From the NCBI GenBank assembly GCA_020846875.1, contig JADLDB010000101.1, forward strand, positions 1 to 64,000: a DNA stretch of 64,000 nucleotides. Reading direction: 5' to 3'. Made by a program: the position numbers and the translations under genes. This DNA comes from Myxococcales bacterium. GTDB lineage: Bacteria > Myxococcota > Myxococcia > Myxococcales > Myxococcaceae. The notes under the pieces were generated by a model. That model was not told the DNA's origin and did no database searches. It was given only the letters and a program-made list of their open reading frames with translations. Each line of letters begins with the position of its first letter. Positions within the stretch are counted from its first letter, which is position 1. This document shows, piece after piece, positions 1 through 64,000 of the stretch.

Positions 1-137
1 CGGGCACGAACAGCCATCCCTGGTTGCGCTGCGGCTCCTTCGTCCGGACTCGGCGACTCACTCACTCTTGATCGTCATGGATCATCCGAAGTTGCGCCGC
101 GCCCGATTTTCCGACTGCTCTTGAGCCGAAGAGCCGG

Positions 138-165
138 TTGACTTTCGGCCGCGCCTCCCTATTTT
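138..165 (+). promoter_or_regulatory. sigma70-type promoter of groEL
   Basis: The -35 TTGACT (138-143) and -10 TATTTT (160-165) are 16 bases apart. This places the transcript start near 172, inside the CIRCE dyad, which is the arrangement expected for HrcA repression. Seen in sequence; promoter activity is inferred. Confidence 0.6.
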
Positions 166-190
166 GGCGCTCGTACGGGGCGAGTGCTAA
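164..190 (+). promoter_or_regulatory. CIRCE operator (HrcA binding site)
   Basis: TTGGCGCTC, nine bases, then GAGTGCTAA. The right arm matches the CIRCE consensus perfectly and the left arm matches 7 of 9 positions, with the canonical 9-base spacer. The dyad overlaps the -10 region and predicted start of the groEL transcript, so HrcA would repress groEL until heat or misfolding titrates GroEL. Confidence 0.88.
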
Positions 191-232
191 CGCCCGTCTA
201 CCACAAGTGATCGTTGTTTCAGGAGGTTGCAC

Positions 233-1867
<1,635 letters not shown>

Positions 1868-1871
1868 TCCG

Positions 1872-2531
1872 TCAGCCTCCCGCGTCCCGCGTGGCGAAGC
1901 TGAGCGGGTAGTTCACCTTCACCGGGCCGTCGGTTGGCGCCTCGAAGTGGAGCTCCCTGAGCACGTTCATCACGCAGCCCTGCATGGCGAAGTGATCCAT
2001 GCCGCCGTCCAACACGCCGATCTCGGTGACGCCGCCCAACCCCGTTTCCGGGTCTTCGGCGATGGTGAAGGACACCTTGATCCGCCCGGCCAGCGACGGG
2101 TTGGCCTCCAGCCAGGACTCGTAGCAGTCGCGCAGCTCGGGGATCTTCTGACCGATGGCGGACTTGATGCCGTCCTTGCTCACCTGGAAGGGGAGGCCGG
2201 CGTCGGCGGAGGCGTCGGACGAGGCCTGCGGTAATGGAGTCGGCGTGGAGGGGTATGCCGGCGCTGACGGCGTCGTCGCGGGCATCGGCCTGCCAACGGG
2301 AGCGGCGGACGGGCCCACTCCGGCCGGAGGCGACTGCGCGCTGCGGGGTGGCGGAGTCCCCGGCGCCGGCGCTCCCGGCCCAGGCCCCTGCGCAGCCCAG
2401 GCCGGACCTGCCCCTTCGACCGGGGCCACGTCCGGCGCGCCGATCGGTTCCGGGCGAGAGCCCAGCAATGAGAAGAGGAGCGCCGCGACGAGGATGGCGC
2501 CCAGAGCTGCGGCGAGGAGTCTCCAGCGCAT
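1872..2531 (-). CDS. Secreted/membrane-anchored protein with AgmX/PglI-type C-terminal domain
   Basis: The protein is about 219 residues. It has an N-terminal hydrophobic segment after MRWR (signal anchor), a long Pro/Ala/Ser-rich linker (about 25-110), and a C-terminal domain of about 100 residues. That domain has the layout of the TonB-like AgmX/PglI domain: an IKSAIGQKIPELRDCYESW helix, a GRIKVSFTI strand, a CV..VLRELHF segment and a terminal strand. The same domain type closes GltG and GltJ in this window, so a periplasmic link role is plausible but unproven. I chose the ATG at 2531; a GTG at 2540 would add three residues. It converges on groEL, with the stop codons almost touching. The promoter region is shared with the divergent cytochrome gene. 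Confidence 0.6.
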   Translation of the reverse strand: MRWRLLAAALGAILVAALLFSLLGSRPEPIGAPDVAPVEGAGPAWAAQGPGPGAPAPGTPPPRSAQSPPAGVGPSAAPVGRPMPATTPSAPAYPSTPTPLPQASSDASADAGLPFQVSKDGIKSAIGQKIPELRDCYESWLEANPSLAGRIKVSFTIAEDPETGLGGVTEIGVLDGGMDHFAMQGCVMNVLRELHFEAPTDGPVKVNYPLSFATRDAGG

Positions 2532-2569
2532 GACGGGCACGAAGCATATGGCTAGAGTGCCGCGCCGCC

Positions 2570-3037
2570 ATGCCCCCGCTCTCTCGCAGCGCTCTCGTCG
2601 CCCTGGCTCCAGTCCTCCTCTTTGGCTGCGGCGGAACGCCCGCGGATCCGGATTTCACCTGCGACCCCGGCGCGACCGCCAGGACGCTGACCGCCGAGGT
2701 CCAGGCGGTGTTCGACGCCAGGTGCAAGTCGTGCCACGTCTCCGGGTACGCGTACGGGGACTACACCACCGCCCAGAAGACCTTCGAGAACACCACCGGC
2801 AAGACGTCCTACCTCGCGGCGGCCGTCTCGGGCTCGTCGCTCAAGGTGGTGGACGGCGCCAACAAGGCGCTGGCCAACAGCTCTTTGTGGCTCAAGGTGC
2901 TGGGGGGCGACGCGTCGAACAGGAAGGGCCCCAAAGGCGAGGGCACGCTGGGCGCGATGCCGAACGACGGCACCGTGCTGACGGCGGATCAGAAGAAGCT
3001 GCTCAAAGAGTGGATCTGCACCGGCGGCGCGCAGTGA
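2570..3037 (+). CDS. Small c-type cytochrome lipoprotein
   Basis: The protein has 155 residues. The N-terminus is a lipoprotein signal with lipobox LLFGC (Cys about 20). The mature part holds a single haem-attachment motif CKSCH near residue 50 and a Met in GAMPNDG near residue 133 that could be the second axial ligand. It ends with a helix (TADQKKLLKEWI) typical of small class I cytochromes. It should be a periplasm-facing, membrane-tethered monohaem cytochrome or haem-binding domain, as is common among myxobacterial secreted lipoproteins. The partner is unknown and no oxidoreductase gene is adjacent. The ATG at 2570 is supported by the signal sequence. The stop codon abuts that of the convergent ATPase gene. 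Confidence 0.72.
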   Translation: MPPLSRSALVALAPVLLFGCGGTPADPDFTCDPGATARTLTAEVQAVFDARCKSCHVSGYAYGDYTTAQKTFENTTGKTSYLAAAVSGSSLKVVDGANKALANSSLWLKVLGGDASNRKGPKGEGTLGAMPNDGTVLTADQKKLLKEWICTGGAQ

Positions 3038-3910
3038 CTACGCCCTTCTCATCGCCGGCGGCTGGGCGCTGACGGCCCGGGCCCTTCGCGCGTCCGGCGT
3101 GCTGGCTGGAAGCTCGACGAACTCGCACATCTCGCACAGCCGGCTGTAGATCCGATCGCCCACGCGATCCGAGAGCAGCTTCGACTCCTTGCCGGCCTCG
3201 AGGGCGGCGGCGGTGTCGAGGTAGCCGCGCTGGCTGCGCTCCTCGGGGGGCTTGAGCGAGTAGTTGGTGGCGAACAGCGTCACCTTCCCGGAGTTGTACC
3301 GGCGGGCGATCAGCTCATCGAGCGTGTCCAGCTCGAAGGGGGTGCCGCGGCCCTTCCCCAGCTCGTCGATCGCCAACACCTCCACGCGCGAGAGCGGCTG
3401 GATGATCTCCCCGCCGGACCTGCCGTCCTGGAAGCCGCGGCGGATCTGCGCGTAGAGCAGGCTGACCTCCACGTACTCGCAGGCCACGCCCAGCTCGAGC
3501 GTGAGGTGCTTCAAGGTCGCCGACACCAGGTGCGTCTTCCCCGTGCCCACCGGCCCGGCCAGCACGTACCCGCGCGGCTGCGGCCAGCGCAGCGAGAAGT
3601 CCTTCGCCACCTGGAGCGCGCGCGCCTGCTCGGCGTTGGAAGGCCGGTAGCCGTCGAAGCTGGCCTGGGCGTGCACCGCGGGCAGGCGGGTGTCGTTGAA
3701 CAGGTCTGCGCGCCGGCCGTGCCGGGTGCACGCGCAGGGGGTGACGACGTCGTACTTGCGGCCAAATTCCTGCACGGTGTTCCGCGCCAGGCCCGAGCCG
3801 CGGCAGTCGGGGCAGGCGGAGACGGCCAGGCGGGCCTTCGCGCGCGCGAAGTCGCCGGACCGCTCGAAGACGTAGCCCGCGGTGTCGATCCCCTTCCCGA
3901 TCGCCGTCAT
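3038..3910 (-). CDS. DnaC/DnaI-like AAA+ ATPase (putative helicase loader)
   Basis: The protein has 290 residues. An N-terminal Cys cluster (C33, C36, C59, C61) looks like a zinc-binding module, as in DnaI-type loaders. The AAA+ core follows: Walker A GPVGTGKT at 119-126, Walker B VLAIDELG near 177, a sensor-1 Asn in LFATNY near 214, and a GDRIYSRL segment near 257 resembling the Arg-finger/sensor-2 region of DnaC-family proteins. The family loads the replicative helicase DnaB onto DNA, or is IstB-like. No transposase is nearby, which argues against IstB. It lies 18 bases behind a gene whose product may be a DnaD-like partner, so the two probably form an operon. Function is inferred from domain layout. 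Confidence 0.75.
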   Translation of the reverse strand: MTAIGKGIDTAGYVFERSGDFARAKARLAVSACPDCRGSGLARNTVQEFGRKYDVVTPCACTRHGRRADLFNDTRLPAVHAQASFDGYRPSNAEQARALQVAKDFSLRWPQPRGYVLAGPVGTGKTHLVSATLKHLTLELGVACEYVEVSLLYAQIRRGFQDGRSGGEIIQPLSRVEVLAIDELGKGRGTPFELDTLDELIARRYNSGKVTLFATNYSLKPPEERSQRGYLDTAAALEAGKESKLLSDRVGDRIYSRLCEMCEFVELPASTPDARRARAVSAQPPAMRRA

Positions 3911-3928
3911 GCGACTCCTTCGCTGCTG

Positions 3929-4570
3929 CTACCAGAACGCCGGCACGCCGAGGCGGTGCCGAATCAACGCTGCCCGATGAAACCTCAACGACTCGCGGCG
4001 CGCACGCTTCGACGCCGTCCCGGCCTTCTCCACCAACCGGGTCGCCTCGCGCAAGAGCACCCGGCGTTCTTCGTACGGAATCGCGCGTGTCAAGATGGCC
4101 AGCGCTAATTCCTCCTGCCGATTCGCCGCATCGAAGTCCGAAGGCGCGGACAAGACCTGGAGGAGCCCCTTGACTGCCGGCGACAACGCCTCGTGCGCCT
4201 TGGCGATCTTCTTCAGCGCGGCCTTGAGCTTCTGGTGGCGCTGAAGGTGGAAGGGCTCCTCGTCCACCGCGCCCGGCGCCTCGGTCTTCCCGGCGGACAG
4301 CTTCAGGTACTTGGCGATCTCCGCGTTCACCTGGCGGCGGCAGGCGGACAGCGATCGCAAGAGGCCTTCTCCGTCGGGCGAGTCCCACAGGGCGGCCTCG
4401 GCGGCCTTGCGGATGCCGCGGGCGATCACCTCCAGCGGCACCTGGGCCTGGGCCCACACGTCGAGCAGCTCCGCGTCCTTCGCCGAGAGCGCCACGCCCC
4501 GCCCGCGGTGGGCCACGAAGCAGTCCTGCACCCGCTCGTGAAAGCTGGCGCTGTCAGGCAGAAGGCTCAT
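3929..4570 (-). CDS. Hypothetical protein, possible DnaD-like replication partner
   Basis: The protein has 213 residues, is mostly helical and highly charged, with no signal peptide or membrane segment. Residues about 20-60 (GVALSAKDAELLDVW, then PLEVIARGIRKA) resemble the helical pattern of DnaD/DnaB2 domains and of phage replication initiators (an LS..D...L..W motif followed by I..GI..A). I infer a possible replication or primosome role, because the next gene on the strand, 18 bases downstream, encodes a DnaC-like loader. The C-terminal half (about 110-213) is Lys/Arg-rich and could bind DNA. The similarity is weak and by eye only; the safe call is hypothetical. It starts at the ATG at 4570. 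Confidence 0.55.
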   Translation of the reverse strand: MSLLPDSASFHERVQDCFVAHRGRGVALSAKDAELLDVWAQAQVPLEVIARGIRKAAEAALWDSPDGEGLLRSLSACRRQVNAEIAKYLKLSAGKTEAPGAVDEEPFHLQRHQKLKAALKKIAKAHEALSPAVKGLLQVLSAPSDFDAANRQEELALAILTRAIPYEERRVLLREATRLVEKAGTASKRARRESLRFHRAALIRHRLGVPAFW

Positions 4571-4601
4571 CGCGCGTCACCGGCCGGCGTGTACTGGCTT
4601 C

Positions 4602-4631
4602 TTGACAGTCTCGAAGAGCGACCGCTACAAG
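4602..4631 (+). promoter_or_regulatory. Promoter of tRNA-Val
   Basis: A perfect -35 TTGACA (4602-4607) is followed after 18 bases by a -10-like TACAAG (4626-4631). The tRNA starts 19 bases further on. No other gene on this strand could use it except thrS by read-through. Confidence 0.5.
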
Positions 4632-4649
4632 CGCCGCGCTCTTCGGTAA

Positions 4650-4721
<72 letters not shown>

Positions 4722-4844
4722 CTCACAGCACCGGAAGCACCCGACGGCCGGAGTGACGCCCAACCAGGCGCGCTCCGGCTGACGTGTTTCCCCCCGCTTT
4801 CTTAGAGTCCACTTCCTCACGTTTGAACGCTAGAGAGGCGCCCC

Positions 4845-6773
4845 ATGGCTGCCAACGTCATCGTCACACTGCCCAACGGCGACAAGAAGGAAGCGCCCAA
4901 GGGCATCTCCATCGCCGAGTTCGTGAAGAGCTCGATCGGCGCCGGCCTGGCCAAGGCGGCGGTCTTCGCGAAGCTGAACGATCAGGTGGTCGATCTGTCT
5001 CGGGCCATCGACGAGGACGCCGCGCTGCAGATCTTCACGACGAAGTCACCCGAGGCGCTCGAGGTGGCCCGCCACGACGCCGCTCACGTCGTCGCCGACG
5101 CGGTGCAGCGGCTCTTCCCCGGCACGCAGGTGACGATCGGCCCGTCGATCGAAGAGGGCTTCTACTACGACTTCTTCCGCGACAAGCCCTTCACGCCCGA
5201 GGAACTGGAGCAGATCGAGAACAAGGCCAACGAGATCGTCGCGTCCGACGCGGCCTTCGTGCGCCAGGAGGTGTCGCCGGCCGAGGCGCTCGAGCTCTTC
5301 GCGGGCATGGGCGAGAAGTTCAAGGTCGAGATCATCAACGACATCGTGGCGAAGGGCGCGAAGACGCTGACGCTCTACAGGCACGGCGACTGGGTGGACT
5401 TCTGCCTGGGCCCCCACGGCCCGTCGACGGGGCGGATCGGCGTCATCAAGATTCTCTCTTCGTCCGGCGCGTACTGGCGCGGCGATCACCGAAACCCCAT
5501 GCTCCAGCGCGTCTACGGCACGGCCTTCTTCGACAAGAAGGCGCTCGAGGCCTGGGTGAAGCAGCGCGAGGAGGCCGCCAAGCGAGATCACCGCCGCCTC
5601 GGAAAGGATCTGGACCTCTTCCACTTCCACCACTTCTCCCCCGGGGCCGCCTTCTGGACGCCCAGAGGGACGGCCCTGTACACGGTGCTGTCCGGCTACA
5701 TGCGCAAGCTGGCGCTGGACAACGGCTACGTGGAGATCAAGACGCCGCTGCTCTTCAACAAGGGCCTGTGGGAGTTGAGCGGCCACTGGGGCAAGTACCG
5801 GGAGAACATGTTCCTCGTCGAGGACAGCGAGACGAAGGAGCAGGACTACTCGCTCAAGCCGATGAACTGCCCGTCGCACCACCTGTACTACGGCTTCAAG
5901 AAGCACTCGTACCGGGACCTGCCCCTGCGCTTCCACACGCAGGACGTGCTGCACCGCAACGAGGCGGCCGGCGCCCTGGGAGGCCTCACGCGGGTGCGCC
6001 AGTTCGCCCAGGACGACGCGCACATCTACTGCCGCGAGGATCAGATCCCCGACGAGGTCGCCCGCTTCGTGAAGCTGCTCGACAAGGTCTACGACGCGGT
6101 GGGCCTCAAGTACTCGGCCAAGCTGTCCACGCGCCCGCTGCAGCGGATCGGCACGGACGACCTGTGGGATCGCGCCGAGGCTGCCCTCAAGCAGGCGCTC
6201 GAGTCGATCAAGCTGGCGTACGAGCTCAAGCCCGGCGACGGCGCCTTCTACGGCCCGAAGATCGACTTCGACGTCTCCGACTCCATCGGCCGCAAGTGGC
6301 AGCTCGGGACGATCCAGCTCGACTACAACGCCCCCGAGCGCTTCGAACTCACCTACATCGGCGAGGACAACAAGGAGCACCGGCCGGTGGTGCTGCACCG
6401 GGCGATCTACGGCAGCTTCGAGCGCTTCATCGCGATCCTCATCGAGCACTTCGCCGGCGCCTTCCCCGCGTGGCTCGCGCCGGTGCAGGCGCGCGTCGTC
6501 TACGTAGCCGACCGCCAGCTCGACTACTGCCGCGAGGTGGCCGCGAAGCTGGCCGCGAAGGGCTACCGGGTGGAGCTCGACGATCGCGGCCTCTCGATGC
6601 AGAAGAAGATCGCCGAGGCCGCGGTGCAGAAGGTCCCCTTCACCCTGGTGGTGGGCGATCGCGAGGTCGAGACGAAGGCTGTCGCCCCCCGCCGCTACGG
6701 AGGCGAGGACCTCAAAGCCATGCCGCTCGAGCAGTTCGAGGCCCTGCTGGCCAAGGAGGCCGCCTGGCCGTGA
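4845..6773 (+). CDS. thrS: Threonyl-tRNA synthetase
   Basis: The 642 residues equal the usual ThrRS length. The enzyme charges tRNA-Thr with threonine in the cytoplasm. An N-terminal TGS domain (about 1-65) precedes the editing domain, with HDAAH near 78 and the FCLGPH Cys/His pair near 183. The class II catalytic core follows, with motif-2 region [11 protein letters not shown] and the zinc ligands in MNCP, DDAHIYC and VLHRAIYGS. The anticodon-binding domain with [12 protein letters not shown] closes the protein. The ATG at 4845 has a weak upstream GAGAGG. In many bacteria infC-rpmI-rplT follow thrS; here an SCP2 gene does. I see no clear T-box or attenuator in the short leader after the tRNA gene. 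Confidence 0.97.
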
Positions 6774-6791
6774 CGGCCGCCTGCATGTCGG

Positions 6792-6820
6792 TTGACGAGA
6801 GAGACGGCCTGCCCTAAACG
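6792..6820 (+). promoter_or_regulatory. Weak promoter candidate for the SCP2/racemase pair
   Basis: TTGACG (6792-6797) is followed 17 bases later by TAAACG (6815-6820). The -35 is good and the -10 is poor (3 of 6). It is the only promoter-like pair in the thrS to SCP2 gap. Confidence 0.25.
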
Positions 6821-6876
6821 CGCGCCGTTGATTTGAGAATCAGCGCAGCACCCACCCACGAAAGGCGAGGTACACC

Positions 6877-7203
6877 ATGGCCGTGAAGGACATTCTGGAG
6901 ACCGAGATCCCCAAGCGCATCCAGGCGAAGCCGGAGCTGGCGAAGGACATCAACGCGGTGATCCACTTCGAGCTCACCGGTGACGGCGGCGGCCAGTGGA
7001 CGCTGGACTGCACCAAGGCCGAAGGCTGGGTGTCCGCCGGGAAGAACGGCGAGTCGAAGATGACGATCATCTCCACCGCGGCGGACTTCGAGAAGATCGC
7101 CACCAAGCAGATGAACGCGCAGATGGCCGCCATGCAGGGCAAGCTGAAGTTCAAGCCCATGGACATGGGCCTGGCGATGAAGCTGGGCAAGCTGCTCAGC
7201 TGA
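6877..7203 (+). CDS. SCP2 sterol-binding domain protein
   Basis: The protein has 108 residues and is a single SCP2 (sterol carrier protein 2) domain. The VIHFELTGDGGGQWTLD strand pair, the KMTIISTAADFEKIATKQM segment, the MQGKLKFKPMDMGLAMKLGKLL amphipathic region (split here as MQGKLKF and MGLAMKLGKLL) and the overall size fit the family. SCP2 proteins bind fatty acyl or sterol-like ligands in a hydrophobic tunnel in the cytosol. The next gene, 13 bases downstream on the same strand, is an alpha-methylacyl-CoA racemase, so a branched-chain lipid or acyl-CoA role is plausible. No signal peptide. The ATG at 6877 follows a purine-rich GCGAGG. Confidence 0.85.
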   Translation: MAVKDILETEIPKRIQAKPELAKDINAVIHFELTGDGGGQWTLDCTKAEGWVSAGKNGESKMTIISTAADFEKIATKQMNAQMAAMQGKLKFKPMDMGLAMKLGKLLS

Positions 7204-7216
7204 TCCCAAGCGCTCC

Positions 7217-8341
7217 GTGTCGCTGCCGCTCGAAGGCCTGAAGGTTCTCGATCTCTCGCGCCTGCTCCCCGGCCCGTACGCCACGCTGGTGCTGGCAGAC
7301 CTGGGCGCCCAGGTGGACAAGGTGGAGGAGCCCGGCGTGGGCGACTACACCCGCCACTCGCCGCCGATGAAGGACGACACCTCGGCGCTCTTCCTGGGCC
7401 TCAACCGGAACAAGCGCTCCATCGCGCTCGATCTCAAGAGCGCGGACGGCGCGGCGAAGCTGAAGGCGCTGGCGAAGCAGTACGACGTGCTGGTGGAGAG
7501 CTTCCGCCCGGGCGTCATGGACAAGCTGGGCCTGGGCTGGGACGCGCTGTCGAGGGAGAACCCGCGCCTCATCTTCTGCGCCATCTCCGGCTACGGGAAC
7601 ACCGGACCGGATCGCCTGCGCGCCGGGCATGATCTCAACTACCTCGCGCGCTGCGGGGCGCTGGCCTATGGCGGGAAGGCGGGCGGGGCGCCAGCGATGG
7701 CCGGGGTGCAGATCGCCGACATCGGCGGCGGGAGCCTCTTCGCGCTGGTGGGGATCCTCGCGGCGCTGCACGAGCGCGCGCGCACCGGGAAGGGCCGCTT
7801 CGTCGACGTCTCCATGACGGACGGGGCGATGGCGTTTCTCCACATGCACCTCGCCGCGCGGCTGGTGATGGGCGAGGATGGCACGCCGCTCGCGCGTGGG
7901 CGGGAGGCCCTCAACGGGGGCTACCCCTGCTACGGGCTGTACCAGACGCAGGATCAGCGCTGGCTGGCGGTCGGAGCGCTCGAGCCCAAGTTCTTCATGG
8001 GCCTGTGCGCCGCCCTCGAGCGCCCGGAGTTGACGGACGGCGCCTACGACACGGGCGCGCTGGGCGCGAAGACGCGCGCTGAGCTGGAGAAGGTGTTCGC
8101 CGCGAAGCCGCTGGCCCACTGGATCGAGCTGTTCCGCACCGTCGACCTCTGCGTGGAGCCCGTCCTCGAGGGCGACGAGGTGCTGGACGATCCCCAGCTC
8201 AAGGCCCGCGGCGTCTTCGTCGAGCAGGGTGGGGTGAGGTGGCTGCGCACTCCGCTCCAGCTCGGCCAGGTGCCGCTCGAGCCGCCGCCGGCGCTCGGCC
8301 AGCACACCGAAGAGATCCTGCGCGAGCACGGCCTCGCCTGA
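7217..8341 (+). CDS. CaiB/BaiF family, alpha-methylacyl-CoA racemase-like
   Basis: The 374-residue protein is a family III CoA-transferase fold. The motif GHDLNYLA places His138, and QIADIGGG places Asp168. The 30-residue spacing matches the catalytic His126/Asp156 pair of alpha-methylacyl-CoA racemase, so racemase activity is more likely than formyl- or carnitine-CoA transfer. Known racemases convert the 2R and 2S forms of 2-methyl-branched acyl-CoAs before beta-oxidation. It starts with GTG at 7217, 13 bases after the SCP2 stop, suggesting an operon. Myxobacteria make iso-branched fatty acids, but the natural substrate cannot be read from the sequence. Confidence 0.82.
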   Translation: MSLPLEGLKVLDLSRLLPGPYATLVLADLGAQVDKVEEPGVGDYTRHSPPMKDDTSALFLGLNRNKRSIALDLKSADGAAKLKALAKQYDVLVESFRPGVMDKLGLGWDALSRENPRLIFCAISGYGNTGPDRLRAGHDLNYLARCGALAYGGKAGGAPAMAGVQIADIGGGSLFALVGILAALHERARTGKGRFVDVSMTDGAMAFLHMHLAARLVMGEDGTPLARGREALNGGYPCYGLYQTQDQRWLAVGALEPKFFMGLCAALERPELTDGAYDTGALGAKTRAELEKVFAAKPLAHWIELFRTVDLCVEPVLEGDEVLDDPQLKARGVFVEQGGVRWLRTPLQLGQVPLEPPPALGQHTEEILREHGLA

Positions 8342-8365
8342 GTTGCGCTACGCTCGCCCTTCCGA

Positions 8366-9703
8366 ATGTACGCCCGGCTCCTCGTCCCCGGTCTCTTGAG
8401 CGCCCTCATCGCGCTGTCCTGCGGCGCCTCGAATCTCGAGGCACCCCCCGCCGAGCCCCGCGCCGACGCGATGCAGTGCCAGGGCATCGATCACCTGATG
8501 CCCAACTTCGTCCGCGCGATCAGCGAGGGCCGCACCGAGGGCCTCAAGCACGTGGTGGAGACGCAGCTGCTCATCCCCCTGCGCGAAGGGGACTCCCCGC
8601 CGGTGAACGACGTGCTGCGCGCCGTGTTCCGCACCCTGGACGGCTACGCACGCAAGCCCCCCGAGGCGGGCGCCCAGGGCGCCGACTACTGCGCGCCCAC
8701 GTCCAGTCCCCCGCCGCTCCTGCAGGCCAACGAGCTGTGCGAGATGCGCCGCGCCATGGATCTGCTGGTCCACCAGGGCAAGGGCATCGACGCCATCGAG
8801 ATCGCCGCGCCGCAGCTCAACACCGCGCTCGGCTACATCACCGGCGAAGGCCTCGACTGCAAGGCCCGCCCGCGCACGCCGCACTTCGAGGTGTCCGCCG
8901 CGGTCGCCGGCATGTGCTCGCAGACTGGACAGTGCCAGCTCAACGACGGGCTCGATCTGCTCATCGGCTTCACCAACTACCTCGCCACTCCGGACGGCCA
9001 GGCGCTGAAGGATCACCTGAACGGCCTGACCGTCAACCCCGACGGGGGCAGCCTGACGGCCTTCTTGAACCCGTCCAGCCTCACCGAGGACGAAGCCGTC
9101 CTCCTGGTGCGCGGGCTGCTCCCCATGCTGCAGGCCGCCAACTCGACCGAGCTGGAGGACGGCTTCAACTCGCTCACCTTGCCGGCGGACCTGAAGGCGG
9201 ATCTGCGCCCGGTGATCGACGATCTGAAGAAGCTCCTCGCCCGCGAGGAGATCATGGGCCCCCTGCGCCGCGCGCTGAACTGCATCTGGGGCGTCGACTC
9301 CATGGGCCGGCCCAATGGGCAGGACTCCGGGAAGAACTACCCGCTGGTCCGCATGGTGTACCGCCTCGCGCTCGAAGAGCAGTGCCCCGAGTTCGGCCTC
9401 ACCCGGCTCTCCGCCGTCCTGAAGGGCGTGCAGGAGGTCGACTCCCGCGGCTCGCTCCTCTACCTCGCCGGCACCCTCGCCAAGGCCGTCCGCAGCGACG
9501 AGACCGCCATCGACTCAGCCGCCATCGTCTGCAAGACGCTCTTCTCCACCGACCGCGCCGCCGGGGAGGCCCGCAGCAACGCCGAGCAGGCCCTGCCCGT
9601 CGCCGCCGACCTGGTGAAGAACGGCCTCATCAACGAGGGCATCTGCGCCATCGACACCTTGATCTTCGGCTGCTCCGGGGGCGCCCAGCCGGCCTGCCGC
9701 TGA
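8366..9703 (+). CDS. Hypothetical lipoprotein
   Basis: The protein has 445 residues. It opens with a lipoprotein signal ending in lipobox LIALSC (Cys19). The mature part is largely alpha-helical by eye, with about ten scattered Cys and repeated LL/LR helices. No TPR motif, enzyme motif or membrane span is visible. It sits directly upstream of the gltF-gltG-gltH genes, where Myxococcus has gltD and gltE (TPR-bearing). This protein does not look like either, so I assign no motility role beyond position. The ATG at 8366 is supported by the signal sequence. I do not recognise the family. Confidence 0.65.
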   Translation: MYARLLVPGLLSALIALSCGASNLEAPPAEPRADAMQCQGIDHLMPNFVRAISEGRTEGLKHVVETQLLIPLREGDSPPVNDVLRAVFRTLDGYARKPPEAGAQGADYCAPTSSPPPLLQANELCEMRRAMDLLVHQGKGIDAIEIAAPQLNTALGYITGEGLDCKARPRTPHFEVSAAVAGMCSQTGQCQLNDGLDLLIGFTNYLATPDGQALKDHLNGLTVNPDGGSLTAFLNPSSLTEDEAVLLVRGLLPMLQAANSTELEDGFNSLTLPADLKADLRPVIDDLKKLLAREEIMGPLRRALNCIWGVDSMGRPNGQDSGKNYPLVRMVYRLALEEQCPEFGLTRLSAVLKGVQEVDSRGSLLYLAGTLAKAVRSDETAIDSAAIVCKTLFSTDRAAGEARSNAEQALPVAADLVKNGLINEGICAIDTLIFGCSGGAQPACR

Positions 9704-9707
9704 CGTC

Positions 9708-9734
9708 CCACCTGTGCACTCCAGGTGGCACCTG
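9708..9734 (+). promoter_or_regulatory. Two mutually exclusive hairpins after the lipoprotein gene
   Basis: CACCTG, CAGGTG and CACCTG occur in succession (9709-9714, 9722-9727, 9729-9734). The first two can pair with a 7-base loop as CCACCTG/CAGGTGG, or the last two can pair around one base. No T-run follows, so this is not a standard terminator. Function unknown. Confidence 0.3.
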
Positions 9735-9850
9735 TCGCACAATGTGAGAGCACGACAACGCGTCCAGGGATTTGCGGAAAAGTGGGGAGTGGTAGCATGC
9801 CCCCGCCCGTGCTTCATTCGGGTCAAAGGGTGCTCCTCGCTGGAGGCTGC

Positions 9851-10096
9851 ATGAGCAAGTGGATGTGGTTGTCAGTCGTCGTCGGGGCGCTCGCGCTGCC
9901 CGGGTTCGCCCAGGACAAGGGCGTCACCTACAAGAAGACGACGGAGTACAGCTTCGAAGACGACACCATCGAGGGCGACCTCACCAAGCCCGACGGCGAG
10001 TACGTCGAGGCCCGCAAGAAGGTGAAGCACTCAAACCTCATCAAGATCCGCGAAGAGTTCAAAGACAAGGTGATGCAGTCGGTGGGCGAGCTGTAG
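9851..10096 (+). CDS. gltF: Small secreted protein, probable gliding motility protein GltF/CglF
   Basis: The protein has 81 residues. A signal peptide (MSKWMWLSVVVGALALPGFA, cut before QDKG) is followed by a short, highly charged mature domain. The ATG at 9851 follows GGAGG by four bases; in-frame codons further upstream are not needed. It lies 88 bases before gltG, as gltF (cglF) precedes gltG in the Myxococcus A-motility cluster. I assign it mainly by synteny, size and signal peptide. Its role in the gliding complex would be periplasmic or membrane-associated. I see no recognisable domain. Confidence 0.65.
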   Translation: MSKWMWLSVVVGALALPGFAQDKGVTYKKTTEYSFEDDTIEGDLTKPDGEYVEARKKVKHSNLIKIREEFKDKVMQSVGEL

Positions 10097-10184
10097 GCCT
10101 CACACCTCGCGCGACGCGGGAACCCGGCCGCCTGGCTGGTGTCCTAAACGGCGACGCGCGGACCCGACGCCAGGAGGCTTCAAC

Positions 10185-12068
10185 GTGGCTGTTCCTCTCA
10201 CACTCAAGGTCTTCAAGGGCGAGCAGCTGGTCGCCGAGAAGGACTACGACCGGGACATCATCAAGATCGGTCGGCTGTCCTCGGCGCACCTGTGCCTCGA
10301 TGACGAGAAGGTCTCCCGCATCCACTCGGTGATCGAGGTCGCCCCCGACGGCGCCCTGTCCATCATCGACATGGGCAGCGTGGAGGGCACCTTCGTCAAC
10401 GGCAAGCGCGTCAACAAGGGCACGCTGCAGTTCGGCGACGAGATCAAGATCGGCAACACCACCATCAAGGTGGACAAGGCCGGCGCCGTCGCCTCCATCG
10501 CGCCTTCCATCGCGCCCGTCACTGGCGACGCCACCATCCCCGTTGCCGCCCCGGTGGTGCAGGCCGTCGCCGAGCCCGCGCCGGTGGCCCAGGCCTTCGC
10601 CGCGGAGCCCGCGCCCATGCCGGTGCAGGTCCCTCAGTCCGCGCCCCCCCCGCCTCCGGTGCAGGACGAGCAGTCGGGCGCCGCGGTCCGGGGCCGTCCG
10701 CGCCGCCGCAAGGGCACCGGGCCGCTTGGCCTGGAGCTGCGCTTCCTCTGGGGCGACCAGATGGTGGGCGAGTACTTCCTCCACCCGGGCGTCACGCGCG
10801 CCTTCAGGGTCGGCACCCTCAAGGGCGTCGACTTCGAGATGGGTGACTCGCTGTTCAGCGGCCCGTCCTTCGACGTGGTGCGGGTCGGTCCGGCCGGCGC
10901 CCAGCTGCGCTTCACCTCGAAGATGAAGGGTGAGCTGCAGCGTCGCTTCGGCGACGAGACGATGACCCTGGAGGAGGCGAAGAAGCGCGGCGCCGCGTCC
11001 AACGACGGCGACGCCTACTCCATCACCCTGGCCAACGACGACTTCGCCTGGGTCGATCTGGGCGGCGTGGTGATCGAGGTCTTCTTCCAGCCCGCTCCCA
11101 AGCCGGTCCTGGTGCCCTTCAGCGAGGCCGTCGACTTCACCGTCCTCAACATCTTCCTGGTGTGCTTCTTCCTCGGCGCGCTCTTCGTGATCAGCGCCGC
11201 CAACCGGGACGCGGAAGGTGAAGCGTTCGACGACGAGCTCAACTCCAACCAGGCGCGCATCGCCAAGCTGCTGATCAAGCCGCCCGAGAAGAACCCGATC
11301 CTCCAGAGGTTCGAGAAGCAGAAGAAGGACGCGGGCGAGATCGCCCAGAAGCACAAGGGCGACGAGGGCGGCATGGGCAAGAAGGACGCGCCCAAGCGCT
11401 CGGCGCACGCGGCGCCCAAGGGCGATCCCAACAACAAGGATCAGGCCCGGCTGCTGGCCGCGAAGATCTTCGGTGGCTCGAGCGGCGGCATCTCCACCAT
11501 CTTCGGGCACCAGGGCCTCGGCGGTGAGCTGAAGAGCGCCATGGGCAACATGTTCGGCGCGGCGCCCGGTGACGCCCAGGGCTTCGGCGGGCTGGGCCTG
11601 CGCGGCTCGGGCTCCGGCGGCGGCGGCGTCGGTGACACCATCGGCATCGGCGGCATCGGCACCAAGGGGCGCGGCGGCGGCACCGGCGGCTATGGCTCCG
11701 GCGTCGGCGTGCTCGGCGGCAAGAAGGGCGTGGACATCGGGATCACCTCGTCGGACCCGGTCGTCATGGGCTCACTGGACAAGGAGCTGATCCGCAAGGT
11801 CATCCACGCCAACCGCGGGCAGATCCGCTTCTGCTACGAGGCCCAGTTGAACCGCTTCCCGAAGCTGGAAGGCAAGGTGGCGATCAAGTTCGTCATCTCT
11901 CCGTCCGGCAGCGTGGCGTCGTCCTCGGTGGCCCAGTCCACCGTCGGCAACCCCGAGCTGGAGACCTGCGTGGCCGGCCGCGTCCGCACGTGGATGTTCC
12001 CCAAGCCCAAGGGCGGCGGCGTGGTGATCGTCACGTACCCGTTCATCTTCAAGCAGTCGGGGCAGTGA
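10185..12068 (+). CDS. gltG: Gliding motility protein GltG (FHA domain, one TM span, TonB-like C-terminus)
   Basis: The protein has 627 residues. An N-terminal FHA domain (about 1-100) has the phosphothreonine-binding signature IGR near 29, VSRIHSVIE near 43 and GTFVNGKRVNKG near 67. A Pro/Ala linker and a second basic globular region (about 175-300) follow. One transmembrane helix lies near 315-338 (VLNIFLVCFFLGALFVI). The periplasmic part has a Lys-rich stretch, a Gly-rich linker (about 440-520) and a C-terminal AgmX/PglI (TonB-like) domain from about 534, with a CYEAQL motif. In Myxococcus GltG is an inner-membrane part of the gliding machine linked to the AglRQS motor. The GTG start has AGGAGG eight bases upstream. 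It lies between gltF and gltH. Confidence 0.88.
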   Translation: MAVPLTLKVFKGEQLVAEKDYDRDIIKIGRLSSAHLCLDDEKVSRIHSVIEVAPDGALSIIDMGSVEGTFVNGKRVNKGTLQFGDEIKIGNTTIKVDKAGAVASIAPSIAPVTGDATIPVAAPVVQAVAEPAPVAQAFAAEPAPMPVQVPQSAPPPPPVQDEQSGAAVRGRPRRRKGTGPLGLELRFLWGDQMVGEYFLHPGVTRAFRVGTLKGVDFEMGDSLFSGPSFDVVRVGPAGAQLRFTSKMKGELQRRFGDETMTLEEAKKRGAASNDGDAYSITLANDDFAWVDLGGVVIEVFFQPAPKPVLVPFSEAVDFTVLNIFLVCFFLGALFVISAANRDAEGEAFDDELNSNQARIAKLLIKPPEKNPILQRFEKQKKDAGEIAQKHKGDEGGMGKKDAPKRSAHAAPKGDPNNKDQARLLAAKIFGGSSGGISTIFGHQGLGGELKSAMGNMFGAAPGDAQGFGGLGLRGSGSGGGGVGDTIGIGGIGTKGRGGGTGGYGSGVGVLGGKKGVDIGITSSDPVVMGSLDKELIRKVIHANRGQIRFCYEAQLNRFPKLEGKVAIKFVISPSGSVASSSVAQSTVGNPELETCVAGRVRTWMFPKPKGGGVVIVTYPFIFKQSGQ

Positions 12069-12085
12069 TCGTTGTGTGAATTGCC

Positions 12086-12130
12086 GCGGCCTCCGTCCTC
12101 CTTCGCAGGGCGGGGGCCGCCGCCTTTTCT
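12086..12130 (+). terminator. Rho-independent terminator after gltG
   Basis: A 14-bp stem with two G-U pairs (12086-12099 with 12107-12120) and a 7-base loop is followed by CGCC and TTTTCTT. It would separate the gltFG transcript from gltH. Confidence 0.7.
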
Positions 12131-12178
12131 TCGATGTTCTCGTCACGCCCCACCGGCTGGGCTAGGGTTCGCCTTCGC

Positions 12179-12805
12179 ATGACGCGTCTTCCTCGGCTGG
12201 CCTGGGTGGTGAGCTGTCTGGTCTCCTCGCTCGCGTTCGCCCAGGCGAAGGCGGTCGAGGACAAGAAGGCGATCGCGTACAACGAGATCGAGCGCGGCTT
12301 CTTCTTCGAGGCCCGGGGCGGCTTCTGGTCGGTCGTCAACCCGCCCACCACCGCCGGTGGCACCACCTACTTCTCGCCGGGCCTGGCGGCGCAGGTGGAC
12401 ATGGGCTTCGACCTGGGCGAGCGCGTGTCGCCCAGCCTCTTCTTCCTCGCCGCCACCAACTCGATGAAGAGCGACTATACGGGCCTGTCCGCCAACGGCA
12501 CCGTGTCCGGCGACTTCAGCACCATGGCGCCCGGCGCCCAGGTGAAGGTGCGGATCGTCGGCTTCGACGACAGCCAGGAGGTCAAGCGCACCTGGATCTA
12601 CGCGCGCGGTGGGGCGGCGGTCGTCTTCTACAGCCCGTCCAGCCTGCTGCCGACGCTGGACGTGCTGATCACCGCCGGCCCGGGCGTGGAGTACTTCACC
12701 CGGCTGCGGCACTTCAGCATCGGCATCGAGGCCAACTTCAACTTCATGGTCCTCACCCAGTCGATCGGCTTCTCGGTGCTCCCCACGGTCAAGTACGCGT
12801 TCTGA
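12179..12805 (+). CDS. gltH: Outer-membrane beta-barrel gliding protein GltH/CglE
   Basis: The protein has 208 residues. A signal peptide ends SSLAFA-QAKA near residue 21. The mature part alternates short amphipathic strands (FFFEARGGFW, PGLAAQVDMGFDLG, WIYARGGAAVVFY, FSIGIEANFNFMV) and ends in a C-terminal aromatic strand KYAF. This is the signature of a small outer-membrane barrel. The size and the place between gltG and the gltI region match gltH (cglE) of the Myxococcus A-motility cluster, whose product is an outer-membrane part of the gliding complex. The ATG at 12179 is chosen from the signal peptide. A terminator precedes it, so it needs its own promoter, which I could not place with confidence. 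Confidence 0.75.
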   Translation: MTRLPRLAWVVSCLVSSLAFAQAKAVEDKKAIAYNEIERGFFFEARGGFWSVVNPPTTAGGTTYFSPGLAAQVDMGFDLGERVSPSLFFLAATNSMKSDYTGLSANGTVSGDFSTMAPGAQVKVRIVGFDDSQEVKRTWIYARGGAAVVFYSPSSLLPTLDVLITAGPGVEYFTRLRHFSIGIEANFNFMVLTQSIGFSVLPTVKYAF

Positions 12806-12872
12806 CCGAGGGATCTCACAAAGCGACAGCACCACTTGACGGAACGGGGGCTTTGAGGCCAAGGGCACCCGT

Positions 12873-14762
12873 ATGACTACTCAGGACACCAAGGGGAAGG
12901 GCCCCGGGCAGGGCGGCCGGGGACGCCGGGAAGGTTTCTCGTTCGGCGACAAGGAAGGCCGCGGCGGTCGCGGCGGGCGGGACGGCCGCGATGGGCGCGG
13001 CGGGCGCGATCGCAAGGGCGGCGGCGCTTCGTACCGCGTCGTCAACGAGCTCTCTGCGGTGGAGAAGGCGCTGACGAAGCTGGACTTCGCGGCCATGAAG
13101 GGCCCGCTGGACGAGGTGCTGCGCGCGCTCAAGCCGCTGCACCTCAAGTCCCTTGAGGACCTCGATCTCAACACCCGCGGCAAGCTGATCACCTCGCTGA
13201 TGCGGGTGGTGCGCGCCCCCAAGCCGAAGCCGACCGAGGGCGGCGCTCCGGCGGACGCGGCGGCGCCGGCTGCCGAGACTGCTCCCTCCGAGGCTCCTCC
13301 GTCTGACGCTGCTCCGTCCGAGGCCCCTGCCTCCGAGGCTCCGCCGTCTGAGTCCGCATCCTCCGAGGCCACGCCGTCTGAGGTTGCTGCGACCGAGGCT
13401 GCTCCGGCCGCCAGCTCCGATGCGCCGCCGTCCGAGGCCGGGCCTCTTGAAGCGGCGACGGGTGCGGTCGAGGCCTCCGCCGCCCCCGCGCAGTCGGTGG
13501 CGGCTCCCACGGCGCCGGCGATCGATCCCGTCACCACCGCCTGGCGTGAGGCGCTCTTCGTCGTCGGCCTCATCTGGCGAGCCGTGGCCGACACGGATCG
13601 CGCCAGCGGCGCCTTCGAGGCCGCCGGCCGCCAGCCCACCGACGCCGAGCTGGCTGCCCCTCCGCGCGCCGAGCGCCCCGAGCGCCCCGAGCGCCCCGGG
13701 CGTGGTCCGCGCGCAGAAAGAGGGCCTCGCGCCGAGCGTGGCCCCCGCCCGGAGCGGCGGGACAAGCGGGAGACCCACGGGCCCTTCGTCACCTCCGGTG
13801 ACTGGCAGAAGGACGCCCAGCGCCTCGAGGAGCTGGGCCGCACCCGCGACGCCGGCCGCATTCACGAGAAGCACCAGTCGTACGCCGCCGCCGCGCGGAT
13901 GTTCGAGATCGGCGGAGATCTCAGGGCCGCGCTGCGCAACGCCGTGCTGGGCAAGCTGGACGAGGTCGTCACCGCGCTCAGCGCGAAGGCCAAGCCCGAG
14001 GACGTGGTGGACGCGCTTCAGCGCGCCCAGGCCTGGGACAAGCTGATGGAGTTCCACGTCGCGAAGAGCGACTTCGACGCCATCGCCCGCCTCTACGAGC
14101 GCGCCGTGCAGTTCGATCAGGCCGGCCTCGCGTGGGAGCGCGCCGGCAAGCTGTCTCTGGCCCGCAAGGCCTATGAGCGCGCGAAGGACGGCGCCGGCGC
14201 GGCTCGGGTGAGGGACCTCGAGGTGAAGAAGCTGGTGGAGCGCGGCGACAAGCTGGGCGCGGCCACGCTGCTGGTCGGGGCCGGCATGAAGGCTGAGGCG
14301 CTCGAGCTGCTCAAGGCGCTGGCTGGCCCCAAGGCCTACCACTTCATGGAGAAGCTCAAGCTGAAGGACGAGGCGAAGGCCTACGCCCAGGCCGAGCTGG
14401 AGAAGGCCCAGGCCGCCGGCGATCTGGTCCAGAAGGCGCGCTGGCTGGAGGTGACGGGCGAGCTGAAGGCCGCCGCGGAGACCTTCCTCGCCGCGGATCG
14501 CAAGGTGAACGCCGCCCACGTCTTCGAGGCGCTCAAGGAGTTCGGCAAGGCCGCCGAGCTGCTCGAGGCCGCCGGGCACCTGGACAAGGCCCAGGCCAAC
14601 TTCGAGAAGGCCGGCGACCAGGCCAACGCCGAGCGCGTCAAGGCGCTCCCCCGGCCCGAGCCGAAGCCGAAGCCCGAGCGCGACGGCGCGGCCACCGAGG
14701 CCCTGCCGCCGCCGAATGGCGTCGACGGCCCTGCGCCCAACGGCTCCCGCGTCAGTCCCTGA
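12873..14762 (+). CDS. Gly/Arg-rich and TPR-like cytoplasmic protein of the glt cluster
   Basis: The protein has 629 residues and no signal peptide. Residues 1-55 are a basic Gly/Arg stretch with RGGRGG-type boxes. Residues about 60-115 form a charged helical segment. Residues about 120-225 are low complexity with a recurring (A/P)SEAP-type repeat. Residues about 260-300 repeat RAERGP/PERPE. The rest (about 305-600) is a run of helical hairpins (YERAVQFDQAGLAWERAGK and similar) resembling TPR repeats. It lies between gltH and gltI, where Myxococcus has one or two genes without an established gliding role. It could be a scaffold or nucleic-acid-binding protein. Function unknown; it is a good candidate for an unassigned component. 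Confidence 0.7.
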   Translation: MTTQDTKGKGPGQGGRGRREGFSFGDKEGRGGRGGRDGRDGRGGRDRKGGGASYRVVNELSAVEKALTKLDFAAMKGPLDEVLRALKPLHLKSLEDLDLNTRGKLITSLMRVVRAPKPKPTEGGAPADAAAPAAETAPSEAPPSDAAPSEAPASEAPPSESASSEATPSEVAATEAAPAASSDAPPSEAGPLEAATGAVEASAAPAQSVAAPTAPAIDPVTTAWREALFVVGLIWRAVADTDRASGAFEAAGRQPTDAELAAPPRAERPERPERPGRGPRAERGPRAERGPRPERRDKRETHGPFVTSGDWQKDAQRLEELGRTRDAGRIHEKHQSYAAAARMFEIGGDLRAALRNAVLGKLDEVVTALSAKAKPEDVVDALQRAQAWDKLMEFHVAKSDFDAIARLYERAVQFDQAGLAWERAGKLSLARKAYERAKDGAGAARVRDLEVKKLVERGDKLGAATLLVGAGMKAEALELLKALAGPKAYHFMEKLKLKDEAKAYAQAELEKAQAAGDLVQKARWLEVTGELKAAAETFLAADRKVNAAHVFEALKEFGKAAELLEAAGHLDKAQANFEKAGDQANAERVKALPRPEPKPKPERDGAATEALPPPNGVDGPAPNGSRVSP

Positions 14763-14833
14763 TCGTCCGTTGAAGCACCTGAATTCATAATCGTTTTCCT
14801 CAAGGGAAAGGGTAGAGTCCCACCCGCTCCCCC

Positions 14834-17800
14834 ATGGGAAATCCAGCCGAGAAGCCGTTTGGCGAGGTGGAGGCCAGCCTCGAGAAGACTGGGCGTGTCG
14901 ACGAGCTGATTCGCCTCTACGAGTCCCGCTCGCGCGAGGTGCCGAAGCCTGAAGAGGCGGCGCACCTGCTGTGCCGCGCGGCCGATCTCGCCCGCGAGCG
15001 CCTGCGCAACCCCGTGCGGGCCGAGGAGCTGTTGCGCCGCGCGCTCGTCTACTCCCCCAACGCCCGCGAGGCCCTGGACGGCCTGAAGGCGATCGCCGAA
15101 GGGCGCAACGACTCCGCGATGTTGGTGGAGGTGCTGGAGAAGCTGGCGCTCACCGCTCACGGCACCGACGCCGCGGCCCTCTACCTGCGCGCCGCCGAAC
15201 TCGCCGAGACGAAGCTGTCACGCCGCGATCGCGCCGTCGTCAACTACCAGCTCGCCTCCCGCGCCGCCCCGCAGGAGCGGCAGGCCTACCAGAAGGCGAG
15301 GCGGCTGCTGCTCCTCGACGGGCGCTACGCCGCCGCCTTCGACAGCCTGGAGCGTGAGCGCACCGCCCTGGGCGATCGCGAGCTGCTCGAGGACTACGTG
15401 TCCTTCGCCGAGTCGCTGGTGCTGGTGCCGCAGGAGCACGCGCTGGCCACCAAGTCGCTGGTGCGCGCGCTGGCGATCGACGGGAAGAACGCCCGCGCCC
15501 AGGCCGCCCAGAAGGAGCTCAGCAAGCTCGAGTACACCTGGCGCGATCGGATCAAGCAGCTCAAGGCCCAGTCGCTCGAGGAGCGCGATCGCCGCACCGC
15601 CGCCCGCATGTCGCTGCAGGTGGCGCGCCTGTACGCCTTCTACGAGCCGGCCGCGGTGGACAAGGTGAAGGAGGCGATCGACCGCTGCTTCGCCCTCTGG
15701 CCCGCCATGCCCGACGCGCTCGAGCTGCTCGAGCACACCGCCGCCAAGGCCGGGGACGTCCGCGTGGCGTTGACCGTCTTCTCCAAGCTGGCCGGGGACA
15801 CCCGCGACAAGCAGGCCAAGTGCGATCTGTACCTGCGCATCGGCCAGGTGCTGCTGGGCAAGCTGAACGATCGCGCGGAGGCCTCGGTCGCCTTCGAGAA
15901 CGCGTCCAAGGCCGATCCGTCGCGGCCCGACGCCGCCGAATTGGCCAGCGAGTGCCTGATCGAGCTGGGCAAGAAGGAGGAGGGCGTGGGGGTGCTGGAG
16001 CGCCACCTCGCCGCGCTCAAGGATCGGCACGCGCAGGTCACCCTGCGCCTCACCCTGTCGGAGCTCTGCCAGAAGCTGCTCAAGGACGCGGCGGGGGCGC
16101 GCGGCCACGCCGAGGAGGCCTTCAAGCTCGATCCCAACAACGCGCAGGTGGCCTGGCGCCTGGCCTCGCTGTACGCCGACGAGGGGATGCTGGACGGGCT
16201 GTGGCCGGTGCTCGATCTCGCCGTCTCCGCGCCACGGTTGATCGCCGATCGCGTGGGCCTGTGCGAGCTGGCCGCCATGCTGTGTGAGGACGCGAAGGAT
16301 CCGAAGCGGGCCTTCCGCGCGCTGTCGCTGGCGCTGCCGCTCGATCCGGCGCGCGCCTCGCTGCTCACCTCGCTCAAGGCCGCCGCGGAGAAGGCAGGGG
16401 AGGAGAGCGAGCTGGCGCTCTCGCTGCGCCGCGCCGCGCAGGTGGCGCCCCCCGAGGCGCAGGAAGGCCTGTGGCGGGCCCTGGGGCAGTTGCTCCAGAA
16501 GCTGGGCCGCCCGGCCGAGGCGCAGGAGGCCTGGCTCGAGGTGCAGAAGCGCCACGGGGACGACGCCGAGGCCGCCGCCACCCTCGCCGCGCTGCGCAAG
16601 GCGCTGACCGAGGAGCCTCAGGATCCCCGCTCGAAGCTGGAAGCCGAGGCCCGCCGCCTGGAGGCCTCCGCCGCCGATCCCGCGGCCTCCGCCGCCGTCT
16701 ACCGGAAGATCCTGGAGCTCGATCCGGACAGCGTCGCCACGCTCAAGAAGCTGGGGGCCGCCGCCGCCAGCCTGGCGCAGTGGGAAGAGGTGGCCACCGT
16801 GGCCGAGCGGCTGATGGCGCTGGCCGACTCGCCCGCCGAGCGCCAGGAGTGGCGCGCCCGCCTGGCGCAGCTCTACGCCGAGCGCCTGGGCCGCAAGGAC
16901 GAGTCCGCGCGCATCTACCTGAACCTCCTCACGGAGGGGAACGAGAGCGCCTCGGTGGTGGGCGGCCTGGAGCGCCTGGCCTCTCAGGGCGTGCGCCAGG
17001 CGGACATCAGCCGCGCCCTGGCCCCCCTCTACGCCCGCGCCGGTGACTACCAGCGGCAGGTGGCGTCGCTGCTGGTGCAGCTCGCCTCGGTGCAGGAGAA
17101 GGACGAGCAGAAGAGCCTGCTGACCCTGCTGGCGGACACCACCGAGAAGCACCTCGCGGACGTGCGCGGCGCGCTCGACCTGCGCCTGCGCGGCCTCAAG
17201 CTCGATCCGGCTGACTCCACCTTCCGCGCCGAGTCGGTCCGCCTGTCCCGCGCGCTCAAGGCCCAGCAGGAAGTGGCCCGCGCCTTCACTGAGCTGGTGG
17301 CGAAGGTGGAGGACGTGGCGCTCGCCGTCTCCCTCGCCCAGGAAGCTGGAGAGCTGGCCGAAGAGACCGGGGCCATCGACGACGCGGCCGCCGCGCTCAA
17401 GGCCGGGCTGGCCCGCAGCGCCGATCACGCCGCGCTGCTCGAGCGCCTCACCGCCACCTACAGCCGCGCCCACCGGTGGGCCGACTGCGATCAGGTCCTG
17501 CGCCAGCGCGTCGCCCTGGCCCAGGGCGAGGACAAGGTCGCCTTGTGCCTGCAGTTGGCCGAGGTGAGCAGCGAGCTCAGTCGCCCACGGGAGGCGGCGG
17601 CCGCGCTGCAGGAGGCGATCAAGGCCGGCGCGAAGGAGCTCGAGCACCTGCCCCGGCTGGTCCAGTTGCTGGAGGCCGGCGGACAGCTCAAGGAGCTCAC
17701 CGAGGCGCAGGCGCGGCTGATCGCGCTCTACGAGCAGAGCGGCGACAAGGAGCGGGCCAGCGCGCTGGGCCTGGCGCGGGCGCGGATCCTCGAGACGGCG

Positions 17801-20800
17801 CTGGGCGACAAGGCCGAGGCCATTCGCCGGTACGCCGAGGTGCTCGCGAAGAAGGCGACGGATCCGGACGCGATCGCCGCGCTGGAGAACCTGCTCAACG
17901 AGCCGAAGCACCGGGAAGCGGCGGCGCGCGCGCTGCTGCCCGCCTACGAGGCGTCCACCGATCACCGCAAGCAGGTCTCGGCCCTGGCGGTGCTGGCCGA
18001 CGCGGCGAAGGACTCGCTGGAGCGGATCACCTGCCTCAAGCGTGCCGCCGAGCTGCACACTCTGCACCTGCGCCAGCCCGAGCAGGCCTTCGCCTCGCTG
18101 GCCCAGGCGATGCGGATCGCGCCCGACGACGTGGCCATCAGGGAAGGCGCCCGGGCTGCCGCCGAGGACGCGGACGCGCTGGACAGCTACGCCGAGGTGC
18201 TGGAGGAGGTCGTCGAGGCTGGCGCCGGCCCCACCGCCCTGGCGCTGCACCGCGAGCTCGCCGACGTCTACGAGAAGAAGCTGGCCCAGCAGGATCCGGC
18301 GGTGAAGCACCTGCACGCGGTGCTGCAGCTGGACGCCAAGCACGCCGACGCGCTGAGAGCCCTGCAGCGGCTGCACCGGGCCCGCGAGGAGTGGCACGAG
18401 CTGGTGCCGATCATCGAGCTGCTGGCCACGCTGGAGGCCGATCCCGGGGCCCGCAGCGAGCTGGATCGCGAGGCGGCGCAGCTGTCCGAGCAGCGACTGC
18501 AGGACCTGGAGCGCGCGGCGGTGAACTGGCGGCAGATCGCCGCCCGGGACGTCCTGCACCGGGAAGCGGCGGGAGCGCTCGATCGCCTCTATGGAGAGCT
18601 GGATCGCCCGCAGGAGCTGGCCTTCGCCCTGGAGCTGCGCCGCAACCAGGAAGGGCAGAGCCCTCAGGGGCGGGAGCTGGCCTTCCGCCTGGCGGCCCTG
18701 CGTCAGAATCGGCTCAACGACGCGCGCGGGGCGCTGGAGGTGTACCGGCAGATCCTCGCTGAGGATCCAGAGCACGCCGGCGCCCGCGAGGCGATGGAAG
18801 GGTGGGCGCGGTCCGCCGGCCCCGAGAGCGCCGCGGCCGCGGAGATGCTCGATCCGGTGTTGTCGCTCACCGGCGATCACCAGAAGCGCATCGCCATTCG
18901 CGAGGCGCGCCAGGCCCACGCCACCACCGTGACGGAGCGCGCGCGGCTGGCTCATGAGATCCGCGCCATCCTCGAGCGTGACCTCGGCCAGCCCGAGGCC
19001 GCCTTCATGAACGCGCTCAAGGCCTTCACCGACGGCCTCGATCGCGAGGAGATCCAGCCGGAGCTCGAACGCCTGGCCCGCGAGACCGGATCCTTCGACG
19101 CGCTGGCGGAGATCTACGAGACGACCGCGGAGGAGCTCTCGCCCGAGGACGAGCACGGGTTGCCGCTGCTCCGCCGCGCCGCCGAGCTCCGCGAACAGCT
19201 GGGGGAGACCGAGGACGCCACCCGGGTGTGGAAGCTGCTGCTGGAGCGCTCCCCCAAGGATCGCCAGGCGCTGGACAGCCTGTCCCGCCTCTACGAGAAG
19301 TCGCAGAACGCGAAGAGCCTGTCCGACGTGTACGCGCGGCAGGCCCAGCTCTCCCAGGATCCTTCGCAGCGCTTCGAGCTGCTGCTCAAGTCCGCCGAGG
19401 CCTACGAGTCCGCCGGCGAAGACGAGAAGGCGATCGAGGCCCTGAAGTTGGCCCTGGCGATCAAGAAGGCGCCGCAGGTGCTGCTCTCCCTGGATCGCCT
19501 CTATGGCCGCACCCGCCGCCCAGCCGAGCAGGCGGATGTGCTCGATCAGCTGGCCGCTGCCGCCGCCGAGCCTCAAGACAAGCTGGCCTTCACGGTGAAG
19601 CGCGCCCAGTTGGTGGAGAAGGAAGAGCAGTTGGTGGAGGCGATCCGCGCGTGGGGCGCGGTGCTGACGCTGGCACGGAACGATCCCCAGGCGGTGGCGG
19701 GCCTGGAGCGGCTGCTGGCTCAGGAGACGGTGCGGGTGGAGGCGGCCCGGCTGCTCGAGCCCGCCTACCGCGAGCTGTCGGATCTGAAGAAGCTGGTGGA
19801 GGTGCTGGACATCAAGCTGGGCGCTGTCGACGCGGCCCGGCGGGTGCCGCTGCTGCTCGAGATTGCCACCCTGCGCGAGGCGGTGGGCCAGAAGAAGCTG
19901 GCGCTGACCGCGCGGATCCGCGCCTTCACCGAGGCCCCCGACGACGCCGAAGTGCGCGAGGAGCTGGAGCGGCTATGCGCAGACCTGGGCGCCTTCGAGG
20001 AGCTGGCCGCGGCCTACGAGGACGCGCTCGAGCGCGGGCTGGAGGAGCCGCTGGCGGGGGAGCTCTGGCGGCGGCTGGCCGGCATCTACGGCGATCGCCT
20101 GCAGCGGCTCGATCTCGCCGCGCGCGCCTGGAACGAGGTGCTGGCCCGCGCGCCGAAGGACATGTTCGTCCTGGACGCGCTGGGGCGGATCTACCGGCGG
20201 ACCAGCCAGTTCAAGGAGCTGGCGATCGTCATGCGCCGCCAGCTGGCGCTGGAGACCAACCCCACGGTGCAGGTGAACCTGCTCTTCGAGCTGGCCAACT
20301 TGGCTGAGGAGACGCTGTCCGACAAGGGCATGGCCGCGCAGTGCTACCAGGCGATCCTCGAGAAGAAGCCTGAGGATCCCAACGCCATCAAGTTCCTGGC
20401 GCGGATCCTCGCCGAGACGGAGCGCTGGCCGGAGTTGGCCACGCTGCTGGGGCGCGAGGTGCAGTTGGCCGAAGGCCGCGGGCGGGAAGAGGAGGCGCTG
20501 GAGTTGATGGTGCGCCTCGGAAGGCTGAAGCTCACGCGTCTGGGCGACCCGAAGGGGGCGCTCACGACCTTCCAGGAGGTGCTGCGTCGCAAGGCTGCCC
20601 ACGCGGGGGCCGTCGGCGCACTCGAGGAGATGGCGCGATCCGAAAACCCACTGAAGGGCGAGGCCGCCACCACGCTGGAGCCGGTGTTCGCGAAGGAAGG
20701 CGAGCACCTGAAGCTGGTGCAGATGCTGGAGGCCCGCGTCGCCGCCGAGCCCCAGGCCACCGAGCGCGCCGCGCTCCTGCGCAAGATGGCCGAGGTCTAC

Positions 20801-23800
20801 TCCCAGCAGATGGACAACGCGGAGATGGCCTTCGTGGCCGCCGCGCGGGCTCTGCGGGAGCTGCCCGACGAGGCGAAGAACCTCGAGCTGTCGCTGCTCT
20901 TCTACAAGCCGGCCGACGCCGAAGACGAGATGATCGCCCTGCTGACCGAGGTCGCGCCGCGCGCCTCCACCGACGCCGCCCGCGCGAACATCTACCGGAC
21001 GCTGGCGCGGCTCCAGGCCCAGGCGGACGAGGAGGAGGGTGCCGTCGAGGCGTGGAAGCGGGTGCTGGAGATCGCCCCCACCGACGGCGAGGCGATGCAG
21101 CAGATCGGCGCCCTTTTGGCCCGGCAGGGCCGCGTGCACGAGCTGCTCGACGTGCTCAAGCGCCAGCTCACCGTGGAGGAGGATCTGGAGCGCCGGGTGG
21201 CCCTGCTCTTCCAGGTGGGCGTGCTGCAGGAAGAGCAGCTCAAGGACGCCGCCAGCGCGATCGCCACCTTCCGCCGGCTGCTGGAGCTCAAGCCCGAGGA
21301 CGTGAACGGCCTGGCCCGCATGGAGAAGCTGTGCGAGGCGCAGAGCCGCTGGCCGGAGCTGGCCGACGTGCTGGCCCGGCGCCTCAAGCTGGTGGGCCCC
21401 GAGGAGTCGCCCGAGGTGGCCTTCCGCCTCGGGGTGGTGCGTGAGACGCGGCTGCTCGACAAGTCCGGCGCCATCGAGCTCTACGCCGAGCTGCTGGCGA
21501 AGAACCCCAACCACCCCGGCGCGCTGCAGCGCATGGACGGCATGGTCCAGCGCGAGCCGCAGAATCAGCACGCGGTGGAGGTGCTGGCCCAGGCCTACCG
21601 TGCCGGTGGCGATCCCGCCCGCCTGGCGCAGCTGATCGAGCTGCGCGTCGGCGTCTCGCCCGACGTGGTGGAGCGCAAGACGTTGCTCACCGAGCTGGCC
21701 CAGCTGCGCGACGCCCAGTCCGAGCCCGAGCTGGCCTACCTCGCCTGGTACCGCGCGTTCAAAGAGGATCCCAACGACCAGGCGCTGCGCCGCCAGCTGG
21801 TGCAGTCGGGCAGCGCGGCCGGCTCCTGGGACGAATTGGCTCACGCGCTGGAAGTCGAGCTGCCGCGCGTCGCCGAGGCCGCCGACATCGGCGAGGTGTG
21901 CCTCACCCTGGCGCAGGTGAACGACCAGCGCCTCGGTGAGAAGGAGGCCGCGGTCGTCTGGTACGAGAAGGCCCGCGCAGCGGATCCCACGCTGGCGCCC
22001 AGGTGCCTGCCCGCGCTCGATCGCCTCTATGGTGAGCTGGAGGAGCCGGCGAAGCAGGCCGAGGTGCTGGACGCGCTGGCCGAGGCCACCACCGAGCCCG
22101 CCGATCGGGTGGCGCTCTTCTTCCGCCTGGGCCAGCTGTCGATGGAGTCGCTGGACGCGCCCGATCGCGCCGCCGCCGCCTTCGAGCGGGTGCTGAAGAG
22201 CGATCCCAGGCACCTGCCGTCGCTGCGCTCGCTGGAGCTCCTCTACGAGCAGGCGAAGATGAACGAGAAGCTGTTCCACGCGCTCGAGTCGCAGCGGGAC
22301 CTCGTGACCGGCCCCGAGCGCGAGCGCGTGCTGGCCAAGATGGCCACCGTGTCCGGCGAGGGCCTGGGCAACCTCGACGACTCGATCAAGCTGTACCGCG
22401 AGCTGCTGGAGAAGAACCCGCGCAACGATCAGGCCTTCGAGAACCTCACCAACCTGCTCGATCGCGCCGGCCGAGCCGAGGAGCTCAAGGAGCTGCTCGC
22501 CTGGAAGCTGCAGTTCACCGTCGATCCCCGGGAGCTGGTGCGCCTCAACGAGCGGCTGGGCCGGGTCCTCTTCGAGCGGCTGCAGAAGCCCGACGACGCG
22601 GTGCCGTACTTCAAGGCCGCGCTGGAGCGCGACGCCCGCCACAAGGGCGCGATGGAGGCCCTGCGCGACATCTTCGACCAGACCGGGAAGAAGGACGATC
22701 TGGTGATCATCCTCCGGCGGCTGATCCCCCTGCAGGAGGACGCCAGCGGGGTGAAGCAGCTCCGCATCAAGCTGGCGGAGATCATCGCGCAGACGGCGCG
22801 GCGCGAGGAGGCGCTGGACGCGGCGCGGCGGGCGCTGGAGGTGGAGCCGCACTCCATTCCCGAGCTCGGTCGGCTGCAGGCCGTCTTCACGCACTTGAAG
22901 GCCTGGCCCGACGCGGTGCGCACGCTGGAAGCGAAGTGCCAGGTGGAGCTGAACCAGGAGGAGCGGGAGGCGGCGGTCCAGACGATGTTCCAGGTGGCCG
23001 ACGTGTGGCGAGGCCCGGCCAACAAGCTGGAGCAGGCAGGCGGGGCGCTGGAGAAGGTGCTGGAGATTCAGCCCAGCAACCGGCAGGCCTACGAGCAGGC
23101 CCTGGCGCTGTACTCCCAGCTTTCCGACTGGCGGGCCTACGCGCAGGTGATGGATCGCTACCTGCCGCACTTCGTCACCGACGACGAGAAGGTGCAGTCA
23201 CTGCGCGAGCTGGCGCGGGTGCAGGAGACGCGGCTGGGGGCCAAGCACGTGGCCTTCCTGCAGTACTGCCGCGCGATTCAGTTGGTGCCGCAGGACGACG
23301 CCACCCGCGAGCAGGTGGAGCGCCTGGCCGACGAGACGGGCAGCCACGAGGAGCTGGCGGCGGTGTACGAGGAGATCGCCGACGCCGTGCCGCGCGGGCC
23401 GCTGGCCGAGCGGCTCTACCTCACCCTGGCGCGGGTCCAGGACACCAAGCTGGACGACGCCAACGCGGCCGAAGCCAGCCTGCGGAAGATCCTCGAGTTC
23501 GATCCCACCAACGAGGCCACGCTGGAGCGGCTCGCCTCCATGTTCGCCCGCCGCGGGCAGAACAAGGAGTACATCGTCAGCCTGGAGCAGAAGCTGGAGG
23601 CGGCGGGCAGCCTGGAGAAGCGCAAGGAGATCCTGCGCGAGATCGCCCGCGTCTACGACGAGCAGCTGGCCAAGCCGGACGAGGCGGAGAACGCCCTGGT
23701 CCGCGCGCTGGAGCTCGATCCCGATCAGGAGACACTGGGCACCCTGGTGGCCCTGCAGCGCCGCCAGCAAAACCACGCGGCGGTGGCCTCCACGCTGATG

Positions 23801-26800
23801 CGGATGCGGGACATCGCGCCCACCCCTGAGGATCGCAGCCGCCTGCAGGTGGAGGTGGCGCAGGTCTACGAGCGCGATCTGACCGACGACGAGGCGGCGA
23901 TCGAGGGCTACCGCCAGGCGCTGGAGTTCGATCCCGCCAACACCACCGCGCTGGACTCACTGGAGCGGCTGTACACCAAGCTCGATCGCCCGGCGGAGCT
24001 GTTGTCCGTCTACGAGCGGCAGCTGGAGCTGACCACCGACTACCGGCACCGGGTGAAGATCCTCTTCGCCAGCGCGGCGATCTGGGAGGAGCGCTACCAG
24101 AACCTGGTCAACGCCGACGCGTGCATCGAGGCGGCGCTGCAGGTGGATCCGCAGAACATCCAGGCGATCAAGACGCTGGAGCGGCTGCGCAAGGCCCAGG
24201 GCCGCTGGGACGAGCTGATCGGCGTGGTGGATCGCCACATCCAGCTGCTCACCAGCCCCGAGGAGAAGGCCGAGCTGTGCGTGGAGATGGGCGACATCTT
24301 CCACCAGCAGCTCAAGGCCGTGGACCGCGCCGTCACCACCTACCACCAGGCGCTGGAGCTCGATCCGCGCTGTCGCTCCGCGATGCACGCGCTGGGCACG
24401 CTCTACGAGCGCAGCGGCAACTGGCCCTTCGCGCTGGAGATGTTGGAGAAGGAAGCGCAGGTGCTGGGCAGCACCGGTGAGGCGGTCGAGCTGTGGTACC
24501 GCATGGGGAAGATCAACGAAGACATGTTGATCGACGCCAGCAACGCCAAGCGCTGCTACCTCGAGGCCCTGCGCATCGACGCGGCGTACCTGCCGGCGAT
24601 CCGCAGCCTCAAGGGCATCTACGAGCTCGAGCGCGACTTCGAGAACTACGAGAAGGCGCTGGTCGAGGAGGCCCGGCAGACGGAGGATCCGCAGACTCGC
24701 GCCAAGGCCTTCGTGGAGGTCGGCCGCTACTACGAGAGCCAGGAGCGCCGCGAAGAAGCGGCCGTGCAGTTCGAGGAGGCGCTCAAGCTGGTGCCGGATC
24801 ACGCCGACGCGGCGCGCCCGCTGGCCGACATCTACCTCTCCACCGAGAACTGGCCCCGCTGCGAGCAGATGCTGGACATCGTCACCGGGAAGATGGCCCA
24901 GCAGTACGCCATGGCGCCGGACGACGCCGAGCTGGGGCGCGAGCTGTGCCGCCGCCTCTACCGGCTGGGCTACGTCTGCGAGAAGAACCAGAAGAAGGAC
25001 AAGGCCCTGGTGGCCTACGAGAAGGCCTACCAGCTCGACGCCACCTACCTGCCGGTGCTGGAGGGCTACGGGAACCTGCTGGTGCAGACCCGCCGCTTCG
25101 ACGAGGCGGCCAAGGTGTACCAGTCGATCCTCGTCCACCACCGCGGCGATCTCACCGATCTCGAGGTGGCGGAGATCTACTGGACGCTGGGCGACATTCA
25201 CCTGCAGAACAAGCAGCTCGACCGCGCGGAGAACCACTTCGAGAAGGCGCTGGCGATCGACGCGGGCCACGAGCCGTCCCTGCGCTCGATGGTGGCGCTG
25301 GTGGAAGGGCAGGGGAAGTGGGAGCGCGCCAGCGAGCTGCGCCAGAAGCTGGTGCAGGTGCTGGACGGCGACCCGAAGTACGAGGCGGGCGTGGCGCTGG
25401 GGCAGTTGGCCCGGGAGAAGCTCAGCGATCCCTACGTGGCCATCGACGCCTACCTGGCCGCGCACCGGATCCGCCCCGACGCGCTCGACGTGCTCGACGC
25501 GCTGTACGTGCTGTACCGCGAGACGCGGCAGGGCGCGAAGGCCGCCGAGATGCTGGAGAAGATGCTGCAGGTGCCGGCCTTGCAGCAGGACGCGCAGCGC
25601 GCCAAGCGGGTGTGGTTCGCCCTGGGTGAGATCGCCCGCGACGAACTGCAGGACGTGGAGAAGGCGGCGGACTGCTTCAACGCCGCGCTCGATCTCGACT
25701 GGCACTTCATCGAGGCCTTCAGCTCGCTGGAGGCGATGCTGGGCAGGAACAAGAAGTGGAAGACGCTCGACGACAACTACAAGCGCATGCTGGCGCGCTT
25801 CCCCAAGACAGACGACACCCACGTCGCGCGCATGACGATCTGGAAGGCGCTGGGCGATCTGTACCTCAACGTGATGAAGGCGCCCGACGCCGCGGTGGAG
25901 GTCTACAAGGTGGTGGCCACCGGCCTGCCCGAGAACGTCGAGCTGCAGGAGTTGTACGCCGGCCTCGCGCAGGCCCAGCCGGGCAAGGAGCAGGAGGCGG
26001 TCGACGCGTGGCGCCGCGCGCTGCCGGCCACCACCAACCCGGGCCGGGCCGCGAGCGCGCTGGCGGAGCTGGCGGCGCGCCGCAAGGACTATGACTCGGC
26101 GTGGATCGCCGCGCAGGTGGTTTCCGGCCTCATCGGCGAGGGCGGAGCGGGGGAGAAGGAGATCCTCGCCAAGCTGACGCCCTACGCGAAGAAGCGCGAG
26201 GTGGCCCAGCGGCACCTCACCGATCGGCTCTGGACCGAGCACGTCTTCCACCCCAAGGTGCGCGGGCCGCTGTCGGAGCTGATGGCGATCCTCTTCGAGC
26301 AGGCGGGCGCGCTCTACAAGGAGGAGTTCACCCGCTACGGGATCAACCCGCGCCGGCACCTGATCGACGTGGGGAACGCGCCCGAGTACCAGATCCATCA
26401 CTACCGCTATGTCTCGCGGCTGTTCGGCATGGACCAGGTGGCGCTCTTCAGCCCCTTCCTCGTCGCCACCCGCGACCGCATGGCGAAGAAGAGCACCGAG
26501 GTGGCGCCGGATCCGATGGTGCAGGTCGAGATCTGCCACACCGAGCCGGTCAGCCTCAAAGTGGGCGGTAAGTTCTTCAGCGAGACCGGCCAGAAGGAAG
26601 TCTATTACCTGCTCGGCCGCACCATGGCGCTGCTCCGCCCCGAGCTCGCGCTGACGCAGCGCCTGTCCGCCGAGCGCCTCGAGGCCGTGCTGCAGGCGGC
26701 GATCAGCCTGTCCGTCGATCGCTTCCGCTTCACCGCCGATCTCCGCGCCATCGACAACGAGCGCAAGCTGCTCGAGAAGCACCTGACCCAGCAGGCGCGC

Positions 26801-27082
26801 GACGCGCTCGCCCGGGTGACGCGCAGCTACGTGAAGGTGGCCACGCCCAACGACTTGAGGAACTACCTCGAGGGCGCCGAGCTGTCGGCCACGCGCGCCG
26901 GGGCCTTCGTTGCCGGCGACATCGAGCCGGTGAAGAAGATGGTGATGGCCGAGTCCGGCGGCGCCTTCCGCGTCCAGCCGCGCTCGAAGATCCGCGACCT
27001 GCTCGTCTTCGCCCTCGGGGAGGACCTGCATGCGCTGCGTGTAGCCGTAGGTACGAGCGTCGAGGTGCAGGTCCGCAAGTAG
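14834..27082 (+). CDS. gltI: Giant TPR scaffold protein GltI
   Basis: The 4082-residue protein is one uninterrupted frame. From about residue 20 to 3780 it consists of tandem TPR-like helical hairpins, with signatures such as A...YE..L...P and LRRLLELKPEDV recurring about every 34-38 residues. There is no signal peptide or membrane span, so it is cytoplasmic. The last 280 residues or so (from LWTEHVFHPKVRGP near 3797) form a distinct non-repeat domain. Size, repeats and place just before gltJ match GltI of Myxococcus, a very large TPR protein of the gliding complex thought to bridge cytoplasmic regulators and membrane parts. The chosen start is the ATG at 14834 (MGNPAEKPF). The gap before it is AT-richer but shows no well-spaced promoter. 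Confidence 0.88.
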   Translation: MGNPAEKPFGEVEASLEKTGRVDELIRLYESRSREVPKPEEAAHLLCRAADLARERLRNPVRAEELLRRALVYSPNAREALDGLKAIAEGRNDSAMLVEVLEKLALTAHGTDAAALYLRAAELAETKLSRRDRAVVNYQLASRAAPQERQAYQKARRLLLLDGRYAAAFDSLERERTALGDRELLEDYVSFAESLVLVPQEHALATKSLVRALAIDGKNARAQAAQKELSKLEYTWRDRIKQLKAQSLEERDRRTAARMSLQVARLYAFYEPAAVDKVKEAIDRCFALWPAMPDALELLEHTAAKAGDVRVALTVFSKLAGDTRDKQAKCDLYLRIGQVLLGKLNDRAEASVAFENASKADPSRPDAAELASECLIELGKKEEGVGVLERHLAALKDRHAQVTLRLTLSELCQKLLKDAAGARGHAEEAFKLDPNNAQVAWRLASLYADEGMLDGLWPVLDLAVSAPRLIADRVGLCELAAMLCEDAKDPKRAFRALSLALPLDPARASLLTSLKAAAEKAGEESELALSLRRAAQVAPPEAQEGLWRALGQLLQKLGRPAEAQEAWLEVQKRHGDDAEAAATLAALRKALTEEPQDPRSKLEAEARRLEASAADPAASAAVYRKILELDPDSVATLKKLGAAAASLAQWEEVATVAERLMALADSPAERQEWRARLAQLYAERLGRKDESARIYLNLLTEGNESASVVGGLERLASQGVRQADISRALAPLYARAGDYQRQVASLLVQLASVQEKDEQKSLLTLLADTTEKHLADVRGALDLRLRGLKLDPADSTFRAESVRLSRALKAQQEVARAFTELVAKVEDVALAVSLAQEAGELAEETGAIDDAAAALKAGLARSADHAALLERLTATYSRAHRWADCDQVLRQRVALAQGEDKVALCLQLAEVSSELSRPREAAAALQEAIKAGAKELEHLPRLVQLLEAGGQLKELTEAQARLIALYEQSGDKERASALGLARARILETALGDKAEAIRRYAEVLAKKATDPDAIAALENLLNEPKHREAAARALLPAYEASTDHRKQVSALAVLADAAKDSLERITCLKRAAELHTLHLRQPEQAFASLAQAMRIAPDDVAIREGARAAAEDADALDSYAEVLEEVVEAGAGPTALALHRELADVYEKKLAQQDPAVKHLHAVLQLDAKHADALRALQRLHRAREEWHELVPIIELLATLEADPGARSELDREAAQLSEQRLQDLERAAVNWRQIAARDVLHREAAGALDRLYGELDRPQELAFALELRRNQEGQSPQGRELAFRLAALRQNRLNDARGALEVYRQILAEDPEHAGAREAMEGWARSAGPESAAAAEMLDPVLSLTGDHQKRIAIREARQAHATTVTERARLAHEIRAILERDLGQPEAAFMNALKAFTDGLDREEIQPELERLARETGSFDALAEIYETTAEELSPEDEHGLPLLRRAAELREQLGETEDATRVWKLLLERSPKDRQALDSLSRLYEKSQNAKSLSDVYARQAQLSQDPSQRFELLLKSAEAYESAGEDEKAIEALKLALAIKKAPQVLLSLDRLYGRTRRPAEQADVLDQLAAAAAEPQDKLAFTVKRAQLVEKEEQLVEAIRAWGAVLTLARNDPQAVAGLERLLAQETVRVEAARLLEPAYRELSDLKKLVEVLDIKLGAVDAARRVPLLLEIATLREAVGQKKLALTARIRAFTEAPDDAEVREELERLCADLGAFEELAAAYEDALERGLEEPLAGELWRRLAGIYGDRLQRLDLAARAWNEVLARAPKDMFVLDALGRIYRRTSQFKELAIVMRRQLALETNPTVQVNLLFELANLAEETLSDKGMAAQCYQAILEKKPEDPNAIKFLARILAETERWPELATLLGREVQLAEGRGREEEALELMVRLGRLKLTRLGDPKGALTTFQEVLRRKAAHAGAVGALEEMARSENPLKGEAATTLEPVFAKEGEHLKLVQMLEARVAAEPQATERAALLRKMAEVYSQQMDNAEMAFVAAARALRELPDEAKNLELSLLFYKPADAEDEMIALLTEVAPRASTDAARANIYRTLARLQAQADEEEGAVEAWKRVLEIAPTDGEAMQQIGALLARQGRVHELLDVLKRQLTVEEDLERRVALLFQVGVLQEEQLKDAASAIATFRRLLELKPEDVNGLARMEKLCEAQSRWPELADVLARRLKLVGPEESPEVAFRLGVVRETRLLDKSGAIELYAELLAKNPNHPGALQRMDGMVQREPQNQHAVEVLAQAYRAGGDPARLAQLIELRVGVSPDVVERKTLLTELAQLRDAQSEPELAYLAWYRAFKEDPNDQALRRQLVQSGSAAGSWDELAHALEVELPRVAEAADIGEVCLTLAQVNDQRLGEKEAAVVWYEKARAADPTLAPRCLPALDRLYGELEEPAKQAEVLDALAEATTEPADRVALFFRLGQLSMESLDAPDRAAAAFERVLKSDPRHLPSLRSLELLYEQAKMNEKLFHALESQRDLVTGPERERVLAKMATVSGEGLGNLDDSIKLYRELLEKNPRNDQAFENLTNLLDRAGRAEELKELLAWKLQFTVDPRELVRLNERLGRVLFERLQKPDDAVPYFKAALERDARHKGAMEALRDIFDQTGKKDDLVIILRRLIPLQEDASGVKQLRIKLAEIIAQTARREEALDAARRALEVEPHSIPELGRLQAVFTHLKAWPDAVRTLEAKCQVELNQEEREAAVQTMFQVADVWRGPANKLEQAGGALEKVLEIQPSNRQAYEQALALYSQLSDWRAYAQVMDRYLPHFVTDDEKVQSLRELARVQETRLGAKHVAFLQYCRAIQLVPQDDATREQVERLADETGSHEELAAVYEEIADAVPRGPLAERLYLTLARVQDTKLDDANAAEASLRKILEFDPTNEATLERLASMFARRGQNKEYIVSLEQKLEAAGSLEKRKEILREIARVYDEQLAKPDEAENALVRALELDPDQETLGTLVALQRRQQNHAAVASTLMRMRDIAPTPEDRSRLQVEVAQVYERDLTDDEAAIEGYRQALEFDPANTTALDSLERLYTKLDRPAELLSVYERQLELTTDYRHRVKILFASAAIWEERYQNLVNADACIEAALQVDPQNIQAIKTLERLRKAQGRWDELIGVVDRHIQLLTSPEEKAELCVEMGDIFHQQLKAVDRAVTTYHQALELDPRCRSAMHALGTLYERSGNWPFALEMLEKEAQVLGSTGEAVELWYRMGKINEDMLIDASNAKRCYLEALRIDAAYLPAIRSLKGIYELERDFENYEKALVEEARQTEDPQTRAKAFVEVGRYYESQERREEAAVQFEEALKLVPDHADAARPLADIYLSTENWPRCEQMLDIVTGKMAQQYAMAPDDAELGRELCRRLYRLGYVCEKNQKKDKALVAYEKAYQLDATYLPVLEGYGNLLVQTRRFDEAAKVYQSILVHHRGDLTDLEVAEIYWTLGDIHLQNKQLDRAENHFEKALAIDAGHEPSLRSMVALVEGQGKWERASELRQKLVQVLDGDPKYEAGVALGQLAREKLSDPYVAIDAYLAAHRIRPDALDVLDALYVLYRETRQGAKAAEMLEKMLQVPALQQDAQRAKRVWFALGEIARDELQDVEKAADCFNAALDLDWHFIEAFSSLEAMLGRNKKWKTLDDNYKRMLARFPKTDDTHVARMTIWKALGDLYLNVMKAPDAAVEVYKVVATGLPENVELQELYAGLAQAQPGKEQEAVDAWRRALPATTNPGRAASALAELAARRKDYDSAWIAAQVVSGLIGEGGAGEKEILAKLTPYAKKREVAQRHLTDRLWTEHVFHPKVRGPLSELMAILFEQAGALYKEEFTRYGINPRRHLIDVGNAPEYQIHHYRYVSRLFGMDQVALFSPFLVATRDRMAKKSTEVAPDPMVQVEICHTEPVSLKVGGKFFSETGQKEVYYLLGRTMALLRPELALTQRLSAERLEAVLQAAISLSVDRFRFTADLRAIDNERKLLEKHLTQQARDALARVTRSYVKVATPNDLRNYLEGAELSATRAGAFVAGDIEPVKKMVMAESGGAFRVQPRSKIRDLLVFALGEDLHALRVAVGTSVEVQVRK

Positions 27083-27154
27083 AGAGGATCATTGGCCGAT
27101 GCGACGACCCTGTCCGAACGGGGAACCCACGCGAGGCAAAGGGCGTCCGTTCTC

Positions 27155-27183
27155 TTGCTCCAGAGGCCGGGTAAACCTAATCT
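27155..27183 (+). promoter_or_regulatory. Possible promoter of gltJ
   Basis: TTGCTC (27155-27160), 17 bases, then TAATCT (27178-27183). Each hexamer matches consensus at 3 of 6 positions, but the spacing is ideal and it lies in the 137-base gltI-gltJ gap. Confidence 0.35.
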
Positions 27184-27219
27184 CATCCACTACTTAGACC
27201 GACAGGGTTCGAGCCGAGC

Positions 27220-29271
27220 ATGCGCTTTGTCTGTGAGAGTTGTCGCGCGCAGTACATGATCAATGACGAGAAGGTCGGGCCCAAGGGGGTCAAGGTCCGA
27301 TGCCGCAAGTGCGGCTACGTCATTCTGGTCAAGCGTACGGACGCGGCGAAGGGTGGCAATGGCCCGGCGGCCATGTCCACTGATCCGGACGACGCCATGG
27401 CCACGCAGGTGATGCAGACGCCGCTGGGCGGCCCGGAGGCGACGCTCGGCTCCGACAACACCAACCCCGGGGAGGCGCTGGCGCCGGAGGAGCGCACCCA
27501 GACCTCGGGGCCGGATCTCAAGTCCGTCGAGGACAAGGGCGCGCGGGGCGCGGTGAAGGACAGCTTTCTGGGCGCGGACGACGACGAGATCGGCGCGGTC
27601 TTCGATCAGGTGCTGAAGACCGGCCCCACGGCGATCCCGAAGGAAGGGCTGGGCGAGAAGAGCGAAGAGGATCGACAGTCGACGCGCGTCATCGACGCCG
27701 ACATGGTCCGCAAGCTGGCCGAGGAGTCGACCGGCAAGTCCGACGAGGTGGCCACCATCGAGAAGAAGATCGACGTGGTGCCGGAGACGGACTGGTACGT
27801 GGCGATCGACGAGAAGCAGACCGGCCCGCTCACGCTGGAGAAGATCAAGGAGCACTGGGACAAGGGTGAGATCGGCCCCGACTCGCTGTGCTGGCGCGCG
27901 GGCTTCGACGACTGGATCCCCGTGTCCGAGGCGAAGATGCTCGCGTCGGTGCTGGCGCCGCAGCCGCCCAAGCCGATCGTGGTGGCGCCGTCGCCGGTGG
28001 CCGCTGCGGCGATCGTCAGCGTGCCGGTGCAGTCGGCCTTCTCTGCCGGCGGCATGATGCAGACGGTGCAGTCGCAGGTGCAGGTGCCGCTGGGCCTCTC
28101 AGCGTCCACCGCGGATCGCGAGGACACCGGCACCTGGAAGCCCACGGCCGCCTCCGCGCTCGCCTCGCTGGTGAAGGACGAGATGGACGCGCTGGCCAAG
28201 CCGCCGCCCAAGGCGCCCCCGCCGCCCGCTGCCGACGACGTGCCGATGACGCGCGGGCTGCTCGACTTGCCTTCCGCCGACGAGAAGCCGGCGAACGGGG
28301 CGAGCCATGGCCACGCCTACGCCGAGCCGGAGCGGGTAGAGCGGCCCCGCCCGCCGATGCAGTCGTCGCACTCGCCCGCGCCGGTGAACCCGTACCTCGC
28401 CAACCCGGGGGCGACCTTCAGCGCGCCGGCGATGACGCAGTACCGGCCGCCGTCCAACCGGAACCTGATCATCGCCATCGCCGCGGGCGGTGGGCTGATC
28501 CTCATCATCCTCATCTTCATGGTGGTGTGGCTGGCGACCCGCGATCCGCAGGTGGTGGTGGCGCCGCCGCCTGTGGCCGTCGCGCAGCCGCCGGTGGCCC
28601 AGCCGCCTGTGGCTCAACCCCCGGTGGCCCAGCCGCCACCCGCGCAGCCGCCTACCCAGCCCGTCGCGCAGCCGTCGGCGCAGCCCGCAGCCCAGCCTCC
28701 GCCGACGCAGCCCGCCGTACAGCCCGAGACGAAGAAGGAGCCTGTGGGGAGGAAGGAGCCGCGGGTCGCCTCGGCCAGGTCGACGAAGAGCGAGCCGCCC
28801 GAGCCGAAGCAGCCCAGGGAGAGCCCGAAGGAGTCACCGAAGTCGGGCAGCGGTGAGGAAGACGCCTTCGCCGAGGCGTTTGGCCCCGCCCCCAAGGAGC
28901 CGGCGGCGAAGAAGGAGACGAAGTCCGAGTCCTCCGGCGGCAAGAAGGACGTCTACATTCCTCCCGCACCGGGCGGCACCAGCGTGAAGGACTCGCTGGG
29001 CCAGTCGGACATCATGGAGGTCGTGCTGGCCAGCAAGTCGGCTCTGGCAAAATGCGCCGAGCAGCAGCGGGCGAAGGATCCCGGCACCTCCGGCAAGCTG
29101 GTGATGCGCTGGACGATCCAGCCTTCCGGCAAGACGTCCAACGTCGGCGTGGTGTCCGAGGAGTTCAAGGGCACGCACATGGCCACCTGCGTGGGCGGCA
29201 TCATCAAGGGCTGGCAGTTCCCCAGGCACAAGCAGCAGGGCGAGCCGGTCACCTTCCCGTTCAAGTTCTGA
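27220..29271 (+). CDS. gltJ: Gliding motility protein GltJ/AgmX (zinc ribbon, GYF, TM, TonB-like)
   Basis: The protein has 683 residues. An N-terminal zinc ribbon carries C5, C8, C28 and C31. A linker leads to a GYF-type domain near 190-240 (DWYVAIDEKQTGPL, then WRAGFDDWIPV). A second linker precedes one transmembrane helix near 415-440 (ILIILIFMVVWLA). The periplasmic part starts with a Pro-rich repeat of VAQPP units (about 450-505) and ends in an AgmX/PglI TonB-like domain (about 590-683). This order is that of GltJ (AgmX) of Myxococcus, whose cytoplasmic zinc ribbon and GYF modules recruit regulators such as MglA and which spans the inner membrane in the gliding complex. The start is the ATG at 27220. 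Confidence 0.92.
   Translation: MRFVCESCRAQYMINDEKVGPKGVKVRCRKCGYVILVKRTDAAKGGNGPAAMSTDPDDAMATQVMQTPLGGPEATLGSDNTNPGEALAPEERTQTSGPDLKSVEDKGARGAVKDSFLGADDDEIGAVFDQVLKTGPTAIPKEGLGEKSEEDRQSTRVIDADMVRKLAEESTGKSDEVATIEKKIDVVPETDWYVAIDEKQTGPLTLEKIKEHWDKGEIGPDSLCWRAGFDDWIPVSEAKMLASVLAPQPPKPIVVAPSPVAAAAIVSVPVQSAFSAGGMMQTVQSQVQVPLGLSASTADREDTGTWKPTAASALASLVKDEMDALAKPPPKAPPPPAADDVPMTRGLLDLPSADEKPANGASHGHAYAEPERVERPRPPMQSSHSPAPVNPYLANPGATFSAPAMTQYRPPSNRNLIIAIAAGGGLILIILIFMVVWLATRDPQVVVAPPPVAVAQPPVAQPPVAQPPVAQPPPAQPPTQPVAQPSAQPAAQPPPTQPAVQPETKKEPVGRKEPRVASARSTKSEPPEPKQPRESPKESPKSGSGEEDAFAEAFGPAPKEPAAKKETKSESSGGKKDVYIPPAPGGTSVKDSLGQSDIMEVVLASKSALAKCAEQQRAKDPGTSGKLVMRWTIQPSGKTSNVGVVSEEFKGTHMATCVGGIIKGWQFPRHKQQGEPVTFPFKF
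28577..28695 (+). repeat. Short tandem Pro-rich coding repeat in gltJ
   Basis: Successive near-identical 12-15 base units encode VAQPP repeats and then degenerate AQP(P/S) units. Such a tract could expand or contract by slippage and would set the reach of the periplasmic TonB-like domain. Confidence 0.55.
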
Positions 29272-29292
29272 CGAGCTGCGCCGTCGCTCCCA

Positions 29293-29310
29293 CCTGACGT
29301 GCGCGTCAGG
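29293..29310 (+). terminator. Stem-loop after gltJ
   Basis: CCTGACG, loop TGCG, CGTCAGG forms a perfect 7-bp stem 21 bases after the gltJ stop. No T-run follows, so it may be a transcript-end stabiliser rather than a classic terminator. Confidence 0.4.
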
Positions 29311-29401
29311 GGTGCGCCTGGGATGTGCGCACTTCCACCCTCCACAACCTGCCGAGATGGAAGCGTGAAGCAAAGGCGCGCGCCTTGCGTCTGCCGGCGC
29401 G

Positions 29402-29441
29402 GTCAACCTTCCGTTGACTTGAGGGGGTCCGCCGTTATCGT
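29402..29441 (+). promoter_or_regulatory. Promoter with overlapping dyad before the Cys-rich lipoprotein gene
   Basis: A -35 TTGACT (29414-29419) and a -10 TATCGT (29436-29441) are separated by 16 bases. A perfect inverted repeat GTCAAC-N5-GTTGAC (29402-29418) covers the -35, in the position of a repressor operator. The regulator is unknown. Confidence 0.45.
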
Positions 29442-29495
29442 CGGCGCCCGACAGCAGGGCAGGCAATTTCACCCGCAGCACAGGGAGCAACCAGC

Positions 29496-30401
29496 ATGAG
29501 GAACGCAACGAGGGGACTGTGGTTGATCGCCGCCGTCGCGGCGGTGTTCGCGATGGGCTGTGGCGAGTCGAGTGGCAATGACGCAGGCACCACCTGCACC
29601 AGCGACGCGAGCTGTGGCACGGGCAAGGTCTGTCACCCGGTCACCAAGGCGTGCGTGCCGAGCTGTACGGGCTCGGTGGACTGCCCGCCGACGGCGAAGA
29701 CGTGCGCGAAGTTCGACGGCACGGCGGGCTCGATGACGGCCCCCGGCTTCTGCCAGTGCTCCACCGACGCCCTCTGCGGCGGCAACCTGGTGTGCAGCAC
29801 CGCCACGAAGATGTGTGAGAACAAGTGCACGTCGAACTCCAACTGCCCGTCGGGCTTCACCTGCAACACCACGAGCGGCCAGTGCACGTCGAGCGGCAGT
29901 GACGCAGGCAGCGACGCGGGCACGGGCTGCGACAAGAACAACCCGCAGCCGGACACCTGCGGCTACGGCAGCGCCTGCACCGACACCAACATGTGCGAGG
30001 CGATCACCGACGATCGCAGCTGCCCGAACATCTCCAGCAGCACTCGCCCAGCGTGGACCAGCGCGTCGACCGGCCCGGTGATCTTCAACGTGGTGGACGA
30101 GGCGGACGAGGCGTCGGCCTGCGCGTCGGACAATGCCTTTACCGTCACGGTGTACGCCTACGCGGGCACGGGCACGACCTTCCCGACCCAGAAGACCAAC
30201 CTGCCCGGCTTCTTCTATTACACGAGCAGCGGCAACCCGGTGGACATCCCCGCCGTCCTGCTGCAGCAGTCGAACTACACCCTGTACGGCAATACCGTGA
30301 TGGGGGCGAAGTTCACCCTGTGCTCGACCGCGACCTCCAGCCTGGTCGCGGGGTTCGGCTTCACCAACGGCAACGGCTGGTGCCAGACGCTCACGCGCTG
30401 A
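29496..30401 (+). CDS. Cys-rich secreted lipoprotein
   Basis: The protein has 301 residues. The lipoprotein signal ends AVFAMGC (Cys22). Residues about 30-165 hold repeated Cys-rich units with the pattern C.(S/T)D..C..G..C.....C, split by short Ser/Asp linkers. The rest (about 170-301) is a beta-rich domain with four spaced Cys. Such proteins are abundant in the myxobacterial cell envelope and extracellular matrix, but no function can be named. The ATG is preceded by GGGAGCAA. A candidate promoter with an operator-like dyad lies just upstream. It is separate from gltJ and nothing indicates a motility link beyond position. Confidence 0.75.
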   Translation: MRNATRGLWLIAAVAAVFAMGCGESSGNDAGTTCTSDASCGTGKVCHPVTKACVPSCTGSVDCPPTAKTCAKFDGTAGSMTAPGFCQCSTDALCGGNLVCSTATKMCENKCTSNSNCPSGFTCNTTSGQCTSSGSDAGSDAGTGCDKNNPQPDTCGYGSACTDTNMCEAITDDRSCPNISSSTRPAWTSASTGPVIFNVVDEADEASACASDNAFTVTVYAYAGTGTTFPTQKTNLPGFFYYTSSGNPVDIPAVLLQQSNYTLYGNTVMGAKFTLCSTATSSLVAGFGFTNGNGWCQTLTR

Positions 30402-30495
30402 CGTGAACATCCCCGGGCGCCCGTCGTCCTTCACCGGTGACGGCGCCTGGGGTGCCTGAAGCTCAAGTCACATCAACCCTTTTGGGAGAACACAC

Positions 30496-30987
30496 ATGAA
30501 TCGCTATGCGTTGCTGTCCATCACCGTCGCGTCCGTCGCCCTCGCCCAGGCAGTCGCTGTGGAGCGGGCCCCGCTGATCAAGGCTGACCACAAGCTGGCC
30601 TGCCCGGCTGGCACCCGCCAGGTGGGCGGCCTCAAGTCCAACCTGCAGTTGGTGGCCTGCATGAAGCTGGGTGTGGAGGGCCAGCGGCAGTTCCACGGCC
30701 CGATGATCAGCCTCTACGCCAGCGGTAAGGTGGAGGCCGTCGGCCAGACGGAGGAAGGCTTCCGCACCGGCAAGTGGGCCTTCTTCGACGAGCAGGGCGT
30801 GAAGACGGGTGAGACCGAGTTCCTCAAGGGCGACTTCAACGGCCGCCGCGTCTTCTTCAATGCTGACGGCTCGCTCAAGTCCGAGGAGAACTGGGTGAAG
30901 GGCATGCGTCAGGGCCAGCAGAAGACGTTCCTCAACGGGGTGGCCACCGTCACCGAGTACAAGGACGATCGCCCGGTGCAGAAGTAA
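30496..30987 (+). CDS. Secreted MORN-like repeat protein
   Basis: The protein has 163 residues. A short signal peptide ends ASVALA near residue 17. The mature part carries MORN/YwqK-type repeats: GPMISLYASGKVEAVGQ, TGKWAFFDEQGVKTGE, NGRRVFFNADGSLKSE and RQGQQKTFLNG. This family is often labelled 'YwqK family antitoxin', but no toxin gene is nearby, so an envelope or structural role is more likely. The ATG at 30496 has GGGAGAA upstream. A strong terminator follows the stop codon within 30 bases, so it ends a transcription unit. Confidence 0.7.
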   Translation: MNRYALLSITVASVALAQAVAVERAPLIKADHKLACPAGTRQVGGLKSNLQLVACMKLGVEGQRQFHGPMISLYASGKVEAVGQTEEGFRTGKWAFFDEQGVKTGETEFLKGDFNGRRVFFNADGSLKSEENWVKGMRQGQQKTFLNGVATVTEYKDDRPVQK

Positions 30988-31014
30988 CCTGCAGCCTCCC
31001 TGAAGCAGGCTTGG

Positions 31015-31054
31015 CGGCCGGTCTCCACTTTTCGGAGGCCGGCCGTCGTCTTTT
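31015..31054 (+). terminator. Rho-independent terminator after the MORN-like gene
   Basis: A 12-bp stem with one G-U pair (31015-31026 with 31034-31045) and a 7-base loop ACTTTTC is followed by TCGTCTTTT. Confidence 0.85.
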
Positions 31055-31095
31055 GGTTGTCCCCGCGCGGCGGGGCGGGGGAGATTCGGACTGCC

Positions 31096-32208
31096 GTGTC
31101 CAAGTCGCTGCCGCACCAGCCGCCCATGCCCGATCTCCCGGTCCGCCGGGTGGAGGAGATGGGCCTCAAGGAGCTCGAGCGGATCCGCCTGATCCTGCGC
31201 GGCGGCTCAGTGATCGAATGGCGGCGAATGCACTACACTACCTGGGACGAGGTCGATCGTTTCCTGCGCCTGTCGCAGATCGATCCCACCCGCCCGCACG
31301 ACGAGGAGTGGGTGCGGACGGTACTTTCCGACGCGGTGGAGTACCTGCGCAAGACGTTCGACTACCGGGTGGCCGAAGCCGTCGCCCACCCGAACATGAT
31401 CCACGATCTCTTCCTGCTGGCCTCGGGGCAGATCGACAAGAAGTACCGGAAGATCGCCTGCATCGTCTTGAAGGTGATGCACGTGATCCAGCACATCGAG
31501 TCGCGCGATCTGCTCTTCAAGATCGCCGTGTCCGAGGCCGAGCTGTCGCAGATGGTGACCGACCGGGTGCTGGCGGTGATGGAGGAAGGCCGGCAGAAGG
31601 GCCTGCCGATCGTCGAGTTCTCGGACTCGATCAAGACGCGCGAGTCCACCATCACCAAGCTGATCGCCAAGCGCGACTCGACCGCCGCCGTCGTCTACGA
31701 TCGCACGCGCTTCCGGGTGATCGTCAAGGACAGGGAAGACATCATCCCCACGCTGTACTTCCTCACCCAGCGCCTGCTGCCCTTCAACTTCCTGGTCCCC
31801 GCGCAGACCGAGAACACGCTGATCCGCTTCAAGGATCTGGTGAAGCAGTTCCCCAACTTCAAGCGGTACGCCCGGCAGTTGCACCTCGATCTCGACTACG
31901 AGGAGCGCGAGCTGGGCAGCCGGAACACCTTCTCGGGCTCGACGTACAAGATCCTCAACTTCGTGGCCGACGTGCCCATTCGCCTCGACGCCTTCCTGCC
32001 GCCGCCCGAGGACGACGATCGCCCGCGCAAGGCGCGGATCACCCTGGCCACCTGCGAGTTCCAGATCGCCGACGAGAAGACGGCCGTGGAGAACGAGCGC
32101 GGGGAGAACAACCACGAGGCCTACAAGGACCGGCAGCGGGCCGTGGTGCTCAAGCGCCTGTCCACCGGGCTGGTGGTGCCGAAGAAGAGGAGAGGCGACG
32201 GGGCCTGA
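31096..32208 (+). CDS. TIGR04552-like conserved protein
   Basis: The protein is about 370 residues, soluble, with no signal peptide. It resembles, from memory, the deltaproteobacterial family catalogued as TIGR04552 (GLKELERIRLILRGGSVI and IHDLFLLASG motifs). Residues about 200-260 (TAAVVYDRTRFRVIVKD, then LRF-like RFKDLVKQF) recall the RelA/SpoT-type nucleotidyltransferase core, where an Asp precedes an R.RV strand. This is inference only and I do not see the full catalytic set. Start is uncertain: GTG at 31096 (a G-rich SD about 13 bases upstream), ATG at 31126, or an upstream TTG at 31057 that lies next to the preceding terminator. A tRNA-Leu gene faces it. Confidence 0.6.
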   Translation: MSKSLPHQPPMPDLPVRRVEEMGLKELERIRLILRGGSVIEWRRMHYTTWDEVDRFLRLSQIDPTRPHDEEWVRTVLSDAVEYLRKTFDYRVAEAVAHPNMIHDLFLLASGQIDKKYRKIACIVLKVMHVIQHIESRDLLFKIAVSEAELSQMVTDRVLAVMEEGRQKGLPIVEFSDSIKTRESTITKLIAKRDSTAAVVYDRTRFRVIVKDREDIIPTLYFLTQRLLPFNFLVPAQTENTLIRFKDLVKQFPNFKRYARQLHLDLDYEERELGSRNTFSGSTYKILNFVADVPIRLDAFLPPPEDDDRPRKARITLATCEFQIADEKTAVENERGENNHEAYKDRQRAVVLKRLSTGLVVPKKRRGDGA

Positions 32209-32224
32209 AGCCCCGGATGAGGGA

Positions 32225-32312
32225 TGCGCGAGACGGGAGTCGAACCCGTACGGCCCACCGAAGGGCCCGCGGATTTTAAGTCCGCTGCGTCTGCCAGTTC
32301 CGCCACTCGCGC
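32225..32312 (-). tRNA. tRNA-Leu (anticodon TAA)
   Basis: Read on the minus strand, the acceptor GCGCGAG pairs with CTCGCGC. The anticodon stem GCGGA/TCCGC holds loop CTTAAAA with anticodon TAA (plus-strand 32276-32278). A long variable arm GGGCCC-TTCG-TGGGCC marks it as class II. The T-arm is ACGGG-TTCGACT-CCCGT. CCA is not encoded. Confidence 0.96.
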
Positions 32313-32325
32313 GAGCGCGGCTTCC

Positions 32326-32331
32326 GTTATA
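32326..32331 (-). promoter_or_regulatory. -10 candidate for tRNA-Leu
   Basis: TATAAC on the minus strand lies 14 bases before the tRNA 5' end. The -35 region (TTCGAG at 17 bases) is weak and overlaps the start of ffh, which diverges from the tRNA. Confidence 0.35.
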
Positions 32332-32345
32332 GACGCCCTTTCGCC

Positions 32346-33992
32346 ATGCTCGAAACCGTCACCAAGGGCTTCCGCGCCGCCAAGAATCGCCTCCTAGGCA
32401 AGGCCGAGCTCACCCCGGAGCTGATCGACGAGTCCTTGCGCGACATTCGCGTCTCGCTGCTCGAGGCCGACGTGGCCTTCGACGTGGTGAAGAAGTTCGT
32501 CGCCCGCGTCCGTGAGAAGGCTGCCGGCGAGACGGTGAAGACGACCGCCACCGACAAGGCGGGCAAGAAGGTGAAGGTCTCGGCGGGCGATCACTTCGTG
32601 AAGATCTGCCACGACGAGCTCGAGGCCCTCATGGGGCCGGTGGACACGTCGCTCAAGCTGAAGCCCAAAGGGCAGGTCTCCGGGATCATGATGGTGGGCC
32701 TCCAGGGCTCTGGCAAAACCACCACCGTCGGCAAGCTGGCCTTCAAGTTGAAGAAGGAAGGTCGCAGCCTGCTGCTGGTGGCCGCGGACATCTACCGCCC
32801 CGCCGCCGTCGAGCAGCTCAAGGTGCTGGGCGAGCAGCTCTCGGTGCCCGTCTTCCACGAGGCGGGCTTGAAGCCCCCGGAGCTGGCGGCGAAGGCCTAC
32901 GAGAAGGCGCGCGCCGACAAGCACGACACGGTGATCATCGACACCGCCGGCCGCCTGGCGATCGACGAGCCCTTGATGGTGGAGCTCGAGGCGATCAAGG
33001 CCACGGTGAAGCCGGAGAACATCGTCTTCGTCACCGACGCGATGATCGGCCAGGACGCGGTGAAGACGGCCGCGGAGTTCAACCGGCGCCTGGAGATCGA
33101 CGGCTTCATCCTCACCAAGCTGGACGGTGACGCTCGCGGCGGCGCGGCGCTGTCGATCAAGGAGGTCACCGGCAAGCCGATCAAGTTCCTCGGCATGGGC
33201 GAGGGCCTCGACAAGCTGGAGGAGTTCCGCCCCGACGGCCTGGCCAGCCGCATCCTGGGCTTCGGCGACGTGGTCGGCCTGATGAAGGACTTCGAGCAGG
33301 TCGTCGATCAGGACAAGGCGGAGGAGGACGCCAAGAAGCTCTTGTCCGGTCGCTTCAACATGAAGGACTTCATGGAGCAGATCCGCACGGTCCGGAAGAT
33401 GGGATCGCTGAAGGATCTGCTGGAGAAGATGCCCTTCCTCGGGGAGATGACGGAGCAGCTCAACCCCGACGAGAAGGAGCTCGACAAGATCGACTCCATC
33501 TACAACTCGATGACCGAGCAGGAGCGCCTCGAGCCGCACCGGATCAACAAGGGCCGGGCGGAGCGCATCGCGAAGGGCGCCGGCCGCAAGCCCGAGCAGG
33601 TGCAGGAGCTGATGCAGAAGTTCGGCGCCATGCAGCAGATGATGGGCGCGATCGGGCAGGATCCCGGGCTGCTGGGGCGCATCCCCTTCTTCAAGCAGTT
33701 GGGGCAGCTCAACCAGATGAAGAACCTCAACCTGGGCGAGCTGTTCGGGAAGGATCCGATGATGGCCCAGGCGCTGGGCATGGGCGGACCGGGCGCGGGG
33801 ATGCCGATGCAGGTGCCGGGAATGCCGGCCGGGTACACGCCGCCGATGAACCAGGCGCAGCTGGCGCGCGCGCGCATGCAGGGCTACTCGATGGGACCTG
33901 CCAAGCCGGGCATGACGGACGCCGAGCGGAAGGCGATCAAGGATCGCCGGAAGAAGGAAAAGCAGAACAAGAAGAAGAACCGGCGGAAGTAG
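32346..33992 (+). CDS. ffh: Signal recognition particle protein Ffh (SRP54)
   Basis: The protein has 548 residues. The N domain is about 1-95. The GTPase G domain has G1 GLQGSGKTT at 118-126, ADIYRPAA, DTAGRL and TKLDGDARGG. The Met-rich M domain follows from about 320. Ffh with 4.5S RNA delivers nascent membrane proteins to the FtsY receptor. An insert near residues 62-85 (TATDKAGKKVKVSAG) lengthens the N domain. The C-terminal extension is rich in Gly, Met and Pro and ends in a Lys/Arg tail. The ATG at 32346 has no obvious Shine-Dalgarno and lies only a few bases from a TTATAG that could be a -10, so the leader may be very short. Confidence 0.97.
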   Translation: MLETVTKGFRAAKNRLLGKAELTPELIDESLRDIRVSLLEADVAFDVVKKFVARVREKAAGETVKTTATDKAGKKVKVSAGDHFVKICHDELEALMGPVDTSLKLKPKGQVSGIMMVGLQGSGKTTTVGKLAFKLKKEGRSLLLVAADIYRPAAVEQLKVLGEQLSVPVFHEAGLKPPELAAKAYEKARADKHDTVIIDTAGRLAIDEPLMVELEAIKATVKPENIVFVTDAMIGQDAVKTAAEFNRRLEIDGFILTKLDGDARGGAALSIKEVTGKPIKFLGMGEGLDKLEEFRPDGLASRILGFGDVVGLMKDFEQVVDQDKAEEDAKKLLSGRFNMKDFMEQIRTVRKMGSLKDLLEKMPFLGEMTEQLNPDEKELDKIDSIYNSMTEQERLEPHRINKGRAERIAKGAGRKPEQVQELMQKFGAMQQMMGAIGQDPGLLGRIPFFKQLGQLNQMKNLNLGELFGKDPMMAQALGMGGPGAGMPMQVPGMPAGYTPPMNQAQLARARMQGYSMGPAKPGMTDAERKAIKDRRKKEKQNKKKNRRK

Positions 33993-33995
33993 CCG

Positions 33996-34994
33996 TCAGC
34001 GCTTCAACCGCTCCAGCAGGCGGCGCGCGTCGCCGGGGGCGAAGGACAGCTCCAGCTCGGCCTCGTTCCAGCTCAGGGTGAGCAGCTCGCCAGTCGACGG
34101 CTGCAGCCGGTAGCGAACCTCCTCGAGCGGCATGAAGCCCGCGTCGTGCGTCCGCAAGAAGCGATCGACCTGGTCGATCGGAAAGCCATCGAGGGCTCGC
34201 GCGACCTGGGCAACCTCGAGCCCGACTCCGACGACGGCGGGCGCGAAGCGGTAGGCGCCCTCGGCGGTGAAGACGACCCTGGGCCGCAGCGGAGCAGCGT
34301 GGATCTGCGTTGCGCCGATGACCCACGTCGAGGGCGCGAAGGGGCTCGAGGCCACGCGCGTTCGCCTCAGCCGCTGGAGCAGCTCCACGCAGGCGCCCAC
34401 CACGAACTGGTCCCGGTACTCGAGCGCATGATCGCCCACCCACCACTGCTCCGGCCCCTCGTCGCCCGACTCGCGGCGCACGCCTTCGCGGAGGAGCACT
34501 TCCATCGGAAAGAACCGGTCCTGGGAAATGAGGCCGGCGCTCGACAGTCGGCAAGCCAGCCGGGAGGGGCCATCCCAGGAGAACATCGGCTTCGTCATCC
34601 GCTCGTGGATCGGCCAGGGATCGTCGACCGCCAGGTGCAGGGCGTCCAGCAGCGAAAAGACCTCCGCCTGCGAGGTGTCGCCGGGGAGCGTGCTGTTGCC
34701 GGTCAGCCGCTCTTTGGTCTGCTTGAGGAAGCGGTTGCGAGCGCGATCGACGCGAAAGAGGAGCGCGGCCTCCTCGACGGGCAGCGGCTGAGCCCGGAAG
34801 AGGTGCACCAACGCCTCGCGCGCCCGCCCAGCCCGGCGCTCGAGGCGCTGCAGGGCCTCGACCTGGTCCTTCGTCCATTCCGCGGTGCGGCGCGCGGCGC
34901 AGGCCTCGTACTGCTCCTCGGCCGCCTCCAGATCCTCGAGTCGCCCCTCGAGGCGGATGCGCGTGTCCGCGAAGGGATCGACCCGGCGCGTCAC
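33996..34994 (-). CDS. Hypothetical protein coupled to the MuiA-type genes
   Basis: The protein is about 332 residues, with no signal peptide and no membrane segment. The N-terminal third (about 15-90) is a charged helical region likely to form a coiled coil (RLEDLEAAEEQYEACAARR, LERRAGRAREAL). The rest is mixed alpha/beta with no motif I recognise. It starts with GTG at 34994, overlapping the TGA of the upstream gene in a GTGA junction, so its translation is coupled to the MuiA-like protein. It is the last gene of this minus-strand operon and converges on ffh, with a 3-base gap. It may act with the MuiA-like pair; no function is assigned. Confidence 0.65.
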   Translation of the reverse strand: MTRRVDPFADTRIRLEGRLEDLEAAEEQYEACAARRTAEWTKDQVEALQRLERRAGRAREALVHLFRAQPLPVEEAALLFRVDRARNRFLKQTKERLTGNSTLPGDTSQAEVFSLLDALHLAVDDPWPIHERMTKPMFSWDGPSRLACRLSSAGLISQDRFFPMEVLLREGVRRESGDEGPEQWWVGDHALEYRDQFVVGACVELLQRLRRTRVASSPFAPSTWVIGATQIHAAPLRPRVVFTAEGAYRFAPAVVGVGLEVAQVARALDGFPIDQVDRFLRTHDAGFMPLEEVRYRLQPSTGELLTLSWNEAELELSFAPGDARRLLERLKR

Positions 34995-36550
34995 AGCCCG
35001 CCGGTCTCGTAGCTGCTCGGCACCTCGACCTTGAAGGACAGGTTCACGTCCTTCTTCTCGCCGGGCCTCAAGGGGACCTTCCACTTGGCGATCCCGTCGT
35101 CCTTCGCCAGCGCGTAGCCGGCGGTCGTCTTCTCCGTCACCGCCACGCTGATGTCGTCCAGCTCGGACACCGGCAGCGACTCGGCCAGAAAGACCTCCAC
35201 CGGCGCCTTGCCGTAGTTGGCCACCTCGAAGCGGTACGAGTAGGTGAAGCGCTTCTTGTCGTTGAAGAGGCCGGCGTCGCGCTTGAGCTCTTCGAGGGTG
35301 ACGCGCTTGACGCGCACCGCGTCCTCCAGGCCGAAGGTGAGGGTGAAGGCGGCTCCCTGGCCCACCTGCGCCAGCCGGTAGCGGCCGACGAGGCCGGTGG
35401 AGCGGAAGGCGTCTACGCGCCCGGGCAACAGCGGCCACGGCGCCTGGTTGGTCAGCTCGGCCACGCGGAAGGCCACCGGGAAGAGGCGGGGCATGGCGCG
35501 GAGCTCGAAGGTGGCCTTCATCTTCGTCTTTCCCACGAAGAGGCGCACCGGGCTGCCGTCGCCCGGCACCTTCGCCTTCTCCGGCACCGCCAATTGCACC
35601 GAGAGCCCCTGGGCGCGCGCGACCAGGCCCGAGGCCGCCTCACCGCTCGACTCCCTGTCCTTCCCCGCCTGGGCGCGCTCCACGTACTCGTCGCGGCGGA
35701 CCAGCACCTTCTTCTCCGGCGGCCGCTCGTACGCCGTCACCTTGAGCTTCATCAGCTCGGGTGGCGTGGCGTTCTGCGAAGGCACCGCGGTGGAGAGCAC
35801 CAGGTCCACCCCGCTCCAGTCTTCGCCGGTGGCCTGGGCGAGGGTGGCCCAGGTGGAGAAGTCCACCGCGCCCTCCAGCGCTCGCGCGTCGTACACCGGC
35901 GTCCAGGAGGCGCCGCCCACCAGGTACGTCAGCTCCAGCGTGGCCTGGCCGCCCTGGGGGCACGAGGCGAGCACCTCCACCGAGAAGGCGCGCTTCTGCG
36001 CCGCCACCCGCACCTGCTCGAGCTGCAGGCGCACCTCTTCCTCGCGGCGGGAGAGATCTTTCAGCTTCGCGCCCAGATCCGCCTGCGTCTTCGCCGAGGC
36101 CAGGCCGGCCGTCAGCGACGCGTCGAAGGCCGTCTGCCAGGCCTTGACGTTGGGGCCTTCGGACACCATCTCGCGGGAGACGAGCTGGGTGGCGATGTCG
36201 CCGTACCGGGTGCCCGCCTGCGCCTGCGTGCGGGCACGGGTGAGATCGTCGTTGAGCGTCTGCCGCTCCACGCCCAGCTCGTCGAGCTGCTTCGTCAGCG
36301 CCTCGGCCTTCGGGCTGAACTCCTTCTCGCGGCTCACCAGCTCGGCGCGCAGGCCGTCCACGGTGCCGCCGGTGAGGCGGGCGCGGAACGAGTCCTGGGC
36401 GGCCGCGGGAGGGATGCCTTCGAAGGTCACCGGCACGCGCGCGCCGCACGTCACCTGGGTCAGCCGGGTCACCTGGGCGCGATCGGGGAAGACGACGACG
36501 CGATCCGGCGCGGCGGTGGAAGCGAGGACGGCGAGGAGAAGAGCGCTCAC
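34991..36550 (-). CDS. Mucoidy inhibitor MuiA-like protein (DUF4140/DUF4139), copy 2
   Basis: The protein has 519 residues. A short signal peptide (SALLLAVLASTAA) leads to an N-terminal DUF4140-like strand region (RVVVFPDRAQVTRLTQV), a coiled-coil of about residues 65-160, and a C-terminal DUF4139 beta domain with ASWTPVYDARA, EDWSGVDLVLSTA and YSYRFEVANYGKAPVEVFL. The family is named for a Shigella mucoidy inhibitor; its biochemical role is unknown and it acts in the envelope. The GTG at 36550 overlaps the TGA of the upstream paralogue (GTGA) and has AGGAGG upstream. Compared with copy 1 it lacks the long Pro-rich insert. Confidence 0.8.
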   Translation of the reverse strand: MSALLLAVLASTAAPDRVVVFPDRAQVTRLTQVTCGARVPVTFEGIPPAAAQDSFRARLTGGTVDGLRAELVSREKEFSPKAEALTKQLDELGVERQTLNDDLTRARTQAQAGTRYGDIATQLVSREMVSEGPNVKAWQTAFDASLTAGLASAKTQADLGAKLKDLSRREEEVRLQLEQVRVAAQKRAFSVEVLASCPQGGQATLELTYLVGGASWTPVYDARALEGAVDFSTWATLAQATGEDWSGVDLVLSTAVPSQNATPPELMKLKVTAYERPPEKKVLVRRDEYVERAQAGKDRESSGEAASGLVARAQGLSVQLAVPEKAKVPGDGSPVRLFVGKTKMKATFELRAMPRLFPVAFRVAELTNQAPWPLLPGRVDAFRSTGLVGRYRLAQVGQGAAFTLTFGLEDAVRVKRVTLEELKRDAGLFNDKKRFTYSYRFEVANYGKAPVEVFLAESLPVSELDDISVAVTEKTTAGYALAKDDGIAKWKVPLRPGEKKDVNLSFKVEVPSSYETGGL

Positions 36551-38496
36551 GGCCGCACCTCCTGCTGCGACAGCTTCCAGTCCTTGGGCCGGCGCAGCTC
36601 GTACTTGAAGGAGAAGGTGGTCTTCTCTTTCGGTTTCAGGTTGACGCGCCACTCCAGGCTGCCGGTGTTCTGCACCTGCGTGGCGGTGGGCTTCGTCTCC
36701 AATAGCTTGGTGACGACGTCCTTCTGATCGCTGAGCGGCCATTGATCGTACACCCGCACCGCGATGGCCGTGGGGTAGGGGTTCACCAGCTCGATGGTGA
36801 CGGTGTACGTGCCGACCTCTTCCTTGGAGAAGACGCCCTGCACGGCCTCGACGAGCTGCACGTTGCGGACGGGCCTGAGCCCTCGGTCGATGCCCAGGGG
36901 CAGGGTGAAGGCCTCTCCGGGGGACACCAGCTTGAGCCGCGCGGTGCCGGCGGGATCGGCGCCCACGTACAGCTGTGCGCCGCCGCCGGGGAGCACCTGC
37001 CTGGACGGGTTCTTGAGCTCCGCCACCAGGAAGGCGTCCTTCGTCAGCGCGGGGAAGAGCTTGCGCTCCACCGTCACCGGCCACTGGGCGCTCCACAGCG
37101 CGACGCGGCGGGCGCCCTTCGCCGTGGGGACGGTCTCCTTCTGGAGGGAGGCGAAGGCGAGATCGTACCCGCCGGCCAGCGTCACCGGGGAGTCGGGGCC
37201 GTAGCTGGGAGGGCGCCAGGCGGGGGGCGGGGCGAGGCTGAAGGTGGAGACGGGCCGAGGCGCGCCCTCGGCGCGCGGGCCGCGGCTGGAGCTGCTCTGC
37301 ACGGCCACCTCGTACGCCCGCTCTTCCTCGATCGCGGCGAGAGGCTCAGGGGCCGGCGCTCCCGCCATGGCGCCAGGGGCCGGAGGCGGTGGTGGCGGTG
37401 CGGCCGGGTAGGCCTTCTTGGCCTGTGGCCTGGCCGGCCGGTAGTCCGCTTCGGGGCGCACGAGGTTGCCCTCCACGGCGTCGCCGCTGAAGTTCACCGA
37501 CTTCGCCCCGGCCAAATCCAGCTCGTCCGTGGCGGTCGCCGCGCCCACCTGCGCGAGCCGGGCGCGGACCAGGTCCTCTTCGGTGCGTGCGCGCTGCAGC
37601 GGCGGGAGCGCGGGCGCGGGTTGGATCACGTCGTAGCGGGGCGTGGGCGTGGGGATGAAGCGATCGGCGACGCCGATCTTCCAGGTGAAGAGCTTCGGCA
37701 CCTCCACCGCGGCGCTGGGGATCGCGGTGGACAGCCGCAGAGCGGTGTTGGTCCAGTCCTCGCCGGTGCTCTGCGTCACCACGCCGGCCAGCGACAGGTT
37801 GACGGTGTTGCTCTCGGGTAGCAGCTGCAGATCCCACGCGGGCGTCCACTGCGCGTTGCGCACCTGGTACGTCATCGTCACGGAGCCCGCGCCGTTACCC
37901 GCGAGCTGCGCCACCACCTTCCAGCCGGCGGTCGTCTCCGGGTTGCCCAGCTTCTGGGCCTTCTCGAGGAGCAGCTCGCGCTTCTCCCGCAGCTTCTTGA
38001 ACTGCTCCGTCCCCGAGCGCAGCCGCGCCTGCACCTTCGCGAGCTGATCGGAGGCGAACTGCGATCCAGCGGTCCAGCCCGAGGGGTTCAGCCTCGGCGA
38101 GGGCTTCAGCGGATCGGCCGGAGGCAAGGTGGGGCTCACCTTCTGCAGATCGTCGCGCTGGGTGACGAGGGCAGTCTGCTCGAGCTGCACTCGAGCCAAC
38201 TCCTGATCCACCTTGTCCAGGTCGGCCAGCAGCGCCTTCGCCTCGGCGGTGCGCAGCTTCTCGGGGGTGATTCGCTCGACGTCCACTCGGCGGACCTCGG
38301 CGCCCTGGGCCTCGACCTGGATGGTGGAGGGATCGATCGGATCGCGCAGCGCCGGGAGCTCGACGCTGGCAGTGCCGTTGACGGTGACCTTCGCCGTGCG
38401 CACCACGCGGGCTTGATCGGTGAAGACGGTGACCTCGGTGATGGGCGCGTCGACGGCCGCGGCGAGGACGAGGGCGCCCAACAGGGACGCAGGCAT
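36547..38496 (-). CDS. Mucoidy inhibitor MuiA-like protein (DUF4140/DUF4139), copy 1
   Basis: The protein has 649 residues. The signal peptide (PASLLGALVLAAAVDA) is followed by DUF4140 (EVTVFTDQARVVRTAKVTV), a coiled-coil (about 75-165), and DUF4139 segments (AQWTPAWDLQLLP, EDWTNTALRLSTAIPS). An Ala/Pro-rich insert (about 340-440, with APPPPPPAPGAM) sits inside the DUF4139 region. The C-terminus ends with a beta sandwich (TVTIELVNPYPTAIAVRVYD). It is paralogous to the next gene downstream, with which it overlaps by four bases. The ATG at 38496 follows GGAGGT. The pair probably arose by tandem duplication and may form a heteromer on the periplasmic side. Confidence 0.8.
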   Translation of the reverse strand: MPASLLGALVLAAAVDAPITEVTVFTDQARVVRTAKVTVNGTASVELPALRDPIDPSTIQVEAQGAEVRRVDVERITPEKLRTAEAKALLADLDKVDQELARVQLEQTALVTQRDDLQKVSPTLPPADPLKPSPRLNPSGWTAGSQFASDQLAKVQARLRSGTEQFKKLREKRELLLEKAQKLGNPETTAGWKVVAQLAGNGAGSVTMTYQVRNAQWTPAWDLQLLPESNTVNLSLAGVVTQSTGEDWTNTALRLSTAIPSAAVEVPKLFTWKIGVADRFIPTPTPRYDVIQPAPALPPLQRARTEEDLVRARLAQVGAATATDELDLAGAKSVNFSGDAVEGNLVRPEADYRPARPQAKKAYPAAPPPPPPAPGAMAGAPAPEPLAAIEEERAYEVAVQSSSSRGPRAEGAPRPVSTFSLAPPPAWRPPSYGPDSPVTLAGGYDLAFASLQKETVPTAKGARRVALWSAQWPVTVERKLFPALTKDAFLVAELKNPSRQVLPGGGAQLYVGADPAGTARLKLVSPGEAFTLPLGIDRGLRPVRNVQLVEAVQGVFSKEEVGTYTVTIELVNPYPTAIAVRVYDQWPLSDQKDVVTKLLETKPTATQVQNTGSLEWRVNLKPKEKTTFSFKYELRRPKDWKLSQQEVRP

Positions 38497-38551
38497 GGGA
38501 CCTCCGTGCTGCAGAAAGGACGTGCTGAAACGTCGGACGAGGCGGCTTCGG

Positions 38552-38568
38552 TTCCGCCGAGGGCGGAA
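38552..38568 (-). terminator. Stem-loop between the spermidine-synthase-like and MuiA-like genes
   Basis: TTCCGCC, a 3-base loop, GGCGGAA: a perfect 7-bp stem 8 bases beyond the stop of the upstream minus-strand gene. No T-run follows, so termination is uncertain. Confidence 0.3.
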
Positions 38569-38575
38569 GCTACCT

Positions 38576-41059
38576 TCAGGGCGAGGAGGGGGCCTTCGAT
38601 TTCGGCTGGGCCTCCAGCCAGGCGCGCAGGGGCTCCGACTCCGGGCAGGCGTTGGCGGGATCCGCGAGGACGCGCCGGGCCTCGTCGAGATCGCCGCTGC
38701 CCACCAGCCACGCGGCCTGGACGTGCGCGGCCTGAGGCGGCCCGGGTACATCCATCGCCGGGAGGGGGAGGTGGGAGAGGGACCCGAGGGAGGCGAGGAG
38801 GGCCTCCTGATCCAGCGAGTCGTCGGCGTTGGCGCGCGGAGTGGAGTACTCGAGTCGCAGCGAGTCGTCGGTGGAGGCGAGCGCTTCGGGGGAGACGCCT
38901 TCCTTCGCGGCCTCCTCGGCGATCAGCGCGGCCACCCCGTTCTCGTCCAGCACCAGCCGTCCGTTGAGCGTCAGCAGATCGCCCGCAGGCAGCCCAGCGG
39001 TGGCCGACGTGCCGGCGAGGGAGCGCGAGAGACGGGTGAGGCCCGGGTAGTCCAGCGTCAACGGCTCGGTGGAGGCGAGGACGATCCCCTGGCCGCCCTG
39101 GAAGAAGAGCGCGAGGTGAGGCAGCTCGGCGCGGATCGACTGGAGGATCACCGCCAGGTCGCGCCGGGCGAGGTGGTGGAGCTGCACCCACTGCTGCAGC
39201 ACGCCGCCGGGGTGGAGCCGTTCGCGCACCAGCGCGTTGAACTCGCGGTTGTAGAGATCCGCCGCGCCGGCGAACCAGATCGACGAGAGCTCGATGGACA
39301 CGAGATCGAAGGGCTCGGGGTGCAGCAGCAGGTGGTTGCGCCCGTCCGCGAGGTGCACGGTGACGCGAGGGCTCGACAGCACGTCGTCGTTGACGCGAGC
39401 GAAGAAGCGGCGCGAGGCCGCGACGATGTCGGGTGACAGCTCGGCGGCCTCCACGCGGGCGTAGGGCTGAGCGGCCAGCGTGCCCAGGCTGCACCCGGTG
39501 CCCACGCCAATCAGGAGCGCGCGGCCCCAGCGGTGCTGCACCAGCATCGGCAGCTGGGTGAAGGCGCGCTGGGCAGTCACCTCGCCGGTGTCGTTGCCCT
39601 GGAACTTGCCGTTGGTGAGGAGCGTGGTGGTGCCCGTCTTCGGGTGTTTCACCACGCTGGTCAGCCCGCCTTGCACCGACTCATGGGCCCAGAGGACCTC
39701 CGCTTCGGCGTAGCTGGTGGGGCGAAAGTAGACGTTCTCTCCCGAGGCGAGGCGGGCCAGGTTCCACGGGGGAAGGACGAAGGCGATCCCCGCGGCCACC
39801 AGCGGCAGCAGGCGCCATCGTCCCTTCAGGGCGACCGCGGCGACGAGCGCGCTGCCGACCACCAGCACCAGCAACACTCCGCGGCTCCCCAGGCGCGGGA
39901 GCAGGACGAAGCCGGTCAAGAGCGCTCCGACGACGGCGCCCACCGTGTTCGCCGCGGAGAGTCCGCCGATGGATCGCCCGATGGCCGCCTCCCGGGCCGC
40001 GACCCGAAGCGTCAACGGGTACACGGCGCCGAGGAGCGCCGCGGGGATGAAGAGGAGCTCCACGCAGGCGAGCGCGCGAACGGCCTCCTGCGCCGCGAAG
40101 CCCGACACCACGCCGCCCGCCAGCACGAAGAGGGACGGCACGCGATCCCACAGGGGCAGAGTGACGGCCACGGCGACGGCCACCGCCAACTGGGCGCGAC
40201 CGAAGAGGCCCCAGCCGATCGCCTCGTCCTTGCGCCGGGCGAGCCACGCGGATCCAACGGTGAGGCCGACGAGGAAGACAGCCAGCATCAAGCCAAAGGC
40301 GTAGGCGGACGTGCCCACCACCACCGCGAGCAATTGAAACCAGGTCACCTCGGCCAGGAAGGTGGCGAAGCCGGACCAGGCGGAGGCGCCGAGGAGCTCC
40401 CAGCGCGCGGGCCCCTTCTGGATGGTGCGCGGCGCAGGATCCTGCGGCGCCAGCTTCCTCGCGATCCCCAACGCCAACCCCGCGGCGGCCACGTTGAAGG
40501 CCGCGCCCAGCCACATGGCCTGCGAGAGTCCGAGGGCAGGGAGCAGCGCGTAGGCCGCCAGCGCCGCTCCTGCTGCCGCGCCGAGGATGTTGGCCGTGTA
40601 CAGCCGGGCCACCTCGCGATCGGGGCTCAAGCCTCCACCGGCCAGGGCGCGCGCGACGGCGGGCAGCGTGCCGCCCATCAAGACGGTGGGGACGAGGACG
40701 ACGCCAAACGCGAGCGCGAGGCGTCCCAGCAGCACCGCCGCCGAGTCGGAGGCCTGGCCCTGCGCGAGACGCGAGAAGCCGGCGATCACCGCGGGCACCA
40801 GGGCCGGCGTCACCAGCGCCCAGGCAGCGATGCCCAGCTCGAGGAAGGCGTAGAGCCTCAGGGGGCGCGGCGAGCGATCCGCGGCCCGTCCGAAGACCAG
40901 CGCACCCAGGGCGAGGCCCGCCATCCACGCCGCCAGCACGGTGGAGGTGGCGAAGGCCGACACCCCGAAGGCGCGGGTGAGCGATCGCTGGAGCGCCACC
41001 TCGAAGACGAGGGCTGCCGCGCCGGAGACGACGAACATGGCCAGCACGGCGCGCCGCAT
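38576..41059 (-). CDS. Membrane-fused spermidine-synthase-like protein
   Basis: The protein has 827 residues. The N-terminal 470 or so hold about twelve hydrophobic helices in an MFS-like layout. The C-terminal domain has the SAM-binding fold of spermidine synthases: LLIGVGTGCSLGTLA near 505, EAAELSPDIV, a LADGRNHLL Asp segment and DLYNREFNALVRERL. In the would-be catalytic DLV..E segment a Glu replaces the usual Asp, so aminopropyl transfer is uncertain. The last 120 residues or so form a helical extension. Fusions of this kind are common in delta-type bacteria and their substrate is unknown. The ATG at 41059 (MRRAVLAM) starts the first helix; a GTG upstream is possible. It diverges from the PAP2 gene. 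Confidence 0.8.
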   Translation of the reverse strand: MRRAVLAMFVVSGAAALVFEVALQRSLTRAFGVSAFATSTVLAAWMAGLALGALVFGRAADRSPRPLRLYAFLELGIAAWALVTPALVPAVIAGFSRLAQGQASDSAAVLLGRLALAFGVVLVPTVLMGGTLPAVARALAGGGLSPDREVARLYTANILGAAAGAALAAYALLPALGLSQAMWLGAAFNVAAAGLALGIARKLAPQDPAPRTIQKGPARWELLGASAWSGFATFLAEVTWFQLLAVVVGTSAYAFGLMLAVFLVGLTVGSAWLARRKDEAIGWGLFGRAQLAVAVAVAVTLPLWDRVPSLFVLAGGVVSGFAAQEAVRALACVELLFIPAALLGAVYPLTLRVAAREAAIGRSIGGLSAANTVGAVVGALLTGFVLLPRLGSRGVLLVLVVGSALVAAVALKGRWRLLPLVAAGIAFVLPPWNLARLASGENVYFRPTSYAEAEVLWAHESVQGGLTSVVKHPKTGTTTLLTNGKFQGNDTGEVTAQRAFTQLPMLVQHRWGRALLIGVGTGCSLGTLAAQPYARVEAAELSPDIVAASRRFFARVNDDVLSSPRVTVHLADGRNHLLLHPEPFDLVSIELSSIWFAGAADLYNREFNALVRERLHPGGVLQQWVQLHHLARRDLAVILQSIRAELPHLALFFQGGQGIVLASTEPLTLDYPGLTRLSRSLAGTSATAGLPAGDLLTLNGRLVLDENGVAALIAEEAAKEGVSPEALASTDDSLRLEYSTPRANADDSLDQEALLASLGSLSHLPLPAMDVPGPPQAAHVQAAWLVGSGDLDEARRVLADPANACPESEPLRAWLEAQPKSKAPSSP

Positions 41060-41150
41060 CGAGGCCCGGAGTGTACGTCTTCCCACCGGCGAGTCATGTC
41101 TCGCGCGAATCCTCGCGGTGAGCGGGAGGCGGTGTAGCGTCGGCTCCACG

Positions 41151-42320
41151 GTGAGGTGGGCGCGCGCGATCAGGCCGCTGGAGTGGGCGCTCCTGGCCTT
41201 CGTCCTGTTCGTGCTGCTGCGCGTCGGCCCGCGCGTCTTCCTCGAGTGGCGCGAGCTGGCGGGGCTGCGCACGGTGACGGTCTTCTTCGCGCTGGCGATG
41301 GTGGGCCTCATCGATCTCGCGCGGCGCTACCGGGCGCTCCCCTGGCCGGACGGCGCGGTGGGGCCGCAGCGCCTGCAGCGGCTCCTGCTCCCCCTGGCGC
41401 TGTTGCCGCTCCTCGGCGCGGCGTTCGCGGCGATGACCAACCCCTCGCTCCGGGACGGGGTGGCGGCGGCGAGGCCGGCCCAGGCGTTGCCCATGTTGGC
41501 GACCGTCGCCCTGCGAGTGGTGGGCTTCGGGCTGCCCACCCTGGTGCTGTGGGCCGCCCTGGGGCTGCAGGTCAAGGAGAAGGGGAAGCTGGACGCCAGG
41601 CGCTACCTGGTGGACGGGCTGGCCGGCCTGGGCCGGCTGTTGCGCGAGTGGACGCCGCTGCTCCTCATCCTCTCGGCCTACGCGTGGATGGACGCGGTGG
41701 TGCAGGGGCACCTCGCCCCCGAGCAGGACGCGCTGATGGCGTCCGTCGATCGCGCGCTGTTCGGCGGCGTGGATCCGCTCGATCTCCTCGAGAAGCTCAT
41801 CTGGACGCCGCTGTCCGAGTGGCTGGCCTTCGCGTACTCGTTCTACGCCATCCTCTACCCGCTGGTGCTGGGCGCGATCTTCATGTTCGCGGGTCGCGCC
41901 GCGCTGCGCGAGAGCTTCTTCATCCTCGGGGTGGCGCTGCTGGTCGGCTACGTCAGCTACTCGCTCATCCCGGTGAAAGGGCCGCTGCTCACCCGCACCT
42001 TCAGCGTCTCGCTCGACTACTACCTGATCGGCCCGGTGAAGGAGGCGCTGATGGACGCCACCCGCATCACCTGGGACTGTTTCCCCAGCATGCACACCTG
42101 CTGCACGGTGCTGATGGGCTGGTGCTGCTGGCGTCACGTGCGGAGGCTGTTCTGGGCGATCCTCCCGATCGTGGTGTCGATGCCGGTGGCCTGCGTGTAC
42201 CTGCGGTACCACTACGTGATCGACGTGCTGGCGGGCCTTGCGCTGGCGGCGGCGATGATCGCGGTGACGGCGCGCTTTCGGGCGCAGCTGGCGGGCCCGG
42301 CCGAGGAGCCGGCCCGATGA
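41151..42320 (+). CDS. PAP2-superfamily membrane protein (inositolphosphoceramide synthase-like)
   Basis: The protein is about 389 residues with roughly eight to ten membrane spans. The C-terminal half carries the three PAP2 phosphatase/transferase motifs in the form seen in IPC-synthase-type enzymes: PVKGPLLTR (motif 1), CFPSMHTCC with Ser and His (motif 2), and YLRYHYVIDVLAG with His and Asp (motif 3). The reaction would be phosphate or headgroup transfer on a lipid at the membrane face. Myxobacteria make sphingolipids, but the substrate here is unknown. The start is taken as GTG at 41151 and has no clear Shine-Dalgarno; a GTG at 41118 is also in frame. Its stop overlaps the next ATG (ATGA), coupling it to the oxygenase remnant. 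Confidence 0.72.
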   Translation: MRWARAIRPLEWALLAFVLFVLLRVGPRVFLEWRELAGLRTVTVFFALAMVGLIDLARRYRALPWPDGAVGPQRLQRLLLPLALLPLLGAAFAAMTNPSLRDGVAAARPAQALPMLATVALRVVGFGLPTLVLWAALGLQVKEKGKLDARRYLVDGLAGLGRLLREWTPLLLILSAYAWMDAVVQGHLAPEQDALMASVDRALFGGVDPLDLLEKLIWTPLSEWLAFAYSFYAILYPLVLGAIFMFAGRAALRESFFILGVALLVGYVSYSLIPVKGPLLTRTFSVSLDYYLIGPVKEALMDATRITWDCFPSMHTCCTVLMGWCCWRHVRRLFWAILPIVVSMPVACVYLRYHYVIDVLAGLALAAAMIAVTARFRAQLAGPAEEPAR

Positions 42321-42695
42321 TCTCGCTCACCGCCGAGGAGGTCGAGGCGCTGGGACAGCGGGGCTACTTCCTGCGGGACAGGTTCCTCGGGGCGGACCTG
42401 GCGAGGGCCGCCCGGGCCGAGGCGATCGAGTTGGGCGGGGCGGGGGCGCTGCAGCCGGCGGGTATTCGGCGGGGGTGACGACAACCGGCGGCTCACCGCG
42501 ATCGTCTACTTGAATCCCGCCTGGCGGACGGAGGACGGCGGGCAGCTGCGCCTCTTCAGGCCCGAGCCCAGGGAGGTGGAACCGGTGGCCGATCGGCTGG
42601 TGGTGTTCCTCTCCGAGCGGCTGGAGCACGAGGTGCTCGAGATCCACGCCGATCGCTTCGCCGCCACGGCCTGGTTCTACTCGCGGGCGCGGTAG
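42317..42695 (+). pseudogene. Decayed 2OG-Fe(II) oxygenase (prolyl-hydroxylase-like), internal deletion and frameshift
   Basis: The first part (42317-42478) encodes LTAEEVEALGQRGYFLRDRF and ends AGIRRG-stop, which is the N-terminus of a prolyl-4-hydroxylase-like oxygenase. In another frame the C-terminus follows at once: GDDNRRLTAIVYLNPAW, DGGQLRLF and a VFLSERLEHEVL segment, ending at 42695. Roughly the middle hundred residues, including the first iron-binding His/Asp pair, are missing. The join near 42465-42476 lies in a GGCGGGGG run, as expected for a short-repeat deletion. The ATG overlaps the stop of the PAP2 gene. The last 19 bases overlap the convergent gene. It is very unlikely to be active. 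Confidence 0.78.
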
Positions 42696-43354
42696 TCGCT
42701 GAACGTCGTCACCACCGCGAAGCGCTTCTTGATGAAGGCGATGCCTCCGGCGCCCTTCGCGGTCAGCTTCGAGAGCGCCCGGCCGGCGGGCGTGGGCGCG
42801 TCGAACTCGAGCTCCATGTAGAGGTGGCTCACGAAGGTGGGGTTCTTCGAGGGGCGCATGGACATGCGGACCAGGTCACCGGTCTGGGGATCGACGGTAG
42901 CGTCGCCGATCATCAGCTCGCTGGACTTGTCGCCGGCGGGCTGGAAGGCGATGCGGGCGAACTGCGGCTCGGCGGCGGACGGCGCGAGCAGCGAGAAGGT
43001 GTACTTCGCGCGCTGCTCCGGGTGGAACGGCGACGCCTGCGACATCGAGCCGTTCTTGTTCTTCTTCTCGTCCTGCTCCGCGAGATCCTTGCGGGTGTCC
43101 TCGGTGACGTCCTTCCCGTCCTCGGTGGCCGAGATCAACTCCCGGTGCGGCTTGCCGTCCTCCCGGCTCACCTGGAAGACCAGCTCGCTGTGTTTCTTCG
43201 ACTTGCCGTCGGAGTCGAGCTCGTCGGAGACGACACTCACCTTGAGCTGCGCCTCGCTGGTGAAGGTCTCCACGCCCTTCGTGCGCTCGGCGATGCGATC
43301 GAGCAGCGCGGCGTCGGGTGCGGCAGCCAGCGCCAGCAGGAGCGTTCCGGTCAT
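42677..43354 (-). CDS. Secreted hypothetical protein, LolA-like shape
   Basis: The protein has 225 residues. A short signal peptide (MTGTLLLALAAA) precedes alternating strands with charged loops (TFTSEAQLKVSVVSDEL, SELVFQVSREDGKP, FARIAFQPAGDKSSELMIG, HLYMELEFDA). This curved-sheet pattern recalls LolA/LolB-type lipid-binding proteins, but no diagnostic motif is visible. A central Lys/Asp/Glu-rich loop (about 80-105) is very hydrophilic. It ends inside the oxygenase remnant on the other strand. The start is the ATG at 43354. Function unknown; a periplasmic location is likely. Confidence 0.6.
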   Translation of the reverse strand: MTGTLLLALAAAPDAALLDRIAERTKGVETFTSEAQLKVSVVSDELDSDGKSKKHSELVFQVSREDGKPHRELISATEDGKDVTEDTRKDLAEQDEKKNKNGSMSQASPFHPEQRAKYTFSLLAPSAAEPQFARIAFQPAGDKSSELMIGDATVDPQTGDLVRMSMRPSKNPTFVSHLYMELEFDAPTPAGRALSKLTAKGAGGIAFIKKRFAVVTTFSDYRARE

Positions 43355-43387
43355 GGCGAGGGAGGGTGGGGCGGGCGGCGGCTCGCG

Positions 43388-44266
43388 TCAACCCCGCTCG
43401 TCTGGGAAGCGCAGCATCCGCATCGGTTCGCTGGCGCAGCCCGTCTCGGAGATCGGCTGCACGGTCGGCGGCGCCCAGCAGGTGTGGAGAATGAGGTCGC
43501 CCAAGTCGAGGACGCCCAGCGGCGCGCGATCTTCGTACAGGAGCGCCACGTGCCGGGTGTTGGGGAAGTGCACCACGTCGCCCGCGCGAATGGGCGTGCC
43601 CGGCTTGAGCGGCGGCGCGAGCTGCTCCATCCCGTAGGAGGAGGTGTACTCCGTACTCTTCCCCGCCCGCCGTCGCCCGTAGACGATCAGATCCGCGCAG
43701 TCCGAGCCGATGAGCAGATCGCTTTGGTTTCGCCCGTCCGGACCCGCGCTGCCGAAGATGTACGGCGTGTTGATCAGCTCGGCCGCGTAGCCCAGCAGTG
43801 TCTCGTCGCGCCGCACCACCACGCGGAAGACGTCCTTCGTCAGGCCGCCCCACTTCGTCGCCTCCAGCCCGGGCGTCTCCACCGTCCGGCCGTCCGCCAG
43901 CGTCACCCGCACCTTGAAGGCCATCGTCCCCACGCCGGGCAGCGCCTCCACCCTGGGCAGCAGCGTGGGAGTGAGCTCCGCGGGGCACTCCAGCGCTCCG
44001 TCACACGCGGGGATCGCCGTCTCTGCGTACCTCACCGGCTCGAAGTGGAAGGACGGCGTGGTGTTGTCCAGCGCGCCCACCTTCGGCTCCACCTTGAACC
44101 AGCGCACCTCCTTCACTTCCCCACCCGTGACGCGGGCGTGGAGCCGCACCTGCTGACCGCTCCGCACGTACGCCCAGCCCGCCACCGGCTGCTTCCCGTC
44201 CACGGAGGCGCGCAGCGCGACCGACGGCGTCCCACACACCACCAGCGCGGCGAAGAGGACCAGCAT
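43388..44266 (-). CDS. Secreted NlpC/P60-like cysteine hydrolase
   Basis: The protein has 292 residues. A signal peptide (LVLFAALVVCGTPSVA) precedes a beta domain (about 25-150, immunoglobulin-like by eye) and then an NlpC/P60-like catalytic part. That part has ELINTPYIFGSAG near 163, the nucleophile Cys190 in SDCADLIVYG, His239 in TRHVALLY, and His261 in LILHTCW as the likely third residue. Such enzymes cut cell-wall stem peptides or act as amidases in the periplasm. The sequence between Cys and His is shorter than usual and the family match is by pattern only. It starts at the ATG at 44266 and diverges from the radical SAM gene. Confidence 0.62.
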   Translation of the reverse strand: MLVLFAALVVCGTPSVALRASVDGKQPVAGWAYVRSGQQVRLHARVTGGEVKEVRWFKVEPKVGALDNTTPSFHFEPVRYAETAIPACDGALECPAELTPTLLPRVEALPGVGTMAFKVRVTLADGRTVETPGLEATKWGGLTKDVFRVVVRRDETLLGYAAELINTPYIFGSAGPDGRNQSDLLIGSDCADLIVYGRRRAGKSTEYTSSYGMEQLAPPLKPGTPIRAGDVVHFPNTRHVALLYEDRAPLGVLDLGDLILHTCWAPPTVQPISETGCASEPMRMLRFPDERG

Positions 44267-44332
44267 CGACTGCCCAACACCCGGCGCCGCGTTTGAGTTC
44301 CCCGCGCGCCTCGCGTAAGGCCCCGGCGTCAC

Positions 44333-45622
44333 ATGACGTCCTGGAAGCTGCTCCTCGCCGATCCGAAGGGCCGGGTGGTCGAACACCCGTACCTCCTCGC
44401 CACGCTGCGCAGCGACGAGTCCGTCCTCCCCGCGCACGGCCGCCCCATTCCGTTGCCGGAGGGGGCGAAGCTGGCCCACCTCCCGGGTCGGTTGCCGGTG
44501 GGCGTCGATCCCGAGTCCGGCGAGCTGGTGCTGGTGAAGGAGCTGGAGCTGGACGGCCAGCGCTTCACCCCCCACGCCGTCGGCGCCGTCATGCCGCCGG
44601 GGTACACCCGCACCTACCTCCCCGGCGAAGTGAAGGCCGACGGACCGGTGCTGCCCCAGTGGGCCTACACCGCGGCCGCCTGGGGACCGCACGGCCCCGT
44701 CGTCTGGGCGCTGCACACCGATCGCCGCAAGCACTGGACGCCCGCGCGCTTCTCCACGCCCGAGGTGAAGAAGCGGGTGAAGGCGCACCGCGCCCGCTTC
44801 CCGGACAACCGCGTGCTGACGCAGCTCGAGACCTGCGCGCTCGTCTACCGCTGCTTCACCAGCCAGAACGTCTTCTACGCTCGCGACGAGGCGGCGCTCC
44901 CCGTCTCCACCATGTGCAACGCGCAGTGCCTCGGCTGCATCAGCGAGCAGCCAGAGGACGGCCCGCCCGCCTCCCACGAGCGCCAGAAGGACGGGCCCGG
45001 CGTGCAGGAGATCGTCGACGTCGCGGTGTGGCACCTCGAGCACGCGCCCGGGCGCACCATGGTGTCCTTCGGCCAGGGCTGTGAGGGCGAGCCGCTCACC
45101 CGCTGGAAGGTGATCGCCGAGGCGATCCGCGGCATCCGCGCCCGCACCCAGAAGGGCAGCATCAACCTCAACACCAACGCGTCGCTGACGCAGGGCCTCA
45201 CCGCGCTCTACGACGCCGGCCTCGACGCGATCCGCGTGTCACTCAACTCCGCGTCGAAGGAGCTCTACGAGGCGTACTACCAGCCGCAGAGGTACGGCTG
45301 GGAGGACGTGGAGGCCTCCATCGCCCTGTCTCGCGATCGAGGCGCCTACCTCGCGCTCAACCTGCTCCTCTTCCCCGGGGTGACCGATCGCCAGGGCGAG
45401 GCGGACGCGCTGGTGCGCCTGGTGAAGAAGTACCGCGTCGATCAGCTCCAGACGCGCCCGCTGGCCATCGATCCCGCCCAGTACATCGAGGTGGCGAGAG
45501 GGAAGGGTGCCGGCGGAGCGCCGATCGGCGTGGCGAAGCTGCTCGCCCGGCTCCAGCGCGCCGCCCCGTGGCTCATCATCGGCAACTTCGCGCGGGGCAA
45601 GGGTGAGCGCCGCCGGGCGTAG
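44333..45622 (+). CDS. Radical SAM protein with unusual N-terminal domain
   Basis: The protein has 429 residues. Residues 1-185 form a domain I do not recognise, with mixed alpha/beta and a Cys-containing segment ETCALVYRCF just before the core. The radical SAM core follows, with the iron-sulfur motif MCNAQCLGC giving Cys195, Cys199 and Cys202 (CxxxCxxC). It continues with SFGQGCEGEP, NLNTNAS and LDAIRVSLNSAS, typical of a TIM-barrel that binds SAM. The enzyme would start a radical reaction in the cytoplasm; the substrate is unknown. No precursor peptide gene is evident nearby. The start is the ATG at 44333, close to the divergent NlpC-like gene. Confidence 0.8.
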   Translation: MTSWKLLLADPKGRVVEHPYLLATLRSDESVLPAHGRPIPLPEGAKLAHLPGRLPVGVDPESGELVLVKELELDGQRFTPHAVGAVMPPGYTRTYLPGEVKADGPVLPQWAYTAAAWGPHGPVVWALHTDRRKHWTPARFSTPEVKKRVKAHRARFPDNRVLTQLETCALVYRCFTSQNVFYARDEAALPVSTMCNAQCLGCISEQPEDGPPASHERQKDGPGVQEIVDVAVWHLEHAPGRTMVSFGQGCEGEPLTRWKVIAEAIRGIRARTQKGSINLNTNASLTQGLTALYDAGLDAIRVSLNSASKELYEAYYQPQRYGWEDVEASIALSRDRGAYLALNLLLFPGVTDRQGEADALVRLVKKYRVDQLQTRPLAIDPAQYIEVARGKGAGGAPIGVAKLLARLQRAAPWLIIGNFARGKGERRRA

Positions 45623-45641
45623 CCGTACGCCGGAAAATAAA

Positions 45642-45677
45642 CGGGACTCCGGCCAAAGGGGGAAAGCCGGAGTCCCG
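45642..45677 (-). terminator. Intrinsic terminator of the peptidoglycan-binding-domain gene
   Basis: A perfect 12-bp inverted repeat (CGGGACTCCGGC with GCCGGAGTCCCG, 12-base loop). On the minus strand it is followed by TTTATTTTCC, so it ends the minus-strand gene. The same hairpin, without a T-run, may also stop the radical SAM transcript. Confidence 0.85.
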
Positions 45678-45733
45678 CTCGAGGTCAGCCCAATGCCGAC
45701 CTCTTGAAGGTGGATTCAGTTGTCCCGCCCGCC

Positions 45734-46207
45734 CTACAGCCCGCCGCCCATCGGCTCCGTCACCTCGTCCGTCAGCGTCTGCGCCAGGCGCGCCTGCACC
45801 CGGGCAGCCGAGATCGGCTGGGTGGGCACCTCGTCGAGGTGCCGCGGAGGCTTCACTGCTTGAAATCGTGTCCCGCTGGCCAGGGCCGACTGCGTCTGTG
45901 CCCCGGCGATGCCCGTCACCAGCAACCCCACCGACGCCTGGAAGCGCCTGACGCCGGCCTCCGTGCGCGGCCCGTACACCCCCGGGCCCGTGGCGAGATC
46001 CGCCGCCGAGATCATCCCTACCTTCACCAGCCGATCCTGAAGTGCCCGCACCGCCGGCCCCGTCGAGCCCCGGTGCAGCCCCGCCACCGGCGCCCGCCGC
46101 CCCGACTCGAACCCGTCCACCGGCGCCGAAACGGCCGCCCGCACCGGCTGGGCCGGAGCGCGCACCGTCGGAGCGCCAAGACGAGGTGAGAGGCGAACGG
46201 CCGTCAT
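45734..46207 (-). CDS. Peptidoglycan-binding domain protein
   Basis: The protein has 157 residues. Residues about 45-112 match a PG_binding_1 fold: GSTGPAVRALQDRLVKVG, GPGVYGPRTEAGVRRFQASVGL and VTGIAGAQTQSALAS. The N-terminal 44 residues are Ala/Pro/Arg-rich with no clear signal peptide, and the C-terminal tail is charged. No catalytic domain is attached. It could be a secreted cell-wall-binding module exported by a non-classical route, or the substrate of another system. It precedes frzZ on the same strand but is separated from it by 195 bases holding an AT-richer patch. A strong terminator follows it. Confidence 0.72.
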   Translation of the reverse strand: MTAVRLSPRLGAPTVRAPAQPVRAAVSAPVDGFESGRRAPVAGLHRGSTGPAVRALQDRLVKVGMISAADLATGPGVYGPRTEAGVRRFQASVGLLVTGIAGAQTQSALASGTRFQAVKPPRHLDEVPTQPISAARVQARLAQTLTDEVTEPMGGGL

Positions 46208-46328
46208 GCGACATCCACCTATCCAAGGTTCGCGCCAGCCCGGAGCTTGAGCTAATAGCCTGAGAACATTTGGAAATAGTTTGTAGCGATTCTTGACGAT
46301 AGGCGCGTGGGCGCACCATTCTGCAGCG

Positions 46329-46345
46329 GAACTTCTAGGAAGTTC
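46329..46345. promoter_or_regulatory. Palindrome in the frzZ to PG-binding gene gap
   Basis: GAACTTC, TAG, GAAGTTC is a perfect 7-3-7 dyad. It lies 58 bases past the frzZ stop without a T-run, so it may be an operator or weak terminator. Confidence 0.35.
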
Positions 46346-46402
46346 AGTGGGTTTGCCGATCTGTCCGAGGGCCAGACAGTTCAGACCTGCGCGCCCGGAC
46401 GC

Positions 46403-47155
46403 TCAGCTCAGCAAGTCGAGGATCTCTTTGGCGATCAACGAGTCCTTGCGGATGTAGCCGTCGGCTCCGGATCGCTCCACCACGCGCTTGAGCTCGTCCT
46501 CGTTCTCGGCGGAGCAGAGGATCACGTGGATGCCGGCGAACAAGGAGTTGCCCTTGATGAAGCGGCAGAACTCCTCGCCGTTGACGCCCGGCATGCGCAC
46601 GTCCAGCAGCACCAGATCCGGGCGGGTCTTCTTCTTCAGGATGATCTTGGTGGCGGCGTCGGCGCTGTTGGCCGTCATCACCTCGTGGCCCTGGGCGGAC
46701 AGCTCGACCTCCAGGAGGCGGGCGGTGGCTTCGCTGTCGTCCACCACCAGCACCCGGCGCTTGGCGGCACCTCCAGCGCTTCCGGTGGCTTTGGGGCCCA
46801 GCGAGGCCTCGATCGCGGCCACCGCGGCCTCCAGCCCGGCGGACTTGGTGATGTACCCGTCGGCGCTCACGGCCTTCGCCTTGGCGGCCAGCTCGGCTTC
46901 GCTGATGTCCGAGTACAGGAGCAGCTTGGCGGTCAGCTTGCGCTGCACGCGGAGGAACTCCACCACGTCGTCCCCGTACATCTCGGGCATGTTGACGTCG
47001 ACCAGCACCACCTCGTAGTGGCCGGCGTCCAGCTTCGCGTCGAGGCTGGCCAGATCCGACGCGGAGTCCGCGGCGATCCCCGCGCCCCCGAGGGCCTGGG
47101 TGATCAACTGCACCGTCATGGGGCTGTCGTCGATGACGAGGACGCGCGCGGCCAT
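46403..47155 (-). CDS. frzZ: FrzZ, double-receiver output protein
   Basis: The protein has 250 residues and two CheY-like receiver domains in tandem, with no output domain. Domain 1 (about 4-117) has the acidic pair DD (9-10), phospho-acceptor Asp53 in VVLVDVNMPE and Lys104. Domain 2 (about 133-250) has DD near 139, Asp185 in LVLLDVRMPG and Lys near 238. The linker (about 118-132) is short. In Myxococcus FrzZ is the phosphorylated output of FrzE that promotes cell reversals at the leading pole, and its gene diverges from frzA exactly as here. The start is the ATG at 47155. Likely shared regulation with frzA from the 108-base divergent region. Confidence 0.9.
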   Translation of the reverse strand: MAARVLVIDDSPMTVQLITQALGGAGIAADSASDLASLDAKLDAGHYEVVLVDVNMPEMYGDDVVEFLRVQRKLTAKLLLYSDISEAELAAKAKAVSADGYITKSAGLEAAVAAIEASLGPKATGSAGGAAKRRVLVVDDSEATARLLEVELSAQGHEVMTANSADAATKIILKKKTRPDLVLLDVRMPGVNGEEFCRFIKGNSLFAGIHVILCSAENEDELKRVVERSGADGYIRKDSLIAKEILDLLS

Positions 47156-47182
47156 GACCGGGGCTTCTAGCAGAAGTCCACC

Positions 47183-47253
47183 GCGTGGGCTCGAAACCGA
47201 CACCTGAGGGGCGAGAGTCTTTCTTGACCGTCCCCACGCCCGGTTTCGATACT
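47183..47253. promoter_or_regulatory. frzZ-frzA divergent control region: paired 17-base elements and frzA promoter
   Basis: Element A (GCGTGGG-C-TCGAAACCG, 47183-47199) and element B (CCCACGC-C-CGGTTTCGA, 47233-47249) lie exactly 50 bases apart. Each sub-block of B is the reverse complement of the matching sub-block of A. A promoter TTGACC (47224-47229), 18 bases, GATACT (47248-47253) faces frzA, and element B overlaps its spacer and -10. This could be a repressor or activator site for both operons. Confidence 0.5.
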
Positions 47254-47263
47254 TTCGGCTCCC

Positions 47264-47776
47264 TTGGAACAGACGCCCCTTCAGCGCGCGCTGGCGAGCG
47301 CCCCCGAGCGGTCCGTCGAGCAGGCCGCCCAGCCGGACGAGGAGTACTTCATCGTCCGCGTGGGGGAATTGACCCTGGGCGTGCGCAGCGACCTGGTGCG
47401 CGAGGTGACGCGCATGGGGCCGGTGACGCCGTTGCCCAGGGCGCCTTCCTTCCTCCTGGGAGTGGTGGGGCACCGCGGCGAGGTGGTGCCGCTCATCGAT
47501 CTGTTGCGCTTCCTCGGGCAGGGCGAGTCGAAGGCGGGCGCGCGCAGCCGCCTCTTCCTCTCCGAGCAGGGCGACTACGTGGTGGGCTTCCTCGCCGACC
47601 AGGTGATCGGCCTTCGGCGCGTCTTCGTGGCCGACAAGCTGGCGCCGCCCGCCGGCATGGGCACCACAGCCGAGTTCCTCGAAGGCGTGGTGCAGTCCCG
47701 GGAGTTCGGCACCTTGAGCCTGCTCAACCTCTCGCGGGTGGTGCAGGCCGCCCGGCAGAAGGCGCTGGCCCGGTGA
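47264..47776 (+). CDS. frzA: FrzA, CheW-like coupling protein
   Basis: The protein is about 170 residues with one CheW domain (about 28-165): YFIVRVGELTLGVRSDLVREV, FLLGVVGHRGEVVPLIDLLRFL and VVGFLADQVIGLRRV. In the Frz pathway FrzA couples the FrzCD receptor to the FrzE kinase. The only upstream in-frame start is TTG at 47264, which lies about four bases from the predicted transcript start, so the message may be leaderless. The stop TGA overlaps the ATG of frzB (TGATG). First gene of frzA-B-CD-E-G-F. Confidence 0.87.
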   Translation: MEQTPLQRALASAPERSVEQAAQPDEEYFIVRVGELTLGVRSDLVREVTRMGPVTPLPRAPSFLLGVVGHRGEVVPLIDLLRFLGQGESKAGARSRLFLSEQGDYVVGFLADQVIGLRRVFVADKLAPPAGMGTTAEFLEGVVQSREFGTLSLLNLSRVVQAARQKALAR

Positions 47777-48150
47777 TGGACGAGGCCGTCGACGTGGTGC
47801 TCTTCGAGATCGCCGGGGTGCGCTACGGCGCCGATCTCGCCCAGGTGCGCCGGGTGGATCTGGACGATCCCACCGAGAGCATCGGCTTTCCCCTGGGCCG
47901 CCCCGCCGAGGGCCGCCGCGCGCTCGTCTTCGCGGCCGAGCACTTGACCGAGTGCCGCCTGGCGGTCGACGCCGTGCTGGGCGTGCAGAAGATCCCCTTG
48001 GCCCAGTTGCGGCGCCTGCCGAAGGCGGTGGCCGCGCCTCCCCTGTCCATCGGCGCGTGGGTCGACGGCAAGGACACGGTGCTGCTGGTCGACCTCCACG
48101 CCTTGAACCCCTTCACCCGGAAACCGCAAGACCCTCTCCTTGAGGGCTAA
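47776..48150 (+). CDS. frzB: FrzB, short CheW-like protein
   Basis: The protein has 124 residues and forms a shortened CheW domain: VVLFEIAGVRYGADLAQVRRVD, ALVFAAEHLTECRLAVDAVLGV and VLLVDLHALNPF. In Myxococcus FrzB is a truncated CheW-like coupling protein with a role distinct from FrzA. The ATG at 47776 overlaps the TGA of frzA; a GTG at 47773 is also in frame. frzCD starts 13 bases after its stop. Position and length match the frz operon. Confidence 0.85.
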   Translation: MDEAVDVVLFEIAGVRYGADLAQVRRVDLDDPTESIGFPLGRPAEGRRALVFAAEHLTECRLAVDAVLGVQKIPLAQLRRLPKAVAAPPLSIGAWVDGKDTVLLVDLHALNPFTRKPQDPLLEG

Positions 48151-48163
48151 AGGAAGAAGACCC

Positions 48164-49402
48164 ATGGCCACAGAGAACCCCGACAGCGCGAAGAAGAAGA
48201 AGCCCCCGTCCGAGAAGAACGGCAACGGCGGCGGTGACGTCGCCCACCTCATCACCAGCCTCGAGCGCGCGGCCGCCGGTGACTTCGGGGTGAAGGTGGA
48301 GCTCAACGGCTACCAGGGCGAGCTGAAGGACCTGGTGAAGGTGGTGAACAAGGTGCTGGCCAGGGCCGCCGCCGAGCAGCAGCAGTCGGTCGCGCGCGGC
48401 GACGAGCTGCGCCACCTCCTGGAAGGCGCCCAGACGGCGCTGTCCGCCCTGGTGGCCCGCGGCGATCTCACCAGCTTCCAGTGGTCGCCGGTGGACGATC
48501 CGGTCCTCGATCCGCTGCTCGACGGCTTCTCCAAGGTGATCGAGACGCTGCGCACCTTCGTCCGCGAGATCAACGAGGCGGCGCTGCGGCTGTCCTCCTC
48601 CGCCAACGAGGTGCTGGCCGCGTCCACCCAGCACGAGTCGTCCTCCACCGAGCAGGCCGCGGCGATCCACGAGACCACCGCCACCATGGAGGAGCTCAAG
48701 CACGCGTCCGCACAGATCGCCGAGAACGCCGGGGCCGTGGCCCGGGTGGCCGAAGAGACGCTCAACTCCGCGCGCTCCGGCCGGGGCGCGATCGGCGAGT
48801 TCATCCAGGCCATGCAGCAGATCCGCGCCGACGGCCTGGCGGTGTCCGAGTCGATCACCAAGCTCTTGCGACGCGTGGAGCGGATCGGCACGGTGGTGGA
48901 GGTGATCGACGAGATCGCCGATCGCTCGGATCTGCTGGCGCTCAACGCCGCGCTGGAAGGCAGCCGCGCGGGCGAGGCGGGCAAGGGCTTCTCCATCGTC
49001 GCCGCGGAGATGCGGCGCCTGGCCGAAAACGTCCTCGACTCGACCAAGGAGATCAAGAACCTGATCACCGAGATCCGCGAGGCCACCGCCGCCGCCGCCA
49101 CCGCCGCCGACGCCTCGCGCACCGCTACCGAGTCCGGCGAGCGGCTGGGCAGCGTGGCGGCCAGCGCGGTGGAAGGGATCCTCGCCGGCGTGCAGGAGAC
49201 CAGCGACGCCGCCCGGGTGATCAACCTCGCCACCCAGCAGCAGCGCACCGCCACCGAGCAGGTGGTGGCCTCGATGGCCGAGATCGAAGACGTCACCCGC
49301 CAGACCACCCAGGCCTCCAAGCAGGCCACCAGCGCCGCCGCCGAGCTGACCCAGTTGGCCAGCCGCCTGTCCGAGCTGATCAAGCGCTTCAAGGCCGACT
49401 GA
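48164..49402 (+). CDS. frzCD: FrzCD, soluble methyl-accepting chemoreceptor
   Basis: The protein has 412 residues and no membrane span, so it is a cytoplasmic receptor. The basic N-terminus (AKKKKPPSEK) is like the DNA-binding tail reported for Myxococcus FrzCD. The signalling domain follows, with FGKV-type FSKVIETLRTFVREINEAAL, RVERIGTVVEVIDEIADRSD and the hairpin tip EIADRSDLLALNAALEGSRA, and helical methylation regions on each side. It is very like Myxococcus FrzCD, including the C-terminal LIKRFKAD. It signals to FrzE and is methylated by FrzF. The ATG at 48164 follows AAAGGAAG. Confidence 0.95.
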   Translation: MATENPDSAKKKKPPSEKNGNGGGDVAHLITSLERAAAGDFGVKVELNGYQGELKDLVKVVNKVLARAAAEQQQSVARGDELRHLLEGAQTALSALVARGDLTSFQWSPVDDPVLDPLLDGFSKVIETLRTFVREINEAALRLSSSANEVLAASTQHESSSTEQAAAIHETTATMEELKHASAQIAENAGAVARVAEETLNSARSGRGAIGEFIQAMQQIRADGLAVSESITKLLRRVERIGTVVEVIDEIADRSDLLALNAALEGSRAGEAGKGFSIVAAEMRRLAENVLDSTKEIKNLITEIREATAAAATAADASRTATESGERLGSVAASAVEGILAGVQETSDAARVINLATQQQRTATEQVVASMAEIEDVTRQTTQASKQATSAAAELTQLASRLSELIKRFKAD

Positions 49403-49405
49403 CGA

Positions 49406-51673
49406 GTGGACACCGAGGCCCTCAAGAAGTCCCTCCTCTCGAAGTTCGTGGAGGTGACGCAGGATCGGCTCCAGGCCATCCAGCTGGGGATCCTCGAGCT
49501 GGAGAAGCCCGGGGCGGAGCGCGCCGCCGAGGAAGTGGCCCGCGATCTCCACACCATGAAGGGCGAGGCCCGCATGCTGGGGCTGGCGGCGATCGGGCAA
49601 CTGGCTCACGCCGCGGAGGACCTGCTCAAGGCCCAGCGCGACGGGAAGGTGGACGCGCGGGGCGCCACCGATCACCTGCTGCACGCCTGCGACGCGATCG
49701 CCGACCTGCTGGAGGACCTCGACGCGGCGAAGGACGGCAACGAGGCGTCGCAGGAGATGGCGCAGCGCCTGTCTGGGGCCTCGGGCGTGGAGCTGCCCCC
49801 GCTGCGCCCCGGCGGCGCGAAGCCGGCGGGTGGCGCGCCTCGCCGCAAGCCCCAGGGCCAGAGCGCGCCGCTCCCGCCGCAGGCCTCCCCGTCGTCCCGC
49901 CCGCCCACCAGATCGGCCGTGGCCCCCGAGCCCCGGCCTTCCGCGCCCGAGCACGAGCGCACCGAGCGCACCACCCAGGATCGCAGCATTCGCGTCAACG
50001 TGGACACGCTGGACGCCCTGGGCCTGCTCGCCGGCGATCTGCTGGTTGAGAGCGCCCGCGCCGGCCTGCGCGGCGAGGACCTACAGGGCCTCTTCGAGCG
50101 CTTCTCCCGCCTGGGGGACGGGCTGCTCAAGCTGGCCGACGCGTCCCACCTCGACGAGACCAACCGCCGGCTGCTCGCCCGCTCCGAGAGCGATCTGCAC
50201 CTGCTCCGGGACGACGCCTTCCGCTTCGTGCGCGGCCACTCCGACGGCCTCAACACCCTGCACGGCAACCTGACCCAACTGGCCGATCACGTCGCCGAGG
50301 CGCGCCTGGTGCCCCTGTCCAGCGTCTTCGAGGCCTTCCCCCGCGCGGTGCGCGAGCTGGCCAACGCCCAGGGCAAGCGGATCGAGCTGATGGTGGAGAA
50401 CACCAACGCCGGCGTCGATCGCAGCATGGTGGCCGACGTGCGGGACGCGCTGGTGCACCTGATCCGCAACGCTGTCGATCACGGCATCGAGTCGCCCGAG
50501 GCGCGGTCCACCCTGGGCAAGGGCGAGGTGGGCCACATTCACCTGCGCGCCCGCGCCGACGGCGATCTGCTCGCGGTGCAGGTGGAGGACGACGGGCGGG
50601 GCATCGATCCCGAGCGGCTCAAGCAGGTGGCGGTGCAGCGGCGGGTGCTCACCGAGCGGGAGGCGGCGGCGCTGTCCGAGCGCGACGCGATGGAGCTGAT
50701 CTTCCGGGCCGGCTTCTCCACCAGAGAAGAGGTGTCCGAGGTGTCGGGCCGCGGCGTGGGCATGGACGTGGTGCGGCGGAAGGTGGAAGCCCTGGGCGGC
50801 TCGGTGGCGGTGACCAGCAGGATCGGCCGCAGCACCACCATCGCGCTGCGGCTGCCGCAGTCGCTCGCGTTGATGCGGGTGCTGCTGGTGCGCCTGGGCG
50901 ACGACGTCTACGGCATGCCCGCGGCGGACGTGGAGGCGGTGGCACGCTTCCGCCCGGAGGATCGGCTGGAGGTGATGGGCACCCTGGCGGTGATGCACCG
51001 CGGCCGGCCGGTGACGATGGCCGCCCTGGGCCCGCTGCTGGGCCTCAACGGCGGCCCTCGCTTCGAGCGCCCGCCCTGCGTGGTGGTGCGGCACGGCGAG
51101 GATCGCGCGGCGCTGGTGGTGGACGGCTTCGTCGACGAGCGCGAGGTGGCGGTGAAGCCGGTGGGCGGCGACTTCCTGAAGGGCGCGCCCTTCGTGGGCG
51201 GCTCCGCGGCGCTGGAGGACGGGCGCATGGCGGTGCTGCTGCACGTGCCGGACATCATGGCCGAGGTGCGGAAGATGTCGCGCCCCGTCACCGACGCCCA
51301 GGCCATCCGGCGGCTCAAGGTGCTGCTGGTGGACGACTCGCCCATCGCTCGCGCCACCGAGAGCGCCCTGGTGCGCGCGCTGGGCCACACCGTCGAAGAG
51401 GCCCAGGACGGCGAGGACGGCTGGGCCCGCCTGCAGGGCGGCAGCTTCGATCTGATCCTCACCGACGTGCAGATGCCGCGCCTCGACGGCTTCGCCTTGA
51501 CGCGGCGGATCAAGCAGACGCCCGAGCTGACGCGGATCCCGGTGGTGATCCTCTCCTCGCTGGCCTCGCCGGAAGACAAACGTCGCGGCCTCGACGCGGG
51601 CGCCGACGCCTACCTCATCAAGGGGGAGCTGGGCGTGGAGAGCCTGGCGCTGACCATCGACCGCCTCACGTGA
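49406..51673 (+). CDS. frzE: FrzE, CheA-CheY fusion kinase
   Basis: The protein has 755 residues. The Hpt domain has His49 in DLHTMKGEARML, the same number as in Myxococcus FrzE. A long Ala/Pro/Arg linker (about 120-190) follows, then a dimerisation domain, an ATPase domain (HLIRNAVDHGIESPEA, VEDDGRGIDPE, GRGVGMDVVRRKVEALGG) and a CheW-like region. The C-terminal receiver has DD near 643 and Asp687 in LILTDVQMPR. FrzE autophosphorylates at His and passes phosphate to FrzZ, and its own receiver is thought to inhibit the kinase. The GTG at 49406 lies three bases after frzCD; its stop overlaps frzG. Confidence 0.95.
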   Translation: MDTEALKKSLLSKFVEVTQDRLQAIQLGILELEKPGAERAAEEVARDLHTMKGEARMLGLAAIGQLAHAAEDLLKAQRDGKVDARGATDHLLHACDAIADLLEDLDAAKDGNEASQEMAQRLSGASGVELPPLRPGGAKPAGGAPRRKPQGQSAPLPPQASPSSRPPTRSAVAPEPRPSAPEHERTERTTQDRSIRVNVDTLDALGLLAGDLLVESARAGLRGEDLQGLFERFSRLGDGLLKLADASHLDETNRRLLARSESDLHLLRDDAFRFVRGHSDGLNTLHGNLTQLADHVAEARLVPLSSVFEAFPRAVRELANAQGKRIELMVENTNAGVDRSMVADVRDALVHLIRNAVDHGIESPEARSTLGKGEVGHIHLRARADGDLLAVQVEDDGRGIDPERLKQVAVQRRVLTEREAAALSERDAMELIFRAGFSTREEVSEVSGRGVGMDVVRRKVEALGGSVAVTSRIGRSTTIALRLPQSLALMRVLLVRLGDDVYGMPAADVEAVARFRPEDRLEVMGTLAVMHRGRPVTMAALGPLLGLNGGPRFERPPCVVVRHGEDRAALVVDGFVDEREVAVKPVGGDFLKGAPFVGGSAALEDGRMAVLLHVPDIMAEVRKMSRPVTDAQAIRRLKVLLVDDSPIARATESALVRALGHTVEEAQDGEDGWARLQGGSFDLILTDVQMPRLDGFALTRRIKQTPELTRIPVVILSSLASPEDKRRGLDAGADAYLIKGELGVESLALTIDRLT

Positions 51674-52671
51674 TCTGCAAGGTCCTCCTGGTCGAGACGA
51701 CGGGCGCGCTGTCCAAGCGCCTGCCGGAGCTGTTCCGGGGAGATCTCGAGGCCGCCGGCCCGGTGGCTCCTGCCCAACTGCTGGAGGCGGTGCGGGAGCT
51801 CGAGCCGCGCGTGGCCCTGGTGGAGATCGACGGCCCCTCGCCGGAGGCGCAGCGGGCGATCGAGGCGGTGATGGCCGAGCAGCCGGTGCCGGTCCTCCTG
51901 GTGGTGCAGGGCGCGGAGCAGCGGTCCACCGCCTTCGAGCTGCTCGCGGCAGGCGCGCTGGACGTCTTCGAACTCCCCGCGCGCACCGACGGGGCGGTGT
52001 TGGCGGCCCTGCGACGGCAGATCCTGCTCCTGTCGAAGGTGTCGGTGGTGCGGCACCCCCGCGGCAGGCGCAGGCGGAAGACCGTGTCGCGGATCATCGC
52101 GCTCAAGCCCGCCTACCCGCTGGTGGCGATCGCCGCCTCGCTGGGAGGGCCTCGAGCGCTGGCCGAGCTGCTGGGAGGCATTCCGTCCGGCTTCGGCGCG
52201 CCGATCGTGGTGTGCCAGCACATCACCCCCGGCTTCTCGGACGATCTCGCGCGCTGGCTGCAGGCGGAGACGGGCCTCAAGGTGCACGAGGCCGCCGACG
52301 GGCAACCTCTGGCGAAGGGGGAGGTCTTCATCGCTCCGGCGCACCTCCACCTGCTGGTGACTGCGGGGGGCACGCTGAAGCTGGACGACGGGCCGGAGGT
52401 GGGGGGCTTCAAGCCGGCGTGCGACGTGCTGCTCAAGAGCGTGGCGCAGGCCTTCGGCGCTCGCGCCGTCGGCGTGGTGCTGACGGGCATGGGGAAGGAC
52501 GGGGCGAAGGGCCTCAAAGAGATCCGCGCCCGGGGCGGGCGCACCGTGGCGCAGGACGAGGCGTCGTGCGTGGTGTTCGGCATGCCGAAGGAGGCGATCG
52601 CCGCGGGGGCGGTGGAGAAGGTGATGCCGCTGGCGCAGATCGCCGCGCAGCTCGCGAGGTGGGTGGCGTGA
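51670..52671 (+). CDS. frzG: FrzG, CheB-type methylesterase with degenerate receiver
   Basis: The protein has 333 residues. The C-terminal methylesterase domain (about 150-333) has the catalytic triad Ser157 in ASLGGPRA, His184 in CQHITPGF and Asp277 in GMGKDGAKG. It would demethylate or deamidate FrzCD. The N-terminal receiver-like domain (about 1-115) lacks the acidic pair after strand 1 (LLVETTGA) and has VEID at the acceptor region instead of the usual LVD; it probably is not phosphorylated in the usual way. The GTG at 51670 overlaps the frzE stop (GTGA). The stop overlaps the frzF start. Confidence 0.9.
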   Translation: MICKVLLVETTGALSKRLPELFRGDLEAAGPVAPAQLLEAVRELEPRVALVEIDGPSPEAQRAIEAVMAEQPVPVLLVVQGAEQRSTAFELLAAGALDVFELPARTDGAVLAALRRQILLLSKVSVVRHPRGRRRRKTVSRIIALKPAYPLVAIAASLGGPRALAELLGGIPSGFGAPIVVCQHITPGFSDDLARWLQAETGLKVHEAADGQPLAKGEVFIAPAHLHLLVTAGGTLKLDDGPEVGGFKPACDVLLKSVAQAFGARAVGVVLTGMGKDGAKGLKEIRARGGRTVAQDEASCVVFGMPKEAIAAGAVEKVMPLAQIAAQLARWVA

Positions 52672-54272
52672 GCGGCGAGGCCTTGAACATCGAGCGCGCG
52701 GCGCTGGAGCAACTGTCGGCGCTGCTGCTCGAGCGCGCGGGCCTCAAGATCACCCCCGACGGGTACTACGGGCTGCGGCTGGCGCTGCAGGCGCGCATGC
52801 CGGCCCTGGGGCTGTCGGACGCGGCCGACTACGTGCGCCGCTTGAGGCAGTTGGCGGGAGAGGCGGAGCTGCGCGCGCTGCTGCCGCTGGTCACCGTCGG
52901 CAAGACGGAGTTCTTCCGCGACTCGCGGCAGTTCGAGGCCTTCGAGAGGCAGGTGTTCCCCGCGGTGCTGGAGGCCAGGCTGGTCGACGGCCACCAGGTG
53001 AAGCTGTGGTCCGCCGGCTGCGCGACGGGGGAGGAGCCCTACAGCCTGGCGATGGTGGCGGTAGAGAAGGGCGCGACGGCGCAGACGGTGGACATCTGGG
53101 CGACGGACTTGAATCCGGTGGCCGCGGAGACGGCGGCGAAGGGCGTCTACCCGGCGCGCCGGCTGGTGGGTGTCTCGGAGGAGCGGATCCAACGCTTCTT
53201 CGTGGAGAGCCACGGCAGCTACGAGGTGACGGGGCCGGTGCGCGCGCTGGTCCGCTTCGAGCCGCACAACCTGGCGGCGCCGATCTGGCCGCAGGTGCGG
53301 GCGGGATCGCTGGACGTGATCTTCTGCCGCAACGTGATCATCTACTTCGATCAGCCCACCATCGTCGGGGTGATGGAGCGCTTCTACGAGGCGCTGCGGC
53401 CCGGCGGGTGGTTGTTCCTCGGCTACTCCGAGAGCCTGTTCAAGATCAGCACCCGCTTCGAGATGGTGGAGGTGGGCGGCACCTTCGCCTACCAGCGGCC
53501 GATGGTGGAAGGGCGCAGCAAGCCGACGGGGATGGTGGCCCGGCAGTTCGTCCCGGCCGACGCGCACCGCTCCCCCACCGACGTCGAGACGGTGCTGCGG
53601 GGGATCCGAAGGGAGCAGGCGAGGCGCCCGCCGCCAGCGCCGCCGCGGCCGTCGGCTCCTCCGCCCAGGCCGTCAGCGCCTCCCCGGCCGTCAGCCCCGG
53701 TGCCCCCGCCGCGCCCCTCTGCCCCCGCCTCGTCGGACTCGGGCCTCCTGGAGAAGCACCTGACGCCGGTGGAGCGGCTGGCGGCGGTGATCAACTGCAT
53801 CGAGGCGGGCGACTTCCCGCGCGCGCTGCGCATGGTGCGGCGGCTGACGGACGACGAGCCGGACGATCTGGCGGCGCGGCTCACCCTGGGCAACGTGCAG
53901 GCGCTGATGGGCAACGTGGACGAGGCGCGTGAGGCGTACCAGGCGGCGCTGAACCGGGAACCTCTGTGCGTGGAGGCCCGCCTGTACCTGGCGCTGGCGG
54001 CGATGCAGGCGAGCCAGCTCGAGGAGGCGAAGACGGAGCTGACCCGCGCGCTCTTCCTCGAGCCCACCCTCGTCGTCGGCCACTACCTGCTGGGCCAGGT
54101 GAACGAGCGGCGCCAGGACGCCGAGGCCGCTCGGCGGGCCTACCGGAACGCCGTGCAGCAGCGAAGGGCCCCAGCCCACGATCTCATTGGGCATTTCCCG
54201 GATCTCCCGCGCTCCAACGAGGCCATCGCCCAGGCTGCCCAGTACCGGCTTGCGGCCCTGTCCGAGGCGTGA
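52668..54272 (+). CDS. frzF: FrzF, CheR-type methyltransferase with TPR tail
   Basis: The protein has 534 residues. The CheR methyltransferase domain (about 1-275) has [10 protein letters not shown], the SAM site [15 protein letters not shown], and [13 protein letters not shown] Pro/Ser/Arg linker follows with repeats of PPRPSAP (about 320-360). The C-terminal part (about 365-534) has TPR hairpins ([35 protein letters not shown]). FrzF methylates FrzCD, and the TPR part is known to control site choice in Myxococcus. The GTG at 52668 overlaps the frzG stop. It ends the operon; rpmE follows after 74 bases. Confidence 0.93.
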
Positions 54273-54298
54273 TTAATGGCGCGGCTCCCGCCACTCCT

Positions 54299-54316
54299 CC
54301 GGGAACTGACTCCCGG
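54299..54316 (+). promoter_or_regulatory. Stem-loop in the rpmE leader
   Basis: CCGGGA, ACTGAC, TCCCGG: a 6-bp perfect stem between the frzF stop and the rpmE start. It could end the frz transcript or act on rpmE; no T-run. Confidence 0.35.
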
Positions 54317-54346
54317 GGCAAGGCGGCTGTGAAAGGCACTGAGATC

Positions 54347-54568
54347 ATGAAGGCTGAAGGACACCCCGACTATCCGCCCTGCCGCATCACCTGCGCGTGC
54401 GGCAACGTGATCGAGACCCGCAGCACGCGCGGCTCCTTCCACGTCGAAATCTGCAGCAACTGCCACCCCTTCTTCACCGGCAAGTACAAGCTGGTGGACA
54501 CCCAGGGCCGCATCGATCGCTTCAAGAAGAAGTACGAGGCGAAGAAGGGCTCGGCCGCCAAGGCCTGA
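54347..54568 (+). CDS. rpmE: 50S ribosomal protein L31
   Basis: The 73-residue protein is a complete L31. It has Cys12 and Cys16 (CRITCACG) and Cys37 and Cys40 (EICSNCHPF), so it is the zinc-bearing form, and the conserved HPFFTGK motif. The C-terminus is basic. It binds the 50S subunit at the central protuberance. The start is the ATG at 54347. A hairpin terminator follows, then a DUF1385 protein. Confidence 0.95.
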
Positions 54569-54592
54569 GCTGCTGCGGCTTGCTGGCTTCGG

Positions 54593-54632
54593 GCGCTCGT
54601 CGGGGAGGTCCCGGCGGGCGCTTCGTGCTTTT
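54593..54632 (+). terminator. Terminator after rpmE
   Basis: A 12-bp stem with two G-U pairs (54593-54604 with 54610-54621) and a 5-base loop, followed by TTCGTGCTTTT. Confidence 0.65.
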
Positions 54633-54731
54633 CAGCGCCGCTTTATGCCTGGCGGCGAAGGCGGAAGGCGGCGCGCCGTCGAAGGCGGCCTGACTGGCAA
54701 CGGGAGCCCCAACCCGCTATCTGCGCTTCCC

Positions 54732-55844
54732 GTGAGCAGCCCCGCAGCGGGTCCCCGCCAGCCCTACATCGGCGGACAGGCGGTCATCGAAGGCGTGATG
54801 ATGCGCAGCCCGAAGTCCTTCGTGGTGGCCGTCCGGCGGTACGACGGGCGGATCGCCATTCGTGAGCAGGCCTGGCACGTCCTGTGGCCGAAGCTGAAGT
54901 TCCTGCGCTGGCCGATCTTCCGCGGCGCCGTGGTGCTGGCCGAGTCGCTGCACAACGGCTTCTCGGCGCTCAAGTTCTCCGGCGAGCACGGGCTGCCGCC
55001 GGAAGAGCAGGGCAAGGCCAAGAAGCCGGGCGCCTCGGTGTCGGCCTTCCTGGCGGCGATCTTCTCCGCCCTGGTGGGGGCGGGCGACGGCGAGCCGGGC
55101 CAGCCTTCGGGGCAGCAGCCGAAGCCGGACGGCGCCAGCTCCACCGGCAGCGATCTGATGCTGGCGCTGGCCACGGTGGTGATGGTGGCTTTCTTCATCG
55201 GGCTGCCGCACGCGCTGACCTGGCTGGTGGGGCGCGCGCTGGGCGACGGCTTCGACACCCAGAGCTTCACCTTCCACTTCGTCGACGGCGTCTTCCGGGT
55301 GCTGATCCTGGTCGGCTACGTCTGGGTGCTGTCCAAGACGAAGGACGCGGCGCGGCTGTTCGAGTACCACGGGGCGGAGCACAAGGCGATCTGGGCCTAC
55401 GAGTCCTACAAGCCGCTGGTGGTGGGCGAGGCGAAGCCCTTCACCACCCGGCACCCGCGCTGCGGGACCAGCTTCCTCTTCATCGTGGTGGGCGTGGCGG
55501 TGCTGCTGCACGTGGCGCTGCTGCCCTTCGTGCCGAAGCTGCACGACAACGCCTTCATCAACCAGGCGCTGATGGTGCTGATCAAGGTGCCGATGGCCTT
55601 CCCCATCGCCGGCCTCGCGTACGAGCTGCAGCGGTGGAGCGCGAAGGACAACTGCCCGGCGTTCATCAAGGCCCTGACCCGGCCCGGCATCTGGCTGCAG
55701 GGGATCACCACCAAAGAGCCGACCGACGCGCAGCAGGAGATCGCGCTGCTGTCCCTCGACCGGGCGCTGGCTCGCGAGGAAGGGCGCCCGAGATCGAGCG
55801 ACGGCGTGACGCTGTACGAGACCTTCGAGAAGGCCGCGGCCTGA
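54732..55844 (+). CDS. DUF1385 membrane protein
   Basis: The protein is about 370 residues. It opens with the family signature [16 protein letters not shown]. Membrane segments lie near 145-175 and 205-230 and in the C-terminal third ([17 protein letters not shown]). The conserved [15 protein letters not shown] stretch and [10 protein letters not shown] follow. In many bacteria this gene lies beside rpmE and prfA, as here next to rpmE; its biochemical role is not known. I chose GTG at 54732 because the family signature begins soon after; the ATG at 54645 would add 29 unlike residues and lies just past the terminator. Confidence 0.82.
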
Positions 55845-55939
55845 AAAGGCGCGCGCCAGGAATTAGACAGATCCTCCAGCTCACGTAGCGTCTCGATCAG
55901 GCCTGTTGCACCAGGGCTTCACGCTCAACCGGAGGATCG

Positions 55940-56806
55940 ATGTCCGCCACGTTGCCGATCGCGCGCCCGCGCGCGAGCCCGGAGTTGTCGTCTCACGTCT
56001 TCGCGCGCACGAAGGACTACGTGCTGTACCGGGGTGACAGCCTCGCGCTGCTCGAGTCCTTCGAGGAGCAGACGTTCGACCTCATCTTCGCGGACCCTCC
56101 GTACTTCCTGTCCAACGGGGGCTTCACCTGCCAGTCGGGGAAGCGGGCGCCGGTGAAGAAGGGCGACTGGGACGCCTCGCGCGGCGTGGAGGACGATCAC
56201 GCCTTCACCTCGGCGTGGCTCCAGGCCTGCCAGCGCGTGCTGAAGCCGTCCGGCTCCATCTGGGTGTCGGGGACGCAGCACGTGATCTTCTCGGTGGGCT
56301 TCGCGATGCAGCAGCTCGGCTACAAGCTGCTCAACACGGTGAGCTGGTACAAGCCGAACGCCGCGCCGAACCTGGCGTGCCGGTACTTCACGCACTCCAC
56401 GGAGCTGCTGATCTGGGCGTCGCCGGGCGGGAAGGGGAAGCTGAAGCACACCTTCAACTACGCCGCGATGAAGCAGGAGAACGGCGGCAAGCAGATGCGC
56501 GACGTGTGGGCGCTGCCCCGGCCGGGCGAGGAAGAGCTGTCACCCGACGAGCAGGGCCGGATCTGGACGATGACCACGCCCAAGCCGGGGGAGAAGGCGC
56601 ACGGGAAGCACCCGACGCAGAAGCCCCTCGCGCTGCTGGATCGGATCGTCGAGGCCTGCACCGAGGACGACGCGGTGGTGCTCGATCCCTTCTGCGGCAG
56701 CGGGACGACCGGCGTGGCCGCGGTGTCCAAGGGCCGGCGCTTCGTCGGGATCGACATGAATCCCGAGTACCTCGCGCTGACGAAGAAGCGGCTCGACGGG
56801 CGCTGA
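55940..56806 (+). CDS. Orphan DNA adenine methyltransferase, DpnA-like
   Basis: The protein has 288 residues. The catalytic motif DPPY is at 52-55, inside FADPPYFLSNGG, and the SAM motif DPFCGSGTTGVAA is near 250, so the motif order is of the beta class (catalytic before SAM motif). The FLSNGG..C.SGK....KG.WD stretch is like the DpnA (M2.DpnII) group, which methylates adenine in GATC. No endonuclease gene is adjacent, so it is an orphan. Host regulation or mismatch-type roles are possible. The ATG at 55940 follows GGAGG. The recognition site is an inference. Confidence 0.85.
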   Translation: MSATLPIARPRASPELSSHVFARTKDYVLYRGDSLALLESFEEQTFDLIFADPPYFLSNGGFTCQSGKRAPVKKGDWDASRGVEDDHAFTSAWLQACQRVLKPSGSIWVSGTQHVIFSVGFAMQQLGYKLLNTVSWYKPNAAPNLACRYFTHSTELLIWASPGGKGKLKHTFNYAAMKQENGGKQMRDVWALPRPGEEELSPDEQGRIWTMTTPKPGEKAHGKHPTQKPLALLDRIVEACTEDDAVVLDPFCGSGTTGVAAVSKGRRFVGIDMNPEYLALTKKRLDGR

Positions 56807-56815
56807 AGCGCCCGA

Positions 56816-58354
56816 CTACCCCGCGTGCGCCTGCAGGTGCGCCGCGCGCCGGCGGACCAGCTCGACCAGCGTGCGCACGCCCACGCCCGTGGCGCCCTTG
56901 CCGAAGTAGCCGCGCTCCTTGGGCGACTGCGACGGCCCGGCGATGTCCAGGTGCACCCACGGTGTCTCGCCGACGAACTCCTTGAGGAACAGCGCGGCGT
57001 TGATCGCCCCGCCCGCCCGCTCGCCGGCGTTCTTCATGTCGGCGATCTCGCTCTTGAGCGCGTCCTTCTGCAGCTCGGTGATCGGCAGCCGCCACAGCTC
57101 CTCGCCCGCGGTGCGCCCCGCCTCCAGCACGTCGAACATCAACTGGTCGTCCTCGCCGAAGGCCCCGGTCAGGTAGTTCCCCAGCGCGATGATGCACGCG
57201 CCGGTCAGCGTGGCGAGATCGATCAGCGCGGCGGGCTTGTGCTCGTTGGCCCACGAGAGGATGTCGCCCAGCACCAGGCGCCCTTCCGCGTCGGTGTTGG
57301 TGATCTCCACCGTCTTGCCCAGTCGGGAAGTCAGCACGTCCCCCAGCCGGTACGCGTGGCCCGACGGCATGTTCTCGCAGGCGCCGAAGAAGCCGTGTAC
57401 GGGGAAGGGCGGCTTGAGGTGCGCGATCACCCGCATCGCGCCCAGCATCGCCGCAGATCCGGCCATGTCCGTCTTCATGTCCATCATCGAGTCCGACGGC
57501 TTCAAGGACAGGCCACCCGAGTCGAAGGTGATCGCCTTGCCGACGATGCACACCGGGGCCTGCTTCGCCGCCTCGGCGTCGGTGGGGATCCACGACAGGT
57601 GCACCAGGCGCGGCTCCTCCACGCTGCCCTTCGCCACCCCGAGGAACATCCCCATCTTCAGCTCTTCGATCTTCTTTCGATCTCCGATGGCGATGTGCAG
57701 GCCCACGTCCTTGGCCATGTTCTTCGCCTCTTCGGCGAGCACGCGAGGCGTCATCGTCCCGGCGGGCTCGTTGACCAGATCCCTCGCCCAGTTGGTGGCG
57801 CCGACGACTTCCCGGGCCAGCGCGAGCACCTCGTCGTGGGCCTTCTCCTTCTTCAGCCCGTCGGGCAGCACGAGCTGCACCTTGTCCACCTTGGCCGAGC
57901 CGTTGTCCTTGTGCTGCGTGCGCCAGCGCTCGAAGCGGTACGCGCCCAGGCCGAAGCCTTCCACCACCGCGCGCAGGGCGTAGTCCAGCTCGCGCACCAC
58001 CGGCACCTGCACCACCGCCGTCTTCGCCTTCACCCTGCCCGCCGCCTTCACCGCGCGGCCGGCCGCCAGGCGCAAGACCTCCGGCGTGAAGCGGGCCCGC
58101 GCCCCCAGCCCCACCAGGACGACGCGCGCGCACGGCAGCTTCCCGTGCGTCTGCAGCACGAACGTTTGATCCGCCTTGCCCTTGAAGCCTTCCTGCGCGG
58201 CCGTCTTGAGGAGCAGCCCCTTGAGCTTCTTGTCCGCGCGGAGCAGGGCCTGCGCAGTGGACTTCTTGCCACTCAGATCGTTGTCGAAGACGGGAAGGAC
58301 GAGCACATCCGCCTTCGCCTTGGTGGCGTCAGCGGAGACCAGAGTGAAGTTCAT
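56816..58354 (-). CDS. pepA: Leucyl aminopeptidase (M17)
   Basis: The protein has 512 residues. The N-terminal domain (about 1-165) is typical of PepA. The M17 catalytic domain has the metal-binding GKAITFDSGGLSLKPS segment with its Lys and Asp, MKTDMAGSAA, and the signature NTDAEGRLVLGD with Asp and Glu. The second position of the GK(A/G)ITF motif is Ala, a common variant. It removes N-terminal residues from peptides in the cytoplasm. The ATG at 58354 has AGGAG about 9 bases upstream. It converges on the methyltransferase and diverges from the next gene. Confidence 0.95.
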   Translation of the reverse strand: MNFTLVSADATKAKADVLVLPVFDNDLSGKKSTAQALLRADKKLKGLLLKTAAQEGFKGKADQTFVLQTHGKLPCARVVLVGLGARARFTPEVLRLAAGRAVKAAGRVKAKTAVVQVPVVRELDYALRAVVEGFGLGAYRFERWRTQHKDNGSAKVDKVQLVLPDGLKKEKAHDEVLALAREVVGATNWARDLVNEPAGTMTPRVLAEEAKNMAKDVGLHIAIGDRKKIEELKMGMFLGVAKGSVEEPRLVHLSWIPTDAEAAKQAPVCIVGKAITFDSGGLSLKPSDSMMDMKTDMAGSAAMLGAMRVIAHLKPPFPVHGFFGACENMPSGHAYRLGDVLTSRLGKTVEITNTDAEGRLVLGDILSWANEHKPAALIDLATLTGACIIALGNYLTGAFGEDDQLMFDVLEAGRTAGEELWRLPITELQKDALKSEIADMKNAGERAGGAINAALFLKEFVGETPWVHLDIAGPSQSPKERGYFGKGATGVGVRTLVELVRRRAAHLQAHAG

Positions 58355-58445
58355 TTCGTGACTGCTCCTGATGGGAAAAATGCGAGCGGACTGTAGCCAA
58401 GGCCTTGGGAAGGGCCACAGGAAAGGTACAGTGCGCCGCGACGCG

Positions 58446-59342
58446 ATGCCTGCGATCTTCACGCACCTGACGGCCGTCGAGCGGTTGGCGGCCCACGTCA
58501 ACACGCTCCCGGCGGAGTTCACCCGGGCGCTGGGGGAGGATCTCGAGTACGCGCGCTTCGGGGCGGCGCTCTCGGAGCTGCCCTGGTTCGGCCGCATGTC
58601 GCTGGGGCTGGACGCGTGGCTGGGGAAGGGGACGCCGCCGCACTTCGCCAGCCTCTTCTCCACCCGGGCCCCGGTGGCCTTCGGGCTCAAGGCGGCCGAG
58701 CTGGTGTCCAACGGCGCCCTGGTGGGCGTGGAGGCCGGGCTGGCCTTCCTCGCCGGCTACGTGACGCAGGTGGCGGTGGCGCGCGCGCTGGAGCCGCTGG
58801 TGCAGTCGCTGGTGGTGACGCACAAGCGCCCCGGAGAGACGCCGGCCGACGCCAGAAATCGCATCGAGTGGACCCAGTCGCTCGCGCTGATGCAGGACCT
58901 GCACGGCAGCCCGCTGGTGGGGACGCCGGCGATCCGCGGGAAGCTGCAGCTGCGCAAAGGCAGCCTCTTCAAGGGCATCGGCCGGGGCTTCTACGAGCTG
59001 ATCCGCGTCTCTTCGCAGGAGGCCTTCGGCGAGGCGCCGTCCAAGCTGGACGTTGACGCCTGGATGCGCGGCGCGGCGCTCTATTCGATCGCGCTGGGCA
59101 GCCCCCTGGGGAAGCTGAAGGTGTTGTCCGGGCAGCACCTGTCGGCGCGCGAGCTGTACCGCAGCGAAGGGGTGGACGTGTTCGCCGCCGTCGATCAGGG
59201 GCTCGATCACGCCCGCGAGGTGCTGACCGCGCTGGGCAGCATGATCCGCCGCAACAGCTTCACCGCCCGCGCCCGCAGCAAGCTGCTGGAGCTCTGCCCG
59301 GAAGGCTCGCCGGCGGAGGTGATGCGCTCGCGCGCGGCGTGA
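58446..59342 (+). CDS. Hypothetical protein, possible degenerate phospholipase C-like fold
   Basis: The protein has 298 residues, no signal peptide, and is mostly helical. The N-terminus (PAIFTHLTAVERL, then EYARFGAALSELPWFG) weakly recalls zinc-dependent phospholipase C-type proteins, which have a THL/H start and a Gly-Ala-x-x-Pro-Asp-like motif, but the Asp is missing here. The C-terminal half is unrecognised (WMRGAALYSIALGSPLG). It diverges from pepA and converges on a small membrane-protein gene. The ATG at 58446 is chosen because the conserved segment starts directly there. Function unknown. Confidence 0.6.
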   Translation: MPAIFTHLTAVERLAAHVNTLPAEFTRALGEDLEYARFGAALSELPWFGRMSLGLDAWLGKGTPPHFASLFSTRAPVAFGLKAAELVSNGALVGVEAGLAFLAGYVTQVAVARALEPLVQSLVVTHKRPGETPADARNRIEWTQSLALMQDLHGSPLVGTPAIRGKLQLRKGSLFKGIGRGFYELIRVSSQEAFGEAPSKLDVDAWMRGAALYSIALGSPLGKLKVLSGQHLSARELYRSEGVDVFAAVDQGLDHAREVLTALGSMIRRNSFTARARSKLLELCPEGSPAEVMRSRAA

Positions 59343-59357
59343 GCGTCGTCTCCGGGG

Positions 59358-59894
59358 CTACCGGCCCAGGTGGGCCTCGATCGCCTTTCGCCGCAGCTCG
59401 GCCTGGGTGCGGGTGAAGAAGGATTCCAGCGGCAGGGCTCGCCCGGCCTTCGCCACCACCACCAGCCGGTGCTCGTACACCGCTCGCTCGTCGCCGAAGG
59501 TGTCGCGCGCACTGGACACGTGGCTCGTGATCTCGAAGCCGGCCACCTCCTTCGCGCCCAGGTGGAGCGACTTCTGGGGGAACGCCGGCGCCTTCCACGT
59601 CGCGGTGAGGCCCTTCTTGTCCACCTCCAGCGAGACGTTGGCCAGGGCGGTGGCGGCGCCGTACGCGGCCAGGCCTCCCCCCACCGCCGCGAAGGCCAGG
59701 GGGATCAGCTTGAAGGGCCCGGGGATCGGCAACCGCAGGAGCTTGAGCCCCACGCCGGCGAACAGCCCGCCCATCGCCGCGTTGGCGCCGCTGACGAAGC
59801 GCGCGCTCTTCGACGGGCCCTCGAGGAGGAGGCGCTTCGGGCTGTCCTCCACGATCTCGAGCGAGACGCACGGCGGGGTGTCGATCCAACGCAT
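59358..59894 (-). CDS. Small hypothetical membrane protein
   Basis: The protein has 178 residues. Two hydrophobic segments (about 38-58 and 62-86, LIPLAFAAVGGGLAAYGAA) flank a Gly-rich turn. The remaining C-terminal half is a soluble beta-rich part ending KAIEAHLGR. No motif is recognised. It starts with ATG at 59894, ten bases after the stop of the lipoprotein gene upstream on the same strand, so the two may be co-transcribed. Confidence 0.6.
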   Translation of the reverse strand: MRWIDTPPCVSLEIVEDSPKRLLLEGPSKSARFVSGANAAMGGLFAGVGLKLLRLPIPGPFKLIPLAFAAVGGGLAAYGAATALANVSLEVDKKGLTATWKAPAFPQKSLHLGAKEVAGFEITSHVSSARDTFGDERAVYEHRLVVVAKAGRALPLESFFTRTQAELRRKAIEAHLGR

Positions 59895-59903
59895 GGCGCT
59901 CCC

Positions 59904-61244
59904 TCAGGGAACCAGGATGTCCTTCACCACGTCGTCCAGCTGGGTGGGCACCGTGGCGTGCGGGGGCTGGGCGGCGAAGGGGTTGATCACCCACGGCAGC
60001 GCCTCCACCAGCGGGTTGCCCATGTTGGCGTTGGTGAAGACGCGGATCGACACGGTGCTGTTGCCCCGGAAGGCCGCGCCCGCGTAGCTGCCCTTCACGT
60101 CCCCCGTCAGAGGATCGCGCGTGAAGAGGACCGGCATCAGCACCGCCTGCACGCCCTCGGTGAGGCTGGCCGTCTTCGCCGCGACGATCCCGTACGCGAA
60201 GCCCGTGGGCGCCGCCGCCGCCGACACCGTCACCTCCCCGGAGATCGTCACCGGCCCGAAGGCGAAGTTCTTCGTCGTCTCCTGATCGGCGAGGATCGTC
60301 ACCGGCTGCAGCGGGTGCGCCAGCAGGTTGATCGCGATGCCCCCGTTGCCAAAGCCCATCAGCGACGGCACCGGCACGTAGCTGCCCGGCTCCAGGTTGG
60401 TGATGACATAGGGGTAGTCGGTGTCCGTCTGGTTGGTGAGGATCCGGTAGCCGCCCTGCAGGAGCTGCAAGAGCGCCATCGGATCCAGGTTGGCGCCCAG
60501 CATGCCCGGCGACAGCACGCTGATCTGCAGGTTCTGGAAGGCCGGAGGCTTCGGCAGGTGAATGACGCCCCTGAGCGTGCCCAGCCCGCTGCCCGACGCG
60601 CCCAGGTAGATCCGCACGCCCTCCGGGCCGGCCTTGAAGGGATCGCTCAGATCCAGCTCCACCGTGGTGGTGTCGGACTGGAAGTCGAGGAAGGGCACCA
60701 GGTTGCCGTCTCCGTTGCGATCCGCGAGCGCCGTCAGCCGGTGCTGGCCCGAGGAGAGGCCCTCGTAGAAGAAGGGGAGCTCGGTGGGTTGCTCCGGCTT
60801 GCCCAGCCGCTGGAGCTCGACGTTGCGCAAGAGCCCCACCTCCTGCCCGGTGACGAAGCTGCCCACCACCACCACCCCGCGAATGGTGCCCACCGGCCCG
60901 CCGGCGCGGATCCAGGTGGCCTCCTGCAGCTCCTCGTCCTTGGCGCCTTCCGACGCGAAGTACTTCACCGTGGTGGTCGCCTCGAGCGTCACCGTCAGCG
61001 GCGAAGGCCCGGACTGCCGGCCCCGGGAGGTGGTCCTGGGATCGCTCCCGTCGACGCTCACGTACACGGTGGCGGGGCGATCGGTGGTGAAGGTCAGCGT
61101 CACCTTGCCGTTGAAGGGGCCGGGCGGAGGCTCCACCAAAGTCACCGGCGGCGGCAGCTCGGCGTTGGGGACGGGGACGAAGGATCCGGGGCCGGGGCCG
61201 CAGGACAGCGCCAGGGCGAAGAGCGCGGGGACGAGGCGACGCAT
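59904..61244 (-). CDS. Secreted lipoprotein with chitobiase-type beta domain
   Basis: The protein has 446 residues. The lipoprotein signal ends ALALSC (Cys16). Residues about 35-90 carry a CHB_HEX_C-like beta domain: FNGKVTLTFTTDRPATVYV, then SVDGSDPRT. The rest alternates short strands and loops with repeated 'GxIxGxVxV'-type units (GTIRGVVVVGSF, GTLRGVIHLP, VTISGEVTVSAA), suggesting carboxypeptidase-like repeat domains. It should be anchored to the membrane and face the periplasm or cell surface. Substrate and role unknown. The ATG at 61244 fits the signal peptide. Confidence 0.7.
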   Translation of the reverse strand: MRRLVPALFALALSCGPGPGSFVPVPNAELPPPVTLVEPPPGPFNGKVTLTFTTDRPATVYVSVDGSDPRTTSRGRQSGPSPLTVTLEATTTVKYFASEGAKDEELQEATWIRAGGPVGTIRGVVVVGSFVTGQEVGLLRNVELQRLGKPEQPTELPFFYEGLSSGQHRLTALADRNGDGNLVPFLDFQSDTTTVELDLSDPFKAGPEGVRIYLGASGSGLGTLRGVIHLPKPPAFQNLQISVLSPGMLGANLDPMALLQLLQGGYRILTNQTDTDYPYVITNLEPGSYVPVPSLMGFGNGGIAINLLAHPLQPVTILADQETTKNFAFGPVTISGEVTVSAAAAPTGFAYGIVAAKTASLTEGVQAVLMPVLFTRDPLTGDVKGSYAGAAFRGNSTVSIRVFTNANMGNPLVEALPWVINPFAAQPPHATVPTQLDDVVKDILVP

Positions 61245-61345
61245 GGGCGCGCATTCGGCTCGGGTCAACGGGCAAAGTCAAACGCCGTAGCGCTTGATCC
61301 GCGGCGCGAGTGCCGTAGGGTCCCGGCCTTCCCTGGGGGAAAACC

Positions 61346-63010
61346 ATGGCCGACCGGACGATCCTCGACGACATCTACGATCACGAGACGAAGCTGGCGC
61401 AGCACGTGTACCTGACGCAGCCGCTCGGCGCGGGGCAGGTGAAGGACTACACCTGGTCGCAGGTGCTGAGCGAGGCGCGGCGCATGGCCGCCCACTTGAA
61501 GACGCTGGGCCTCAACCCCGGCGACAAGGTGGCGATGCTCACCAAGAACTGCGCCCACTTCTTCATCGCCGAGGTCGCGATCTGGCTGGCCGGGTACACC
61601 ACCGTCGCCATCTTCCCCACCGAGGGCCCGGACACGATCAAGTTCGTGCTCGAGCACTCCGAGTCCAAGGTGCTCTTCGTGGGCAAGCTCGACACCTGGA
61701 CCGCGCAGGCGCCGGGCGTGCCGGCGAACATCAAGCGCATCGCCATGCCGCTGGGACCGAAGGGATCCGGCGAGGCGTGGGACGAGATCCTCGCGAAGAC
61801 CGCGCCGCTGGAAGGCAAGCCGGCCCGCGACGGCAAGGACCTGGCGATGCTCATCTACACCTCGGGCTCGACGGGCGTGCCCAAGGGCGTGATGCACAAC
61901 TTCCAGGGCGTCACCCGCGCCACCCGCTGCATCCTCGAGCGGATCAAGCTGGGGCACGGCGATCGCGCCCTGTCCTACCTGCCGCTGGCCCACGTCTTCG
62001 AGCGCGCCTACATCGAGTGCGCGTCGCTGATGGTGGGCGACTGCCACATCTTCTTCGCCGACTCGCTGGAGACCTTCGTCGCGGATCTCAAGCGCGCCCA
62101 GCCCACGGTGTTCCTCTCGGTGCCCCGGCTGTGGCTCAAGTTCCAGCAGGGCGTCTTCGGGAAGATGCCGCCGCAGAAGCTGGACCGCCTGCTGAAGATC
62201 CCGATCATCAAGGGGATCATCGGTAAGAAGGTGCTCACCGGCCTGGGGCTCAACCACGTGCGCCTGGCGGGCAGCGGCTCCGCCCCCATCCCGGCGGAGC
62301 TGATCGCCTGGTACCGGCGCCTCGGCCTCAACCTGCTCGAGGGCTACGCGATGACGGAGGACTTCGCCGTCTCCCACCTCTCCAGCGAGGAGAAGAACGC
62401 GCCCGGCTACGTGGGCATCCCGTACGCGGGCGTGGAGGTGAAGATCACCGAGGAAGGCGAGATCCTCATCAAGTCGCCGGGCACCATGGCCGGCTACTAC
62501 AAGCGGCCCGATCTCGACGCCGAGGTCTTCACCCCCGACGGCTTCTTCCGCACCGGCGACAAGGGCGAGCGCCGCCCCGACGGCCTCCTGAAGATCACCG
62601 GTCGGGTGAAGGAGCTCTTCAAGACGGCCAAGGGCAAGTACGTCTCGCCCGCGCCCATCGAGAACAAGCTGAACGAGCACCCGCTGGTCGAGCTGTCCTG
62701 CGTGTCGGGCGTCGGCCAGCCGGCCGCCTTCGGCATGGTGGTGCTGGCCGAGACCGTCCGCCCGAAGCAGACCACCGCCGAGGTGAAGGCCCAGGTGGAG
62801 AAGGATCTCGGCGACTGGCTCCAGAAGGTCAACGCCGGCCTCTCCGGCTACGAGCAACTGCAGATGCTGGTGGTGATGCCCGGCCCCTGGACCATCGAGG
62901 ACGGAACGCTGACCCCCACCATGAAGCTCAAGCGGGCGAAGATCGAGCAGGTGATCGGCCCCAGGCTGGACGGCTGGTTCTCCAACAAGTCACCGGTGCA
63001 GTGGGCCTGA
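61346..63010 (+). CDS. Long-chain acyl-CoA synthetase (AMP-forming)
   Basis: The protein has 554 residues. The AMP-binding P-loop is LIYTSGSTGVPKG near 170, followed by YLPLAHVFERAY, EGYAMTE near 333, and TGDKGERRPDGLLKITGRVKE near 405; the C-terminal Lys lies in TPTMKLKR. It activates long-chain fatty acids to acyl-CoA at the membrane or cytosol. Compared with FadD it is in the LC-FACS group with HVFERA. The start is the ATG at 61346 with GGGGGAAAA upstream. The ScfR-type regulator gene at the window end faces it. Confidence 0.92.
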   Translation: MADRTILDDIYDHETKLAQHVYLTQPLGAGQVKDYTWSQVLSEARRMAAHLKTLGLNPGDKVAMLTKNCAHFFIAEVAIWLAGYTTVAIFPTEGPDTIKFVLEHSESKVLFVGKLDTWTAQAPGVPANIKRIAMPLGPKGSGEAWDEILAKTAPLEGKPARDGKDLAMLIYTSGSTGVPKGVMHNFQGVTRATRCILERIKLGHGDRALSYLPLAHVFERAYIECASLMVGDCHIFFADSLETFVADLKRAQPTVFLSVPRLWLKFQQGVFGKMPPQKLDRLLKIPIIKGIIGKKVLTGLGLNHVRLAGSGSAPIPAELIAWYRRLGLNLLEGYAMTEDFAVSHLSSEEKNAPGYVGIPYAGVEVKITEEGEILIKSPGTMAGYYKRPDLDAEVFTPDGFFRTGDKGERRPDGLLKITGRVKELFKTAKGKYVSPAPIENKLNEHPLVELSCVSGVGQPAAFGMVVLAETVRPKQTTAEVKAQVEKDLGDWLQKVNAGLSGYEQLQMLVVMPGPWTIEDGTLTPTMKLKRAKIEQVIGPRLDGWFSNKSPVQWA

Positions 63011-63019
63011 GCTGACGGG

Positions 63020-63463
63020 TCAGCGCCGGACGTCGGCCTCGAGGCGCTGGGCGATCACGCTCAGCTCGGTGCTCACCAACTGCGTCACCACGTCGGTGCG
63101 CTCGCAGGTGGGCGCCAGGGCCTCTACGTCGCTCACGTCCGACAGCGGGCACTTCCGCACCGAGAAGGTGACGCGCACCTCGCCCAGGTGCGCCGAGCCC
63201 GACTCGTCGGAGAAGACGGTGACGATGCACTGGCTCACCGACGCGCCGTCGGCCGCGCTCCACAGCTGCCACCTGCCGATCACCACGCGCGCCTCGGGAT
63301 TCGAGGACTCCACGCCGCCGCAGTGCGCGTCCACCGCCTGCACCACGCGCTCGAAGGCCGTCGCTGCCTCCTGGGTGCGGAAGCGCGGCTGGATGATCGC
63401 GTACGTCTGAAGGGAGCACCCGGCGGCGAACACCCCCAGGGCCAGGGCCGCGACGCGCGTCAC
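63020..63463 (-). CDS. Small lipoprotein
   Basis: The protein is about 147 residues. The lipoprotein signal ends FAAGC (Cys17). The mature domain has four further Cys that could form two disulfides (CGG, SQCIV, RKCPL, PTCER), with alternating strands. The family is not recognised. The GTG at 63463 overlaps the stop of the upstream regulator gene (GTGA), so its translation is coupled to the ScfR-type protein. Role unknown. Confidence 0.65.
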   Translation of the reverse strand: MTRVAALALGVFAAGCSLQTYAIIQPRFRTQEAATAFERVVQAVDAHCGGVESSNPEARVVIGRWQLWSAADGASVSQCIVTVFSDESGSAHLGEVRVTFSVRKCPLSDVSDVEALAPTCERTDVVTQLVSTELSVIAQRLEADVRR

Positions 63464-64000
63464 TTCTTCTTCCGCTCCTTCTCGGGTTGATCGCCCGACA
63501 CCAGCGGAGAGAAGAAGCAGTCCTTCTTGGTGTACTCGTCGAAGGAGAAGGCGAAGCGGTAGCTGGCGGCCGCGCGCTGGTTGCAGTCGGTGCGCTCGCA
63601 GAAGCGGCAGCTGATCCCCGTGGGCACCGCGTCGCGCTTCAGGTCGGTGGTGGGCAGGCCGTAGGCGAGGTGCTTCGCGTTCTCCGCGTGAGTACCCAGG
63701 CCAATGCTGTAGGCCGTGCCCCGGACGATCGAGCCCTCGTGCGGCTGCAGCTGCACCTTGGCGAAGCAGAAGTACGTCGTGCCGTCGGGCATCGCCGAGT
63801 ACTGCCGGGTCAACTGCGAGGGATTCAAGAAGGCGAGGTGCACCGCCCACTTCCCGCAGCTCCCCACGCTGGCGAACTTGATCCCCGTGCCCGAGTAGCG
63901 CTTGGACACGTTGCCGGCGATGTCCGCGCGGATGAAGTGGAAGGGCAGCCCGCGGCGCTTCGGATCCGCCAGGTTGCACACCCGGTGGGCGGTCGTCTCG
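63460..64000 (-). CDS. ScfR-type short-chain fatty acyl regulator (C-terminal part, cut by window end)
   Basis: The visible 179 residues enter at the window end (ETTAHRVCNLADPKRRG) and run to the stop. They match the C-terminal domain of ScfR/RamB-type proteins: LPFHFIRADIAGNVSKRYSG, LAYGLPTTDLKRD and the Cys cluster CRFCERTDCNQRAA. Full-length members have an N-terminal XRE DNA-binding domain and regulate acyl-CoA, glyoxylate or methylcitrate metabolism; that part lies outside the window. It is coupled to a small lipoprotein gene and faces an acyl-CoA synthetase gene. The start is not in the window. Confidence 0.82.
   Translation of the reverse strand, partial: ETTAHRVCNLADPKRRGLPFHFIRADIAGNVSKRYSGTGIKFASVGSCGKWAVHLAFLNPSQLTRQYSAMPDGTTYFCFAKVQLQPHEGSIVRGTAYSIGLGTHAENAKHLAYGLPTTDLKRDAVPTGISCRFCERTDCNQRAAASYRFAFSFDEYTKKDCFFSPLVSGDQPEKERKKK

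Follow-up and report, generated by a model that had tools for sequence, protein, structure and literature searches.

The window, a stretch of 64,000 nucleotides from a Myxococcales bacterium of the Myxococcaceae (contig JADLDB010000101.1, positions 1 to 64,000), carries a run of glt genes in which a complete coding sequence lies between gltH (cglE) and gltI, that is, inside the glt cluster (Table 1). This placement, given in the original prediction, was confirmed by a check of the open reading frame and of its neighbours, among which NCBIfam searches identified gltG, gltH and gltJ, while the gltI position is taken by a 4082-aa TPR protein. The encoded protein matches no family in Pfam (above cut-off), NCBIfam, PHROG or PADLOC, and no defence or phage family (PADLOC, PHROGs) was matched. 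Hydropathy gives neither a transmembrane segment nor a signal peptide, and the protein is therefore assigned to the cytoplasm, as had been expected. No RNA family was found within positions 8000-30000, and scans for promoters and terminators near agmV gave nothing clearly exceeding chance.

Table 1. Genes around agmV in the window and the parts of its product (positions are those of the window; aa, residues of AgmV).
Feature	Position	Strand	Remarks
gltG	10185..12068	+	NCBIfam NF033760, 957.9 bits
gltH / cglE	12134..12805	+	NCBIfam NF033755, 150.2 bits; 67 bases upstream of agmV
Long antisense ORF	12816..14579	-	judged spurious, shadow of agmV
agmV orthologue, complete CDS	12873..14762	+	629 aa, soluble, cytoplasmic; ATG start
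Gly/Arg-rich (RGG-type) disordered tail, aa 1-50	12873..13022	+	net charge +7; pLDDT < 50
Conserved N-terminal helical domain, aa 51-117	13023..13223	+	three helices 52-68, 72-89, 99-114
Ala/Pro/Ser/Glu ('SEAP') disordered linker, aa 121-214	13233..13514	+	net charge -15
Two-helix segment, aa 217-260	13521..13652	+	helices 219-237, 241-251
Arg/Pro/Glu-rich disordered linker, aa 261-308	13653..13796	+	net charge +6
Alpha-solenoid, aa 309-594	13797..14654	+	21 helices, mostly of 10 residues and joined by 3-residue turns
Mostly disordered C-terminal tail, aa 595-629	14655..14759	+	AlphaFold2 model
gltI (agmK), giant TPR scaffold, 4082 aa	14834..27082	+	71 bases downstream of agmV; adjacency to agmV conserved
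gltJ (agmX)	27220..29271	+	NCBIfam NF033761, 638.6 bits

According to passages of PMC3169522, the slot between gltH (MXAN_4866) and gltI/agmK (MXAN_4863) in Myxococcus xanthus is that of agmV (MXAN_4864/65), a gene recovered in transposon screens for A-motility (the Youderian 2003 screen, as cited there) and excluded in 2011 with the wording 'probably not actual genes' and 'likely pseudogenes'. The window gene has the same slot and, like agmV, is present in a single copy. Judged by its position together with a full-length alignment to the ORF of M. xanthus AM003, the window ORF is AgmV; the two proteins align over their whole length and are about 50% identical in the solenoid. The AM003 gene is a single intact ORF of 623 aa; it starts at a GTG that follows gltH by 12 nt and is preceded by a GGGAGAAAG element. 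Whereas the M. xanthus DK1622 record, as given in passages of PMC3169522, has two locus tags for a gene called a likely pseudogene, the window and AM003 each hold one intact ORF, the sequence comparison having been made with AM003. The description of the protein as unnamed and undescribed therefore has to be withdrawn; agmV is a rediscovered gene rather than a new one. In the M. xanthus literature searched, AgmV is mentioned only in PMC3169522 and in PMC4158809, where mass spectrometry of outer-membrane vesicle preparations detected AgmV (MXAN_4865), a detection that is no proof of location as GroEL is in the same list. The literature searched contains neither a clean agmV deletion nor a report of AgmV at focal adhesions or co-purifying with Glt or Agl proteins.

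agmV is a genuine gene under purifying selection and encodes a soluble protein. Between species of Myxococcus and of Corallococcus its dN/dS is 0.10-0.20, no higher than that of gltG (0.24-0.32) or gltH (0.15-0.24) and in part lower, and the substitutions are concentrated at third codon positions. Constraint extends to the low-complexity parts, as the Gly/Arg tail has a ratio of 0-0.19 and the N-terminal domain and the linkers are likewise constrained. The two other forward frames show no coding behaviour. The antisense frame in register with the agmV codons has a dN/dS of 1.8-3.0 in relatives, and for this reason the long antisense ORF is regarded as spurious; one further antisense reading gives a low ratio through a coinciding wobble position, but contains 7-14 stops. 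The solenoid is found as a single copy in 52 of the 58 Myxococcaceae genomes and in 47 of the 48 good ones, with 48-70% identity to that of the window. In the sole good genome without the gene (G044) the contig begins 55 nt before gltI, and agmV has probably been lost to the assembly gap. The 2011 proposal for MXAN_4864/65, a pseudogene or a spurious ORF in GC-rich DNA, could appeal to the low-complexity tracts and the long antisense ORF, and to the GTG start in Myxococcus and the split annotation in DK1622 (passages of PMC3169522), but it is contradicted by the substitution ratios, the frame tests and the conservation, every complete orthologue examined is open, the intact M. xanthus AM003 gene included, and the protein has been seen by mass spectrometry (PMC4158809); we consider it extremely improbable, and the 2011 verdict looks wrong.

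The RGG-rich N-terminus and the SEAP-type tract anticipated from the letters are both present, along with the second, Arg/Pro/Glu-rich tract (residues 261-308), which the original prediction did not name. Glycine makes up 38% and arginine 20% of residues 1-50, and these contain four RG dipeptides vs 0.23 expected from the composition of the neighbouring proteins (P = 0.00015). The order of residues is as predicted by the tail's own composition (P = 0.58) and, being not special in this respect, the tail is best described as a composition tract. It is kept in all complete AgmV orthologues of the Myxococcaceae and in most of the standalone homologues described below. AgmV thereby carries the RGG tract that marks RGG RNA-binding proteins, and has a disordered Gly/Arg-rich tail in common with RGG-tailed RNA-binding and condensate proteins, but an RNA-binding domain was not found in it. 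The conserved N-terminal domain of about 65 aa is helical, and its profile has no match in the PDB. The Ala/Pro/Ser/Glu linker is missing from most homologues outside the Myxococcaceae, and since a linker-less homologue retains the same helix layout when folded by structure prediction, the Ala/Pro and Arg/Pro/Glu tracts are interpreted as loop insertions.

The AlphaFold2 model of AgmV, calculated with 35 sequences as input, reaches a pLDDT of at least 90 for 394 residues and predicts the tail and linkers to be disordered. Nearly all of the 21 helices of the elongated solenoid are about 10 residues long and follow each other at a spacing of 13 residues. The predicted TPR-like tail is therefore a repeat solenoid, as proposed, but one of 13-residue helical modules and not of canonical 34-residue TPRs; the autocorrelation of alanine has its maximum at 13 in the AgmV solenoid vs 35 in GltI, no Pfam TPR match is found in the window AgmV, and the period together with the model rules out a canonical TPR. 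GltI resembles AgmV in being a cytoplasmic repeat solenoid encoded by a neighbouring gene of the same operon, but its 4082 aa are built of canonical TPRs that recur every 35 residues, whereas AgmV has the shorter period, the RGG tail, the linkers and other nearest structures. The best PDB matches of the AgmV solenoid profile are the intraflagellar-transport proteins IFT172 (E 3.8e-14) and IFT144 (2.4e-12), followed by IFT122 and IFT140, along with clathrin-type solenoids, and a control search with the GltI N-terminal profile gives no IFT match. At E <= 0.01, 16 of 20 AgmV solenoids match PF24762 and 17 of 20 match PF00637; the window AgmV itself scores below the Pfam cut-offs for these IFT/clathrin-type solenoids, and a distant homologue (L065) attains 28.0 vs a PF24762 cut-off of 26.8. 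Foldseek places IFT-A chains among its top rows, with TM-scores (by query length) of only 0.12-0.19. AgmV also differs from the IFT proteins in having no WD40 propellers. Repeat similarity can be convergent; we consequently assert no homology to IFT proteins, and the likeness to the IFT/clathrin type is a resemblance in kind, that is, in class of solenoid.

Within the Myxococcaceae, agmV is fixed between gltH and gltI. The refuting condition named in the original prediction, a gene not conserved at this position in other gliding genera, thus does not hold inside the family. The two genes agmV and gltI share contig and strand in 71 of 76 genomes and lie on different contigs in the remaining five. 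The AgmV solenoid and the GltI C-terminus are 10.8-14.5 kb apart, gltI alone accounting for about 12.3 kb, and the distance from the gltH stop to the agmV start is 2-144 nt with a median of 12 (43 loci). The order gltH-agmV-gltI is also retained in two Myxococcaceae genomes of 2.1-2.7 Mb (L038 and L056; G019, Th196P3bin117 and G033, Co191P4bin16). One groundwater MAG has some 2.3 kb of additional DNA between agmV and gltI (L058:7099-9378), and its agmV is a basal branch within the family. A Myxococcus-type glt cluster is also present in L067 (BNCN01000006.1), whose title reads 'Comamonas sp. KCTC 72670'; as this 9.0 Mb genome falls within the Myxococcaceae, the title is probably a mislabel.

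The linkage to gltI, whose conservation the original prediction had proposed to check, does not extend beyond the family. Confident AgmV homologues, defined by a profile score of at least 300 bits, are found as single copies in other Myxococcia families (f6-f10) and consist of a basic or Gly/Arg tail, the N-terminal domain and the solenoid, usually without the long linkers, and the rest of the phylum sample reaches at most 71 bits. Outside the Myxococcaceae, agmV is near gltI in none of the nine genomes having both, and a distance of 1.75 Mb lies between them in one complete genome (G083). The neighbours of the standalone homologues include none common across families. Contiguous gltG-gltH-gltI without agmV is observed in f9 and f4, and in f6 gltH adjoins gltI; in one f2 genome (L095, G061) about 8 kb containing other ORFs separates gltH from gltI. 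In the tree of AgmV the Myxococcaceae are monophyletic with support of 100/100, all other sequences falling outside. As homologues elsewhere stand alone while gltG-gltH-gltI run without agmV, the ancestor of the Myxococcaceae most likely took an older stand-alone gene of the Myxococcia into its glt operon.

Co-occurrence of the two proteins outside the family is loose. Of the 10 sampled genomes outside the Myxococcaceae that carry AgmV, 9 carry GltI as well, an association that is not significant (p = 0.12), and an obligate pairing there is therefore unsupported. GltI without confident AgmV is found in families f2 (probably Anaeromyxobacteraceae) and f4, and conversely no GltI is detectable in one genome that has AgmV (G099). 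These cases indicate that AgmV and GltI are not obligate partners and that Glt-type machines do not universally include AgmV; AgmV is not present wherever GltI is, and it is encoded in the glt cluster in the Myxococcaceae only. The proposal that the gene encodes a gliding component is plausible, agmV being locked in the glt operon of the Myxococcaceae; the GltI-bearing families without a confident AgmV count against it.

We propose, as a reading that we hold to be about evenly balanced between right and wrong, that AgmV acts as a cytoplasmic scaffold or adaptor of the Agl-Glt gliding machine. In such a model the solenoid would dock a partner in the cytoplasmic platform, most likely GltI, the product of its invariant neighbour, or else the side of GltI-bound AglZ, MglA or MreB. 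The Gly/Arg tail and the oppositely charged linkers would provide multivalent, flexible contacts with nucleic acid or with other copies of AgmV, and these contacts would help to cluster or tether the Agl-Glt complex. The phenotype of the agmV transposon mutants could be a polar effect on the downstream gltI and gltJ, and because of this it cannot separate the adaptor from the two alternatives that follow.

One of these, which we consider possible though distinctly the lesser prospect, is that AgmV is an RNA- or nucleoid-binding protein with a housekeeping or regulatory function, merely encoded in the glt operon, with gltI/gltJ polarity behind the mutant phenotype. The architecture predates the linkage, as the standalone homologues of f6-f10 keep tail, N-terminal domain and solenoid far from glt; in the gliding clusters of f4, f6 and f9 no agmV separates gltH from gltI, and the AgmV-bearing genome with no detectable GltI fits this reading as well. 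The linkage to gltI is nonetheless invariant across the sampled genera of the Myxococcaceae despite their deep divergence, nine of the ten AgmV genomes outside the family also have GltI, no known RNA-binding domain was found, and an Arg/Gly tail is by itself no proof of RNA binding. It is unlikely, in our estimation, that AgmV is instead a dedicated assembly or stability factor for GltI, which would bind the nascent chain or the mRNA and leave no trace in the finished machine. The invariable slot directly upstream of gltI in the Myxococcaceae would be consistent with such a factor, and a solenoid with a basic tail would suit a chaperone, but GltI is also made in f2, f4 and others in which AgmV is missing, and outside the Myxococcaceae the genes for the two proteins show no linkage.

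The adaptor reading can be taken a step further. AgmV might be a missing structural component of the gliding machine that associates with the motor as a cytoplasmic adaptor, bears an IFT-like solenoid together with an RGG tail, and derives from an older myxobacterial protein that once stood alone. By multivalent contacts, possibly dependent on nucleic acid, it would cluster or tether the focal adhesions as they move; in this full form we regard the reading as doubtful. The list of Agl-Glt parts was fixed in 2011 without agmV, reviews follow that list in the passages concerned, and in their passages dealing with the gliding machine the 2025 and 2026 reviews do not name AgmV. The cytoplasmic platform in current models of gliding may thus lack one component, and the capture of a stand-alone protein by the operon in a single family would be a concrete case of how a gliding machine grows.

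Two further observations concern proteins related in type to those discussed above. The weak Polyangia-type matches to the AgmV profile (at most 71 bits) were rejected as AgmV, since both loci opened (G167, G147) encode Ser/Thr kinases, and Myxococcota Ser/Thr kinases with an AgmV-like N-terminal solenoid of short helices are seen at L092:2768-5482 and L093:309-2705. One Myxococcaceae genome carries a second GltI-like protein in an open frame of 5294 aa (G010:C9:65627-66862).
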